From an uncultured Lachnospiraceae bacterium (GTDB taxonomy: Bacteria > Bacillota > Clostridia > Lachnospirales > Lachnospiraceae), in NCBI GenBank assembly GCA_902779505.1, contig CACZBZ010000012.1, positions 1-38,241 of the forward strand: a stretch of DNA of 38,241 nucleotides, given 5' to 3'. Below the pieces are notes generated by a model. That model did no database searches. It saw only the letters and a program-made list of their open reading frames with translations, and had not been told where the DNA came from. Both the position numbers and the translations under genes were made by a program. How positions within the stretch are numbered: the stretch's first letter is position 1; each line of letters opens with the position of its first letter. Below, piece after piece: positions 1 through 38,241 of this stretch.

Positions 1-2051
1 AATACACTGCCGGCTCCGATGGAAGCATCAAACATCTCCACAAGACCCTTCTGTGAACATACGTTAAGATCTTCCAGATTGTGAAGCCAAGCGCTTTTTA
101 CGTCTTCTTTTTCTATATCTTCCTTAACTTTTTCTACTGCAATCTTTCCAAGAGGATTAAGATCTTCGGAAGGCATTCTTACTTCAACGCTGGTCTCCTG
201 ATGAGCTCCGTTGGTATCAAGGAATGCACGCGAGAGATTAACAATCTCCTTGCCTCTCCAGTTAAGTACAAGTCTGGGCTCCTTAGTTACCGTAGCAACA
301 ATTGTAGCCTCCAGGTTCTCTTCCGTTGCATATGCCAAGAACTTGTCCACATCGGCAGGATCAACAACCACTGCCATTCTTTCCTGACTCTCCGAAATAG
401 CAAGTTCGGTTCCGTCAAGTCCGGCATATTTCTTGGGCACTTTATCAAGATCTACCGTAAGACCGTCAGCCAGCTCACCGATTGCAACCGATACACCGCC
501 GGCACCGAAGTCGTTACACTTCTTGATAAGGGCAGCCACTTCTTCTCTTCTGAATAATCTCTGAATCTTACGCTCTGTAGGCGCATTACCCTTCTGAACT
601 TCAGCTCCGCAGGTCTCAATGGAACTCTCGGTATGCACCTTGGAAGATCCGGTTGCACCACCGCATCCGTCACGTCCTGTTCTTCCTCCGAGAAGGATAA
701 TGATATCTCCCGGATCCGAATTCTCTCTCTTGACGCATCTTCTGGGAGCCGCACCCATTACGGCACCGATCTCCATTCTCTTAGCCACATAATCGGGATG
801 ATATATCTCTTTTACATAGCCTGTTGCAAGACCTATCTGATTGCCGTATGAAGAATATCCGCTTGCCGCACCCCTCACAAGTTTCTTCTGAGACAGCTTA
901 CCCTTAAGAGTAGCTGACACAGGAACCGTAGGATCTGCCGCACCGGTAACTCGCATTGCCTGATAAACATATCCTCTTCCCGAAAGGGGATCTCTTATGG
1001 CACCGCCCAAACATGTGGCAGCACCACCGAAAGGCTCAATCTCGGTAGGATGGTTGTGAGTCTCATTCTTGAAAAAGACAAGCCATTCTTCCGTAACCGG
1101 TCCTTCACCGTAATCCATCTCTACGGGAACAATTATTGAGCAGGCATTGATCTCATCAGACACTTCCATATCATCAAGCTTACCTGCCGCTCTGAGTTTT
1201 TTCATTCCCATCAGCGCTATATCCATAAGGCAGACGAATTTATCATCTCTGCCTGCATATATCTCATCTTTTGTATCAAGGTAACACTGGTAAGATGTCT
1301 CGATAGGCTCTCTGTAATAGCCCTCATCAAAACTGATGTCCTTAAGTTCTGTTGCAAAAGTTGTATGACGACAATGATCCGACCAGTATGTATCCAACAC
1401 ACGAATCTCTGTCATTGTAGGATCCCTGTGTTCCTCAGATGCAAAGTAATTCTGAATATGCAAAAAGTCCTTGAATGTCATTGCAAGTCCAAGGCTTTGG
1501 TAAAGAGCATTGAGGTCTTCTTCCTTCATGGCGCTGAAACCATCAAGTACTTTGACATCATCAGGCTCCGCATAATTCTGAGCAAGTGTTGTAGGTTTGT
1601 TGATATCCGATTCTTTTGAATCAACCGGATTGATACAATATGCTTTTATTCTTTCAAGCTCATCGTCTGAGACAGAACCGTCGCATACGTAAGTAACTGC
1701 GGTTCTGATGATAGGATCTTCATTCTCATTAAGAAATCTGACACACTGAATGGCGGAATCAGCTCTCTGATCGAACTGTCCCGGAAGATATTCAACGCTG
1801 AATGCCTTCTCTGTTGCTGATAAAGGCAATTCTTCTTCATATAATATGTCTACGGGAGGCTCACTGAATATAAGCCTGCAGGCTTTTTTATAAGTCTCCT
1901 CGGACAGATTCTCTATATCGTAACGTATTAATTCTCTTACATTGCTAACGCTGTTAATGCCAAGGTAACCGGCAATGTCTTTCGCAAGTTCCTTAGCCTT
2001 GACCGCGTAAGGGTCCTTCTTTTCAACGTAGATTCGTCTCACTTGTCCCAT
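1..2051 (-). CDS. purL: Phosphoribosylformylglycinamidine synthase, N-terminal part (runs off window)
   Basis: Converts FGAR, glutamine and ATP to FGAM in de novo purine synthesis (cytoplasm). About 683 residues from the start codon are present; the rest lies beyond base 1. Around residue 220 the translation reads DTYWSDHCRHTTF, a hallmark of FGAM synthases, and later GGAGGVSVAIGELADGL and ISESQERMAVVV, typical of the long single-chain enzyme (usually about 1,250 residues with a C-terminal glutaminase domain, not visible here). The ATG at 2051 has GGAGG about 10 bases upstream, inside the end of the TetR gene, whose stop is 8 bases before this start, so the two are probably co-transcribed. 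The left end is cut by the window, not by mutation. Product call is secure. Confidence 0.95.
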   Translation of the reverse strand, partial: MGQVRRIYVEKKDPYAVKAKELAKDIAGYLGINSVSNVRELIRYDIENLSEETYKKACRLIFSEPPVDILYEEELPLSATEKAFSVEYLPGQFDQRADSAIQCVRFLNENEDPIIRTAVTYVCDGSVSDDELERIKAYCINPVDSKESDINKPTTLAQNYAEPDDVKVLDGFSAMKEEDLNALYQSLGLAMTFKDFLHIQNYFASEEHRDPTMTEIRVLDTYWSDHCRHTTFATELKDISFDEGYYREPIETSYQCYLDTKDEIYAGRDDKFVCLMDIALMGMKKLRAAGKLDDMEVSDEINACSIIVPVEMDYGEGPVTEEWLVFFKNETHNHPTEIEPFGGAATCLGGAIRDPLSGRGYVYQAMRVTGAADPTVPVSATLKGKLSQKKLVRGAASGYSSYGNQIGLATGYVKEIYHPDYVAKRMEIGAVMGAAPRRCVKRENSDPGDIIILLGGRTGRDGCGGATGSSKVHTESSIETCGAEVQKGNAPTERKIQRLFRREEVAALIKKCNDFGAGGVSVAIGELADGLTVDLDKVPKKYAGLDGTELAISESQERMAVVVDPADVDKFLAYATEENLEATIVATVTKEPRLVLNWRGKEIVNLSRAFLDTNGAHQETSVEVRMPSEDLNPLGKIAVEKVKEDIEKEDVKSAWLHNLEDLNVCSQKGLVEMFDASIGAGSV

Positions 2052-2059
2052 TTTTTAGT

Positions 2060-2635
2060 TCAATCCTCCACTTCCATGAACTGACGCATCATATATACCA
2101 GTTCGCTGTCAACCTTCTTCTCGGTAATTCCCGCAGTTCCCTGACAAACCTTCATACCCTGAAGTGCATACAGCATATTGCTTGCCGTTGCCTTGGGATC
2201 CTTACATACGAATTCACCGGATTCGTTGCCCTTCACAAGAATCTTCTCAAGAATAAGACTCTCGGTATCTATCTTTTTCTTAACACCGCTGTTCTTGCCA
2301 TTCTGTCTGCATGCAAATGCATACTCATACTTGGCAACAATAAGATTGTTTTTCTTCTTTAAAATCTCTCTCTTCTGTTCCTTCAAAAACCACAGAAGAA
2401 GTTCAGCCGCAGATGCTCCTTCAAGATCCTCGATATTCTCTCCCTCCTGATCTTCACTCAGAACATCAAGAAATATCTCCTCTGTCGAAGAGTAGTAAAG
2501 ATAAAGTCCTCCTCGGCTTATCTCACAGTTCTCCACGATATCCTTCATGGTAACTTCACGATAACCCTTGGATGAAAAGATCTCTGTAGCTTTATCTATG
2601 ATCAACTGTCTCTTTGCGTCTGTTTTCTGGCTCAC
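2060..2635 (-). CDS. TetR/AcrR-family transcriptional regulator
   Basis: A 191-residue one-domain regulator. Residues about 10-55 carry the TetR DNA-binding fold: KATEIFSSKGYREVTMKDI, then the recognition segment ISRGGLYLYYSSTEEIF. The variable C-terminal region would bind an unknown ligand and mediate dimerisation. Translation starts at GTG (2633-2635) with GGGAGA 8 bases upstream; no ATG is better placed. It sits 4 bases after the upstream small protein and 8 bases before purL. TetR proteins usually control neighbours, but purL control by one is not standard, so the target is unknown. Family call strong, function inferred. Confidence 0.9.
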   Translation of the reverse strand: MSQKTDAKRQLIIDKATEIFSSKGYREVTMKDIVENCEISRGGLYLYYSSTEEIFLDVLSEDQEGENIEDLEGASAAELLLWFLKEQKREILKKKNNLIVAKYEYAFACRQNGKNSGVKKKIDTESLILEKILVKGNESGEFVCKDPKATASNMLYALQGMKVCQGTAGITEKKVDSELVYMMRQFMEVED

Positions 2636-2639
2636 TTAA

Positions 2640-3113
2640 TTACTCTCCCTTCGTTATTGTGGCATTGACCTGTATGTCTATCAGTTCTTTTGCCTTGGCC
2701 ACGATCTTGCAGAACAAACCTGAAGTCACGCCTTCACTCCATAATTTCGCCTTTGTTCTTCCCCCAAGAACATAGTTGGACAGGATACCTCCAAGCTGTC
2801 CCATCTGAAGAATGGTTGCTCTGTCAATGTATGCAGCCTCGTCCCTATGGTCATGAAGACTATTACGTGTATATACGTATCTGTAGTTTCTGTCCATCAA
2901 TATAGTCGACTCTGCCACTTTTACAAAAGAAAGCAAAGTGCTGTCATATACGGGAAATGATACTGAATGCTCTCTCAATCCGTCCCCGCTGTAAACAGAT
3001 GATACCGTCTGTCCGGATTTGGACTCAAGCCAGGGAAGATATTCTGCTAACTTGTACACATCTTCGCGGTACAAAGAAAGTACTTCTTCTCCAGTCATTA
3101 ACTCAGTATTCAT
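2640..3113 (-). CDS. Small conserved protein of unknown function (possibly DUF6508-like)
   Basis: A 157-residue soluble protein with no signal peptide or membrane segment. The ATG at 3113 is chosen because a GGAGG lies 5 bases upstream; an in-frame GTG at 3125 is part of that ribosome site and is unlikely to be used. The N-terminal EEVLSLYREDVYKLAEYLPWLES and the overall size recall the DUF6508 family, but I cannot confirm this by eye. It is the first gene of the group leading into tetR and purL, with a 4-base gap to tetR. No catalytic motif is visible and no function is assigned. Confidence 0.7.
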   Translation of the reverse strand: MNTELMTGEEVLSLYREDVYKLAEYLPWLESKSGQTVSSVYSGDGLREHSVSFPVYDSTLLSFVKVAESTILMDRNYRYVYTRNSLHDHRDEAAYIDRATILQMGQLGGILSNYVLGGRTKAKLWSEGVTSGLFCKIVAKAKELIDIQVNATITKGE

Positions 3114-3169
3114 AACTACCTCCACATCTCATAAAACGTAGTCTAAAAACACAGTGCGATTCGGATTCT

Positions 3170-3198
3170 ATTCTACCACAAAATAGTCTTTTGTACAC
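3170..3198 (-). promoter_or_regulatory. Putative extended -10 promoter for the DUF/tetR/purL group
   Basis: On the minus strand TGG precedes TAGAAT (hexamer at 3175-3170), an extended -10 with 5 of 6 matches to TATAAT. The -35 position (about 3193-3198) is poor. It lies 57 bases ahead of the start codon at 3113, in a 230-base divergent intergenic region shared with the plus-strand gene at 3344. Confidence 0.45.
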
Positions 3199-3254
3199 GA
3201 CAATTTACAAAGAAAAAGCACTAAAAAATAATTCCAAAATCAGGAAACTCTCAG

Positions 3255-3284
3255 ATGACTAAACTCTTGTTTATATGATATAAT
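3255..3284 (+). promoter_or_regulatory. Promoter of the cyclic-nucleotide-binding-domain gene
   Basis: A perfect TATAAT at 3279-3284 is preceded by TGA, giving an extended -10 (TGATATAAT), and by ATGACT at 3255-3260 as a partial -35 with an 18-base spacer. It is 59 bases ahead of the ATG. The predicted leader contains a 5-bp hairpin, CGACA/TGTCG, at 3305-3318. Confidence 0.65.
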
Positions 3285-3343
3285 GAACAATAGTGACGGC
3301 CTACCGACATTAGTGTCGTCAAATGTATTGGGAGAAGATTTTT

Positions 3344-5590
3344 ATGCTTACAGTAAAGAGTGGGGACACTATCATAGAAAGCGGCCAAAACGGCGATACA
3401 TTCTACATCATAGCAAGCGGAACCGTATCAGCCATTGCCGGCGGAAAAGAACATGAACTTAAGAAAGGGGATATAGTCGGCATATTCGATCTTACTTCAC
3501 CGACTCATATCTGCAGTTACATAGCAACAAGCGCATGTGAACTCATCCCCTATCCTTTTATGGATACAAACGGACTTATCAACATGCTCAATAAGCAGGA
3601 AGACTTAAGGAAACTGCTTATGAGTTCTCTAAACAGAAACATCTGCGGTATCATTGCATCATATTCCGAAGGATATAACACTTGCAATGACCTCTATCAG
3701 TACATTCTGGGCATCCAGGCAAAGTATCAGGCCATATGTCAAATCCTTCACCTGAATGCAAAGTCACTGCCTTTTTCAGACGACCTTTTAAGCTTCACAA
3801 TGGAAAATGAGCTCCCATTCTGGATGAATGATTATTATCTGAATTCATGGAAGATACATAACGACAGCAAGTCTCCTCTTACTTCCAATTACGTATACGG
3901 TTATCTGGATAAGAGCGGACAGGATATATGCCATATCCTGGAGTTGGACGACCAGATGCACGAAGCATCACTTAATTTCGGCAATTATCTTCTTAATGAA
4001 GATTATCTCGATTATTACGACTTATTCACAGATCTCTATTTCAGAGCAAAGACCAACGGAGATCATCTGGGTGAGATCCAGAATGTGATAAATGATATAA
4101 CACAAAAACTTTCTGAACTGCCTTTTGTTTCAAAAGAACTTCTTCAGATGCGTACGAATATGTTCAAGGAGCGTGCCGAAGCATCTCCCGTAGCTACTGC
4201 GGAGAGCGCTGACGATGCTGTCATTATGGCCGAGCTCACCAATTCCTTCACGAAGATTGCGGAATTCGGCGATGTTCTTCCCACAACCGTTGCGGAGATG
4301 AAGAAAGCTCTCGATGCATTCAAGCAGTTCCCTGACAGATCATCCACAGACAAAGAAGTGGATCTGGCAAGAAGACAGATTACAAAGCTCTTCTATATGA
4401 TATACGAAGATGTTCTGCAGGCTGCCCTCAAGACCGAGGATATTCCTACCGTTGTAAAGATGTTCCTTAATTTCGGATATCTTGATGCCGAGCTTTGCGG
4501 AATGGACAACGCAAGAGAAGTATATGAGCTTGCCACAACATTCCACGGCAACCGCGAACAGGGAGTATACACTGTTCTGGAATGGTTCAAAGCCATATAC
4601 GAAGGAAGAAAACAACCCAGCCGAAGCGAATTCGACCAGGATTATCAGCAATATGTACGTTCTCTCTCTAAAGAGGGTAAGATAACCAAAGACGGCGAAA
4701 TAGCCATGATGGAAGATGCCAATGAGAAGGTTCTTTACGAACTCAGAAACATGTTCCCTTCTGTCAACAAGATTACATTCGGCCGAATATTCACCTTCTG
4801 TCCTATTCTTTTGGAAGAGAATCTGCTCAGATCGCCGAAAGCAAGCATTACCGACAGCTCAAGCATTATTGAGACTATAAACAAGCTTAACAAGATAGAC
4901 TACTCAGTCTTCTATCATGAATATCTCTTTGAAGATACCAAGGTTAATGTCAAAGAGACCGTAAGAATGGATATACGCCCCGACGTTATCCTGATGCCCA
5001 ATGTAGGTAGCAAGGGAATCATGTGGCAGGAAATCGAAGGTATGAACCGTAAGACTCCGGCCAGAATGATTGTTTCGGCATTCTATATTGAGAATCTTGA
5101 CAAAGCCTTTACAAGAATGTTTGCCGAGTTCCGTTGGGAAATGTGTAAACGTGAAATGGGTGCAAGATGGAACGATGTTACCAACCACTCTCTCACCAGT
5201 GATTTTTGTGATTATGCACAGTTCTTTGCTAAGAACAGGGATCTCTCTTACGATACCAAGGAAAAGATCAAAGAGACTCTCAAGAAGTGCAAGAACAGTT
5301 ACAAGGAATTCTTTATTCACGAATATATGATTTACATGGCCTACGAAGCCATGGGATCATGCAGACTTAACAAGGTATCCAGATCCATTCTCTTCAAGTA
5401 CTGTCCTATGGGCAGTGAGAACCGCGAGAAGGTCGGAGCCAATACCATCTTCGAGGAATGTTTGTCTAAGCATCATATCTCAACCGGCCAGCAGCTTCAC
5501 AGGTTGGATCAGATTGAGGCCAAGTACCGTCAGGCAGGCAAGGATATGCCGGCCGAGCTAGCCAGCCAAAGAGCATTGCTTGAAAAATAA
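3344..5590 (+). CDS. Large protein with N-terminal cyclic-nucleotide-binding domain
   Basis: 748 residues from the ATG at 3344, chosen because GGGAG lies about 9 bases upstream; an earlier in-frame ATG at 3323 lacks a site. Residues about 1-75 have the cupin-like CAP/CNB fold pattern (SGDTIIESGQNGDTFYIIASG, then LKKGDIVG). No HTH follows, and the remaining 670 residues are mostly helical, soluble and unfamiliar. There is no signal peptide or membrane segment. The canonical phosphate-binding cassette with the RTA/RSA arginine is not obvious, so ligand binding may differ or be lost. The gene stands alone, facing opposite to its neighbours, with its own promoter and a massive downstream hairpin. 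Role unknown; a cytoplasmic second-messenger effector is one possibility. Confidence 0.85.
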   Translation: MLTVKSGDTIIESGQNGDTFYIIASGTVSAIAGGKEHELKKGDIVGIFDLTSPTHICSYIATSACELIPYPFMDTNGLINMLNKQEDLRKLLMSSLNRNICGIIASYSEGYNTCNDLYQYILGIQAKYQAICQILHLNAKSLPFSDDLLSFTMENELPFWMNDYYLNSWKIHNDSKSPLTSNYVYGYLDKSGQDICHILELDDQMHEASLNFGNYLLNEDYLDYYDLFTDLYFRAKTNGDHLGEIQNVINDITQKLSELPFVSKELLQMRTNMFKERAEASPVATAESADDAVIMAELTNSFTKIAEFGDVLPTTVAEMKKALDAFKQFPDRSSTDKEVDLARRQITKLFYMIYEDVLQAALKTEDIPTVVKMFLNFGYLDAELCGMDNAREVYELATTFHGNREQGVYTVLEWFKAIYEGRKQPSRSEFDQDYQQYVRSLSKEGKITKDGEIAMMEDANEKVLYELRNMFPSVNKITFGRIFTFCPILLEENLLRSPKASITDSSSIIETINKLNKIDYSVFYHEYLFEDTKVNVKETVRMDIRPDVILMPNVGSKGIMWQEIEGMNRKTPARMIVSAFYIENLDKAFTRMFAEFRWEMCKREMGARWNDVTNHSLTSDFCDYAQFFAKNRDLSYDTKEKIKETLKKCKNSYKEFFIHEYMIYMAYEAMGSCRLNKVSRSILFKYCPMGSENREKVGANTIFEECLSKHHISTGQQLHRLDQIEAKYRQAGKDMPAELASQRALLEK

Positions 5591-5603
5591 CTTCTACGGA
5601 TCC

Positions 5604-5741
5604 AAAGGGTGTTGCACGCTTACTTGCGGAGACGACTTGCGTCTTAAACTCCAGACGTAACAGCACATAAGTCGATAAAAAACATCGACTAAGTGCTGAC
5701 GTCTTACGATACTCCGCCAGTAAGCGTGCAACACCTTTTTT
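5604..5741 (+). terminator. Long branched hairpin with T-run: terminator or structured RNA
   Basis: The outer arms 5608-5631 and 5712-5735 pair over 24 bases with a single T/C mismatch, and AAA/TTT extends the foot. Inside, GACG/CGTC (5631-5643) can form a small hairpin. A second arm is built from AGACGT (5653-5658) with ACGTCT (5699-5704), CAGCAC (5661-5666) with GTGCTG (5693-5698), and AGTCGAT (5670-5676) with ATCGACT (5684-5690). T6 follows at 5736-5741. The whole folds as a three-way junction directly after the stop codon at 5590. It is far larger than a usual intrinsic terminator. Confidence 0.75.
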
Positions 5742-5826
5742 GATATAGAAATCTATTCTTCAATACATACGAGGCTCCGAAAGATAGAAGACCACATATT
5801 CAGATATACAAATCTACATTTCAAAC

Positions 5827-5863
5827 AAAAAGAGCAGTTGGATTCAAACCAGCTGCTCTTTTT
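5827..5863. terminator. Intrinsic terminator, potentially bidirectional
   Basis: AGAGCAGTTGG (5831-5841) pairs with CCAGCTGCTCT (5849-5859) with one G-T wobble and a 7-base loop. An A-run precedes it and TTTT follows, so it could stop transcription from either side. It is the second stop signal after the plus-strand gene. Confidence 0.8.
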
Positions 5864-5955
5864 ATTCCTTCAGAAAACTGAAAAACGGAGTTTCAGTTTC
5901 CTGATAAACATTTGTTTAGGGTCTCAAAGGTGCATAGATAAAACGTTTCGTCATT

Positions 5956-6034
5956 TTGACCTTTGGGGTAATAACATTATATTAACTAAAATTGTCTATA
6001 TAACAGAGGACGCCGTAGGGGGAAACCTACGGCG
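5956..6034 (+). ncRNA. Possible small transcript: promoter plus 9-bp hairpin
   Basis: TTGACC (5956-5961), a 16-base spacer and TATATT (5978-5983) form a good promoter. No ORF follows. Some 28 bases downstream CGCCGTAGG (6011-6019) pairs perfectly with CCTACGGCG (6026-6034) around GGGAAA. No T-run follows the hairpin, so the 3' end is undefined. Transcription is inferred only. Confidence 0.35.
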
Positions 6035-6264
6035 CCTTAGTTGTGTAAAAGGGGAATTCTCAGGAAAATGCTATAAACAAAATCCCTTGATGTCTATATA
6101 CTACCATTTACCCCCTCTATAGTATTCAATTATATTGATTAGTTCTAACACTATATTAGCCAAGATTGGCTAGCCCTCGTTACCATTCGTTTGTTCGCCC
6201 TTTGTTCACTCTGCTCTGCTAATATGTTAACTCAAAAATCCGCGTATTTTCGGCAAATAAGGCC

Positions 6265-6807
6265 TTATTTTCGTTCTTTTTTGTCTAAGGACAGGAAGGA
6301 GAATATAGTTTTCCGCCCTATGAAGCCCACAATTCTTACTACGATTACTCCCGCAACTATACCGATGCTGTCAATCCTGACATCTCTTATATCGCCAACT
6401 CTTCCGGGAACAAAAGTCTGATGATATTCATCAAGAAGGGCAAAGGCCACACAGAACAGGGTTGCCAATACCGTCAAGCCAAAGCCTCGGATTCTGTAGA
6501 CATACATGGGCAGTGATACCGCCATGGCCAGAAAGAAGTATTCCGTTACATGAGCGCATTTTCTGACATAGGGATGTATCACCGTAATTACGGCTTCCAA
6601 GGTCGCATTGTCGAATCCCTTGTCCATTATTTTGTTATAGGCAAGTACCAGCATTTTCGCCACCTGATAACTGAGGGACGAAGATTCGGCTCCATCCTGG
6701 CCGGAAAAGCCGAATATCAGATACATCATCACCAATGCCGGAATAAAAGAAAGCGGTTTCAAGAGAAACCGCAGTGTCTTTTTTATGAATAAAATAAAGT
6801 ATTTCAT
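6265..6807 (-). CDS. VanZ-like family integral membrane protein
   Basis: 180 residues with an N-terminal hydrophobic helix (about 18-34) and several further membrane segments. The family signature is clear near residues 125-150: DEYHQTFVPGRVGDIRDVRI followed by DSIG. VanZ-like proteins are multi-pass membrane proteins; teicoplanin VanZ lowers glycopeptide susceptibility, but most homologues have no known role and this one should not be read as a resistance gene. It starts 3 bases after the SEC-C gene stop, so the two are co-transcribed. A palindrome AAATAAGG/CCTTATTT overlaps its stop codon. Confidence 0.85.
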   Translation of the reverse strand: MKYFILFIKKTLRFLLKPLSFIPALVMMYLIFGFSGQDGAESSSLSYQVAKMLVLAYNKIMDKGFDNATLEAVITVIHPYVRKCAHVTEYFFLAMAVSLPMYVYRIRGFGLTVLATLFCVAFALLDEYHQTFVPGRVGDIRDVRIDSIGIVAGVIVVRIVGFIGRKTIFSFLSLDKKERK

Positions 6808-6810
6808 GTC

Positions 6811-7323
6811 TTACTTGTTTTTCCCACAGCACTTCTTGTACTTCTTACCGCTGCCGCAAGGACAGGGATCGTTGGGATATACCTTTGCTTCGTTTACAAC
6901 AGTTGTAGACTTCTTCTGCTCCTTATAGAGCTCCTTCTGTCTCTCGGGTGTGAAGATATCGTTCCACTCTTCCAATCCGTAGAGCCAGTCGGCACCTGCA
7001 GCCACCATGTTCTTATAGAGTTTTTCCTTGTCGAACTTCAAGCTAACTTTTGTGTCGGCATCCATTGTCTCAATGGGATTCTCTTTTACAAGGCTGTCAT
7101 TGATTCCGTCAAGGAAGCCTACCATGATTGAAAGTTCTACGCCGAATTTCTCAGCAAGTTCCGAAACAGTACCCTTTACTTCCTTATCGGGAGTCTTAAG
7201 GATCTCCGCATAAATATTCTTTTCCTTCTCAAAATAATCTGTCCAGAGTCTCTGGAGTTCTCCTCTGTCAGCTGTATTTGAATAAGCAGTGTCTCTCCAC
7301 TGTTCAAGTAATGTCTTAGCCAT
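6811..7323 (-). CDS. SEC-C motif protein with C-terminal zinc-binding tail
   Basis: 170 residues. The C-terminus, [20 protein letters not shown], is the SEC-C zinc-binding motif (CxC...CC) known from the SecA tail and many stand-alone proteins. The N-terminal 150 residues are helical with no recognised domain: an acidic, soluble protein beginning [14 protein letters not shown]. The start is supported by AGGAGA 5 bases upstream. It leads a two-gene unit with the VanZ-like gene, driven by its own promoter. Partner or substrate unknown; a metal-dependent protein-binding role is inferred from the motif only. Confidence 0.85.
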
Positions 7324-7369
7324 TATTATCTCCTTAAAATATTATTGTCCCCTCATTCGGACATATGAA

Positions 7370-7398
7370 AGTATATAACAAATCCGCTGTTTAGTCCA
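7370..7398 (-). promoter_or_regulatory. Promoter of the SEC-C/VanZ-like pair
   Basis: On the minus strand TGGACT (7398-7393), a 17-base spacer and TATACT (7375-7370) lie 47 bases ahead of the ATG at 7323. The -35 overlaps the stop codon of the preceding small membrane protein. Confidence 0.6.
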
Positions 7399-7654
7399 GC
7401 CTATCCTCACTATCGGTGTCATTCTCCGGAGCGGTTCCATCATCCCCCTTATTCTTTCCGATTATTCTGTCGTATAAGAATATGTTGATCCACAAAATGA
7501 TGGGAACTATTATGGTTGCTCCCAGACAGGCCATAAAGTAGTTGTACCATCCATCCACTTTAAGAAGTGAAAGTACAAGAAGCAGCAGATACATAAACAC
7601 AAGGACAGCTATGGCAATCCATGCCGAAATCTGTTTGAATTTCTTTTTTCCCAT
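7391..7654 (-). CDS. Small two-helix membrane protein
   Basis: 87 residues from the ATG at 7654, placed 8 bases after AGGAGA; an in-frame GTG at 7660 sits too close to the ribosome site. The N-terminus is positively charged (MGKKKFKQISAW), followed by two hydrophobic segments at about residues 11-31 and 41-62. A short acidic soluble tail rich in D, E and N follows. The first segment is too long and unprocessed-looking to be a simple signal peptide. It follows the DUF1667 gene by 16 bases and is probably in the same transcript. Not recognised; function unknown. Confidence 0.7.
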   Translation of the reverse strand: MGKKKFKQISAWIAIAVLVFMYLLLLVLSLLKVDGWYNYFMACLGATIIVPIILWINIFLYDRIIGKNKGDDGTAPENDTDSEDRLD

Positions 7655-7670
7655 AATCACACTCTCCTAT

Positions 7671-8027
7671 CTACATAGATCTGGAAGCAAGCAGATCCAC
7701 TCCCAGTCCGCACACGTCGGATAATATCACATCCCCGCGTTTAACAGGTGCTTTTGCTCTTACTTTGCCGATAGCTTCCATCACGTCAAACATCTTTTCT
7801 CTCGGAATATTGTCCGACAGGATCACGGGAAGTCTGTTGTATATTCCTCCGTCTATCCCAACGGTGGAAGTAAGCTGACGCATGGGATGAGTCAGTTCAT
7901 TCTTGGCATATTCTTCTCCCCTGTTACAGGTGTTGCCGCTAATGGACAATATATTGCCTTTATCATCAAGATCCACGGTTATCTCACAGCCCATGGGGCA
8001 TACAATACAGGTTAATTTCTTTTCCAT
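7671..8027 (-). CDS. DUF1667 cysteine-rich protein of a glycerol-3-phosphate dehydrogenase-like trio
   Basis: 118 residues from the ATG at 8027, which has GGGAGG 7 bases upstream; an upstream in-frame start would overlap that site. Cysteines fall in the DUF1667 pattern: CIVCPMGCEI (C7, C10, C14), then GNTCNRGEEYA (C34), suitable for an iron-sulphur cluster. In Firmicutes this family is encoded right after two flavoproteins annotated as anaerobic glycerol-3-phosphate dehydrogenase subunits, exactly as here (13 bases after the second). An electron-transfer role is inferred from position and cysteines. Confidence 0.88.
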   Translation of the reverse strand: MEKKLTCIVCPMGCEITVDLDDKGNILSISGNTCNRGEEYAKNELTHPMRQLTSTVGIDGGIYNRLPVILSDNIPREKMFDVMEAIGKVRAKAPVKRGDVILSDVCGLGVDLLASRSM

Positions 8028-8040
8028 ATCATTACCTCCC

Positions 8041-9324
8041 TTAAGCCTCAACAGACAGGGTTACAGTGCCTGTTATTCCTTCAAGTTCCGTCTTCCTGAC
8101 AACCATCTTCTCCATCTCGCTGGGAGCGATTCTGGGCTTATTAAGCGACTTAATCACCTTGTCTCCCGCTTTCATAACCAACTTCACCTTGCGGTCATTC
8201 CTTGTGACTCGCATTTTTATCTCAAGAGAATCCTCCATAAGAGATCCATGTATCTTGGAAGGAAGTACATATCCTATTCCGTCACCGGGCACAAGGGCCA
8301 AAGTATCATCCCCTTCTCCATCGGAACGCTTATCGCAGGCCTCTCTGTAATCCTTATCAAGCACATATTTTGCGGCACTGCTTCCCGCTTCCTCACCTTC
8401 CATGCTGACAAAATCAACCAGGTCATGAACATGAAGACCGTTACCGCAGGCAAATACACCCGGTAAGCTTGTCATAAGATGCTCATCAACAACAGGTCCC
8501 TTGGTCTTTCTGTGAAGTTCTATTCCCGCTTCTTCAAAAAGTGCACTGTCGGGAATAAGTCCCACCGATAAAAGCAGAGTATCAACATCAAAATCAATCT
8601 CCGTTCCCGCTATGGGCTGAAGATTCTCATCAACACGGCTTATGGTTATTCCCGTAAGCCTGTCTTTTCCTCTTATATCAGACACGGTATGACTCAGATA
8701 AAGAGGAATATCAAAGTCCTCCAGACACTGCTTCATGTTACGGGGAAGTCCGTTGGAATAAGGCATAAGCTCTGCAACTCCCAGAACCTTTGCGCCTTCA
8801 AGAGTCATTCTTCTTGCCATGATAAGCCCTATGTCACCGCTTCCCAAGATAAAGACTCTCTTGCCCACCATATATCCCTGCATATTGATGTATTTCTGAG
8901 CCGTTCCGGCGCTCCACACACCACTGGGTCTGTAGCCCGGCGTTGCAATATTGCCTCTGGCTCTTTCTCTGCATCCCACCGACACAATAATAGCCTTAGC
9001 CGATACAGTCACATATCCCTCATCTTTGTTAACGTAGGTGATCTTCTTGTCGGAAGTCAGATGGGTAACGGTAGTACCTGTCTTAACCACAACATCGGTA
9101 TCTTTAAGCATGTCTACCCATTTTTCCGCATAAGCCGGTCCCGCCAGTTCTTCCTTGAATCTGTGAAGTCCGAATCCGTTATGAATACACTGAAGGAGTA
9201 TACCCCCCAGTTCCTTGTCTTTTTCCAATATCAGAATGTCACTGCATCCCTTGTTGTATGCCGCTATGGCCGCCGCAATACCGGCACTTCCGCCGCCTAT
9301 TATGACTATTTCATATTCTCTCAT
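8041..9324 (-). CDS. FAD/NAD(P)-binding oxidoreductase, GlpB-position flavoprotein
   Basis: 427 residues. The N-terminal dinucleotide-binding motif is IIGGGSAGIAAA (G10, G12, G15), and a second one lies near residue 155 (VFILGSGDIGLIMAR), as in two-nucleotide pyridine-nucleotide:disulphide-type oxidoreductases. Residues near 300 (GVFACGNGLHVHDLVDFVS) carry the usual FAD-contact region. Its ATG overlaps the preceding gene's stop (ATGA at 9321-9324), implying translational coupling and a stoichiometric complex. Likely cytoplasmic. It probably passes electrons between the glycerol-3-phosphate-oxidising subunit and NAD or another carrier; the true acceptor cannot be read from sequence. Confidence 0.88.
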   Translation of the reverse strand: MREYEIVIIGGGSAGIAAAIAAYNKGCSDILILEKDKELGGILLQCIHNGFGLHRFKEELAGPAYAEKWVDMLKDTDVVVKTGTTVTHLTSDKKITYVNKDEGYVTVSAKAIIVSVGCRERARGNIATPGYRPSGVWSAGTAQKYINMQGYMVGKRVFILGSGDIGLIMARRMTLEGAKVLGVAELMPYSNGLPRNMKQCLEDFDIPLYLSHTVSDIRGKDRLTGITISRVDENLQPIAGTEIDFDVDTLLLSVGLIPDSALFEEAGIELHRKTKGPVVDEHLMTSLPGVFACGNGLHVHDLVDFVSMEGEEAGSSAAKYVLDKDYREACDKRSDGEGDDTLALVPGDGIGYVLPSKIHGSLMEDSLEIKMRVTRNDRKVKLVMKAGDKVIKSLNKPRIAPSEMEKMVVRKTELEGITGTVTLSVEA

Positions 9325-10778
9325 GGCTGCTCCTTTCCATGAGAAGCATCCGCTCCCATTCTGTCCATAAGTATATATGAATCTTTGCTGCCGTATCTGA
9401 CATCTTCCATGGCAATACCCAGTTCGGATGCAAGAATCTCAACAATAAGAGGCTCGCAGAATCCTCCCTGACATCTTCCCATGCCGGGTCCGATACGCTT
9501 CTTAACCCCCTTGACCGTTGTGGCACCCACAGGTCTTCTTATGACGTCGAGCACTTCACCTTTGCTGACTCTGCGACACCTGCAGACAATCTCTCCGTAA
9601 GCGGGATTCTCTTTAACCAGACTGTTCTTGTCTTCATCACTCATCTCGGCCAGCACTTTCACAGGCTTACGATGTTTGTATTCCACTTTTGCGGGAAAAG
9701 TCCATCGACCCTTCATCAGTTCCGTCAGCACATATTCCGCAATAGCCGGAGCGGACGCCAGACCCGGAGACTCTATGCAGGCCACATTGATAAAGCCTTC
9801 TACCTTGGACTCTTCTATAACAAAATCTCCCGTATCCCCGCTGGGACGCAGTCCCGCGAAGGTTCTGATTATTTTGTCAAAGGGAATATTATCAACCGTC
9901 TTACATACATTTTTCTTTACATATGACAAAGCATCCGCCGTTGTATTATTGGCCTCCTTGTCTTCTATGGGCTCAGAATTGGGTCCCAAGAGAGTATTGC
10001 CGTGTACCGTAGGTACAACAAGCACGCCCTTTCCGTTAGGACCGGGTACCGGGTATATTACTCTGCTTACGGGTGGCTTATCCATCTCATCAAGCACATA
10101 ATATTCTCCTCGTCTGGGAGTTATATGAAAACCGGGATCCTCTCCGATCAACATCTCATATATCTTATCAGCATACACTCCCGCCACATTAAGGACATAT
10201 CTGCTTTCGTAATTTCCTTTATCCGTGCTGACTGTAAAGACATCATCGGACTTCTTAATACCCGTTACTTCTTCGGAAAGTCTCAGTTCAACACCGTTCA
10301 TCACAGCCTCTTCCATAAGGGCTATTGCGACTTCCCATGGATAGATGATGCCCGTTGTGGGAAGTTCTATGGCTCTGATGACATTCTTGCTGAGATTGGG
10401 CTCAAGTTCTCTGGCCTTGTCACCGTCGTATTCAATACAGGGAATATCTCTTTCATTTGACTGACCTATAAGCTTATCAAGGACCTTGGATTCTTCCTCA
10501 TCGGTTGCTACGACAAATGCCGAGCAGTTCTTATACATAACCCCCAATTCTTTGCATATGTCGGGATACATACGATTGCCTCTGACATTGAGTCTGCACT
10601 TTAAAGTCCCCGGTTTGGGATCATGTCCGGAATGAACTATGGCGCTGTTGGCCATGGATGCCCCATCCGCAACGTCCGCATTCTTATCAAGCACCAGCAC
10701 GCTGCATTCTGTTTTCGAAAGCTCATGTGCAAGGAAACTTCCGTTTATTCCCGCTCCGATGATAATAATATCGTACAT
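9321..10778 (-). CDS. FAD-dependent oxidoreductase with BFD-type [2Fe-2S] domain (GlpA-like)
   Basis: 485 residues in the DAO/GlpA superfamily. It begins MYDIIIIGAGINGS (GxGxxG at 8-13), with ELSKTECSVLVLDKN as the second strand and acidic ribose-binding end. Residues 385-450 form a BFD-like [2Fe-2S] domain, with cysteines at about 399, 401, 436 and 441 (CRC ... GRCQGGFC). This fused form with the two genes downstream is typical of Firmicute anaerobic glycerol-3-phosphate dehydrogenase. No glycerol kinase or facilitator is nearby, so the substrate is inferred. AGGAGG lies 4 bases before the ATG. Confidence 0.88.
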   Translation of the reverse strand: MYDIIIIGAGINGSFLAHELSKTECSVLVLDKNADVADGASMANSAIVHSGHDPKPGTLKCRLNVRGNRMYPDICKELGVMYKNCSAFVVATDEEESKVLDKLIGQSNERDIPCIEYDGDKARELEPNLSKNVIRAIELPTTGIIYPWEVAIALMEEAVMNGVELRLSEEVTGIKKSDDVFTVSTDKGNYESRYVLNVAGVYADKIYEMLIGEDPGFHITPRRGEYYVLDEMDKPPVSRVIYPVPGPNGKGVLVVPTVHGNTLLGPNSEPIEDKEANNTTADALSYVKKNVCKTVDNIPFDKIIRTFAGLRPSGDTGDFVIEESKVEGFINVACIESPGLASAPAIAEYVLTELMKGRWTFPAKVEYKHRKPVKVLAEMSDEDKNSLVKENPAYGEIVCRCRRVSKGEVLDVIRRPVGATTVKGVKKRIGPGMGRCQGGFCEPLIVEILASELGIAMEDVRYGSKDSYILMDRMGADASHGKEQP

Positions 10779-10797
10779 AAATCCTCCTGTATTTTTG

Positions 10798-10831
10798 CCA
10801 AAAAGAGCTGTCCCTCACAGGGAACAGCTCT
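10798..10831 (-). terminator. Terminator of the GGDEF/EAL gene
   Basis: AGAGCTGTCCCT and AGGGAACAGCTCT (10804-10831) form a 12-bp stem with one bulged A and a 3-base loop. On the minus strand T5 follows, as needed to end transcription of the gene stopping at 10851, just ahead of the flavoprotein operon. Confidence 0.85.
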
Positions 10832-10850
10832 CTCTTATAATTCTGACTTT

Positions 10851-13800
10851 TTACTGCATCTCAAGAAGTTCATCAAAACGATCCTGAGGTATAGGCTTCG
10901 AATAGAAGTAACCCTGAGCAAAATCACATCCGACTTCTCTTAGGAAGTTAACCTGCTCACTGGTCTCAACGCCTTCACAAACAACCGTAAGGTTAAGTTT
11001 CTTAGCCATGTCAATGATACTCGGAATAATAAGCTTCTCATCGGAATCCGTATCAAAGTCATCCAGGAATTCCTTATCCAACTTAAGTACGTCCAAAGGA
11101 AGTTTGGTAAGAACATTGAGGGATGAATAACCCGAACCAAAATCATCCATGGATACGTTAACACCAAGTTCTCTCAGTCTGCTCATGAGAGTAACCGTAT
11201 CATCAACCTTATCCGTAAATACCGTCTCGGTAAGCTCAAACTCCAGATACTTCGGAGGTATGTTATATCTCGAGAGCAAAGCCTTAACATATCCTACCAG
11301 TCCGTCGATGGAATAGAGATGAACTCTTGATACATTAACGGATATCCTTACGACCTTTTTACCCGCATCCATTCTCGCTCTGATATACTTACATACTTCG
11401 TCATAAACAAAATAATCAAGAAGGGTAATGCTCTTATTTTTTTCAAATACGGGAATGAAGTCGTTGGGGAATATAAGTGTTCCGTCGCCCTTCTTCCATC
11501 TGATAAGAGCCTCCGCTCCTTCAATCGTATTGGTCTGAAGATTAACCTTGGGCTGCATGAATACCACAAATTCATGATTCCTGAAGGCGCTCTCCATATC
11601 ATTTGCGTAAGCTATTTCAGCCTTAAGTTCATCGCCCATTACATCATCGTAAACAATGACATTGGGGTTATCCGGACTCTTGGTCTTTTTACGTGCCACA
11701 TTGGCATTGGAGATTATATTCTTAATGGGAACCGGCTTACCGTTGATTTCAAATCGGCATACACCGATGTCCATAATCAGTCGGCTGACCTTGTATTCTC
11801 TCTCTATTCTGTCAGTGAATCTGCTGCTCACTCTTTCAAAGGTCACAGCCAATTCTTCATTGCTCTTGGCCCCCACTTTAGCCAGAACAACTATATTATC
11901 CGAGAACACACGGCTTCCGTATATGAAGAAGTCTCTGTATGTCGAACACTCTGTTGCAAGTTCACCGAGAACTCTGTCTCCCACTTCGTAACCGTAAGTC
12001 TCGTTAATATATTTGAAATTACTGAAATCAAGATATACAATCGCATGACTGCCATGAGGAGCATTCTCGATATACTCCGAAGTCATATTGAGGAACTTCT
12101 CATACTTCATAAGGCCGGTAACCGTATCGTAACCCGTAAGCCTCTCAACGGTGTCCGAAGCATCCTCGTAGGCCTTCATCTTAAGGAGATAAGAAGATAC
12201 CACGTTGGCAACCGCTCTTATGGTAGTCAGGTCATCGGGAGTCCAATCTCTCTCGTCATCAAAATTAACAAAATCAATATTACCGGCGAATTCTCCCTTG
12301 TCGTAGAATGCACAGCCCACATAGGACTTTGCACCGTTGGCAAGCAGAAGACTTCTTGTCAGACCGTTCTCAACCTCTTCCACATTCTTGTAGGCGATGA
12401 TACCGTTGTGATCTCTGTATTCACCCAGCATCTCTCCCCACTGGTCAAGAGAATATTCCAATTCGTCATCGGAGAATTCCATATCCGGAACCGTAGTACA
12501 CATGTATGGGCTTGTCATCTTAAATTCCTTGCCCACTCTTGAACGGATCCTTATTCCTCCCAGGCCCATCTGCTTGGCCACCTGTCTGATAAGCAGGTTG
12601 ATGGCACTGTCAGTATCCTTGGATTCATCTATAAGCTTGAATGCCAGCTCGATAAGGGAATCGGAATTGCCGTGGAGCAGATTCTGCTCAGCCTCTTCCT
12701 CTTCACGTCTCTTCTGTCTCGTCTCAAGGACGGGATATTTTGCATATTCATCTTCTTTAGTAGCATCATAGAACCTGTAACAGTTCATGCCGAAATGCTT
12801 GGCATGGAAAAGAGCCTTCTCTGCCTTGTCGTAGAGGATATCATAGCTCTCACCGTCTGTAGGATATACCGCCGCACCAATTCCGGCCGTACTTCCGAAA
12901 TTAAGATTCTCTCCCACATAGGTTCTGCTTACTACCTTTTGAATCTCCTGAATTTTCTTCTCAATATCGGAAACGGACATGATGTTCTTCATAAGGATTA
13001 TGAATTCATCGCCGCCTATTCTACCGAGGATATCCGTAGGATAGAATATATTATCCAGGTCCGAAGCGATATTCTTCAGAATCTCATCACCGAATGCCTT
13101 ACCCATTCTCTCATTGAGGATATTGAAATTATCAATATCAAGAGTAATAAGAGCCGCATACTCTCCGGATTCGGATTCGGACTGAGACTTTAAGAACTCA
13201 CCGATCAGCTGCTCAGCATAATGTCTTCGGTAAAGCTTTGTAAGAGGATCTCGCATGTTCTCATCCGCCTGTCTGAGTTCCATACGCTTGATCTCATCAA
13301 TATTGGTCATTATACCGATGACTTTATCCGGCTTGCCTTCATCATCAAACATGGTACGTCCTCTCAGGCGATACCATTTGTAATCGGCATTCTTATCACG
13401 AAGTCGCATATCATGCTCAATCACCGATACGCCGGCTATACAGTCATTGAGGAAGTTCTCGAATATATACCAGTCTGCAAGGAGTACATATCTATACTGC
13501 TTGGCAACCTCGCTGAAATTATCGATATATCTTTCCTGACCGTATCGTCCGTCTTCACTTCGAGACGTCATAAAGCGGTCGTTTTTAACATCGTATTCGA
13601 ATATTCTCTTCATGCCCACGCTAGCCAGCTTGTGAAGTCTGTCCCTTTCCTTGGACAGTTCCAACTGCTTGGATGCCGCAACGATCTCCACAAATCTGGA
13701 AGCTATATTAAGGAATATAGCCGTAGCCAGGAGCAGAAGCATAATATATATCTTGTTTCTCAAAAATTCCGGATCTGCATTTGTTAAATAATCAACCAAA

Positions 13801-14225
13801 ATGTTGATGCCGAGAATAACAACAACCAAGGCGCTGGTAACAAGTGAGAAACTAAGCTTACAATATGCGATTGTAATAATCATGAATGGTATGGCCAGAA
13901 GTGGCGCAAGAGAATACGAACTGGTAAACACCACGTATATATAAAATAAAATAAAGAATGCATATAGATGTACTCTGAAGAGAACAGAGCCATTATATCT
14001 TTTATATCTGATCAGAGAATATACTACCGGAAGCCATAAAAGGGTATAAAAAATAACAAGAATAGGAACAGCCCATCTTCTGCCATTTTCTATCCCATAT
14101 CCCATTATACCCAGAACAGATAGTGCAACACACAGAACCACATAGCAAATAAGTACGGTTCTGTTCATTCTCTGTATGTCGGTCATAGTTTCTTTATTCT
14201 TTTTCATCCTTGAAACGAATGACAT
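10851..14225 (-). CDS. Membrane-bound cyclic-di-GMP enzyme: PAS-GGDEF-GAF-GGDEF(degenerate)-EAL
   Basis: 1,124 residues. About five to six membrane helices fill residues 22-175, then come a PAS-like domain (about 200-315), a GGDEF domain with intact GRIGGDEF (404-408), a GAF-like domain (about 525-685), a second GGDEF fold whose signature has decayed to FSDNI (about 774-778), and an EAL domain. The EAL domain keeps EALIRW (905-910), NVSR, ELTETVF, DDFGSGYSS, KLDKEF and CEGVETSEQ, so phosphodiesterase activity looks intact. The first GGDEF lacks the RxxD product-inhibition site (Y395 in place of R). Expected at the inner face of the membrane, making and/or breaking cyclic-di-GMP. Start supported by GGAG 9 bases upstream. 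Confidence 0.95.
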   Translation of the reverse strand: MSFVSRMKKNKETMTDIQRMNRTVLICYVVLCVALSVLGIMGYGIENGRRWAVPILVIFYTLLWLPVVYSLIRYKRYNGSVLFRVHLYAFFILFYIYVVFTSSYSLAPLLAIPFMIITIAYCKLSFSLVTSALVVVILGINILVDYLTNADPEFLRNKIYIMLLLLATAIFLNIASRFVEIVAASKQLELSKERDRLHKLASVGMKRIFEYDVKNDRFMTSRSEDGRYGQERYIDNFSEVAKQYRYVLLADWYIFENFLNDCIAGVSVIEHDMRLRDKNADYKWYRLRGRTMFDDEGKPDKVIGIMTNIDEIKRMELRQADENMRDPLTKLYRRHYAEQLIGEFLKSQSESESGEYAALITLDIDNFNILNERMGKAFGDEILKNIASDLDNIFYPTDILGRIGGDEFIILMKNIMSVSDIEKKIQEIQKVVSRTYVGENLNFGSTAGIGAAVYPTDGESYDILYDKAEKALFHAKHFGMNCYRFYDATKEDEYAKYPVLETRQKRREEEEAEQNLLHGNSDSLIELAFKLIDESKDTDSAINLLIRQVAKQMGLGGIRIRSRVGKEFKMTSPYMCTTVPDMEFSDDELEYSLDQWGEMLGEYRDHNGIIAYKNVEEVENGLTRSLLLANGAKSYVGCAFYDKGEFAGNIDFVNFDDERDWTPDDLTTIRAVANVVSSYLLKMKAYEDASDTVERLTGYDTVTGLMKYEKFLNMTSEYIENAPHGSHAIVYLDFSNFKYINETYGYEVGDRVLGELATECSTYRDFFIYGSRVFSDNIVVLAKVGAKSNEELAVTFERVSSRFTDRIEREYKVSRLIMDIGVCRFEINGKPVPIKNIISNANVARKKTKSPDNPNVIVYDDVMGDELKAEIAYANDMESAFRNHEFVVFMQPKVNLQTNTIEGAEALIRWKKGDGTLIFPNDFIPVFEKNKSITLLDYFVYDEVCKYIRARMDAGKKVVRISVNVSRVHLYSIDGLVGYVKALLSRYNIPPKYLEFELTETVFTDKVDDTVTLMSRLRELGVNVSMDDFGSGYSSLNVLTKLPLDVLKLDKEFLDDFDTDSDEKLIIPSIIDMAKKLNLTVVCEGVETSEQVNFLREVGCDFAQGYFYSKPIPQDRFDELLEMQ

Positions 14226-14241
14226 TACAGACTACTCCAAG

Positions 14242-14270
14242 ATAATAAATAATCCTCAACTAGTTTACAA
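14242..14270 (-). promoter_or_regulatory. Promoter of the GGDEF/EAL gene
   Basis: TTGTAA (14270-14265), exactly 17 bases, then TATTAT (14247-14242) on the minus strand, 16 bases ahead of the start codon at 14225. The leader would be very short (about 10 bases) but contains the GGAG ribosome site. Confidence 0.65.
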
Positions 14271-14280
14271 TAACTGGTCA

Positions 14281-14306
14281 AAAAAAGATATAGGACCATG
14301 GTACTA
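14281..14306 (-). terminator. Weak terminator after the HAD gene
   Basis: TAGGACCATGGTACTA (14291-14306) is an imperfect palindrome overlapping the HAD stop codon. On the minus strand a T6 run lies 4 bases beyond it. The stem is short with one mismatch, so termination may be partial. Confidence 0.4.
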
Positions 14307-14900
14307 CAGCATTCTCTCGAGGTCCCTTTTTGCCTGCTTGTAGGATTTGAAATGAATGGCGTTCATTCCGAGACTTCTTGCCGTCTCCACATTGGGCATG
14401 GTGTCGTCGATAAAGACTGTCTCTCCGGGAATAAGATCGTATTCACTGAGAATCTTTCTGTATATGGCCTGATCGGGCTTGATAAGTTTCACCCTGTAAG
14501 AGAAGATCCCTCCATCCATGTGAGGAAGGAAATCAAGTGCAGCCTGGCACTCTCTGAAAGACTTATCCGAAAAATTGGAAAGATATAAGACCTTATATCC
14601 TCTTCCCTTAAGCTCTTCTATCCAAGGAATGGCATAATCCGCCTTAAGAAGCATACCGCTGACATTTTTCACCGTAAGTCTTATCTCATCTTCCAGTTCC
14701 GGATCCATGGATACGAATCCGTCGACAAGTTCTTTCTCGTCCATTACGCCTCTGTCGAATTCCGCCCAATAGCGGCTTTCAACCGTTGCAAGGCCCACTC
14801 TTTTGCATACTTCCTTTGAAAAACCCAGAGACTTAATATAGTCCTGCCAATTGAAATGTGTAAGCACATTTCCGATATCAAAGATAACTGTTTTTATCAT
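14304..14900 (-). CDS. HAD-superfamily phosphatase (subfamily IA, YihX-like)
   Basis: 198 residues, a typical length. The four HAD motifs are present: nucleophile D8 in FDIGNVL (the second Asp of DxD is Gly, as in YihX-type sugar-phosphate phosphatases), LSNFS with S108, K141 in KLIKPDQ, and the acidic pair D165/D166 in VFIDDTMPN. An alpha-helical cap lies between motifs one and two. Hydrolysis of a small phosphorylated metabolite in the cytoplasm is likely; the substrate cannot be named. It starts 17 bases after the ABC ATPase stop and appears to be the last gene of that transporter operon. Confidence 0.9.
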   Translation of the reverse strand: MIKTVIFDIGNVLTHFNWQDYIKSLGFSKEVCKRVGLATVESRYWAEFDRGVMDEKELVDGFVSMDPELEDEIRLTVKNVSGMLLKADYAIPWIEELKGRGYKVLYLSNFSDKSFRECQAALDFLPHMDGGIFSYRVKLIKPDQAIYRKILSEYDLIPGETVFIDDTMPNVETARSLGMNAIHFKSYKQAKRDLERML

Positions 14901-14917
14901 TCTCCGACTCCCCTTTA

Positions 14918-15679
14918 TCAGCCGCTTATACGACCGATAAAATCTTGTATTCTCGCATTGTTGGAAGAAAACAGATCTTCCGGCTTGCCTTCTTCAACAA
15001 TATAGCCGCCTTCCATAAAAATAATCCTGTTGGACACTTCTTTTGCAAAAAGCATCTCATGGGTAACGATTATCATGGTCATATGCTCTGCGGCAAGTTC
15101 TTTTATAACCTTAAGGACTTCACCCGTAAGCTCCGGATCCAGAGCCGATGTGGGTTCGTCAAAAAAGAGAACCTTGGGTTCCATTGCAAGGGCTCTTGCT
15201 ATGGACACTCTCTGCTGCTGTCCTCCCGACAGTTCGCCCGGATAGTTGTTAGCCTTGTCTCCAAGCCCCAGCTTTGTTAAGAGTTCCATGGCTTTTTCCG
15301 TTGCTTCCGCCTTGGACTTATGCAACACCGTCATCGGAGCCGATGTAATGTTTTTAAGTACCGTATAGTGCGGAAAAAGATTGAAATTCTGGAAAACAAG
15401 TCCGTAATACTGTCTCGCTCTTTTCAGATCATTCTTACTTGCATACTCTACCTTACCGTTAACGGTTTTTGCAACATTTTCACCAAGATATGTTATCTCT
15501 CCGCCGTCAATGTCCGTAAGCATGGTAGCACAGCGAAGCAGGGTTGATTTTCCCGATCCCGAAGGACCTATTATGGACACAACCTCACCTTTATGTACCT
15601 GAAGAGATATGTCTTCAAGAACGGTCACGTCATCGAATCTTTTCCTTATATTTTTCAAATCCAGTAATATATCTGTCAT
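14918..15679 (-). CDS. Polar amino-acid ABC transporter ATP-binding protein
   Basis: 253 residues. Walker A GPSGSGKST (38-46), Q-loop VFQNFN (Q97), signature LSGGQQQRV (150-158), Walker B VLFFDEP (170-176), D-loop SALDPE and switch histidine in THE (about 207) are all intact. The sequence matches the GlnQ/HisP/ArtP group that energises import of polar amino acids. A short insertion around residues 66-88 (NVAKTVNGKVEYASKNDLKR) is slightly longer than in classical GlnQ. It follows the permease by about 30 bases and precedes the HAD gene. Substrate unspecified. Confidence 0.93.
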   Translation of the reverse strand: MTDILLDLKNIRKRFDDVTVLEDISLQVHKGEVVSIIGPSGSGKSTLLRCATMLTDIDGGEITYLGENVAKTVNGKVEYASKNDLKRARQYYGLVFQNFNLFPHYTVLKNITSAPMTVLHKSKAEATEKAMELLTKLGLGDKANNYPGELSGGQQQRVSIARALAMEPKVLFFDEPTSALDPELTGEVLKVIKELAAEHMTMIIVTHEMLFAKEVSNRIIFMEGGYIVEEGKPEDLFSSNNARIQDFIGRISG

Positions 15680-15711
15680 GTATACTCTCTCTTCCGACCC
15701 GAAAGATTAAA

Positions 15712-16368
15712 TCAGATCTTGTAATATGAGAATTTCTTCTCAATAAGTTCCATAATGAATGCTACAACGTAATTGAAGATAAAGTAGAAAAGACCTGCTG
15801 CCATCAGAGGCGCAACGGAAGCAGTGCCCGCGCTGATTTCCTTGGCTATGGTAAACATCTCCGCTACCGCAATAACAAACGCCAGTGACGTGTCTTTTAC
15901 AAGGGTGATGGTCTCATTTGTAACCGGAGGAATGATCCTCTTTACCACCTGTGGAAATATGATCTTGAAGAAAGTCTGAGTCTTGGTGAATCCAAGCACA
16001 GTGGCAGCCTCGTACTGACCTACGGGAACCGACTGGATACCCGCTCTGTATATCTCCGCAAAATAGGCGGCATAGTTGATACTGAAAGCGATGATCACCG
16101 CTATGAATCTGTAGGCCTGGGATATCTTGATTCCGAACACGTAATAAGGAGCAAAATACACCACTATAAGCTGCAGCATAAGAGGGGTACCTCTCATAAT
16201 TGCGATATATATACTCACCAGCCATTTAAGAGGTTTGAACTTCGACATCTTTCCAAAGGCCACCAAAAGACCCAAGGGAAGAGAAAAAAGCAGGGTAAGC
16301 AGGAATATCTCCACAGATACCAGCATTCCGTCCAATAATTGTACAAATGTTTTAGCAATAAATGCCAT
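15712..16368 (-). CDS. Polar amino-acid ABC transporter permease
   Basis: 218 residues with about five membrane helices. The EAA loop that docks on the ATPase is clear: EIYRAGIQSVPVGQYEAA followed by LGFTKTQTFFKIIFPQ. The N-terminal MRGTPLMLQLIVVYF motif marks the HisM/GlnP family. Only one permease gene is present, so a homodimeric channel is expected. GGAGG precedes the ATG at 16368. It is separated from the binding-protein gene by a terminator-like hairpin, which should lower its expression relative to the binding protein. Confidence 0.93.
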   Translation of the reverse strand: MAFIAKTFVQLLDGMLVSVEIFLLTLLFSLPLGLLVAFGKMSKFKPLKWLVSIYIAIMRGTPLMLQLIVVYFAPYYVFGIKISQAYRFIAVIIAFSINYAAYFAEIYRAGIQSVPVGQYEAATVLGFTKTQTFFKIIFPQVVKRIIPPVTNETITLVKDTSLAFVIAVAEMFTIAKEISAGTASVAPLMAAGLFYFIFNYVVAFIMELIEKKFSYYKI

Positions 16369-16406
16369 ATAAGCCTCCGCCTGTCGCTTAACACATGAAA
16401 CGACTT

Positions 16407-16440
16407 AAAAAGGGTGCTCCACTTAAAAGCGAAGCACCCT
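16407..16440 (-). terminator. Intra-operon attenuating terminator
   Basis: On the minus strand AGGGTGCT (16440-16433) pairs with AGCACCCT (16418-16411), followed by T5 (16411-16407). It lies between the binding-protein and permease genes, a usual position for partial termination giving excess binding protein. Confidence 0.75.
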
Positions 16441-16453
16441 GATAATTAATTCA

Positions 16454-17275
16454 TTACTTTCCAAGACATACCTGCTCAGGTATACCATCATCAGAATACT
16501 TTTCGGCAATCTCGGTAAATGTTCCGTCCTCAACCATCTCAAGGAGAGTAGCCTGAACCTGATCTCTCAGTTCATCGTTGCCCTTAAGGAATCCCACCGC
16601 ATACTGCTCTGTTGAAAGTTCATCGTCGAGCATTACGTACTTGCCTTCCTCACGCTCTTTGATCTGGTAATTAGCCACACCGATATCGATTGCGATAGCA
16701 TCGATGGCACCGGCCTCAAGATCCATAAAGCCTGTATTGTAATCGGCATACTGGATAAGATCCGCAAATGAAGCCGCAAGATCGAGATTGTCCTGATTCT
16801 CTTCATCTGTAAGTGCTGCAAGTGCCGAAGAATCCTTCTGTACTCCCACTACCTTACCCGCAAGATCTGCTTTGCTCGATATGCCCGAATCTGCTGCAAC
16901 AACAAATACCTGGCTGTTATCAACGTAAGGTATTGTCCATGTATACTGATCTTCTCTTCCGTTTAATGTGAATCCGTTCCAGATACAGTCAATAGCACCG
17001 GAAGAAAGTTCCATATCCTTTGCATCCCAGTCGATAGGCTGCTTGATAAGTTCCCATCCCCTTCTCTTACATACTTCTTCCGCAAGATCAAGGTCAAAAC
17101 CTACGTACTCACCTGTTGCCTCATCCAGTGATCCGTAAGGCGGGAATTCCGCATCAAACCCTACCGTAAAACTGGTTCTCTCACCGTCTGCAGGTGCTTC
17201 TGCCTCTGTCTTGCCACAGGCAACGAGACTAAGCATCATAGCAGTCACAAGAACTGCAGATAACAATTTCTTCAT
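16454..17275 (-). CDS. Amino-acid ABC transporter substrate-binding lipoprotein
   Basis: 273 residues. The N-terminus is a lipoprotein signal: MKKLLSAVLVTAMMLSLVAC with lipobox LVAC (C20), so the mature protein is membrane-anchored outside the cell. Family 3 features follow: FTVGFDAEFPPYG, GFDLDLAEEVCKR, and near the hinge GKVVGVQKDSSALAAL. It delivers a polar amino acid to the permease and ATPase encoded downstream. The ligand pocket cannot be assigned by eye. GAGGAGG precedes the ATG. It is the promoter-proximal gene of the operon. Confidence 0.93.
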   Translation of the reverse strand: MKKLLSAVLVTAMMLSLVACGKTEAEAPADGERTSFTVGFDAEFPPYGSLDEATGEYVGFDLDLAEEVCKRRGWELIKQPIDWDAKDMELSSGAIDCIWNGFTLNGREDQYTWTIPYVDNSQVFVVAADSGISSKADLAGKVVGVQKDSSALAALTDEENQDNLDLAASFADLIQYADYNTGFMDLEAGAIDAIAIDIGVANYQIKEREEGKYVMLDDELSTEQYAVGFLKGNDELRDQVQATLLEMVEDGTFTEIAEKYSDDGIPEQVCLGK

Positions 17276-17339
17276 AATTAATCCTCCTCATTTATTGCAT
17301 CATCACTTTAACAATTTATTACGCTAAATCGTACAGTTA

Positions 17340-17369
17340 ATACTACACTAGCATAAGCAATGCTGTCAA
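17340..17369 (-). promoter_or_regulatory. Promoter of the amino-acid ABC operon
   Basis: A perfect TTGACA (17369-17364 on the minus strand) overlaps the end of the upstream gene. An 18-base spacer leads to TAGTAT (17345-17340). The predicted leader to the ATG at 17275 is about 55 bases, AT-rich and without an obvious riboswitch. Confidence 0.6.
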
Positions 17370-18571
17370 GAGTACCTGTTAACCATATCGAGAGCCTCTC
17401 TGCTGAACTCCGGATACTCTTTTATGAAATCCTTGATTTCCTTCTCGCCCTCTTTTGCAAGACGTTTATTGTAATCCATCCTTGCTCTCAGTTTTTGCCT
17501 CTGAAGTATATGGGCATGTCTCAATTCCACCATCTCGTTATGTTCAAGTATGGCAAGGGGATTGTGAAGCCAGGCATATACATCGTTAAGCTGGTATTTT
17601 CTTAGCTTCTTTAGAAGCTCGGACTGATAGAAATTCAGTTCTTTTTCATTAACTTCATTACGGGCCCTCTCATCACGTTCCGTGGTGTAGAGATCCCATA
17701 CCTTTTTCAGTTCCTTGGAACTGCTTGTATTGTATTTGGTATAAAGATAATCCAAAAGATTGGAATTGTTGACGTATCTTATCTTTACCGTATTCTGAAG
17801 AAGAATGATCCTGTTGATACTCTTCTGTACAATTTTAATCTCTTTTTCCGAATCCTGATATTTGACAAAAAGACCCGTGACTGCCAATGCTGCTGCCAGA
17901 GTCACCATGATATAACCGATCTTGGTATCCATCTCAAAACCGTACTGAAGTACAAGCAACATTATCACGCAGAGCACTGCCGCAAAAGCCACGATTACAA
18001 CCATACCCTTGCAGTTGGCTATGTCTCTTCTCAGTTCACTCTGTGAATAAAGATAGGCATGCTTTTCCGCTTCCAGCTTCTGCAGGTCTTCCTTAATCTT
18101 GACCTTGTAGTCCTCAGCTTCCTTCATATCTTCCACAGCCTTGGGAATAGTGTCCTCATGTCTTTCCATGTTCTTGAACTGCTCTTCGGTCATGGCACTC
18201 TTCTTTATGCTGTAATCCCTGGTCTCCCCTTCGTAGAAAACAATTTGCTTAGCCGACGCCTGCAGGTCCAATTTCTCATCATAAGGAAGAGCGTCTATCT
18301 CATCCATGTCCTTCAATGTAGCGGTGACAACATTGTATTCGTAGGACAGCTTGTCAAGTTCGTTGGATGCGTCCTTGATCTGTTCCACCAGACTGCGGAT
18401 ATATTTCTCCCTCTGAAGGGCATCACTCATCTTGAAAAAATGGCGTTCTTCTACAATATGGTCCCAGTCCCATTCAAAGTCTTCCTCTTTTGCCTCATCC
18501 AGTTCCATGGCAAGAAAGTCATCTTCTTCAGTTCTAAACAGTTTTTGAAAAAAGCCGTTCCCTTTTCCCAT
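17366..18571 (-). CDS. Coiled-coil protein with two central membrane helices (unknown)
   Basis: 401 residues, not recognised as a named family. Residues about 50-185 are charged and heptad-like (coiled coil). Hydrophobic helices span about 190-209 and 218-237, and a second charged helical region runs to the end. With a short turn between the helices, both long arms should lie in the cytoplasm, giving a membrane-tethered scaffold shape. The N-terminus is very acidic and aromatic (EEDFEWDWDH). It is the last gene of a four-gene operon, 3 bases after the TPR gene stop, with AGAGGG upstream. Most likely an anchor for the cytoplasmic partners encoded before it; this is inference from architecture. 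Confidence 0.8.
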   Translation of the reverse strand: MGKGNGFFQKLFRTEEDDFLAMELDEAKEEDFEWDWDHIVEERHFFKMSDALQREKYIRSLVEQIKDASNELDKLSYEYNVVTATLKDMDEIDALPYDEKLDLQASAKQIVFYEGETRDYSIKKSAMTEEQFKNMERHEDTIPKAVEDMKEAEDYKVKIKEDLQKLEAEKHAYLYSQSELRRDIANCKGMVVIVAFAAVLCVIMLLVLQYGFEMDTKIGYIMVTLAAALAVTGLFVKYQDSEKEIKIVQKSINRIILLQNTVKIRYVNNSNLLDYLYTKYNTSSSKELKKVWDLYTTERDERARNEVNEKELNFYQSELLKKLRKYQLNDVYAWLHNPLAILEHNEMVELRHAHILQRQKLRARMDYNKRLAKEGEKEIKDFIKEYPEFSREALDMVNRYS

Positions 18572-18574
18572 TCT

Positions 18575-19411
18575 TTACCCTCTGTTACGAAATACACATT
18601 CTTTGTACTGCTGCTTTATATTCATTGACAGGCTCTCTATTCCGTCATAGAAAGCACCTCCCTGCTCTCTCTTTGACATAAGAGAATCCAGGAATTTCTT
18701 TGATGCCTGATTGGGCCAATCCAATTTAAGCACCTCCATCTTTCTTTCCACTTCAAGAGAGTCCTCATAACTCTCCTTATGCTCTGCCAGATAATCCAGA
18801 TATTCCTTCCTGGTCATATACAACTTCATTGCGGAAAGCATGGACACATAACTCTCCGTATTGGGAAAAGTCTCGTAAGCCTTGCCAAAATAATCCGCCG
18901 CTCTTCTGAACATGAAGAGCCCCGCCGAACACACTCCTAAGTTGTGATATACCTTGGCTCTGAGCTTGGTCTGGCTTAAGGAAGTCTCCCTTAATAAGAC
19001 TTCATATTCATCGGATGCAAGAGCATATTTGCCTTCTTCCAAAAAAGCATCGGCCCTGAGTTTTCTTCTCTCTTCAACGGTAAGCCTGTTGTTGCGACCT
19101 ATCTCCCCCAGAAGTTTTTCCCAGTCTTCGTTATCGTAATAACCCACCTTGTCTCTCAGATCACAGACAAGCTTGGTAAGGGCATCCGGTCGTCCCGCGT
19201 ATCGCTTTACTGCCTTGGCAAGATCCGCCAGTTCCAATTCTGTTTCAATCCAGTCCACCAGCTCACCGTTAACAAATCTGTCATCCAAAAGATAAGCATT
19301 GTGGTAGAGATAGTAACACAGTTCTTCCACAGAATACAGATTCCTGCAGTCATCCGATGCATAATATGGTTTTTTCGCATATGTGCCCTGGCACAATATC
19401 ATATTACTCAT
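18575..19411 (-). CDS. TPR-like helical repeat protein (unknown)
   Basis: 278 residues, soluble. Residues about 115-142 (LRADAFLEEGKYALASDEYE) and 150-182 (KVYHNLGVCSAGLFMFRRAA, then DYFGKAYE) match the TPR helix pattern, suggesting a peptide-binding or assembly role. The N-terminal 110 residues are helical and unfamiliar. Its ATG overlaps the end of the Hsp70/actin-like gene by 8 bases, with AGGAGA 9 bases upstream, so the two are translated together. A co-factor or adaptor for that ATPase-like protein is plausible because TPR proteins commonly partner Hsp70s, but nothing here proves it. Confidence 0.8.
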   Translation of the reverse strand: MSNMILCQGTYAKKPYYASDDCRNLYSVEELCYYLYHNAYLLDDRFVNGELVDWIETELELADLAKAVKRYAGRPDALTKLVCDLRDKVGYYDNEDWEKLLGEIGRNNRLTVEERRKLRADAFLEEGKYALASDEYEVLLRETSLSQTKLRAKVYHNLGVCSAGLFMFRRAADYFGKAYETFPNTESYVSMLSAMKLYMTRKEYLDYLAEHKESYEDSLEVERKMEVLKLDWPNQASKKFLDSLMSKREQGGAFYDGIESLSMNIKQQYKECVFRNRG

Positions 19412-20660
19412 TGATGTCTATCTCCTTGGTAAACAGCTGATATGTGGCGGGATATATCTCTCCGAAACCTAAGTCCGTAACATTTACTCTGAGCATATTT
19501 TCGGACTCCATTATGGCTTCCAGTTTTATTCTGGTAGCCATGGCTTCTCTTTCCTCAAGCCCCTCTAAGACTATCTCCACGTTTCTTACTTCTCTTCCGT
19601 CAAGAGGCATTATGGACAGGGTAAAAGAATTGCCCTTATCCAGAATCATTTCGTAGCTCACTTTTGAGTCAAACCAGTTTTCTCCACCGTTTAACAGAGC
19701 CAGATATGATTCATCTCTTCCTCTTCTTATATCCATACCTACGTTGGCTTTTAATTTATCCTTGCCTAAGAATACTCTTGACTGACTGCTGCCGGTCTTC
19801 TCAAGTCTGGATCTCATGGCATAGCATGCGCCACGACTGTAGAGGTTGTTTCCTCTGAAAGCTCTCCTGTTTCTGCAGAGCTCTTTAAGGGATTCGTTAC
19901 ACCAATCTCCTCCGAAACCGTCGCCTATAAGATAAGCACAGCTTATAAGTTTTTCCCCTATGGTTGTCTCCACGATCTCAAGGAAGCGTCCGTCCTGTTC
20001 CTCCATGCCCAGGGACAGCTGAGGGTGTTCAAGTTCATCCACAAAAGCTACGGTGGGACTTGTGTTTCTATTCTCATGATAGTAGAGACTCATCATGTAT
20101 TCTTCACTGTAGTCGTACACCATAACACCGTACTTGCGCAGTTCTTCCGGCTGATTGACGATATAATAATATATGCTTTCCTCACGTCCCTGGAAGCCTA
20201 TCTTTGTGTCTCCCAGATTCATCATGCCCACCACCTGCTCGAGAACTTCTATGGCTCTCTTTGTAAGCTTGGGAACAGTAAACATTATTCCTGCAATATC
20301 GTCCTTTTTAACGTCACGCAGAATAAGTGTAAGACTTCTTTTTATATAGAGAAGAAGCAGGGCCACGGGATCAAATTCTTCCTCAACCACCACTACTTTT
20401 TCGCCCACAAGAGCTCTCTCCCAGAGGTTGTCCACCAGCTGTCCTTCTTCCATCTCACTGTAGCTTATGGCATCTTCTCCGTAGAACCACTGGTTGACTT
20501 CAAGGCGCTTGAAAAGACAGACCGGAATATTGAACTGCTCCACTCCGTCCTTGGCACTTATGGTCTTAGGCATATCATCACCCTTGGCCATGTAGCTTAT
20601 CTGCGCATATTTAGTTGAAATATCGTAACCTACTACGACTGAGTTACCTATTCCAAACAT
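19404..20660 (-). CDS. DUF5716-like protein with Hsp70/actin-type fold
   Basis: 418 residues. The order of motifs follows the Hsp70/actin ATPase core. VVVGYDISTKYAQISY (8-23) corresponds to phosphate-1, GIMFTVPKLTKRAIEVLEQV (124-143) to the DnaK ITVPAYF...R region, GREESIYYYIV (158-168) to the EPTAAALAY helix, VMVYDYSEEYMMSLYY (179-194) to phosphate-2, and YLIGDGFGGDW (243-253) to the adenosine loop; GACYAM occurs near 277-282. Glycines of the phosphate loops are partly replaced (YDYSEEY instead of DLGGGTFD), so ATP hydrolysis may be weak or absent. The size and company match DUF5716 proteins. Second gene of the operon. Confidence 0.82.
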   Translation of the reverse strand: MFGIGNSVVVGYDISTKYAQISYMAKGDDMPKTISAKDGVEQFNIPVCLFKRLEVNQWFYGEDAISYSEMEEGQLVDNLWERALVGEKVVVVEEEFDPVALLLLYIKRSLTLILRDVKKDDIAGIMFTVPKLTKRAIEVLEQVVGMMNLGDTKIGFQGREESIYYYIVNQPEELRKYGVMVYDYSEEYMMSLYYHENRNTSPTVAFVDELEHPQLSLGMEEQDGRFLEIVETTIGEKLISCAYLIGDGFGGDWCNESLKELCRNRRAFRGNNLYSRGACYAMRSRLEKTGSSQSRVFLGKDKLKANVGMDIRRGRDESYLALLNGGENWFDSKVSYEMILDKGNSFTLSIMPLDGREVRNVEIVLEGLEEREAMATRIKLEAIMESENMLRVNVTDLGFGEIYPATYQLFTKEIDINE

Positions 20661-20689
20661 ATCTCACCGTTTCATTTGACTATAACCTC

Positions 20690-23600
20690 TTATTGAGGTC
20701 TGAAAAGATTGGTCACTAAGTATTCTTTGTATTTGTACTCTTCCAAGAGCTCAAGGGCTGTCTCGTAGTCCTTAAGGGTCGTTGAAAGCGCTATATCATT
20801 TACAAGATTGTATCTGTCCGTACCGGGTTCAATATCCACATCGTTGCAGCTGATGCTTCCGCTCTCGGTAAGCTGATCCACTCCGTCCGTTTTCTCGGTT
20901 ATATAGTACTGAAGAGTCTCTCCGAAAAAGAGGAGGAAGGATTTGACGAACACTCCTCCGTAGACATTGGTCATCTCGTTTCTTGTATAACCGTTCTTAG
21001 CGTCATCATCCTGACTTATACAATAGTGGATGGTTACAATCGCATCCTCCTTGCCTCTGTATTCCACCATTGAGAGATTGGACATCTCAAGGGCATCCAT
21101 AGAGATGGAACCGAAAGCCTTCATGAAAGGCATTATCATTCCCTTCTCCACGTAGAGTATATGAATAAATCTTCTGATGTGAGCCTTGATGCCATCATCC
21201 AGAGCCGGTATATTGCTGTTCTCCGAATGATATTTGAGGAAGGCCAACATACATACTTCCGAAAGTTTTCCTTCGTTGTCGTATAGCCTCTCCATCTCCT
21301 GGAACATGTATCCGTCCACAACCCTGTCTCTTACAAAGTGTTCGTAAGCAAGGTTATTCAGATACTCCTGCTCAAGTTCCGTCTTGGCACCGCCATCCAC
21401 GTATTCTTTTAATATCTGTACCTCTTCGCCTATATATGCCCCCGTCATAAGGGTCTGGGATATCATCGCCTCACATATATTGTAGGTATCAATATAGAAA
21501 CCGGAAGCTGCCTTCCACACATTTCTGAGATTCTTAACGGAACCTTTGAAATACCTGGCAAGATAGGTTAAAACCGTATCGTTGTATTTGCCTCTTTCGA
21601 AAGCCGACCATATTACGGCCTTCATCTTCTCGTCATCCACGAAGCCGTCCCTCTCAATAAGAAGGGTAGCCACTCTTACAAGAATCTGGGGATCCACACT
21701 CTCCGGACCGTAATAGAGGATATATTCATAAGCTCTGTCCAACATTCCTCTGTTGATGAATACTCTTAAGAGTTCGTCTCTGTCTTTATAGAGAACGTCG
21801 GTCTTATCTATAACACTGAGAATCTCATCCACCGAAGAATAATCATCTCTGTCCTGATAGAATCTGACCAGAGGAAGTCTTATGGCAGCTCTGAAATCAT
21901 CATCCACTTCTTTGCTCTGTTCCAAATATCTGTATCTGCTGACATTCCTGTCAGTTACGGTTACGTAATCCCTGTTACCGTCACATATGAAGAGATCCAA
22001 AAGAAGAGAATCTTCCGCATATTGTTCTATCTGAGGAAGCAGTTTTCTGGGAATAAAATACATCTCAGTGATGTATTCTTTTGTCATGTAATATCTGTGG
22101 CCCTTGGGGTCCTCAAGCAGAACGGTATATTCGCTGCTGGGCAGGGTCACATAGGCCTTGCCTCCCGTTACGGGATAGACAAGTTCTTCCTTCATTCTCT
22201 CATCTATTACAACCACAGAAGATATGGTGGGATCTTCTATCCTGATGCAATGAACCAGCACGACATTGGCGAACTGTCTCAGATTGTCTACCGTCCCCAT
22301 CTTCCTTAAAAGAATCTCATTGTAGAGATATGCCAGATCTCTGTTGATTACTCCGGCATAGAGGTTCTTTAAGATGAATCTTGATATATCATCCCTGTAA
22401 GTCATGTAGAGATCGGGATAATTGTCTCTGTTCTTTACCATGTAGGCATAGATATACGCTATCTGGTCCAGAGGCAGATTGTTCTGGTAAGAGAAATACA
22501 TAAGCAAGGGCTTGGGCAGAGGATGATCGCTCAAAAGATTGATACTTGCCATATAAGCCTCGTAGAGATTGTTCAAGGGAAGATTGTTCTCAATTGCCAG
22601 CGCATACCAGTTAAAGTATTTATCCCCGTATTTTCCGCCTCTAAGCAACTGCATACAGATTGCTTCCAATATCTCTTTGCTTTCGTATTTTTCATATAGA
22701 TTAACAAGGGCTGTATATATTTTGTTATCAAAGTCCTTTAGTCTTGCGGCATGGTATGACACCTGTCTGCTGAGTTCCTCGCTTATAAGGCCGTTCTTTG
22801 CCGCAAAAAGGATCACGCGTCTTTCTTTTTCTTCCAGTCTCATCATAAGAGTCGGCGACTCATTTAAGAGATTGGCTATCTCAACATATAAAAGCGGACT
22901 GCGACAGCCCATATCCACCTGTTTCAGGGCGAAATTGTACATTCTGGAGGGAACTTTTCTGAATTCCGATGATACTTTCAAAAGGACCCATGCCACTCTC
23001 CAGTTAGTGGGATCCTTGTCATATATGCTCTTAATACGTCCGGCTATGTCCCGGGCATAATATTCGTCCACATTGTAGAGACTCATGAGATAGAGATAGT
23101 AACAGTATTCTTCGTTGCTTCCGTCATCTATCTCAGTGGTAATCTGTCTGTCGATTATCCATTTGGCTTCGTTGTATCTCTCGGCTTCAAGTAAAAGATG
23201 AACCTTGTAAAGGTTGTTCTCAAGAGTATCTTTTTCTGAAAGGCCGGATCTGTGATTAAGCATATCCTCCGTGTAGGATATCCACTTATTCTTAGCCAGC
23301 TTGCCCATTCTGTAATCCAGATACTGACGAATAAGACTGAAAGTCACACTTTTATGCTTACGACTCATGGAAGAGTTGATTCCGAGAGGGTTGTTGGTAA
23401 CCATTACCACTACGGACACTCTGCCGTAGGGATGCTTGAAAGTAATCCTTCCGAAGTTTCTTCCTTCATGCAGTCCGGATTCATGAATATTAAAAGTGAA
23501 GTGGCAGACGTCGCCCACAAAGTCTTCGTCTTCGATTCTGTTATTTGTAAGTTCTATAAAATCGCCTTCCGCCTTGGCCGCAAGAAGGGTATAACCCCAG

Positions 23601-24232
23601 CCGTTTCTCTCCAGATCTATGGTGTGTTCCGTTATTCCGCTGGGATTAAGGACTTTAATCTCGTCCTTTGCCACAGTGTATTCTATTTTCTGTTTTTTAT
23701 TGATACCGATAAGGAATTCTTCCAGATTAAGGTTCTTGTTGCCTTTTTTAGATAAACCTTTATAGAGATCACGATATTTGGAATCATTGCCATGGAGCAA
23801 TTCAACGAAAGCCGGATCGGCGAATATGTCCGCAGCTTCTGACCAGCTGCTCTTTGCAAGATTGGTAAAATGGAACAAATTCTTGACTTGTCCCATTGAT
23901 GAGGTGAGATTGGAATGAACAATCATTACAACAAAAGGAAGCACATACTCTCCTCTGTTGGATACAATGGAAAAGCTGCCCTTAAGAACATCTCCGGGCT
24001 GCATGCCTTCAGTCCTTATTTCATAGGGAATAGAGGCGGACACCCCGCTGAAATGATTCTCCCCGAGGGTAACTCTAATAGAAGAAGAATAAACATATCC
24101 TTCCATCTCCAACTGATGTTCCTCTTCAATTTCGAAGACGCCCTCGTATATTTCTCCCAATTCAAGATTCTGTTCAATCTTGGATTCGGAGAACATGAGA
24201 GATCCTCTTGTCTCAGAATAGCTGTTACCCAT
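20690..24232 (-). CDS. DUF5717-like giant protein: beta-sandwich N-terminus plus helical solenoid
   Basis: 1,180 residues with no signal peptide or membrane segment. Residues about 15-105 and 190-290 look like beta-sandwich domains (LELGEIYEGVFEIEEEHQ, SNRGEYVLPFVVM, ITFKHPYGRVSVVVMVTNN). Most of the remainder is an alpha-helical, TPR-like solenoid, with a beta-rich insert near 680-740. The match is to the Lachnospiraceae family annotated DUF5717. The ATG at 24232 has GAGG 4 bases upstream; a second ATG 12 codons in also has AGAGGA at good spacing, so the start is uncertain. First gene of the operon, 29 bases ahead of the Hsp70-like gene. A large scaffold is the simplest reading; the biochemical role is unknown. 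Confidence 0.82.
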   Translation of the reverse strand: MGNSYSETRGSLMFSESKIEQNLELGEIYEGVFEIEEEHQLEMEGYVYSSSIRVTLGENHFSGVSASIPYEIRTEGMQPGDVLKGSFSIVSNRGEYVLPFVVMIVHSNLTSSMGQVKNLFHFTNLAKSSWSEAADIFADPAFVELLHGNDSKYRDLYKGLSKKGNKNLNLEEFLIGINKKQKIEYTVAKDEIKVLNPSGITEHTIDLERNGWGYTLLAAKAEGDFIELTNNRIEDEDFVGDVCHFTFNIHESGLHEGRNFGRITFKHPYGRVSVVVMVTNNPLGINSSMSRKHKSVTFSLIRQYLDYRMGKLAKNKWISYTEDMLNHRSGLSEKDTLENNLYKVHLLLEAERYNEAKWIIDRQITTEIDDGSNEEYCYYLYLMSLYNVDEYYARDIAGRIKSIYDKDPTNWRVAWVLLKVSSEFRKVPSRMYNFALKQVDMGCRSPLLYVEIANLLNESPTLMMRLEEKERRVILFAAKNGLISEELSRQVSYHAARLKDFDNKIYTALVNLYEKYESKEILEAICMQLLRGGKYGDKYFNWYALAIENNLPLNNLYEAYMASINLLSDHPLPKPLLMYFSYQNNLPLDQIAYIYAYMVKNRDNYPDLYMTYRDDISRFILKNLYAGVINRDLAYLYNEILLRKMGTVDNLRQFANVVLVHCIRIEDPTISSVVVIDERMKEELVYPVTGGKAYVTLPSSEYTVLLEDPKGHRYYMTKEYITEMYFIPRKLLPQIEQYAEDSLLLDLFICDGNRDYVTVTDRNVSRYRYLEQSKEVDDDFRAAIRLPLVRFYQDRDDYSSVDEILSVIDKTDVLYKDRDELLRVFINRGMLDRAYEYILYYGPESVDPQILVRVATLLIERDGFVDDEKMKAVIWSAFERGKYNDTVLTYLARYFKGSVKNLRNVWKAASGFYIDTYNICEAMISQTLMTGAYIGEEVQILKEYVDGGAKTELEQEYLNNLAYEHFVRDRVVDGYMFQEMERLYDNEGKLSEVCMLAFLKYHSENSNIPALDDGIKAHIRRFIHILYVEKGMIMPFMKAFGSISMDALEMSNLSMVEYRGKEDAIVTIHYCISQDDDAKNGYTRNEMTNVYGGVFVKSFLLFFGETLQYYITEKTDGVDQLTESGSISCNDVDIEPGTDRYNLVNDIALSTTLKDYETALELLEEYKYKEYLVTNLFRPQ

Positions 24233-24318
24233 AAAACCTCAGGACGGACCGGTTTATCCCAATCCGCTCTCAATATACTATATATTGGCGTATAAAAGAG
24301 CCCAATACCCCAACTTCT

Positions 24319-24347
24319 AGTATATCCTATAGTTTTGCGATTGTCGA
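24319..24347 (-). promoter_or_regulatory. Promoter of the DUF5717-DUF5716-TPR-coil operon
   Basis: On the minus strand TCGACA (24347-24342), exactly 17 bases, then TATACT (24324-24319): each hexamer matches consensus at 5 of 6 positions. It lies immediately past the terminator of the preceding gene and 87 bases ahead of the start codon. A second, weaker pair (TTGGGC/TATAGT) may lie closer to the gene. Confidence 0.72.
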
Positions 24348-24349
24348 GG

Positions 24350-24385
24350 AAAAAAATGACTTCTGGTCCGCTGGACCAAAAGTCA
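24350..24385 (-). terminator. Strong terminator at the end of the defence island
   Basis: The arms 24357-24369 and 24373-24385 pair over 13 bases with one G-T wobble and a 3-base loop; on the minus strand T7 follows (24356-24350). The stem starts on the stop codon of the HEPN gene. It isolates the island from the DUF5717 operon promoter. Confidence 0.9.
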
Positions 24386-24880
24386 CCAAATATCCTGTAT
24401 TTCCCAATCATTCTTTTTACATAAAAACTTATAAATCCGCTTAACAGCAGCAGCCATATCGTCTATGTCTTTCTCTAATTGTTTGCTGTCATAATTCGAA
24501 TCCAAATCAACTCTATGGATCATTCTATGTCTTCTTTCGAATACTTCATCCATCTGAGTATACAACGATTTCTTCCGTCTACGATATGGCTTCTTTAATA
24601 CCGACATAATATCGATTTTGTCCAAATCCATAAAGTTACTACTAATGCTTTTAACATTCTGAAATGAAACTGTCCTTGCATATGCTTCCTCAACAGAGGT
24701 TTTGCCCGAATCAATATCCATTAATTCATAAGATGACAGCTTACAATTCAATATTTTTTCTTTCTTATCAGAGAATCTTAACAATGCAATAAACGTTGTT
24801 CTAAAATACTCTTCCAGAACAGCACATAAATATGTTAAATAAATATTTGCATTAAATCTGTTAGGCGAAATTCCCCCCAT
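24383..24880 (-). CDS. HEPN-domain protein (probable RNase toxin/defence component)
   Basis: 165 residues. The N-terminal helix NIYLTYLCAVLEEYFRTTF, an irregular middle, and RRHRMIH near residue 116-122 (R117-x4-H122) match the HEPN RNase pattern R(x)4-6H as seen in RiboL-PSP/MAE_28990-type HEPN domains, though the usual N after the R is H. Such proteins cut RNA in toxin-antitoxin and anti-phage systems. The ATG at 24880 directly follows an in-frame TGA and overlaps the upstream ORF by 46 bases at a run of six G; no good ribosome site is present, so it depends on coupling or is part of a frameshifted fusion. Confidence 0.65.
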   Translation of the reverse strand: MGGISPNRFNANIYLTYLCAVLEEYFRTTFIALLRFSDKKEKILNCKLSSYELMDIDSGKTSVEEAYARTVSFQNVKSISSNFMDLDKIDIMSVLKKPYRRRKKSLYTQMDEVFERRHRMIHRVDLDSNYDSKQLEKDIDDMAAAVKRIYKFLCKKNDWEIQDIW

Positions 24881-25335
24881 TCATTCAGCAGTTGTTCTCC
24901 TTCGGAATCCTCAGGATATTTTTTTAAAGCATGTTTCAAATAATATAAGTTGTAGCATGCTCTCTCCGCAGAAAAATAACATCCATTTTCTGCCCCACAC
25001 ACCAATTCTCCATATTGAAAATACCGGTTCTTTCCCTCGTCACTTTCGAACCACGCATTACAGTATTTTTTCATCGAACGTATAGTATCATTCGCTTTTT
25101 TCACATCATAGTCAGTACAATGATATAGCATTCGAACATGATAAACATACTCATCATCGTTATCATGATAATCAGATAGATATACTGCTACACCAGATAA
25201 ATGTTTATACTCTCTATCGTTTCCAAAATAAAACACTTTATCTCGTTTTTCGTATCCAAGCAATAACAGTAATTCTTCTATATCCTTCTTTGTGTATAAA
25301 TTCTTTTTTATATAAATATTAGCATCAAACCCCAT
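24835..25335 (-). CDS. Unknown protein overlapping the HEPN gene
   Basis: 166 residues from an ATG with GGAG 8 bases upstream. No family is recognised. It begins MGFDANIYIKKNLYTKKDIE and is rich in Tyr, Asp and Cys (VCGAENGCYFSAERACYNLYY near residues 112-132). The last dozen residues (FRLTDLMQIFI) come from the frame that overlaps the HEPN start and may not be native: a -1 shift at GGGGGG would fuse NEW-G to GISPNRFNANIY of the HEPN protein and give a protein of about 320 residues. As a separate gene it could be the antitoxin or sensor partner. It is the penultimate gene of the island. Confidence 0.65.
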   Translation of the reverse strand: MGFDANIYIKKNLYTKKDIEELLLLLGYEKRDKVFYFGNDREYKHLSGVAVYLSDYHDNDDEYVYHVRMLYHCTDYDVKKANDTIRSMKKYCNAWFESDEGKNRYFQYGELVCGAENGCYFSAERACYNLYYLKHALKKYPEDSEGEQLLNEWGEFRLTDLMQIFI

Positions 25336-25381
25336 TGAACTTGCTCCATATCAACTAATTTAAAAATCGTAAAATATGCAA

Positions 25382-25978
25382 TCAGCATCCCTTCCATTGT
25401 GTTTCTTCTGCAATTTGTGAGATAGTCTTACCATTATATGTAAAAAACTGAGGTCCAGAAGTGGAATATCCCTTTATCTTATCTGATATCGCAGATAATG
25501 ATGTAATCTCATCGTTATACTGAACCTTCCTCTCGCCTACTACTGTAACCACAACAGTCGAATCCTCCGTAAACACCAATTCCGCTCCCATTGGTATACC
25601 GCATTTAACAAAATTTACCGGAGGTCTTTTTGTTTTCTGTTTTTTTGAAGCAGACACTTTTACTCTTTTAAGCTTATCTTTTGTCCCACTGATAACAGCT
25701 ATGGATTCTAACAGTTCATATGCATCTTCCGGAGAAAGCACAAAGAATTCACGATTCTTGGTAATTCTAAGGTCAGGATTAAGATTATCAATCATCTTAT
25801 GAAGTTTTTTATCTTCAAGATTACCGGAAGTTTCATACGTAGCATATACTTCGTATTCGTATGGCAAAGCCGTTGTACTAAGCTGCTTACGACGATTCTC
25901 AACATTGGTAGCATATCCTATTTTGACCATGTCTTTCAAAGCAGGATTTGTCATGATATAAATATAACCTTTAGCCAT
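25382..25978 (-). CDS. GIY-YIG (T5orf172-type) protein with C-terminal DUF4357
   Basis: 198 residues. The N-terminus KGYIYIMTNPALKDMVKIGY is the GIY-YIG core in its T5orf172/MUG113 variant, followed by NVENRRKQLSTT with the conserved Arg and by E/N residues (FFVLS). After a basic linker (KKQKTKRPP, about 115-122) the C-terminal 70 residues, with DSTVVVTVVGERKVQYNDE, LSAISDKIKGY and SGPQFFTYNGKTIS, match DUF4357, common on restriction-type proteins. Likely a DNA-binding or cleaving defence accessory. It starts 18 bases after hsdR in the same operon, with AGAGG upstream. Confidence 0.85.
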   Translation of the reverse strand: MAKGYIYIMTNPALKDMVKIGYATNVENRRKQLSTTALPYEYEVYATYETSGNLEDKKLHKMIDNLNPDLRITKNREFFVLSPEDAYELLESIAVISGTKDKLKRVKVSASKKQKTKRPPVNFVKCGIPMGAELVFTEDSTVVVTVVGERKVQYNDEITSLSAISDKIKGYSTSGPQFFTYNGKTISQIAEETQWKGC

Positions 25979-25996
25979 TACATATAACCTCTTTTA

Positions 25997-28900
25997 TCAG
26001 CGAATCTCTTTTACATACTGTCCTAATCGATTAGCATATGTGTTTACACGCTGCTCTAGCATCATGTCATTATTATCCGTCCACAGTTCACACTGAAGCA
26101 TTACTGTCTGAACGGCGTCTTCCATTCCATCAGGCGGATACTTATGTTCCTTTAAAAGTTTCTTAATCATCATACGCATCTTGGCACGTGCTGAATCTCT
26201 CTTCTGCCAGTCAATGGTACGATTTTTTCTTAACGCTTCTGCCAACTCCTTTGTAATAGCAATAAGTTCTTCATTCTCATAAAAGTCTTTTATTGCCTGT
26301 GGCTTTGTTAGCGCATCATAGAAAGCCAATTCATCCGCAGTAAGTCCCAATTCTTGACCTTCTTTTTGCGCCGCTTGAATCTGTTTTGCAAGATTCAACA
26401 TTTCTTCAATAACCTGCTCATTGGTAAGCATACCGTTTAAATAGCGATTCATCGCTTGCTGTATCATCTCACTAAATTTTTCAGACTTTACAACATTTGT
26501 ACGCTTATAAACAATAACCTGTTCAGAAATCAGTTTCTTTAACAGCTCAACTGCGAGGTTCTTTTCTTTCATCTTACCAATTTCTTCAAGGAACTTTGGA
26601 TCAAACAACGAAAAGTCACTATTAACATCAGAAAAAAGATTGATAACCCCAGTACTCTTAATACTCTGTTCTAATAGAGCATTGATTCGTGCATTCATTT
26701 CCGGTAAAGAAATCTTTTTCCCTTCACCTTTGTTCATCAAACGCATCACCAACACACGCACTGATTCAAAGAACGCTGCCTCTATACGAAGTGATTCTTC
26801 GGCCAACGAAGAGCAAAGTGATAATGCCTGGCGAAGTAATAGGGCTTCCTTTAGGAAATCTTCTCTTTCTCTCGAGCGATTCACATCAACAATAAAGTTT
26901 ACAGCTCCACTAATCGCCTTAGATCTTTCTAAATCAGTTCCAGTCATAAATAGTGAATAATCATATCCATGGAACAAGTCGCGACATACCGACAATTTCT
27001 CCAAGAATTTTGGATATGCAACTTTAGCAACATCTGTGTCTCCGTAATTCTTCTTATCACGCGTTGTGTAGTCATTCATTGCCTGTTTTAAAGCGGATGC
27101 GATACCAACATAATCAACAACAAGTCCGCCTTCTTTATCACCAAACACGCGGTTCACCCGGGCAATTGCCTGCATAAGGTTATATCCCTGCATCGGTTTA
27201 TACACATACATCGTAGCAAGAGATGGAACATCAAAACCTGTCAGCCACATATCAACTACAATTGCAATCTTAAGTGGGCTTTCATTATCCTTAAACTGTT
27301 TTGCAAGTTCATCACGATGCCGCTTATTGCCAATCACTTCTCTCCAGTCTTCCGGATCTTTATTACTCTCTGTCATAACAACAGCAACCTTATCCTGCCA
27401 ACCAGGGCGAAGTTCTAATATACGACGATAAATCTTTAAAGCAATCGCTCTTGAATATGCGACCACCATCGCTTTACCTGTAAGTAGGTTTTCACGATAA
27501 TTCTCGTAATGATCTAAAATATCATCTACAAGTGATGCTATCGTTTCGTCATTACCGAGGATTGCTTCCATTTGTCCGAGTTCTTTCTTACTCTTTTCAA
27601 TCACTTCCGGGTCAGCATTATTTGCCATAATGTCATATTCAGTATCAATTAAGTGAAGGGTCTCTTCATCCAATTTCAACTTAATAACACGACTCTCGTA
27701 ATATACCGGTCTGGTCGCACCATCCTCTACTGCTTGTGTCATATCATAAACATCAATGTACTCACCAAATACTTCTCTGGTGCTTCTATCCTTTAATGAA
27801 ATTGGTGTACCGGTAAATCCAATATAAGTAGCATTAGGTAAACTATTCCTGATAACTCTGGCTGTACCAATCTTTATTTTTCCTGTTTTAGCATCAACCG
27901 TTTCTTTTAAACCATATTGCCCACGGTGAGCCTCATCAGCCATAACAATTACATTTCTGCGCTCAGAGAGAGCATCCTCAGACTCTTCGAACTTCTGCAT
28001 GGTCGTAAAAATAATTCCGTTGGTCTGGCGACCATCCAACAGATTCTTCAAATGCTCCCTGCTCTCTGCGTGCATAGGTTCCTGACGAAGGAAATCCTTG
28101 CATTTAGCAAACTGTCCATAAAGCTGATCATCTAAATCATTACGGTCTGTAATAACTACAATTGTCGGGCTATCCAATGCTTCTTGCAAAAGATGAGCAT
28201 AGAAAACCATTGATAAAGATTTGCCAGATCCCTGAGTATGCCAAAAAACGCCACCCTTTCCATCGGTCTCTGTGGCATGTTTCGTTGATTCTATTGCTTT
28301 TTTAACTGCGAAATATTGATGATACCCAGCTAAAATCTTATATTGCTTTATCCCTTCATTAGAAAAACAGATAAAATTCTTTATGATATCAAGTAATCGA
28401 TTCTGTTCAAATATCCCCTCAAAGAATGTATCAAACTGAGCATACTGCGTATTCTCATAGTTGCCATCTTTCGTCTTCCACTCCATAAAGCGGTCTTCAC
28501 CGGAAGTAATAGTACCAGCTTTTGAAGTGAGATGATCACTCATAACGCAGATGCAATTGTATATAAACATGGATGGAATCTCATGCATATAATTACGAAT
28601 CTGTGTATATGCTTCCGACGCATCTGTCTCTTCCCTAGACGGAGATTTTAATTCCACCAAAACCACCGGGAGACCATTTACAAAAAGCAATACATCTGGT
28701 CGCTTATTACTGTTTTCTACAAACGTCCATTGATTTGCAACTATAAACGAATTCTTACTTATATTCTGATAATCCACCAAATATACTAGTCCAGAACGTT
28801 CTTCCCCATTTTCAAGATAACGAACCTCTATTCCGTGCTGTAAATAATCCATAAACACAGCATTCTTCTGCACAAGCTCGCCATTTTCAAAATTCTTAAG

Positions 28901-29098
28901 CTTATACAAAGCGTCTTCTATTCCATCTTCAGGCATAGCAGGATTTAGCCGATGCAAAGCATCAATTAGCTCCACATCGTAAATTGGACTTGAAAAATCT
29001 CTTTCAATATCAGGTCCGTACACGTGACAATATCCCATGTTTTGGAACAATTCGATTATTGAGTTTTCATAATCGGCTTCTGTAAAAAATGAAGACAT
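25997..29098 (-). CDS. hsdR: Type I restriction enzyme, R (translocase/nuclease) subunit
   Basis: 1,033 residues, the usual length. The N-terminal PD-(D/E)xK nuclease is visible: RPDVLLFVNGLPVVLVELK (D135, E149, K151). The SF2 motor follows, with Walker A TQGSGKS (288-294), DEAH (388-391) and FTGTPI, then the motif VI region around QAIARVNRVF. The C-terminal helical part should bind the M2S core. It cuts unmodified foreign DNA after translocation. The ATG is 1 base after the FRG gene stop, with GAGGGGG upstream, so FRG and hsdR are coupled. No disruption is visible; the enzyme looks active. Confidence 0.96.
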   Translation of the reverse strand: MSSFFTEADYENSIIELFQNMGYCHVYGPDIERDFSSPIYDVELIDALHRLNPAMPEDGIEDALYKLKNFENGELVQKNAVFMDYLQHGIEVRYLENGEERSGLVYLVDYQNISKNSFIVANQWTFVENSNKRPDVLLFVNGLPVVLVELKSPSREETDASEAYTQIRNYMHEIPSMFIYNCICVMSDHLTSKAGTITSGEDRFMEWKTKDGNYENTQYAQFDTFFEGIFEQNRLLDIIKNFICFSNEGIKQYKILAGYHQYFAVKKAIESTKHATETDGKGGVFWHTQGSGKSLSMVFYAHLLQEALDSPTIVVITDRNDLDDQLYGQFAKCKDFLRQEPMHAESREHLKNLLDGRQTNGIIFTTMQKFEESEDALSERRNVIVMADEAHRGQYGLKETVDAKTGKIKIGTARVIRNSLPNATYIGFTGTPISLKDRSTREVFGEYIDVYDMTQAVEDGATRPVYYESRVIKLKLDEETLHLIDTEYDIMANNADPEVIEKSKKELGQMEAILGNDETIASLVDDILDHYENYRENLLTGKAMVVAYSRAIALKIYRRILELRPGWQDKVAVVMTESNKDPEDWREVIGNKRHRDELAKQFKDNESPLKIAIVVDMWLTGFDVPSLATMYVYKPMQGYNLMQAIARVNRVFGDKEGGLVVDYVGIASALKQAMNDYTTRDKKNYGDTDVAKVAYPKFLEKLSVCRDLFHGYDYSLFMTGTDLERSKAISGAVNFIVDVNRSREREDFLKEALLLRQALSLCSSLAEESLRIEAAFFESVRVLVMRLMNKGEGKKISLPEMNARINALLEQSIKSTGVINLFSDVNSDFSLFDPKFLEEIGKMKEKNLAVELLKKLISEQVIVYKRTNVVKSEKFSEMIQQAMNRYLNGMLTNEQVIEEMLNLAKQIQAAQKEGQELGLTADELAFYDALTKPQAIKDFYENEELIAITKELAEALRKNRTIDWQKRDSARAKMRMMIKKLLKEHKYPPDGMEDAVQTVMLQCELWTDNNDMMLEQRVNTYANRLGQYVKEIR

Positions 29099-29099
29099 G

Positions 29100-30326
29100 T
29101 TACCCCCTCTTTTCAGTATTTATATCGTTAATTATGCTTCTCGCTATGGTTTCAGCATGATTCTTGTCATATCCATCAGATAATAAGGACTTAGTAATCA
29201 AAACCTTTATCTTGCTCAAAACACTATTTTTCTTATACCAATCCGTTTCTTTATTGCTTTCAAAAATATGGATTATATCATCTGCTTCATTAGCATCCTT
29301 AACATTTCTTTGAACAATATCCTGTATCATTTCATCGGAAATGTCTTTTAAAGTTTCGCTTTCCTGTTCATACGTTTTTATTAATTCAGCATATTTAACA
29401 AATCTGGCAACAGGCTTTTTATTTGATTCACAATCCATTTGAATATGCTTCAATTGATATTCTAATTCCGGAAACATACTGGATTCATTTACATTATACT
29501 TATCCAACTCCTTCCGGATTTTTTCCTTGTAATCATGCTCTACATAGAAAACAAAAGGATCGAATTCTTCTCGTAAATCACACTCTGCTTTTTCAATAAT
29601 TGCATTGTTCAAATCCAGCCCGTTACTTTTTATATTAAATTTCGCTGGCAACAAAAAAGCTCCGCTTTGCCTTGATAGTCGTTCGTTATTAATCGCTGGT
29701 AAAACCACATATGCATCCTGGAGTATTGATATAATTTTCTCCAATTGTCCTTCTCTTTTGAATTCTTCAGAAATAACACCTTCACTTTCAAGACTATCAA
29801 TCAACTTCCTTAAGGTGACTTCTCCGTTAAAATCAACTTTTGATATATATGAGATGGCCTTTACAACCCAATCATCATATTTCAAAGCAAAATCAACTTG
29901 TTTGAGATAGACGATTCCATTTGGATAACGTTTTTCTGTTTCAAACCCCTCCATCTGATACTCTTCTTCTTTATCACATAACTCGCATGCAAAATATAAT
30001 GCAACTAATGGATTTGATGTTAAATCAAGCAATCTTGTACTCAGACCATAATGTTGATACTTTTCCATAATCTCAAAAGTATCCCCCAGCGACCTGAATT
30101 CACGAGGAATTATACGAAGAGGTTCTGTCATCAATTCGTGCTCTACACTCAATATATCCTCTCGAAAAATACTTGGTCTAATATCCCAATAATCCGCAGC
30201 TTGTCCTCTAAAAAAGAACTTTGTTCCTACATTTTCCGGCTTTTCTAATATTTCATTTACCCTTTTGATGTATTGATCTACGGATGATATTGACTCCGCA
30301 TCGTTCATATACTCGTTACTATACAT
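29100..30326 (-). CDS. FRG-domain protein inside the type I RM operon
   Basis: 408 residues. The N-terminal FRG domain is clear: FFFRGQAADYWDIRPSIFRE (R40, G41), then QHYGLSTRLLDLTSNPLVAL and YFA (91-113). The C-terminal half is helical and charged, with no second recognised domain. FRG proteins are frequent in defence islands and within RM loci, but their activity is unsettled. It is tightly coupled to hsdR (1-base gap) and follows the 400-residue hsdS by 43 bases, with inversion repeat A in that gap. AAGG precedes the ATG. Possibly an accessory effector that depends on the RM complex. Confidence 0.88.
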   Translation of the reverse strand: MYSNEYMNDAESISSVDQYIKRVNEILEKPENVGTKFFFRGQAADYWDIRPSIFREDILSVEHELMTEPLRIIPREFRSLGDTFEIMEKYQHYGLSTRLLDLTSNPLVALYFACELCDKEEEYQMEGFETEKRYPNGIVYLKQVDFALKYDDWVVKAISYISKVDFNGEVTLRKLIDSLESEGVISEEFKREGQLEKIISILQDAYVVLPAINNERLSRQSGAFLLPAKFNIKSNGLDLNNAIIEKAECDLREEFDPFVFYVEHDYKEKIRKELDKYNVNESSMFPELEYQLKHIQMDCESNKKPVARFVKYAELIKTYEQESETLKDISDEMIQDIVQRNVKDANEADDIIHIFESNKETDWYKKNSVLSKIKVLITKSLLSDGYDKNHAETIARSIINDINTEKRG

Positions 30327-30350
30327 TTTTTAACCCTTCTTCAATTCTTA

Positions 30351-30372
30351 TAAACGATAATTTAGCGGCTTA
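30351..30372 (+). repeat. Inversion repeat A (hsdS cassette 1, outer end)
   Basis: 22 bases: core TAAACGATAATTTA followed by GCGGCTTA. It is a perfect inverted match to repeat D (34625-34646) and matches repeat B in inverted orientation over the first 16 bases. It overlaps the stop codon of the full-length hsdS. Confidence 0.9.
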
Positions 30373-31572
30373 GAGATCAAGGTTTGACACATCAATTTCG
30401 CCGGACATCAACCGAGGTAGTAAGGTGTCGCGTATCTGTGCAAGGCTCTGATTTTGAAGATTGTTATACTCAATCTGTTTTCGTAGAGGATAAAGTATAT
30501 TTTCCAAATCAGACATGACAGAAGTATCAAATATTGGAAATAACAATTTGGGGATATTTTTTACATTCAGCGCCCCCATAATTGTTCCCTCGTCAGTATT
30601 GTGCTGAATCTGTCTACGCATATGGCTTGATAGCAATACTGTTATGAAGTAAGCCTGCAGTCGCAAACCAGATTTCAACCGGATGCATGTCATGTTTCTT
30701 CCCATGGCAGCTTTCGTTCCATAAGGAGCTTGTGACACAGCACCGATACGACCAACATTAGTAATAACGCAATCACCTTCAATGATTTCACATTTACGGG
30801 TCCAATTTTCGTAATCAGCCTGTGAAATCATATACTTGCAAGCGGACATATCAAGAAAACCGTCATCACGGATATTGTCCAATTGAATAAGCTGATAGGT
30901 GCTATCTTCAATAGCTGAAGGCTTCTTAGAATGAAGGCAATCAATAACAACAGCAATATCTGAAAGAGGGTTAAGCTGGTATTGATATTGATCCATAAAA
31001 TGATAGAGGACACCTTGAGCCTGCTCAGCTAAATTATCGTTTATCTCCGTATTCAATTCTATTTTTTTATCAACACAACCTAATAATCCTACTATTTTCT
31101 TCTGTGTTTCTATACTTGGAATATCAATTTCGACATCCTCAATATCTGAAGGTTTTATCGATGGATATGCAGACGTACTCTGCTCTGCAATAGCGTGCAA
31201 CATTTCAACTACTGATTTTTGAGATAAAGCATAATACGCAAAATCAGGATCAAGTATGGTATCATCAACATCGATTACGGCAAATCCTGTAGAAACAAGA
31301 AAATTATCCGGTTGCGTTTTGATTATTCCTAAATGTCGCTGATTTGGTCGAACTGTCGAAAAAAGAATACTATTCTTTTTAACTTTTCTTCTTGCTCGGC
31401 TTGGTAATTTTTCATTTATAACATCTATATATTGCACCGATTCTATGCGATTGTCCGTAATATTTCCTGTATCTAAATAATTAACAAACTTCCACCCTTC
31501 TTTAGGCGAATAGGTATCTGCATTTGTTACACATGCATCGCCTAATCGTATTCTTCTCCAATCTTCCATCAT
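30370..31572 (-). CDS. hsdS: Type I restriction specificity subunit, full length (cassette 1 ON)
   Basis: 400 residues with the normal two-half design: TRD1 (about 1-155), a central conserved helix (about 156-190, QKKIVGLLGCVDKKIELNTE then INDNLAEQAQ), TRD2 (about 195-360) and a C-terminal conserved helix ending LAQIRDTLLPRLMSGEIDVS. It sets the bipartite DNA target of the HsdM/HsdR complex. Repeat B falls exactly on INDNLA (about 177-182) and repeat A on the stop codon, so the whole TRD2 half is an invertible block. Two adjacent ATGs (31572 and 31569) are both possible starts. It lies 9 bases after the recombinase gene. Confidence 0.93.
   Translation of the reverse strand: MMEDWRRIRLGDACVTNADTYSPKEGWKFVNYLDTGNITDNRIESVQYIDVINEKLPSRARRKVKKNSILFSTVRPNQRHLGIIKTQPDNFLVSTGFAVIDVDDTILDPDFAYYALSQKSVVEMLHAIAEQSTSAYPSIKPSDIEDVEIDIPSIETQKKIVGLLGCVDKKIELNTEINDNLAEQAQGVLYHFMDQYQYQLNPLSDIAVVIDCLHSKKPSAIEDSTYQLIQLDNIRDDGFLDMSACKYMISQADYENWTRKCEIIEGDCVITNVGRIGAVSQAPYGTKAAMGRNMTCIRLKSGLRLQAYFITVLLSSHMRRQIQHNTDEGTIMGALNVKNIPKLLFPIFDTSVMSDLENILYPLRKQIEYNNLQNQSLAQIRDTLLPRLMSGEIDVSNLDL
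31028..31043 (-). repeat. Inversion repeat B (inside hsdS, cassette 1 inner end)
   Basis: TAAACGATAATTTAGC on the minus strand, coding for the INDNLA segment of HsdS. Inverted relative to repeat A (16 of 16 bases) and to repeat C (14 bases); direct relative to D. Confidence 0.9.
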
Positions 31573-31581
31573 TCCACCATC

Positions 31582-32568
31582 CTATCCAATATATTTTCTA
31601 TGCGCAGTTTTTACATTACTCTGTTTAACCATTGCATATTGCAAAGTCGTATCTATTCTCTGATGCCCCAGAAGCTGCTGAAGTTGCTCTATAGGCATAC
31701 CTTTGTCAATTGCCATAGTAGCAAGCGTTCTTCTAAACTTATGCGGATGGACTTTATTAATTTCCAGTCTTTTCCCCATCTCTCGAAGTCTATTCTCTAT
31801 GCCACCTATTTTTATACGCTCATATGGTGTCCTCAATGTAACAAACAGCGCAGGATTATCATCCGAACGCCTTTTAAGATACTCCTGTAAATGAAGCTTC
31901 GTCCTGGCATCAAAATACACCATTCGTTCCTTATCACCTTTCCCAAACACAACGCATTCTCGCTCTGAAAAATCAATATCCTCCCGATTTAGCAAAACCA
32001 TTTCACCAACACGCATACCAGTTGATGCAAGCATATCAATCATAGCCAGATCACGTAATTCAGTACAATTATCACGCATATTTTCCAAGTCTTCATCAGA
32101 GTATGTCTCTTTAATGCTGCTTGCTGTCTTCACTTTATGAATACGGCGTACCGGACTTTTTACAATATAATCCTCGTCCTCAAGCCACGAAAAAAAGCTT
32201 GAGAGTATTCTTCTAATATTATCAATAGTTATTCGGCTAGAACCGTGTTCCTCTTGATATTCAGTCAAATACATGCGTAAATCTTCAGTCGTGATTCTAC
32301 ATGTATGCTTACCTAACGTGCTCAGCATTGCGTTTATAGTATTTTGATAATAGTCCAAAGTCTTCTCGGAACATCCCTCTATCCTTTTTGCTGCTATAAA
32401 TCTATCCAATAATGCACTGCTATTACTTTCACTTCTGCCTTGACTCGACTCTCTCAAATCATAGTGTGATAAAACTTGCCCAAGAGCGCGTTTGAGCTGA
32501 GTCATTTGCATATTATCGAGATTAGGAAGCATCCCCTCCATAACCTCATTAATAAAATCTTCTTTCAT
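31582..32568 (-). CDS. Tyrosine recombinase, probable HsdS-module invertase
   Basis: 328 residues from the ATG at 32568, chosen because GGAGG lies 6 bases upstream; a longer in-frame reading starts inside the leader hairpins. N-terminal SAM-like core-binding domain at about 45-145; catalytic domain with R186 in STGMRVGE, a Lys in GKGDKER, H276 and R279 in HPHKFRRT, H302 in LLGHQ and Y311 in TLQYA. R280 replaces the usual second His. XerC/D-like recombinases next to hsdS genes are known to invert specificity modules. Here it lies between the two cassettes flanked by the TAAACGATAATTTA repeats, which are its likely targets. Confidence 0.92.
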   Translation of the reverse strand: MKEDFINEVMEGMLPNLDNMQMTQLKRALGQVLSHYDLRESSQGRSESNSSALLDRFIAAKRIEGCSEKTLDYYQNTINAMLSTLGKHTCRITTEDLRMYLTEYQEEHGSSRITIDNIRRILSSFFSWLEDEDYIVKSPVRRIHKVKTASSIKETYSDEDLENMRDNCTELRDLAMIDMLASTGMRVGEMVLLNREDIDFSERECVVFGKGDKERMVYFDARTKLHLQEYLKRRSDDNPALFVTLRTPYERIKIGGIENRLREMGKRLEINKVHPHKFRRTLATMAIDKGMPIEQLQQLLGHQRIDTTLQYAMVKQSNVKTAHRKYIG

Positions 32569-32595
32569 GCCGTACCTCCATTTATTGGAGAACGA

Positions 32596-32642
32596 CACAG
32601 GCGACAGTTCCGCCAGTGTTTAATCCTACCGCCTATAGGATT
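32596..32642 (-). promoter_or_regulatory. Two leader hairpins ahead of the recombinase gene
   Basis: CACAGGCG/CGCCAGTG (32596-32618, one mismatch) and AATCCTA/TAGGATT (32622-32642) form two stem-loops in the 80 bases between the DUF1016 stop and the recombinase start. There is no T-run, so this is not a plain terminator. They could control recombinase expression or mRNA processing. Confidence 0.4.
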
Positions 32643-32648
32643 TAAGTT

Positions 32649-33734
32649 CTATTCTTCATTCTCTTTTTTCTGCAGATAGTAAAACTCTTTCTGTGCCTCT
32701 ATTTCTGCACGTAGTTCTTCCTCTGTCGGAAGATACAATTTATACTTTGAAGCAAATAATTGCTCATTCTCATGAAGCACAGAATATTTAGCAATATCTT
32801 CATCTGTATCCGCACAAAGTACAATCCCCAATGTTGGGTTATCATCCGGGGCCTTCTTCAAATCATCATACATACGAATATACATATCCATCTGGCCAAC
32901 ATCCTGATGCGTAATTTTATCTGTTTTTAAATCCACTAAGACAAAACATTTTAAAAGATAGTTATAAAACACCAGATCGATATAATAATCCTCCTTGTCG
33001 GTATGAATATGTTGCTGTCTCGCTACAAATGCATATCCTTTTCCAAGCTCCATAAGAAATTTCTGTAAGTTATCGATAATACACTGCTCAAGATCAGACT
33101 CATAGTAAGATGTATTTTCTTGCATTCCAAGGAACTCGGCTATAACAGGATTCTTAATAAATTCAAGCTTATCCTGTAATGGTTTTGTTAATTCCATCAT
33201 TTCATTTTCAACGCCAGTTTTATCCTGAGATTTCAACAATCGATAATAATACTGGGTTGAAATATTTCTACTCAATGTCCTAATACTCCAGGTCTGCTCA
33301 TATGCTTCCTTTGCATACCATTCGCGAGCATCCTTGTCATCAACCTGAAGCAAACGCTCATAATGAGACCACGACAGCAATTGTGCCGACAACGTTGGCA
33401 CAATTCCATTCCCTTCAGATTGTGCCGACAGTGTCGGCACAATCTCCGGAAATGTCTTATAAAACTGTAAAAACTTATAAATAGTTCTCTTACTAAAGCC
33501 TTTTCCATACTTTTCTGTAAGGGATTCTGAAAGTCTTTTAACAACTTCTAATCCGTATTCAGCCCTCTCCTCACCTTTTAATTCTTCCTCAGAAATTCGC
33601 TTTCCCAAAAGCCAATTTCTTAATACCAATGAAATATTAGCCGACTGAATCGCAACCCGCTGTGCACTCTCAATGATATTACACGCATCATCCATTATGT
33701 CATTTGTATTTGTATACCTTATTAAATCATTCAT
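32649..33734 (-). CDS. DUF1016 (YhcG-like) PD-(D/E)xK nuclease-family protein
   Basis: 361 residues. The N-terminal DUF1016_N region (about 15-165) contains the family's GLEVVKRLSESLTEKYGKGF and SWSHYERLLQV. The C-terminal nuclease-like domain has YYIDLVFYN (D253) and CFVLVDLKTDK (D268, K270), the PD-(D/E)xK core, then QMDMYIRMYDD. The sequence IVPTLSAQ occurs twice, at residues 98-105 and 111-118, encoded by two DNA palindromes 39 bases apart. Such genes are often found with type I RM systems; their function is not settled. The start at 33734 has AAGGA 8 bases upstream. In the present state of cassette 2 the DNA upstream of it is the antisense of an hsdS fragment. Confidence 0.9.
   Translation of the reverse strand: MNDLIRYTNTNDIMDDACNIIESAQRVAIQSANISLVLRNWLLGKRISEEELKGEERAEYGLEVVKRLSESLTEKYGKGFSKRTIYKFLQFYKTFPEIVPTLSAQSEGNGIVPTLSAQLLSWSHYERLLQVDDKDAREWYAKEAYEQTWSIRTLSRNISTQYYYRLLKSQDKTGVENEMMELTKPLQDKLEFIKNPVIAEFLGMQENTSYYESDLEQCIIDNLQKFLMELGKGYAFVARQQHIHTDKEDYYIDLVFYNYLLKCFVLVDLKTDKITHQDVGQMDMYIRMYDDLKKAPDDNPTLGIVLCADTDEDIAKYSVLHENEQLFASKYKLYLPTEEELRAEIEAQKEFYYLQKKENEE
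33380..33444. repeat. Two in-frame palindromic repeats within the DUF1016 gene
   Basis: Copy 1 at 33380-33404 (ATTGTGCCGAC then an imperfect complement) and copy 2 at 33418-33444 (a perfect 13-bp palindrome, GATTGTGCCGACA and its complement around one base). Period 39 bases. Both encode IVPTLSAQ, keeping the reading frame. Confidence 0.85.
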
Positions 33735-33767
33735 AAAACAAATCCTTTCATAATTATTTTTCGTGCA

Positions 33768-34424
33768 CTAAACGATAATTTACTTCAGCAAGCTCAGAGC
33801 ATTTTCACTCAGGAATTCATCAACATAGACTGTATACCTGAAGGTTGGAAAGAAAGCTCTTTACTTGGTATAGCCGATTATCTTAACGGTCTCGCCATGC
33901 AAAAGTTTCGTCCTAAAGATGATGAACAGGGACTTCCAGTTTTAAAAATAAAGGAACTTCGGCAGGGCTCATGTGACGCCAGCAGCGAGCTATGCTCTCC
34001 ATCGATCAAACCTGAGTATATAGTCCATGATGGTGATGTAATTTTCTCGTGGTCAGGTAGTCTTCTTGTCGATCTGTGGTGCGGTGGTACATGCGGCTTA
34101 AATCAGCATCTGTTCAAAGTAACGTCGAAAACTTATGATAAATGGTTTTACTATGCATGGACTAATCATCATCTTCAAAAATTTGTTGCTATAGCAGCTG
34201 ATATGGCAACCACCATGGGACATATAAAACGTGAAGAGCTCTCGAAAGCGGTTGTTCTCATTCCTTCACAATCAGATTACGATCGCATAGGAGGTTTATT
34301 GGCTCCCATATATGATCTCGTGATAGCAAATCGTATCGAAAATCGAGAACTTGCTGCATTACGAGATGAATTGCTCCCGCAGTTAATGTCCGGACAGCTT
34401 GATGTTTCAGAGGTGGAAATATGA
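33768..34424 (+). pseudogene. hsdS: hsdS 3'-half (central helix, TRD2, C-terminal helix), start-less cassette 2
   Basis: 219 codons open in frame on the plus strand but with no usable start: the homologous reading begins LNDNLLQQAQSIFTQEF, then CIPEGWKESSLLGIADYLNG, which is the middle of an HsdS protein, and ends LAALRDELLPQLMSGQLDVS. The first ATG (33897) lies inside the TRD and is not a true start. It begins on repeat C and faces away from its head gene at 34624-35070. Inversion between C and D would join it in frame to that head (VNDNL to LQQAQ). It is therefore a silent cassette in the present state, not decay. Confidence 0.88.
33769..33782 (+). repeat. Inversion repeat C (cassette 2, hsdS-tail end)
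   Basis: TAAACGATAATTTA on the plus strand at the 5' end of the silent hsdS tail. Inverted relative to repeat D over 14 bases and to repeat B; direct relative to A. Confidence 0.88.
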
Positions 34425-34627
34425 AAGAAAAAGAGTTAAAGATCCCTTTCAATGCACCCCTTAATGTTCAGGATACCGAGTTACAGACTTATGGATGTCG
34501 TCAGAATAATCCTGATATCTGCGGAAATAACGGTATGTCTGATATCTGCGCCTTCGTCTGCGATGATGGTATCTGCAAGAAACCTTCACGAGCATGGAAA
34601 CGACAGTATCAGAAATTAAAAGGTTAA
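34421..34627 (+). CDS. Small cysteine-rich protein carried in cassette 2
   Basis: 68 residues; the ATG overlaps the stop of the hsdS tail (ATGA) and has GAGGTGG upstream. Five cysteines are arranged GCRQNNPDIC, SDIC, AFVC and DGIC, followed by a basic tail (KPSRAWKRQYQKLKG). This could bind a metal such as zinc or an iron-sulphur cluster. Its stop codon lies within repeat D, so it moves with the invertible segment and would be read in the RM operon only after inversion. Not a named family to my knowledge; possibly conserved beside hsdS in related species. Function unknown. Confidence 0.7.
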   Translation: MKEKELKIPFNAPLNVQDTELQTYGCRQNNPDICGNNGMSDICAFVCDDGICKKPSRAWKRQYQKLKG

Positions 34628-35070
34628 GCCGCTAAATTATCGTTTACCTTTGTATTTAATTGTATTTTTTTATCCAATGCAGATAGTATACTTGCGATTT
34701 TTTGTTGGATCACAAAATCAGGAACATTAACCTCAATATTGTTAAGAATATTCTGCGTTAACAACGGTTGAGACGTTCCAATCTGACGTTCATTTAATCT
34801 AAGTCTTTTTAGTAGATAAAACAAATATTCTAAATCAGCACCATCTTTAGCCTGAACTATTATGGCATTATCAGACACCCAGCACTTTTCTCTTTCCAAA
34901 TATACGCTTCCACAATATACTCCGACACGTCCTATAATAATGCAATTTTCCATATTATAATCATCTGTGTAACCTAGAATTCCATTTCCACCATACACTG
35001 GATAATTGCCTTCATTCTTTGGTCTTTTTTTACCGTTTGAAAAATTAGCGTATTCCATTAAAATACTCAT
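34624..35070 (-). CDS. hsdS: hsdS 5'-half (TRD1 plus start of central helix), cassette 2 OFF
   Basis: 148 residues, about one third of an HsdS. TRD1 reads EYANFSNGKKRPKNEGNYPV then YGGNGILGYTDDYN, and the protein reaches IQQKIASILSALDKKIQLNTKV followed by NDNLAA and stop. The stop is created by repeat D (GCGGCTTAA), not by the hsdS sequence proper. GGGAG precedes the ATG by 9 bases. It lies directly downstream of hsdM and the frameshifted gene, the normal place for the expressed hsdS. A half-size HsdS can sometimes dimerise and give a palindromic target; otherwise this product is inactive until the cassette flips. Confidence 0.88.
   Translation of the reverse strand: MSILMEYANFSNGKKRPKNEGNYPVYGGNGILGYTDDYNMENCIIIGRVGVYCGSVYLEREKCWVSDNAIIVQAKDGADLEYLFYLLKRLRLNERQIGTSQPLLTQNILNNIEVNVPDFVIQQKIASILSALDKKIQLNTKVNDNLAA
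34625..34646 (-). repeat. Inversion repeat D (cassette 2, hsdS-head end)
   Basis: Reverse complement of repeat A over all 22 bases (30351-30372). On the minus strand it encodes NDNLAA-stop at the end of the hsdS head; on the plus strand it contains the stop codon of the 68-residue protein. Confidence 0.9.
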
Positions 35071-35076
35071 TTGGTT

Positions 35077-35507
35077 TTACTCCCTTACTTCAATAATAAA
35101 ATACGGACTCATACTACTTTTGGAAACTTCTGCCAACGGCCTTTGAGATGACGCCACAACACACTTGCTTAAACAACCTTTGCAGCAGGAACTATACTAT
35201 TAACTTTAAACCAAGTTTTGAACGCACTAGCATTATCGCGATAATACTCTGGAATACATTCCTTTTCAGGAATTTCATGCTGAATTTTATCCAAGCGTGC
35301 CCAGTATCTTCCCGTTTTTCCTCTATGGATTAACAAAATTTGCGGATTGTCACATTTCATAATTTCATCCATAACCTTATTGGACACAGCATTTTCCAGC
35401 TTTCCACACCAAACATATCCATATTCGTTTATTACAGCATTATGTGCGGCAATAGTTCCCTTCTCCGGTGCAAAATTATCCGCAAAACGTAGCGCTATCG
35501 TTTTCAT
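35077..35507 (-). pseudogene. Frameshifted gene between hsdM and hsdS (possible PUA/EVE-like protein)
   Basis: The intact frame gives 112 residues (MKTIALRFADNFAPEKGT ... ILLIHRGKTGRYWARLDKIQ ... FKTWFKVNSIVPAAKVV, stop at 35169). In another frame the DNA continues as GCLSKCVVASSQRPLAEVSK then SSMSPYFIIEVRE, stopping at 35077, 6 bases before the hsdS-head ATG and overlapping its ribosome site exactly as an operon gene should. One missing base near AAAGG (about 35175-35180) explains both, giving a 143-residue parent. The H-G-K ... YW ... TWF pattern loosely recalls PUA/EVE-like folds that sense modified bases, but this is a guess. It starts 8 bases after hsdM. Confidence 0.7.
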
Positions 35508-35515
35508 ATTTATTC

Positions 35516-37024
35516 CTATAGTTCAAATCCTATTGCTGTTAACTTTCTTTTTATCTCATCTTCCAATTCATGAGACTTTGCAAACATATCCGAAAGTTCT
35601 GATGTCAATCTTCCCATCTTCTCTTCAAATGGTTCTCCATCATCTTTCTGCTCTTTAATGCCAACATATCGTCCTGGTGTAAGAATATAATCCTGCTTTG
35701 CAATATCCTCTAAAGATGCTACTGCACAGAATCCCTTTTCATCTGCAAGTTCACCATTCTGAAATGCTTCAAAAGTATCAGCCAATTTCTGGATATCATC
35801 ATCCATAAAATCTCTATGCTTACGATCAACCATATGACCCATTTCACGAGCATCAATAAAGAGAGTTTTTCCTTTTTGTTTCTTTCCCTTGGTTATAAAC
35901 CAGAGCGTAACCGGGATCGTCACGCTATAGAACAACTGCGTTGGCATCGCAACAATGCCTTCTATCAAATCATCCTCAATGATTCTCTGACGAATGTCAC
36001 CTTCACCACTAGACTGTGTAGAAAGAGCTCCATTTGCAAGTACCAATCCGATTTTTCCGTTTGGTGCCAAGTGGTGAATCATGTGCTGAATCCATGCATA
36101 GTTGGCATTTCCTGCTGGTGGAATACCATATTTCCATCTCACATCATCAAGAAGTTTATCCTGATTCCATGGATGATAGTTAAATGGTGGATTTGCAAGA
36201 ATAAAGTCAGCCTTAAGTGTTGGATGCAAATCATTAGTAAAGGTATCTGCCTGATAAGGGCCAAAGTCTGCATCAATGCCACGAATAGCCATATTTATCT
36301 TTGCCATCTTCCAAGTATCTGCATTCGCTTCCTGTCCATATACAGAAATATGCCCCCTCTTTCCGGAATGCGCTTCGATAAATTTTGCACTTTGTACAAA
36401 CATACCGCCAGAACCACAACAGCAATCGTACACACGGCAATTATCAAACGGCTTCAATACAGAAACCAATGTCTTTACTACACTGGACGGGGTATAGAAT
36501 TCTCCTCCACCTACTCCTTCTTTTTCAGCAAACTGAGCAATACAATATTCGTAAGTTCTACCGAGGAGATCTTCACTTTCCTCTGCATCGCTCATATCAA
36601 TGTCATTGGTAAAGATATCTACCACATCACCGAGGACTCGCTTATCCAAATCTGGGCTGGCATAATTCTTAGGCAATACATTTTTTAAAGTCTTGTTTTC
36701 ATCTTCAATGGCGCGCATAGCATTATCAATAATTGTTCCTATTTCCGGTGTATGCGCTGCAGACGCAATGGTACTCCATCTTGCTGCTTCCGGAACGAAG
36801 AAAACATTCTCCATGGTATAAGCATCGCGATCATCTTCAAACCCATCGCCCTCATCTATTAGTTCCTGATATCTTCGATCAAATGCCGCAGAAATATAGC
36901 GCAAAAAAATCAATCCTATGATTACTTTTCTGTATTCTGCTGCAGGGATATGTCCCCAAAGAACACACGCTGCATCCCACAATTCTTTTTCGAAGCCGAT
37001 ATTTGCATTGGTCTTATCTGCCAT
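35516..37024 (-). CDS. hsdM: Type I restriction-modification DNA methyltransferase, M subunit
   Basis: 502 residues. SAM-binding motif I is DCCCGSGGMF (from D200) and catalytic motif IV is ANPPFNY (NPPF 278-281), as in N6-adenine methyltransferases. The N-terminal helical domain (LWDAACVLWGHIPAAEYRKV) and C-terminal LTPGRYVG are typical HsdM. With HsdS it methylates the host target and forms the restriction core with HsdR. The second residue of motif I is Cys rather than the more usual Pro, within family variation. Its stop overlaps the TAGGAA ribosome site of the next gene. GGAGG precedes the ATG. Confidence 0.96.
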   Translation of the reverse strand: MADKTNANIGFEKELWDAACVLWGHIPAAEYRKVIIGLIFLRYISAAFDRRYQELIDEGDGFEDDRDAYTMENVFFVPEAARWSTIASAAHTPEIGTIIDNAMRAIEDENKTLKNVLPKNYASPDLDKRVLGDVVDIFTNDIDMSDAEESEDLLGRTYEYCIAQFAEKEGVGGGEFYTPSSVVKTLVSVLKPFDNCRVYDCCCGSGGMFVQSAKFIEAHSGKRGHISVYGQEANADTWKMAKINMAIRGIDADFGPYQADTFTNDLHPTLKADFILANPPFNYHPWNQDKLLDDVRWKYGIPPAGNANYAWIQHMIHHLAPNGKIGLVLANGALSTQSSGEGDIRQRIIEDDLIEGIVAMPTQLFYSVTIPVTLWFITKGKKQKGKTLFIDAREMGHMVDRKHRDFMDDDIQKLADTFEAFQNGELADEKGFCAVASLEDIAKQDYILTPGRYVGIKEQKDDGEPFEEKMGRLTSELSDMFAKSHELEDEIKRKLTAIGFEL

Positions 37025-37055
37025 TTTTATTTCCTCCGTTTTTGCTGTAAATATT

Positions 37056-37071
37056 AGCCAGAAATCTGGCT
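37056..37071. promoter_or_regulatory. Palindrome between the HTH gene and hsdM
   Basis: AGCCAGAAATCTGGCT: 7-base arms around AA, in the 59-base gap ahead of hsdM. The short loop favours a protein-binding site over an RNA hairpin. Confidence 0.4.
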
Positions 37072-37083
37072 TCTATCATTTTA

Positions 37084-37269
37084 CTATTTTTCCCGTCCCA
37101 TTTTATGGACTCTTCTCGGATCTTCCGGCTTTTTTGCATTTTTAGGCACAAGCCATGTATTGGCTGCGAAGACAGCACCTTCAATCCTGCCTTCTCTGCA
37201 CAATGTTGTAACCCGGCGTCTTGATATATCCCATATTTTTGCAATTTCTGATGTAGATACATACTCCAT
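37084..37269 (-). CDS. Small helix-turn-helix protein leading the RM operon
   Basis: 61 residues: MEYVSTSEIAKIWDISRRRV then TTLCREGRIEGAVFAANTWL, an excisionase/MerR-like HTH followed by a winged strand and a basic tail. Such genes often precede hsdM in clostridia and may control the RM genes. GGAGG lies about 7 bases ahead of the ATG, and a near-consensus promoter with an internal dyad lies just upstream, pointing to autoregulation. hsdM starts 59 bases after its stop. A longer ORF in another frame covering the same bases lacks such a site. Confidence 0.82.
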   Translation of the reverse strand: MEYVSTSEIAKIWDISRRRVTTLCREGRIEGAVFAANTWLVPKNAKKPEDPRRVHKMGREK

Positions 37270-37307
37270 AACAAATCCTCCAAAAAGGTTGTAAAGTTGA
37301 CTATCCT

Positions 37308-37336
37308 AGTATATTCCTTCTGAGGAATAGTTTCAA
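37308..37336 (-). promoter_or_regulatory. Promoter of the RM operon with dyad operator in the spacer
   Basis: On the minus strand TTGAAA (37336-37331), 17 bases, TATACT (37313-37308). The spacer is filled by the palindrome TATTCCT-TCTG-AGGAATA (37312-37329), a natural place for a repressor to block RNA polymerase. Confidence 0.75.
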
Positions 37337-37345
37337 TAAAAAATA

Positions 37346-37429
37346 ATAGGAATGTAGACCTATTTACCACATTCCTATCGTTCCTTACGTTTGATACATC
37401 CTTACGTTTGATATGCATAACCTTTGATA
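37346..37429. repeat. Inverted and direct repeats upstream of the RM promoter
   Basis: ATAGGAATGT (37346-37355) and its complement (37369-37378) form a 10-bp stem sharing AGGAAT with the promoter dyad. Then CCTTACGTTTGATA occurs at 37383-37396 and 37400-37413 (period 17), with a partial third copy CCTTTGATA at 37421-37429. These look like binding sites for a regulator. No gene is seen in 37270-37519. Confidence 0.6.
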
Positions 37430-37519
37430 TACTAGCATATTTTTTGGAATTCTCTACCCTGGGGATCAAATGTGTTATACCAAAATGAAAGGCTTCTGTT
37501 AGGAAAACAAACGTTTTCT

Positions 37520-38074
37520 TCAGCCTGTGATAAACTCTTCAGTCAGCTTCATCACTTCATGGACGTATGAGGTGTCTCTTATGACATCCCCGCATTCAAG
37601 GGAGTGATTACAATCCGGATATGAATATATATCAATTCCTGCGGCCTTAGCATTCTTGATCAATGAAGGCACGTCCGACCATGGATCGCTCTCTCCGATA
37701 AAAGCTATGACCTTACCTGATGGATAGGCCAGAGTCGCTTCCACAGGGGTATACCATATCTGTGTGGCATCTATGCCCTGCTCTTTTGCAAAAGCTACCA
37801 TTACACAAGTGCCTATGCTCTTACCGATAAAGACAACATCGTCATAGGAATCGAAATCAAGATCCTTAAGCTGTTCCTTCGCTTGCTCATAAGCCATCTC
37901 TCCTGCTTTTTTCATCATAGCGGCATCACCCTGCACTTTGCGGGGAAGGTCGTGATATTCCACATGGATCAGCTCGTAGCCCAGACTCTTTACAAGTTTC
38001 GAAGAATAATAAAGCAGTGGTTTTTCTTTATGATATCCCATTCCGGGAAAGATCACTGCCAGGCCTTTTTTCAT
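37520..38074 (-). CDS. Small alpha/beta-hydrolase-fold protein
   Basis: 184 residues from the ATG at 38074, which has AGGAGA 6 bases upstream; an earlier in-frame start would run through that site. The fold is shown by VIFPGMGYHKEKPLLYYSS, the nucleophile elbow FIGKSIGT (G-K-S-I-G), the acidic region IGESDPWSD and the late His in PDCNHSLEC, so a Ser-Asp-His triad is plausible. No signal peptide. Probably a cytoplasmic esterase or thioesterase; the substrate is unknown. It is preceded by a strong terminator and lies just outside the defence island. Confidence 0.85.
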   Translation of the reverse strand: MKKGLAVIFPGMGYHKEKPLLYYSSKLVKSLGYELIHVEYHDLPRKVQGDAAMMKKAGEMAYEQAKEQLKDLDFDSYDDVVFIGKSIGTCVMVAFAKEQGIDATQIWYTPVEATLAYPSGKVIAFIGESDPWSDVPSLIKNAKAAGIDIYSYPDCNHSLECGDVIRDTSYVHEVMKLTEEFITG

Positions 38075-38096
38075 ATTTCTTCTCCTTTTTCTTTGC

Positions 38097-38130
38097 AAAA
38101 AAGGCTGTGAAAGAATATTTCACAGCCTTT
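38097..38130 (-). terminator. Strong intrinsic terminator of the upstream gene
   Basis: AAAGGCTGTGAAA (38100-38112) and TTTCACAGCCTTT (38118-38130) pair perfectly over 13 bases with a 5-base loop, followed on the minus strand by T6. It ends transcription of the gene stopping at 38145. Confidence 0.92.
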
Positions 38131-38144
38131 AATTATTAACAATA

Positions 38145-38241
38145 TCAGTCTTCTTTTGCATCAACAAGAAGAGACATAAGCTCGTTGCTTCTGAGTATGA
38201 ATCTTGACATCTCCTCTGCTTCAAGAGGTGCATGCTGGAGT
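38145..38241 (-). CDS. C-terminal end of a protein (partial, runs off window)
   Basis: The last 32 residues of an ORF entering from the right edge: LQHAPLEAEEMSRFILRSNE then LMSLLVDAKED and stop, followed 15 bases later by the strong terminator, which supports it as a real gene end. It is helical and charged; too little is present to name it. Confidence 0.55.
   Translation of the reverse strand, partial: LQHAPLEAEEMSRFILRSNELMSLLVDAKED

Follow-up and report, generated by a model that had tools for sequence, protein, structure and literature searches.

The window, by which we mean the whole 38,241-bp stretch of DNA analysed here, carries a predicted type I restriction-modification locus with hsdM upstream, hsdR downstream, two hsdS heads, two hsdS tails and exactly one complete hsdS. 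The features of the locus and its four repeat sites, A to D, are listed in Table 1.

Table 1. Predicted genes and candidate crossover sites in the window
Feature	Position	Strand	State or role	Basis
hsdR, type I restriction subunit	25997..29098	-		NCBIfam hsdR, 607.5 bits (cutoff 284.55)
FRG-domain gene	29100..30326	-	cargo between hsdS1 and hsdR	Pfam FRG 1.7e-17
Site A	core 30351-30364; full 30351-30372	+	tail-end type	core plus arm with hsdS1 stop codon
hsdS1, complete (head 1 and tail 1 joined)	30370..31572	-	ON	Pfam Methylase_S; AlphaFold2 model
Site B	31030-31043	-	tail-start type	exact core, in codons of central HsdS helix
Tyrosine recombinase, 338 aa	31582..32598	-	proposed to act on A-D	Pfam Phage_integrase 9.1e-31
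DUF1016/YhcG-type PDDEXK nuclease gene	32649..33734	-	cargo between cassette 2 and recombinase	Pfam YhcG_C 5.1e-53
Site C	33769-33782	+	tail-start type	exact core
hsdS tail 2 (second target-recognition domain)	33771..34424	+	OFF orientation	Pfam Methylase_S 6.3e-06
68-aa Cys-containing ORF	34421..34627	+	carried in tail cassette 2	tblastn matches in 14/127 loci (window counted)
Site D	core 34633-34646; full 34625-34646	-	tail-end type	inverted match with A over 22 bp
hsdS head 2 (first target-recognition domain)	34624..35070	-	OFF	Pfam Methylase_S 1.1e-21
Small PUA-like protein	35169..35507	-	between hsdM and head 2	Pfam Pua-like 8.9e-16
hsdM, type I DNA methyltransferase subunit	35516..37024	-		Pfam N6_Mtase 5.5e-106 and HsdM_N

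The initial annotation of this DNA had called cassette 1 ON and cassette 2 OFF, and this agrees with the frames: hsdS1 is complete, and head 2 and tail 2 lie apart. The gene placed between the cassettes was also correctly named, as it has a phage-integrase (tyrosine recombinase) domain. It reaches 243.8 bits with an NCBIfam XerA-type model (cutoff 220), and its residues R196, K220, H286, R289, H312 and Y321, which we take to be catalytic, do not vary among 13 aligned sequences (the window and 12 relatives). The AlphaFold2 model of hsdS1 (mean pLDDT 84.9) has two long helices, and its best Foldseek matches in the PDB are the HsdS subunits 3okg, 5ybb, 7vru and 1yf2. Tail 2 begins at site C without a start codon and is open over 217 amino acids. 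Head 2 stops just beyond site D as ...VNDNLAA*, and its Methylase_S match begins at model position 23 of 168. An HsdS built on this N-terminally short head may therefore be weak. With the window counted, the FRG-domain gene was matched in 5, the DUF1016/YhcG-type gene in 7 and the PUA-like gene in 2 of 127 loci. For the 68-aa ORF no match was found in Pfam or NCBIfam.

Exact copies of the 14-bp core TAAACGATAATTTA occur four times in the window and in 0 of 100 shuffled windows, which rules out a chance repeat, and the reading frames agree with the earlier placement of all four copies at hsdS module boundaries. Inverted matches extend over 17 bp for A/B, 14 bp for C/D, 22 bp for A/D and 28 bp (at 86%) for B/C, so that the inverted pairs A/B and C/D and the 22-base A/D match first described were recovered. 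Site B occupies the codons of hsdS1 residues 177-181 (INDNL), within the predicted central helix (154-195). The 22-bp arm of A and D includes the stop codons of both hsdS1 and the small ORF in cassette 2; at D, one strand gives head 2 its LAA* ending and the other carries the small-ORF stop. Site A read the opposite way gives INDNLAA*, and the A and D readings in the window both end NLAA*. A second copy of the locus confusing the assembly was considered and rejected, the genome having one full match and the second match being a 29-bp local palindrome. The pairings proposed initially (A/B, C/D, B/C and A/D) are formally right, but inversion at A/D alone changes no specificity. The direct-repeat pairs A/C and B/D, absent from that list, may matter as well, as jointly they would swap the tails without inversion.

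Judged from sequence comparison, the layout is of a type known already and is not unique to the window. SsuCC20p of Streptococcus suis, described in papers of 2016 and 2023 (PMC5198162 and PMC10790761), shares with it hsdM, two heads, two tails, an xerD-type recombinase in the middle and hsdR. The 14-bp repeats of SsuCC20p are TAAATCATCATTTA, against TAAACGATAATTTA here, with the common form TAAAY-N4-ATTTA, and the window has the SsuCC20p site order (+ - recombinase + -) with sites of this form. It differs in the additional DUF1016, FRG and PUA-like genes and the small ORF in tail 2. In S. suis, switching is xerD-dependent and changes the methylome, and each complete assembly has one complete hsdS; the 2023 paper describes the system from streptococci alone (PMC10790761). 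That the recombinase family is shared was judged from the domain matches and conserved residues, and via locus L129 and Lactococcus cremoris plasmids, which have the S. suis repeat sequence and encode recombinase relatives at 58-59% identity. In Streptococcus pneumoniae, SpnIII (ivr/cod, with PsrA/CreX) likewise inverts hsdS by a locus-encoded tyrosine recombinase, but it uses unequal repeat pairs of 15, 85 and 333 bp (as cited in PMC10790761) and expresses only the hsdS beside hsdM, whereas in the window a single site sequence is repeated four times and the complete hsdS lies downstream of the recombinase. SpnIV (tvr) of S. pneumoniae also moves target-recognition segments between short repeats by a recombinase, but through direct repeats and excision-reintegration in place of inverted pairs (PMC6265443, in excerpt).

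We compared 174 distinct loci of related recombinases, 103 from discovery and 71 fresh. The layout + - recombinase + - is conserved with both site pairs in 84 of the 174, with one pair in 29 and with none in 61; the arrangement of two cassettes around one recombinase, initially taken for the notable part, is thus shared with S. suis and with many other loci. A single centre common to all four sites (84/84 loci) follows partly from construction and is unused as evidence. The system is widespread, with relatives of the recombinase in Bacillota, Fusobacteriota, an archaeal plasmid and assemblies that bear the labels Succinivibrionaceae, Ruminobacter and Spirochaetia. Neither the Fusobacterium loci nor the archaeal locus showed the four-site layout. 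Among the fresh loci, 47 of 71 have sister recombinases (34-78% identity, all but three 45-66%) and no inverted pair, and in 15 of these 47 sites of this kind flank the recombinase as direct repeats; fresh loci lacking an inverted pair were left out of the state tallies. A same-genus search (19 genomes) gave weak recombinase matches only (best E about 1e-17), and states are therefore not comparable within the genus.

Tail states were scorable in 61 of the 103 discovery loci (rf 29, fr 29, ff 2, rr 1) and in 16 of the 71 distinct fresh loci (fr 8, rf 7, rr 1). In the pooled tally, which leaves out plasmid and phage loci and loci with slots cut off or unclear, tails are antiparallel in 73 of 78 (fr 37, rf 36), i.e. 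there is exactly one complete hsdS, and they are parallel in five (L068, L083, L103, L114, L140). Antiparallel tails together with an unflipped recombinase block were seen in 67/78, against 25% from free single inversions (P 1.6e-29). The block is flipped in 5/78 loci, so single inversions do occur or persist, and 0 of those 5 have parallel tails. Where hsdM was matched, it lies upstream of the recombinase in 91/91 unflipped and downstream in 6/6 flipped loci. A looser count based on two heads gave one-ON in 84/93 (one locus, L084, undecided; 80 unscored) and further parallel states in L036, L098, L149 and L200. The initial view of two separate ON/OFF invertons sharing one recombinase, each cassette flipping alone, is very improbable and was rejected on these joint states: each cassette has an inverted pair of its own at its ends and both-ON or neither-ON states exist (5/78), but about half of the unflipped loci should then be parallel (observed 5/72), and the antiparallel states fr and rf occur equally often.

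Completed rearrangements are visible between related loci. L085 and L091 (loci 93.6-99.9% identical) carry an 878-bp segment at 99.8% identity in opposite states, with breakpoints at the sites. In L036 and L113, 880 bp at 99.9% identity are found in two states, again with breakpoints at the sites; the adjacent recombinase block is 99.1% identical and the hsdM side only 76%. Between two closed plasmids of Lactococcus, pJM2A and pUCCL627F, the tails have swapped slots and are inverted at 100% identity, with the recombinase unflipped. Plasmid and phage loci (12 examined of 17 matches) were scorable in nine cases, eight of them antiparallel; on pBNS11, a closed plasmid of L. salivarius, both hsdS are OFF. 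Of 21 contig ends close to the recombinase, 11 fall no more than 130 bp from a site (8% expected); the loci used were those whose contig breaks off near the recombinase, entered by hand, and the limit was chosen after several ends near sites had already been noticed. An 878-bp segment 84% identical to that of tail 2 of the window is inverted, and so ON, in L045, again with breakpoints at sites. This homologue, the 217 open codons of tail 2, the open recombinase with its conserved residues and the four intact identical sites argue against a relic switch in this genome with hsdS1 as the sole working specificity, which we hold to be quite improbable even though about 22 positions at the N-terminus of the Methylase_S model are missing from head 2 and cargo genes lie between the parts.

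That hsdS is switched by inversion, as first annotated, is supported by the site positions, the ON and OFF states and the adjoining tyrosine recombinase. Our main reading, to which we give a probability of about 0.75, is that a type I restriction-modification system here has an SsuCC20p-type specificity switch, with paired exchange and a degron at the unused head. Four copies of one crossover site bound two interchangeable HsdS tails, the start site in codons of the central helix and the end site immediately beyond the cassette, with one head after hsdM and the other after the recombinase. Sites, frames, states, the conserved layout, the excess of one-ON loci and the rearrangements between relatives are seen in the sequences themselves. 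This recombinase, we infer, performs the switching in this organism; it would move and invert the tails, and almost always one head would read through and the other face a tail-end site. Exchanges would occur in pairs (A/B with C/D, A/D with B/C, or A/C with B/D), so that heads and tails could be combined in four ways, every one of them with a single complete hsdS.

The tail-end site would add -(Leu)-Ala/Val-Ala to the unused head, by which, we propose, the OFF half-HsdS would be marked for degradation by ClpXP. The key ClpXP element is Ala-Ala-COO- (PMC7652416); ClpX matches are present in this genome, its tmRNA tag ends in LAVA, and the A and D readings of the window fit the degron form nonpolar-Ala/Val-Ala-COOH. 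Read across tail-end sites along the route of the unused head, 164 of 194 ends in the compared loci (window counted) are Ala-Ala or Val-Ala, where 7 of 201 readings with a stop before the fifth codon had been dropped and a few broken tails (e.g. L092, L174) still count as misses. The same ending was found in 1 of 65 readings of the other-frame control (those of at least five codons scorable out of 388 possible) and in 0 of 205 full tails. Exceptions end in AV, EV, TD, AD, AT, AR, AS and others; on plasmids and phages 15 of 20 ends have the motif and five are LIA, LVV or LAS. What ClpXP would remove is a half-subunit that in certain type I systems can pair with itself and create an unwanted palindromic specificity. 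Truncated HsdS is able to self-dimerise (PMC12429846); half-subunits are not always active, since no methylation was seen in E. coli with an N-terminal half of HsdS from S. xylosus (PMC10030836). Among the papers listed from an open-licence literature, where absence says little, no title or abstract opening reports tagging of a silent HsdS half, and no paper was found that combines inversion with a degradation tag; a term search of PMC10790761 found no mention of degradation, proteolysis, Clp, C-terminal or stop codon, and one of PMC5198162 none of degradation.

Because the codons GCG GCT, the commonest form, occur at 94 of the 162 canonical ends, conservation of Ala-Ala could be partly at the DNA level. 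GCGGCT might even be a DNA element as such (a recombinase arm or directionality signal) with Ala-Ala as a by-product; in the window its last T plus TA is the tail's stop on the other strand. We consider this rather unlikely, as Ala/Val-Ala is kept at changed distances from the core (8, 10, 11, 13, 21, 28, 51 and 54 codons) and with changed codons (GCT GCT, GCC GCC, GTA GCC and others), readings of unusual length end so in 24 of 32 cases, and the inspected tail-start sites lack GCGGCT. Tentatively, we propose the recombination site as a conditional degron switch: the far end of a tail would supply a stop and an Ala-Ala mimicking SsrA, the tail-less head would become a ClpXP substrate, and four identical sites exchanged in pairs would give four states, nearly always with one live specificity and the other half destroyed.

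When a restriction system changes its specificity, neither must protection lapse nor must stray half-enzymes be left over. From the comparison it seems that pairwise exchange keeps one specificity live and that the unused half carries a probable destruction tag: in the relatives compared, exactly one of two specificity genes is almost always complete, and the unused half-gene usually ends in a sequence resembling a degradation tag. If true, this would be a degron turned on by DNA rearrangement, and the open mechanism of SsuCC20p (double or intramolecular recombination) would come down to a prediction of four states, not sixteen.

A competitor of paired exchange, to which we give somewhat less than even odds, is that single inversions are free and cells with two complete hsdS genes or none are selected against, so that only one-ON states are sampled. 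In type I systems an ON/ON state may leave sites under-methylated and an OFF/OFF state gives no protection, and parallel states are indeed present at low frequency. By enumeration, however, all 8 states with a flipped block also have exactly one complete hsdS, yet flipped blocks are as rare as 5/78, with 0/5 parallel; selection for one-ON alone therefore fails to explain this rarity. Disfavoured transcription of a flipped block could explain it.

The window spans contig C12 completely; the genome to which it belongs is incomplete (2.22 Mb; completeness 83.7%). On its minus strand the gene order is hsdM, a PUA-like gene, hsdS head 2, tail 2 (reversed, with a 68-aa ORF), a DUF1016/YhcG nuclease gene, the recombinase, the complete hsdS1, an FRG gene and hsdR, where head and tail denote the first and second target-recognition domain (TRD). 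The initial annotation placed four repeat copies at hsdS module boundaries, and this was borne out: the 14-mer TAAACGATAATTTA has four exact copies in the window (A and D at tail ends, B and C at tail starts), and no copy occurred in any of 100 shuffled sequences. The 14-mer encodes (I/V/L)NDNL, mid-way along the long central HsdS helix, and an AlphaFold2 model of hsdS1 (mean pLDDT 84.9; 26 sequences) likewise predicts the site peptide within this helix. The top Foldseek matches of the model were the HsdS structures 3okg, 5ybb, 7vru and 1yf2. The second site in each pair lies directly past the end of the tail cassette. Here the OFF reading, at A as well as at D, is NDNLAA-stop, i.e. two codons past NDNL followed by a stop. 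The 68-aa ORF would invert along with its cassette; it had no Pfam or NCBIfam match, and tblastn matches were found in 14 of 127 loci, the window counted.

Positions of individual features in the window, in the hsdS1 model and in the sister locus L182
Feature	Position	Remark
68-aa Cys-containing ORF	window 34421-34627	within tail cassette 2
Near-palindromic repeat in DUF1016 gene	window 33380-33443	two 25-bp copies, spacing 39 bp
Site peptide of hsdS1	residues 177-181	AlphaFold2 model
Central helix of hsdS1	residues 154-195	AlphaFold2 model
Direct repeat in L182	-2469 and +1014 from recombinase	identical, 577 bp, spans both site types

Loci with relatives of the recombinase were collected in two sets. 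A scan of genome contigs gave at least 582 stretches, including at least 563 relatives. The top 80 relatives, 22 further loci from viral contigs and the window made up a discovery set of 103 loci. These were searched for the window's 14-mer, then for the general form TAAAY-N4-ATTTA combined with frame tests. A fresh set of 103 loci (35 from a viral scan with alignment and 68 genome stretches) contained 32 duplicates and 71 distinct loci. Many of the compared genomes are metagenome assemblies, and organism labels are those given by the depositors.

A + - recombinase + - pattern of sites recurred; in each pair, a head leads into the first site and a tail, in either orientation, fills the space between the two. 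Among the 174 distinct loci, 84 had both pairs, 29 one pair and 61 none, using a detection based on a single core per locus, which mixed-core loci would escape. The arrangement is thus not peculiar to this genome, and the same parts occur in SsuCC20p, an hsdS switch of Streptococcus suis described in 2016 (PMC5198162) and studied in 2023 (PMC10790761). Since the window has the same parts and the same class of 14-bp repeat, its locus is, as judged from sequence, another switch of the SsuCC20p kind. SsuCC20p is reported to be xerD-dependent with four alleles, and every complete S. suis assembly examined in that report has a single complete hsdS (PMC10790761). New with respect to this work are the breadth of occurrence, a quantitative one-ON rule with its exceptions, a plasmid pair with a completed double exchange, and an end-peptide pattern.

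The tail state was coded as f (in line with the head) or r (reversed), upstream slot first. Of the 103 discovery loci, 61 had two scorable slots (rf 29, fr 29, ff 2, rr 1), as did 16 of the 71 distinct fresh loci (fr 8, rf 7, rr 1), the latter scored by the same rules except for a smaller contig-end margin, by which L068 of the compared loci became scorable later. Pooled, the tails were antiparallel in 73 of 78 loci; the states of the two cassettes are therefore coupled, which does not support the separate ON/OFF cassettes initially proposed. On a FastTree phylogeny of the recombinase the fr and rf states are scattered, with a minimum of 26 changes among the 73 loci. A looser count, for which two heads suffice, gave one ON in 84 of 93 loci, with 1 further locus undecided; the exceptions were OFF/OFF in L036, L103, L140 and L200, and ON/ON in L068, L083, L098, L114 and L149. 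Of nine scorable plasmid and phage loci, eight were antiparallel (L258 being nearly identical to L255), the sole exception being pBNS11, a closed plasmid of Ligilactobacillus salivarius in which both are OFF.

Enumeration from the window state gave 16 arrangements, 4 of which combine antiparallel tails with an unflipped recombinase block. Paired exchanges give just those 4 states, each with one complete hsdS and between them all head-tail combinations. Of the 78 loci, 67 were antiparallel and unflipped, 5 flipped, 5 parallel and 1 unclear. Sequential single events instead of a paired exchange are possible. The 8 block-flipped arrangements each have a single complete hsdS as well, so selection for one ON does not by itself account for the rarity of flipped states; selection on transcription of the flipped block is a possible cause. 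Where hsdM was matched, it lay upstream of the recombinase in every unflipped locus (91 of 91) and downstream in 6 of 6 flipped loci, the sixth (L055, one side cut off) being outside the 78. This match with block orientation gives the flipped call independent support.

Rearrangements were seen between related loci. L085 and L091 are 93.6-99.9% identical across most of the 19 kb they have in common. Their upstream tail segments (99.8% identical) are inverted relative to each other, with the sites as breakpoints, and their downstream slots contain different tails in opposite orientations. L036 and L113 have a 1.7-kb recombinase block in common (99.1%), with the adjoining 880-bp tail segment inverted (99.9%), and only 76% identity on the hsdM side. 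Tail 2 of the window is 84% identical over 878 bp to a segment of L045, which has the opposite (joined) orientation and the sites as boundaries. The cleanest case comes from closed Lactococcus plasmids, whose repeat is that of S. suis, TAAATCATCATTTA. When pJM2A (L255) is compared with pUCCL627F (L256), both tails have switched slot and are inverted at 100% identity, the recombinase is unflipped, and the remainder is 98-100% identical, which shows a completed double exchange. In pJM1A (L257) both slots contain the same tail type, and relative to pJM2A the copy in the upstream slot is inverted; this duplication perhaps came from exchange between plasmid copies. The other pJM2A tail type is missing from the pJM1A stretch. 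Of 21 contig ends near the recombinase in draft genomes, 11 fall within 130 bp of a site, a limit chosen after some ends had been seen, versus 8% expected. Such clustering is as expected if the sequenced population held both orientations.

Readings were translated across every tail-end site. From 201 in identified slots, 7 with a stop before the fifth codon were dropped, and 194 from 112 loci were scored; as tails move between loci, these are not fully independent observations. The readings ended in Ala-Ala or Val-Ala in 164 cases, in another residue plus Ala in 8, in Ala-Val, Glu-Val or similar in 6 (assigned by script; 5 of canonical length) and otherwise in 16. At canonical length, 140 of 162 ends finish in Ala/Val-Ala, which DNA conservation could explain. 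The ends of other length are the informative ones: 24 of 32 still do so with varied codons, although several of these 24 are mutually related and represent fewer than 24 independent events. They include four readings of 54 codons (SSLLAA-stop, Lachnoanaerobaculum), one of 51 (STAA-stop), and 21- and 28-codon readings (RPAA-stop and RRAA-stop). In the controls, Ala/Val-Ala ended 1 of 65 scorable readings in the two alternative frames, read from identical starting points, and 0 of 205 complete tails. The S. suis repeat type behaves likewise: L129 ends in INHHLAA-stop, and LAA or LVA closes the L. cremoris readings. The 20 plasmid and phage ends comprised 15 with LAA or LVA and 5 with LIA, LVV or LAS.

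The end peptide may act as a degradation tag, by way of which the unused HsdS half would be removed. Work on tag variants has found Val to be tolerated at the next-to-last position. The genome of the window has two ClpX matches above the family cut-off and a tmRNA tag of ANTELAVA-stop. Terminal Ala-Ala-COO- is described as the most important SsrA-tag element for ClpXP in E. coli (PMC7652416). Truncated one-TRD HsdS is reported to be able to self-dimerise and recognise palindromic motifs (PMC12429846). A further paper cites the same for type IC systems but itself reports no methylation in E. coli by an N-terminal half of S. xylosus HsdS (PMC10030836). HsdR of EcoKI is described as being under ClpXP control (PMC4231737). 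Because of these properties of Ala-Ala, ClpX and tmRNA, half-HsdS and HsdR, we infer that a tag clearing the unused half would make sense.

Six loci (L179, L180, L182, L184, L186, L224) carry sister recombinases with 58-63% identity to that of the window. Sites of this kind form direct repeats on either side of the recombinase there and come with two different centres, such as CAAATCGAGATTTA and CAAATTGAAATTTG in L180; the layout suggests that TRD segments are swapped without inversion. In L182 one segment is present in both places, since its 577-bp repeat is identical. The archaeal Methanosphaera plasmid pNP174 (L259) encodes a recombinase of 57% identity; its 13-kb stretch had no annotated restriction gene and no repeated site was found there. 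Three heads or cassettes per locus were present in L072, L081 and L114; the extra copy in the first two resembles a tandem duplicate.
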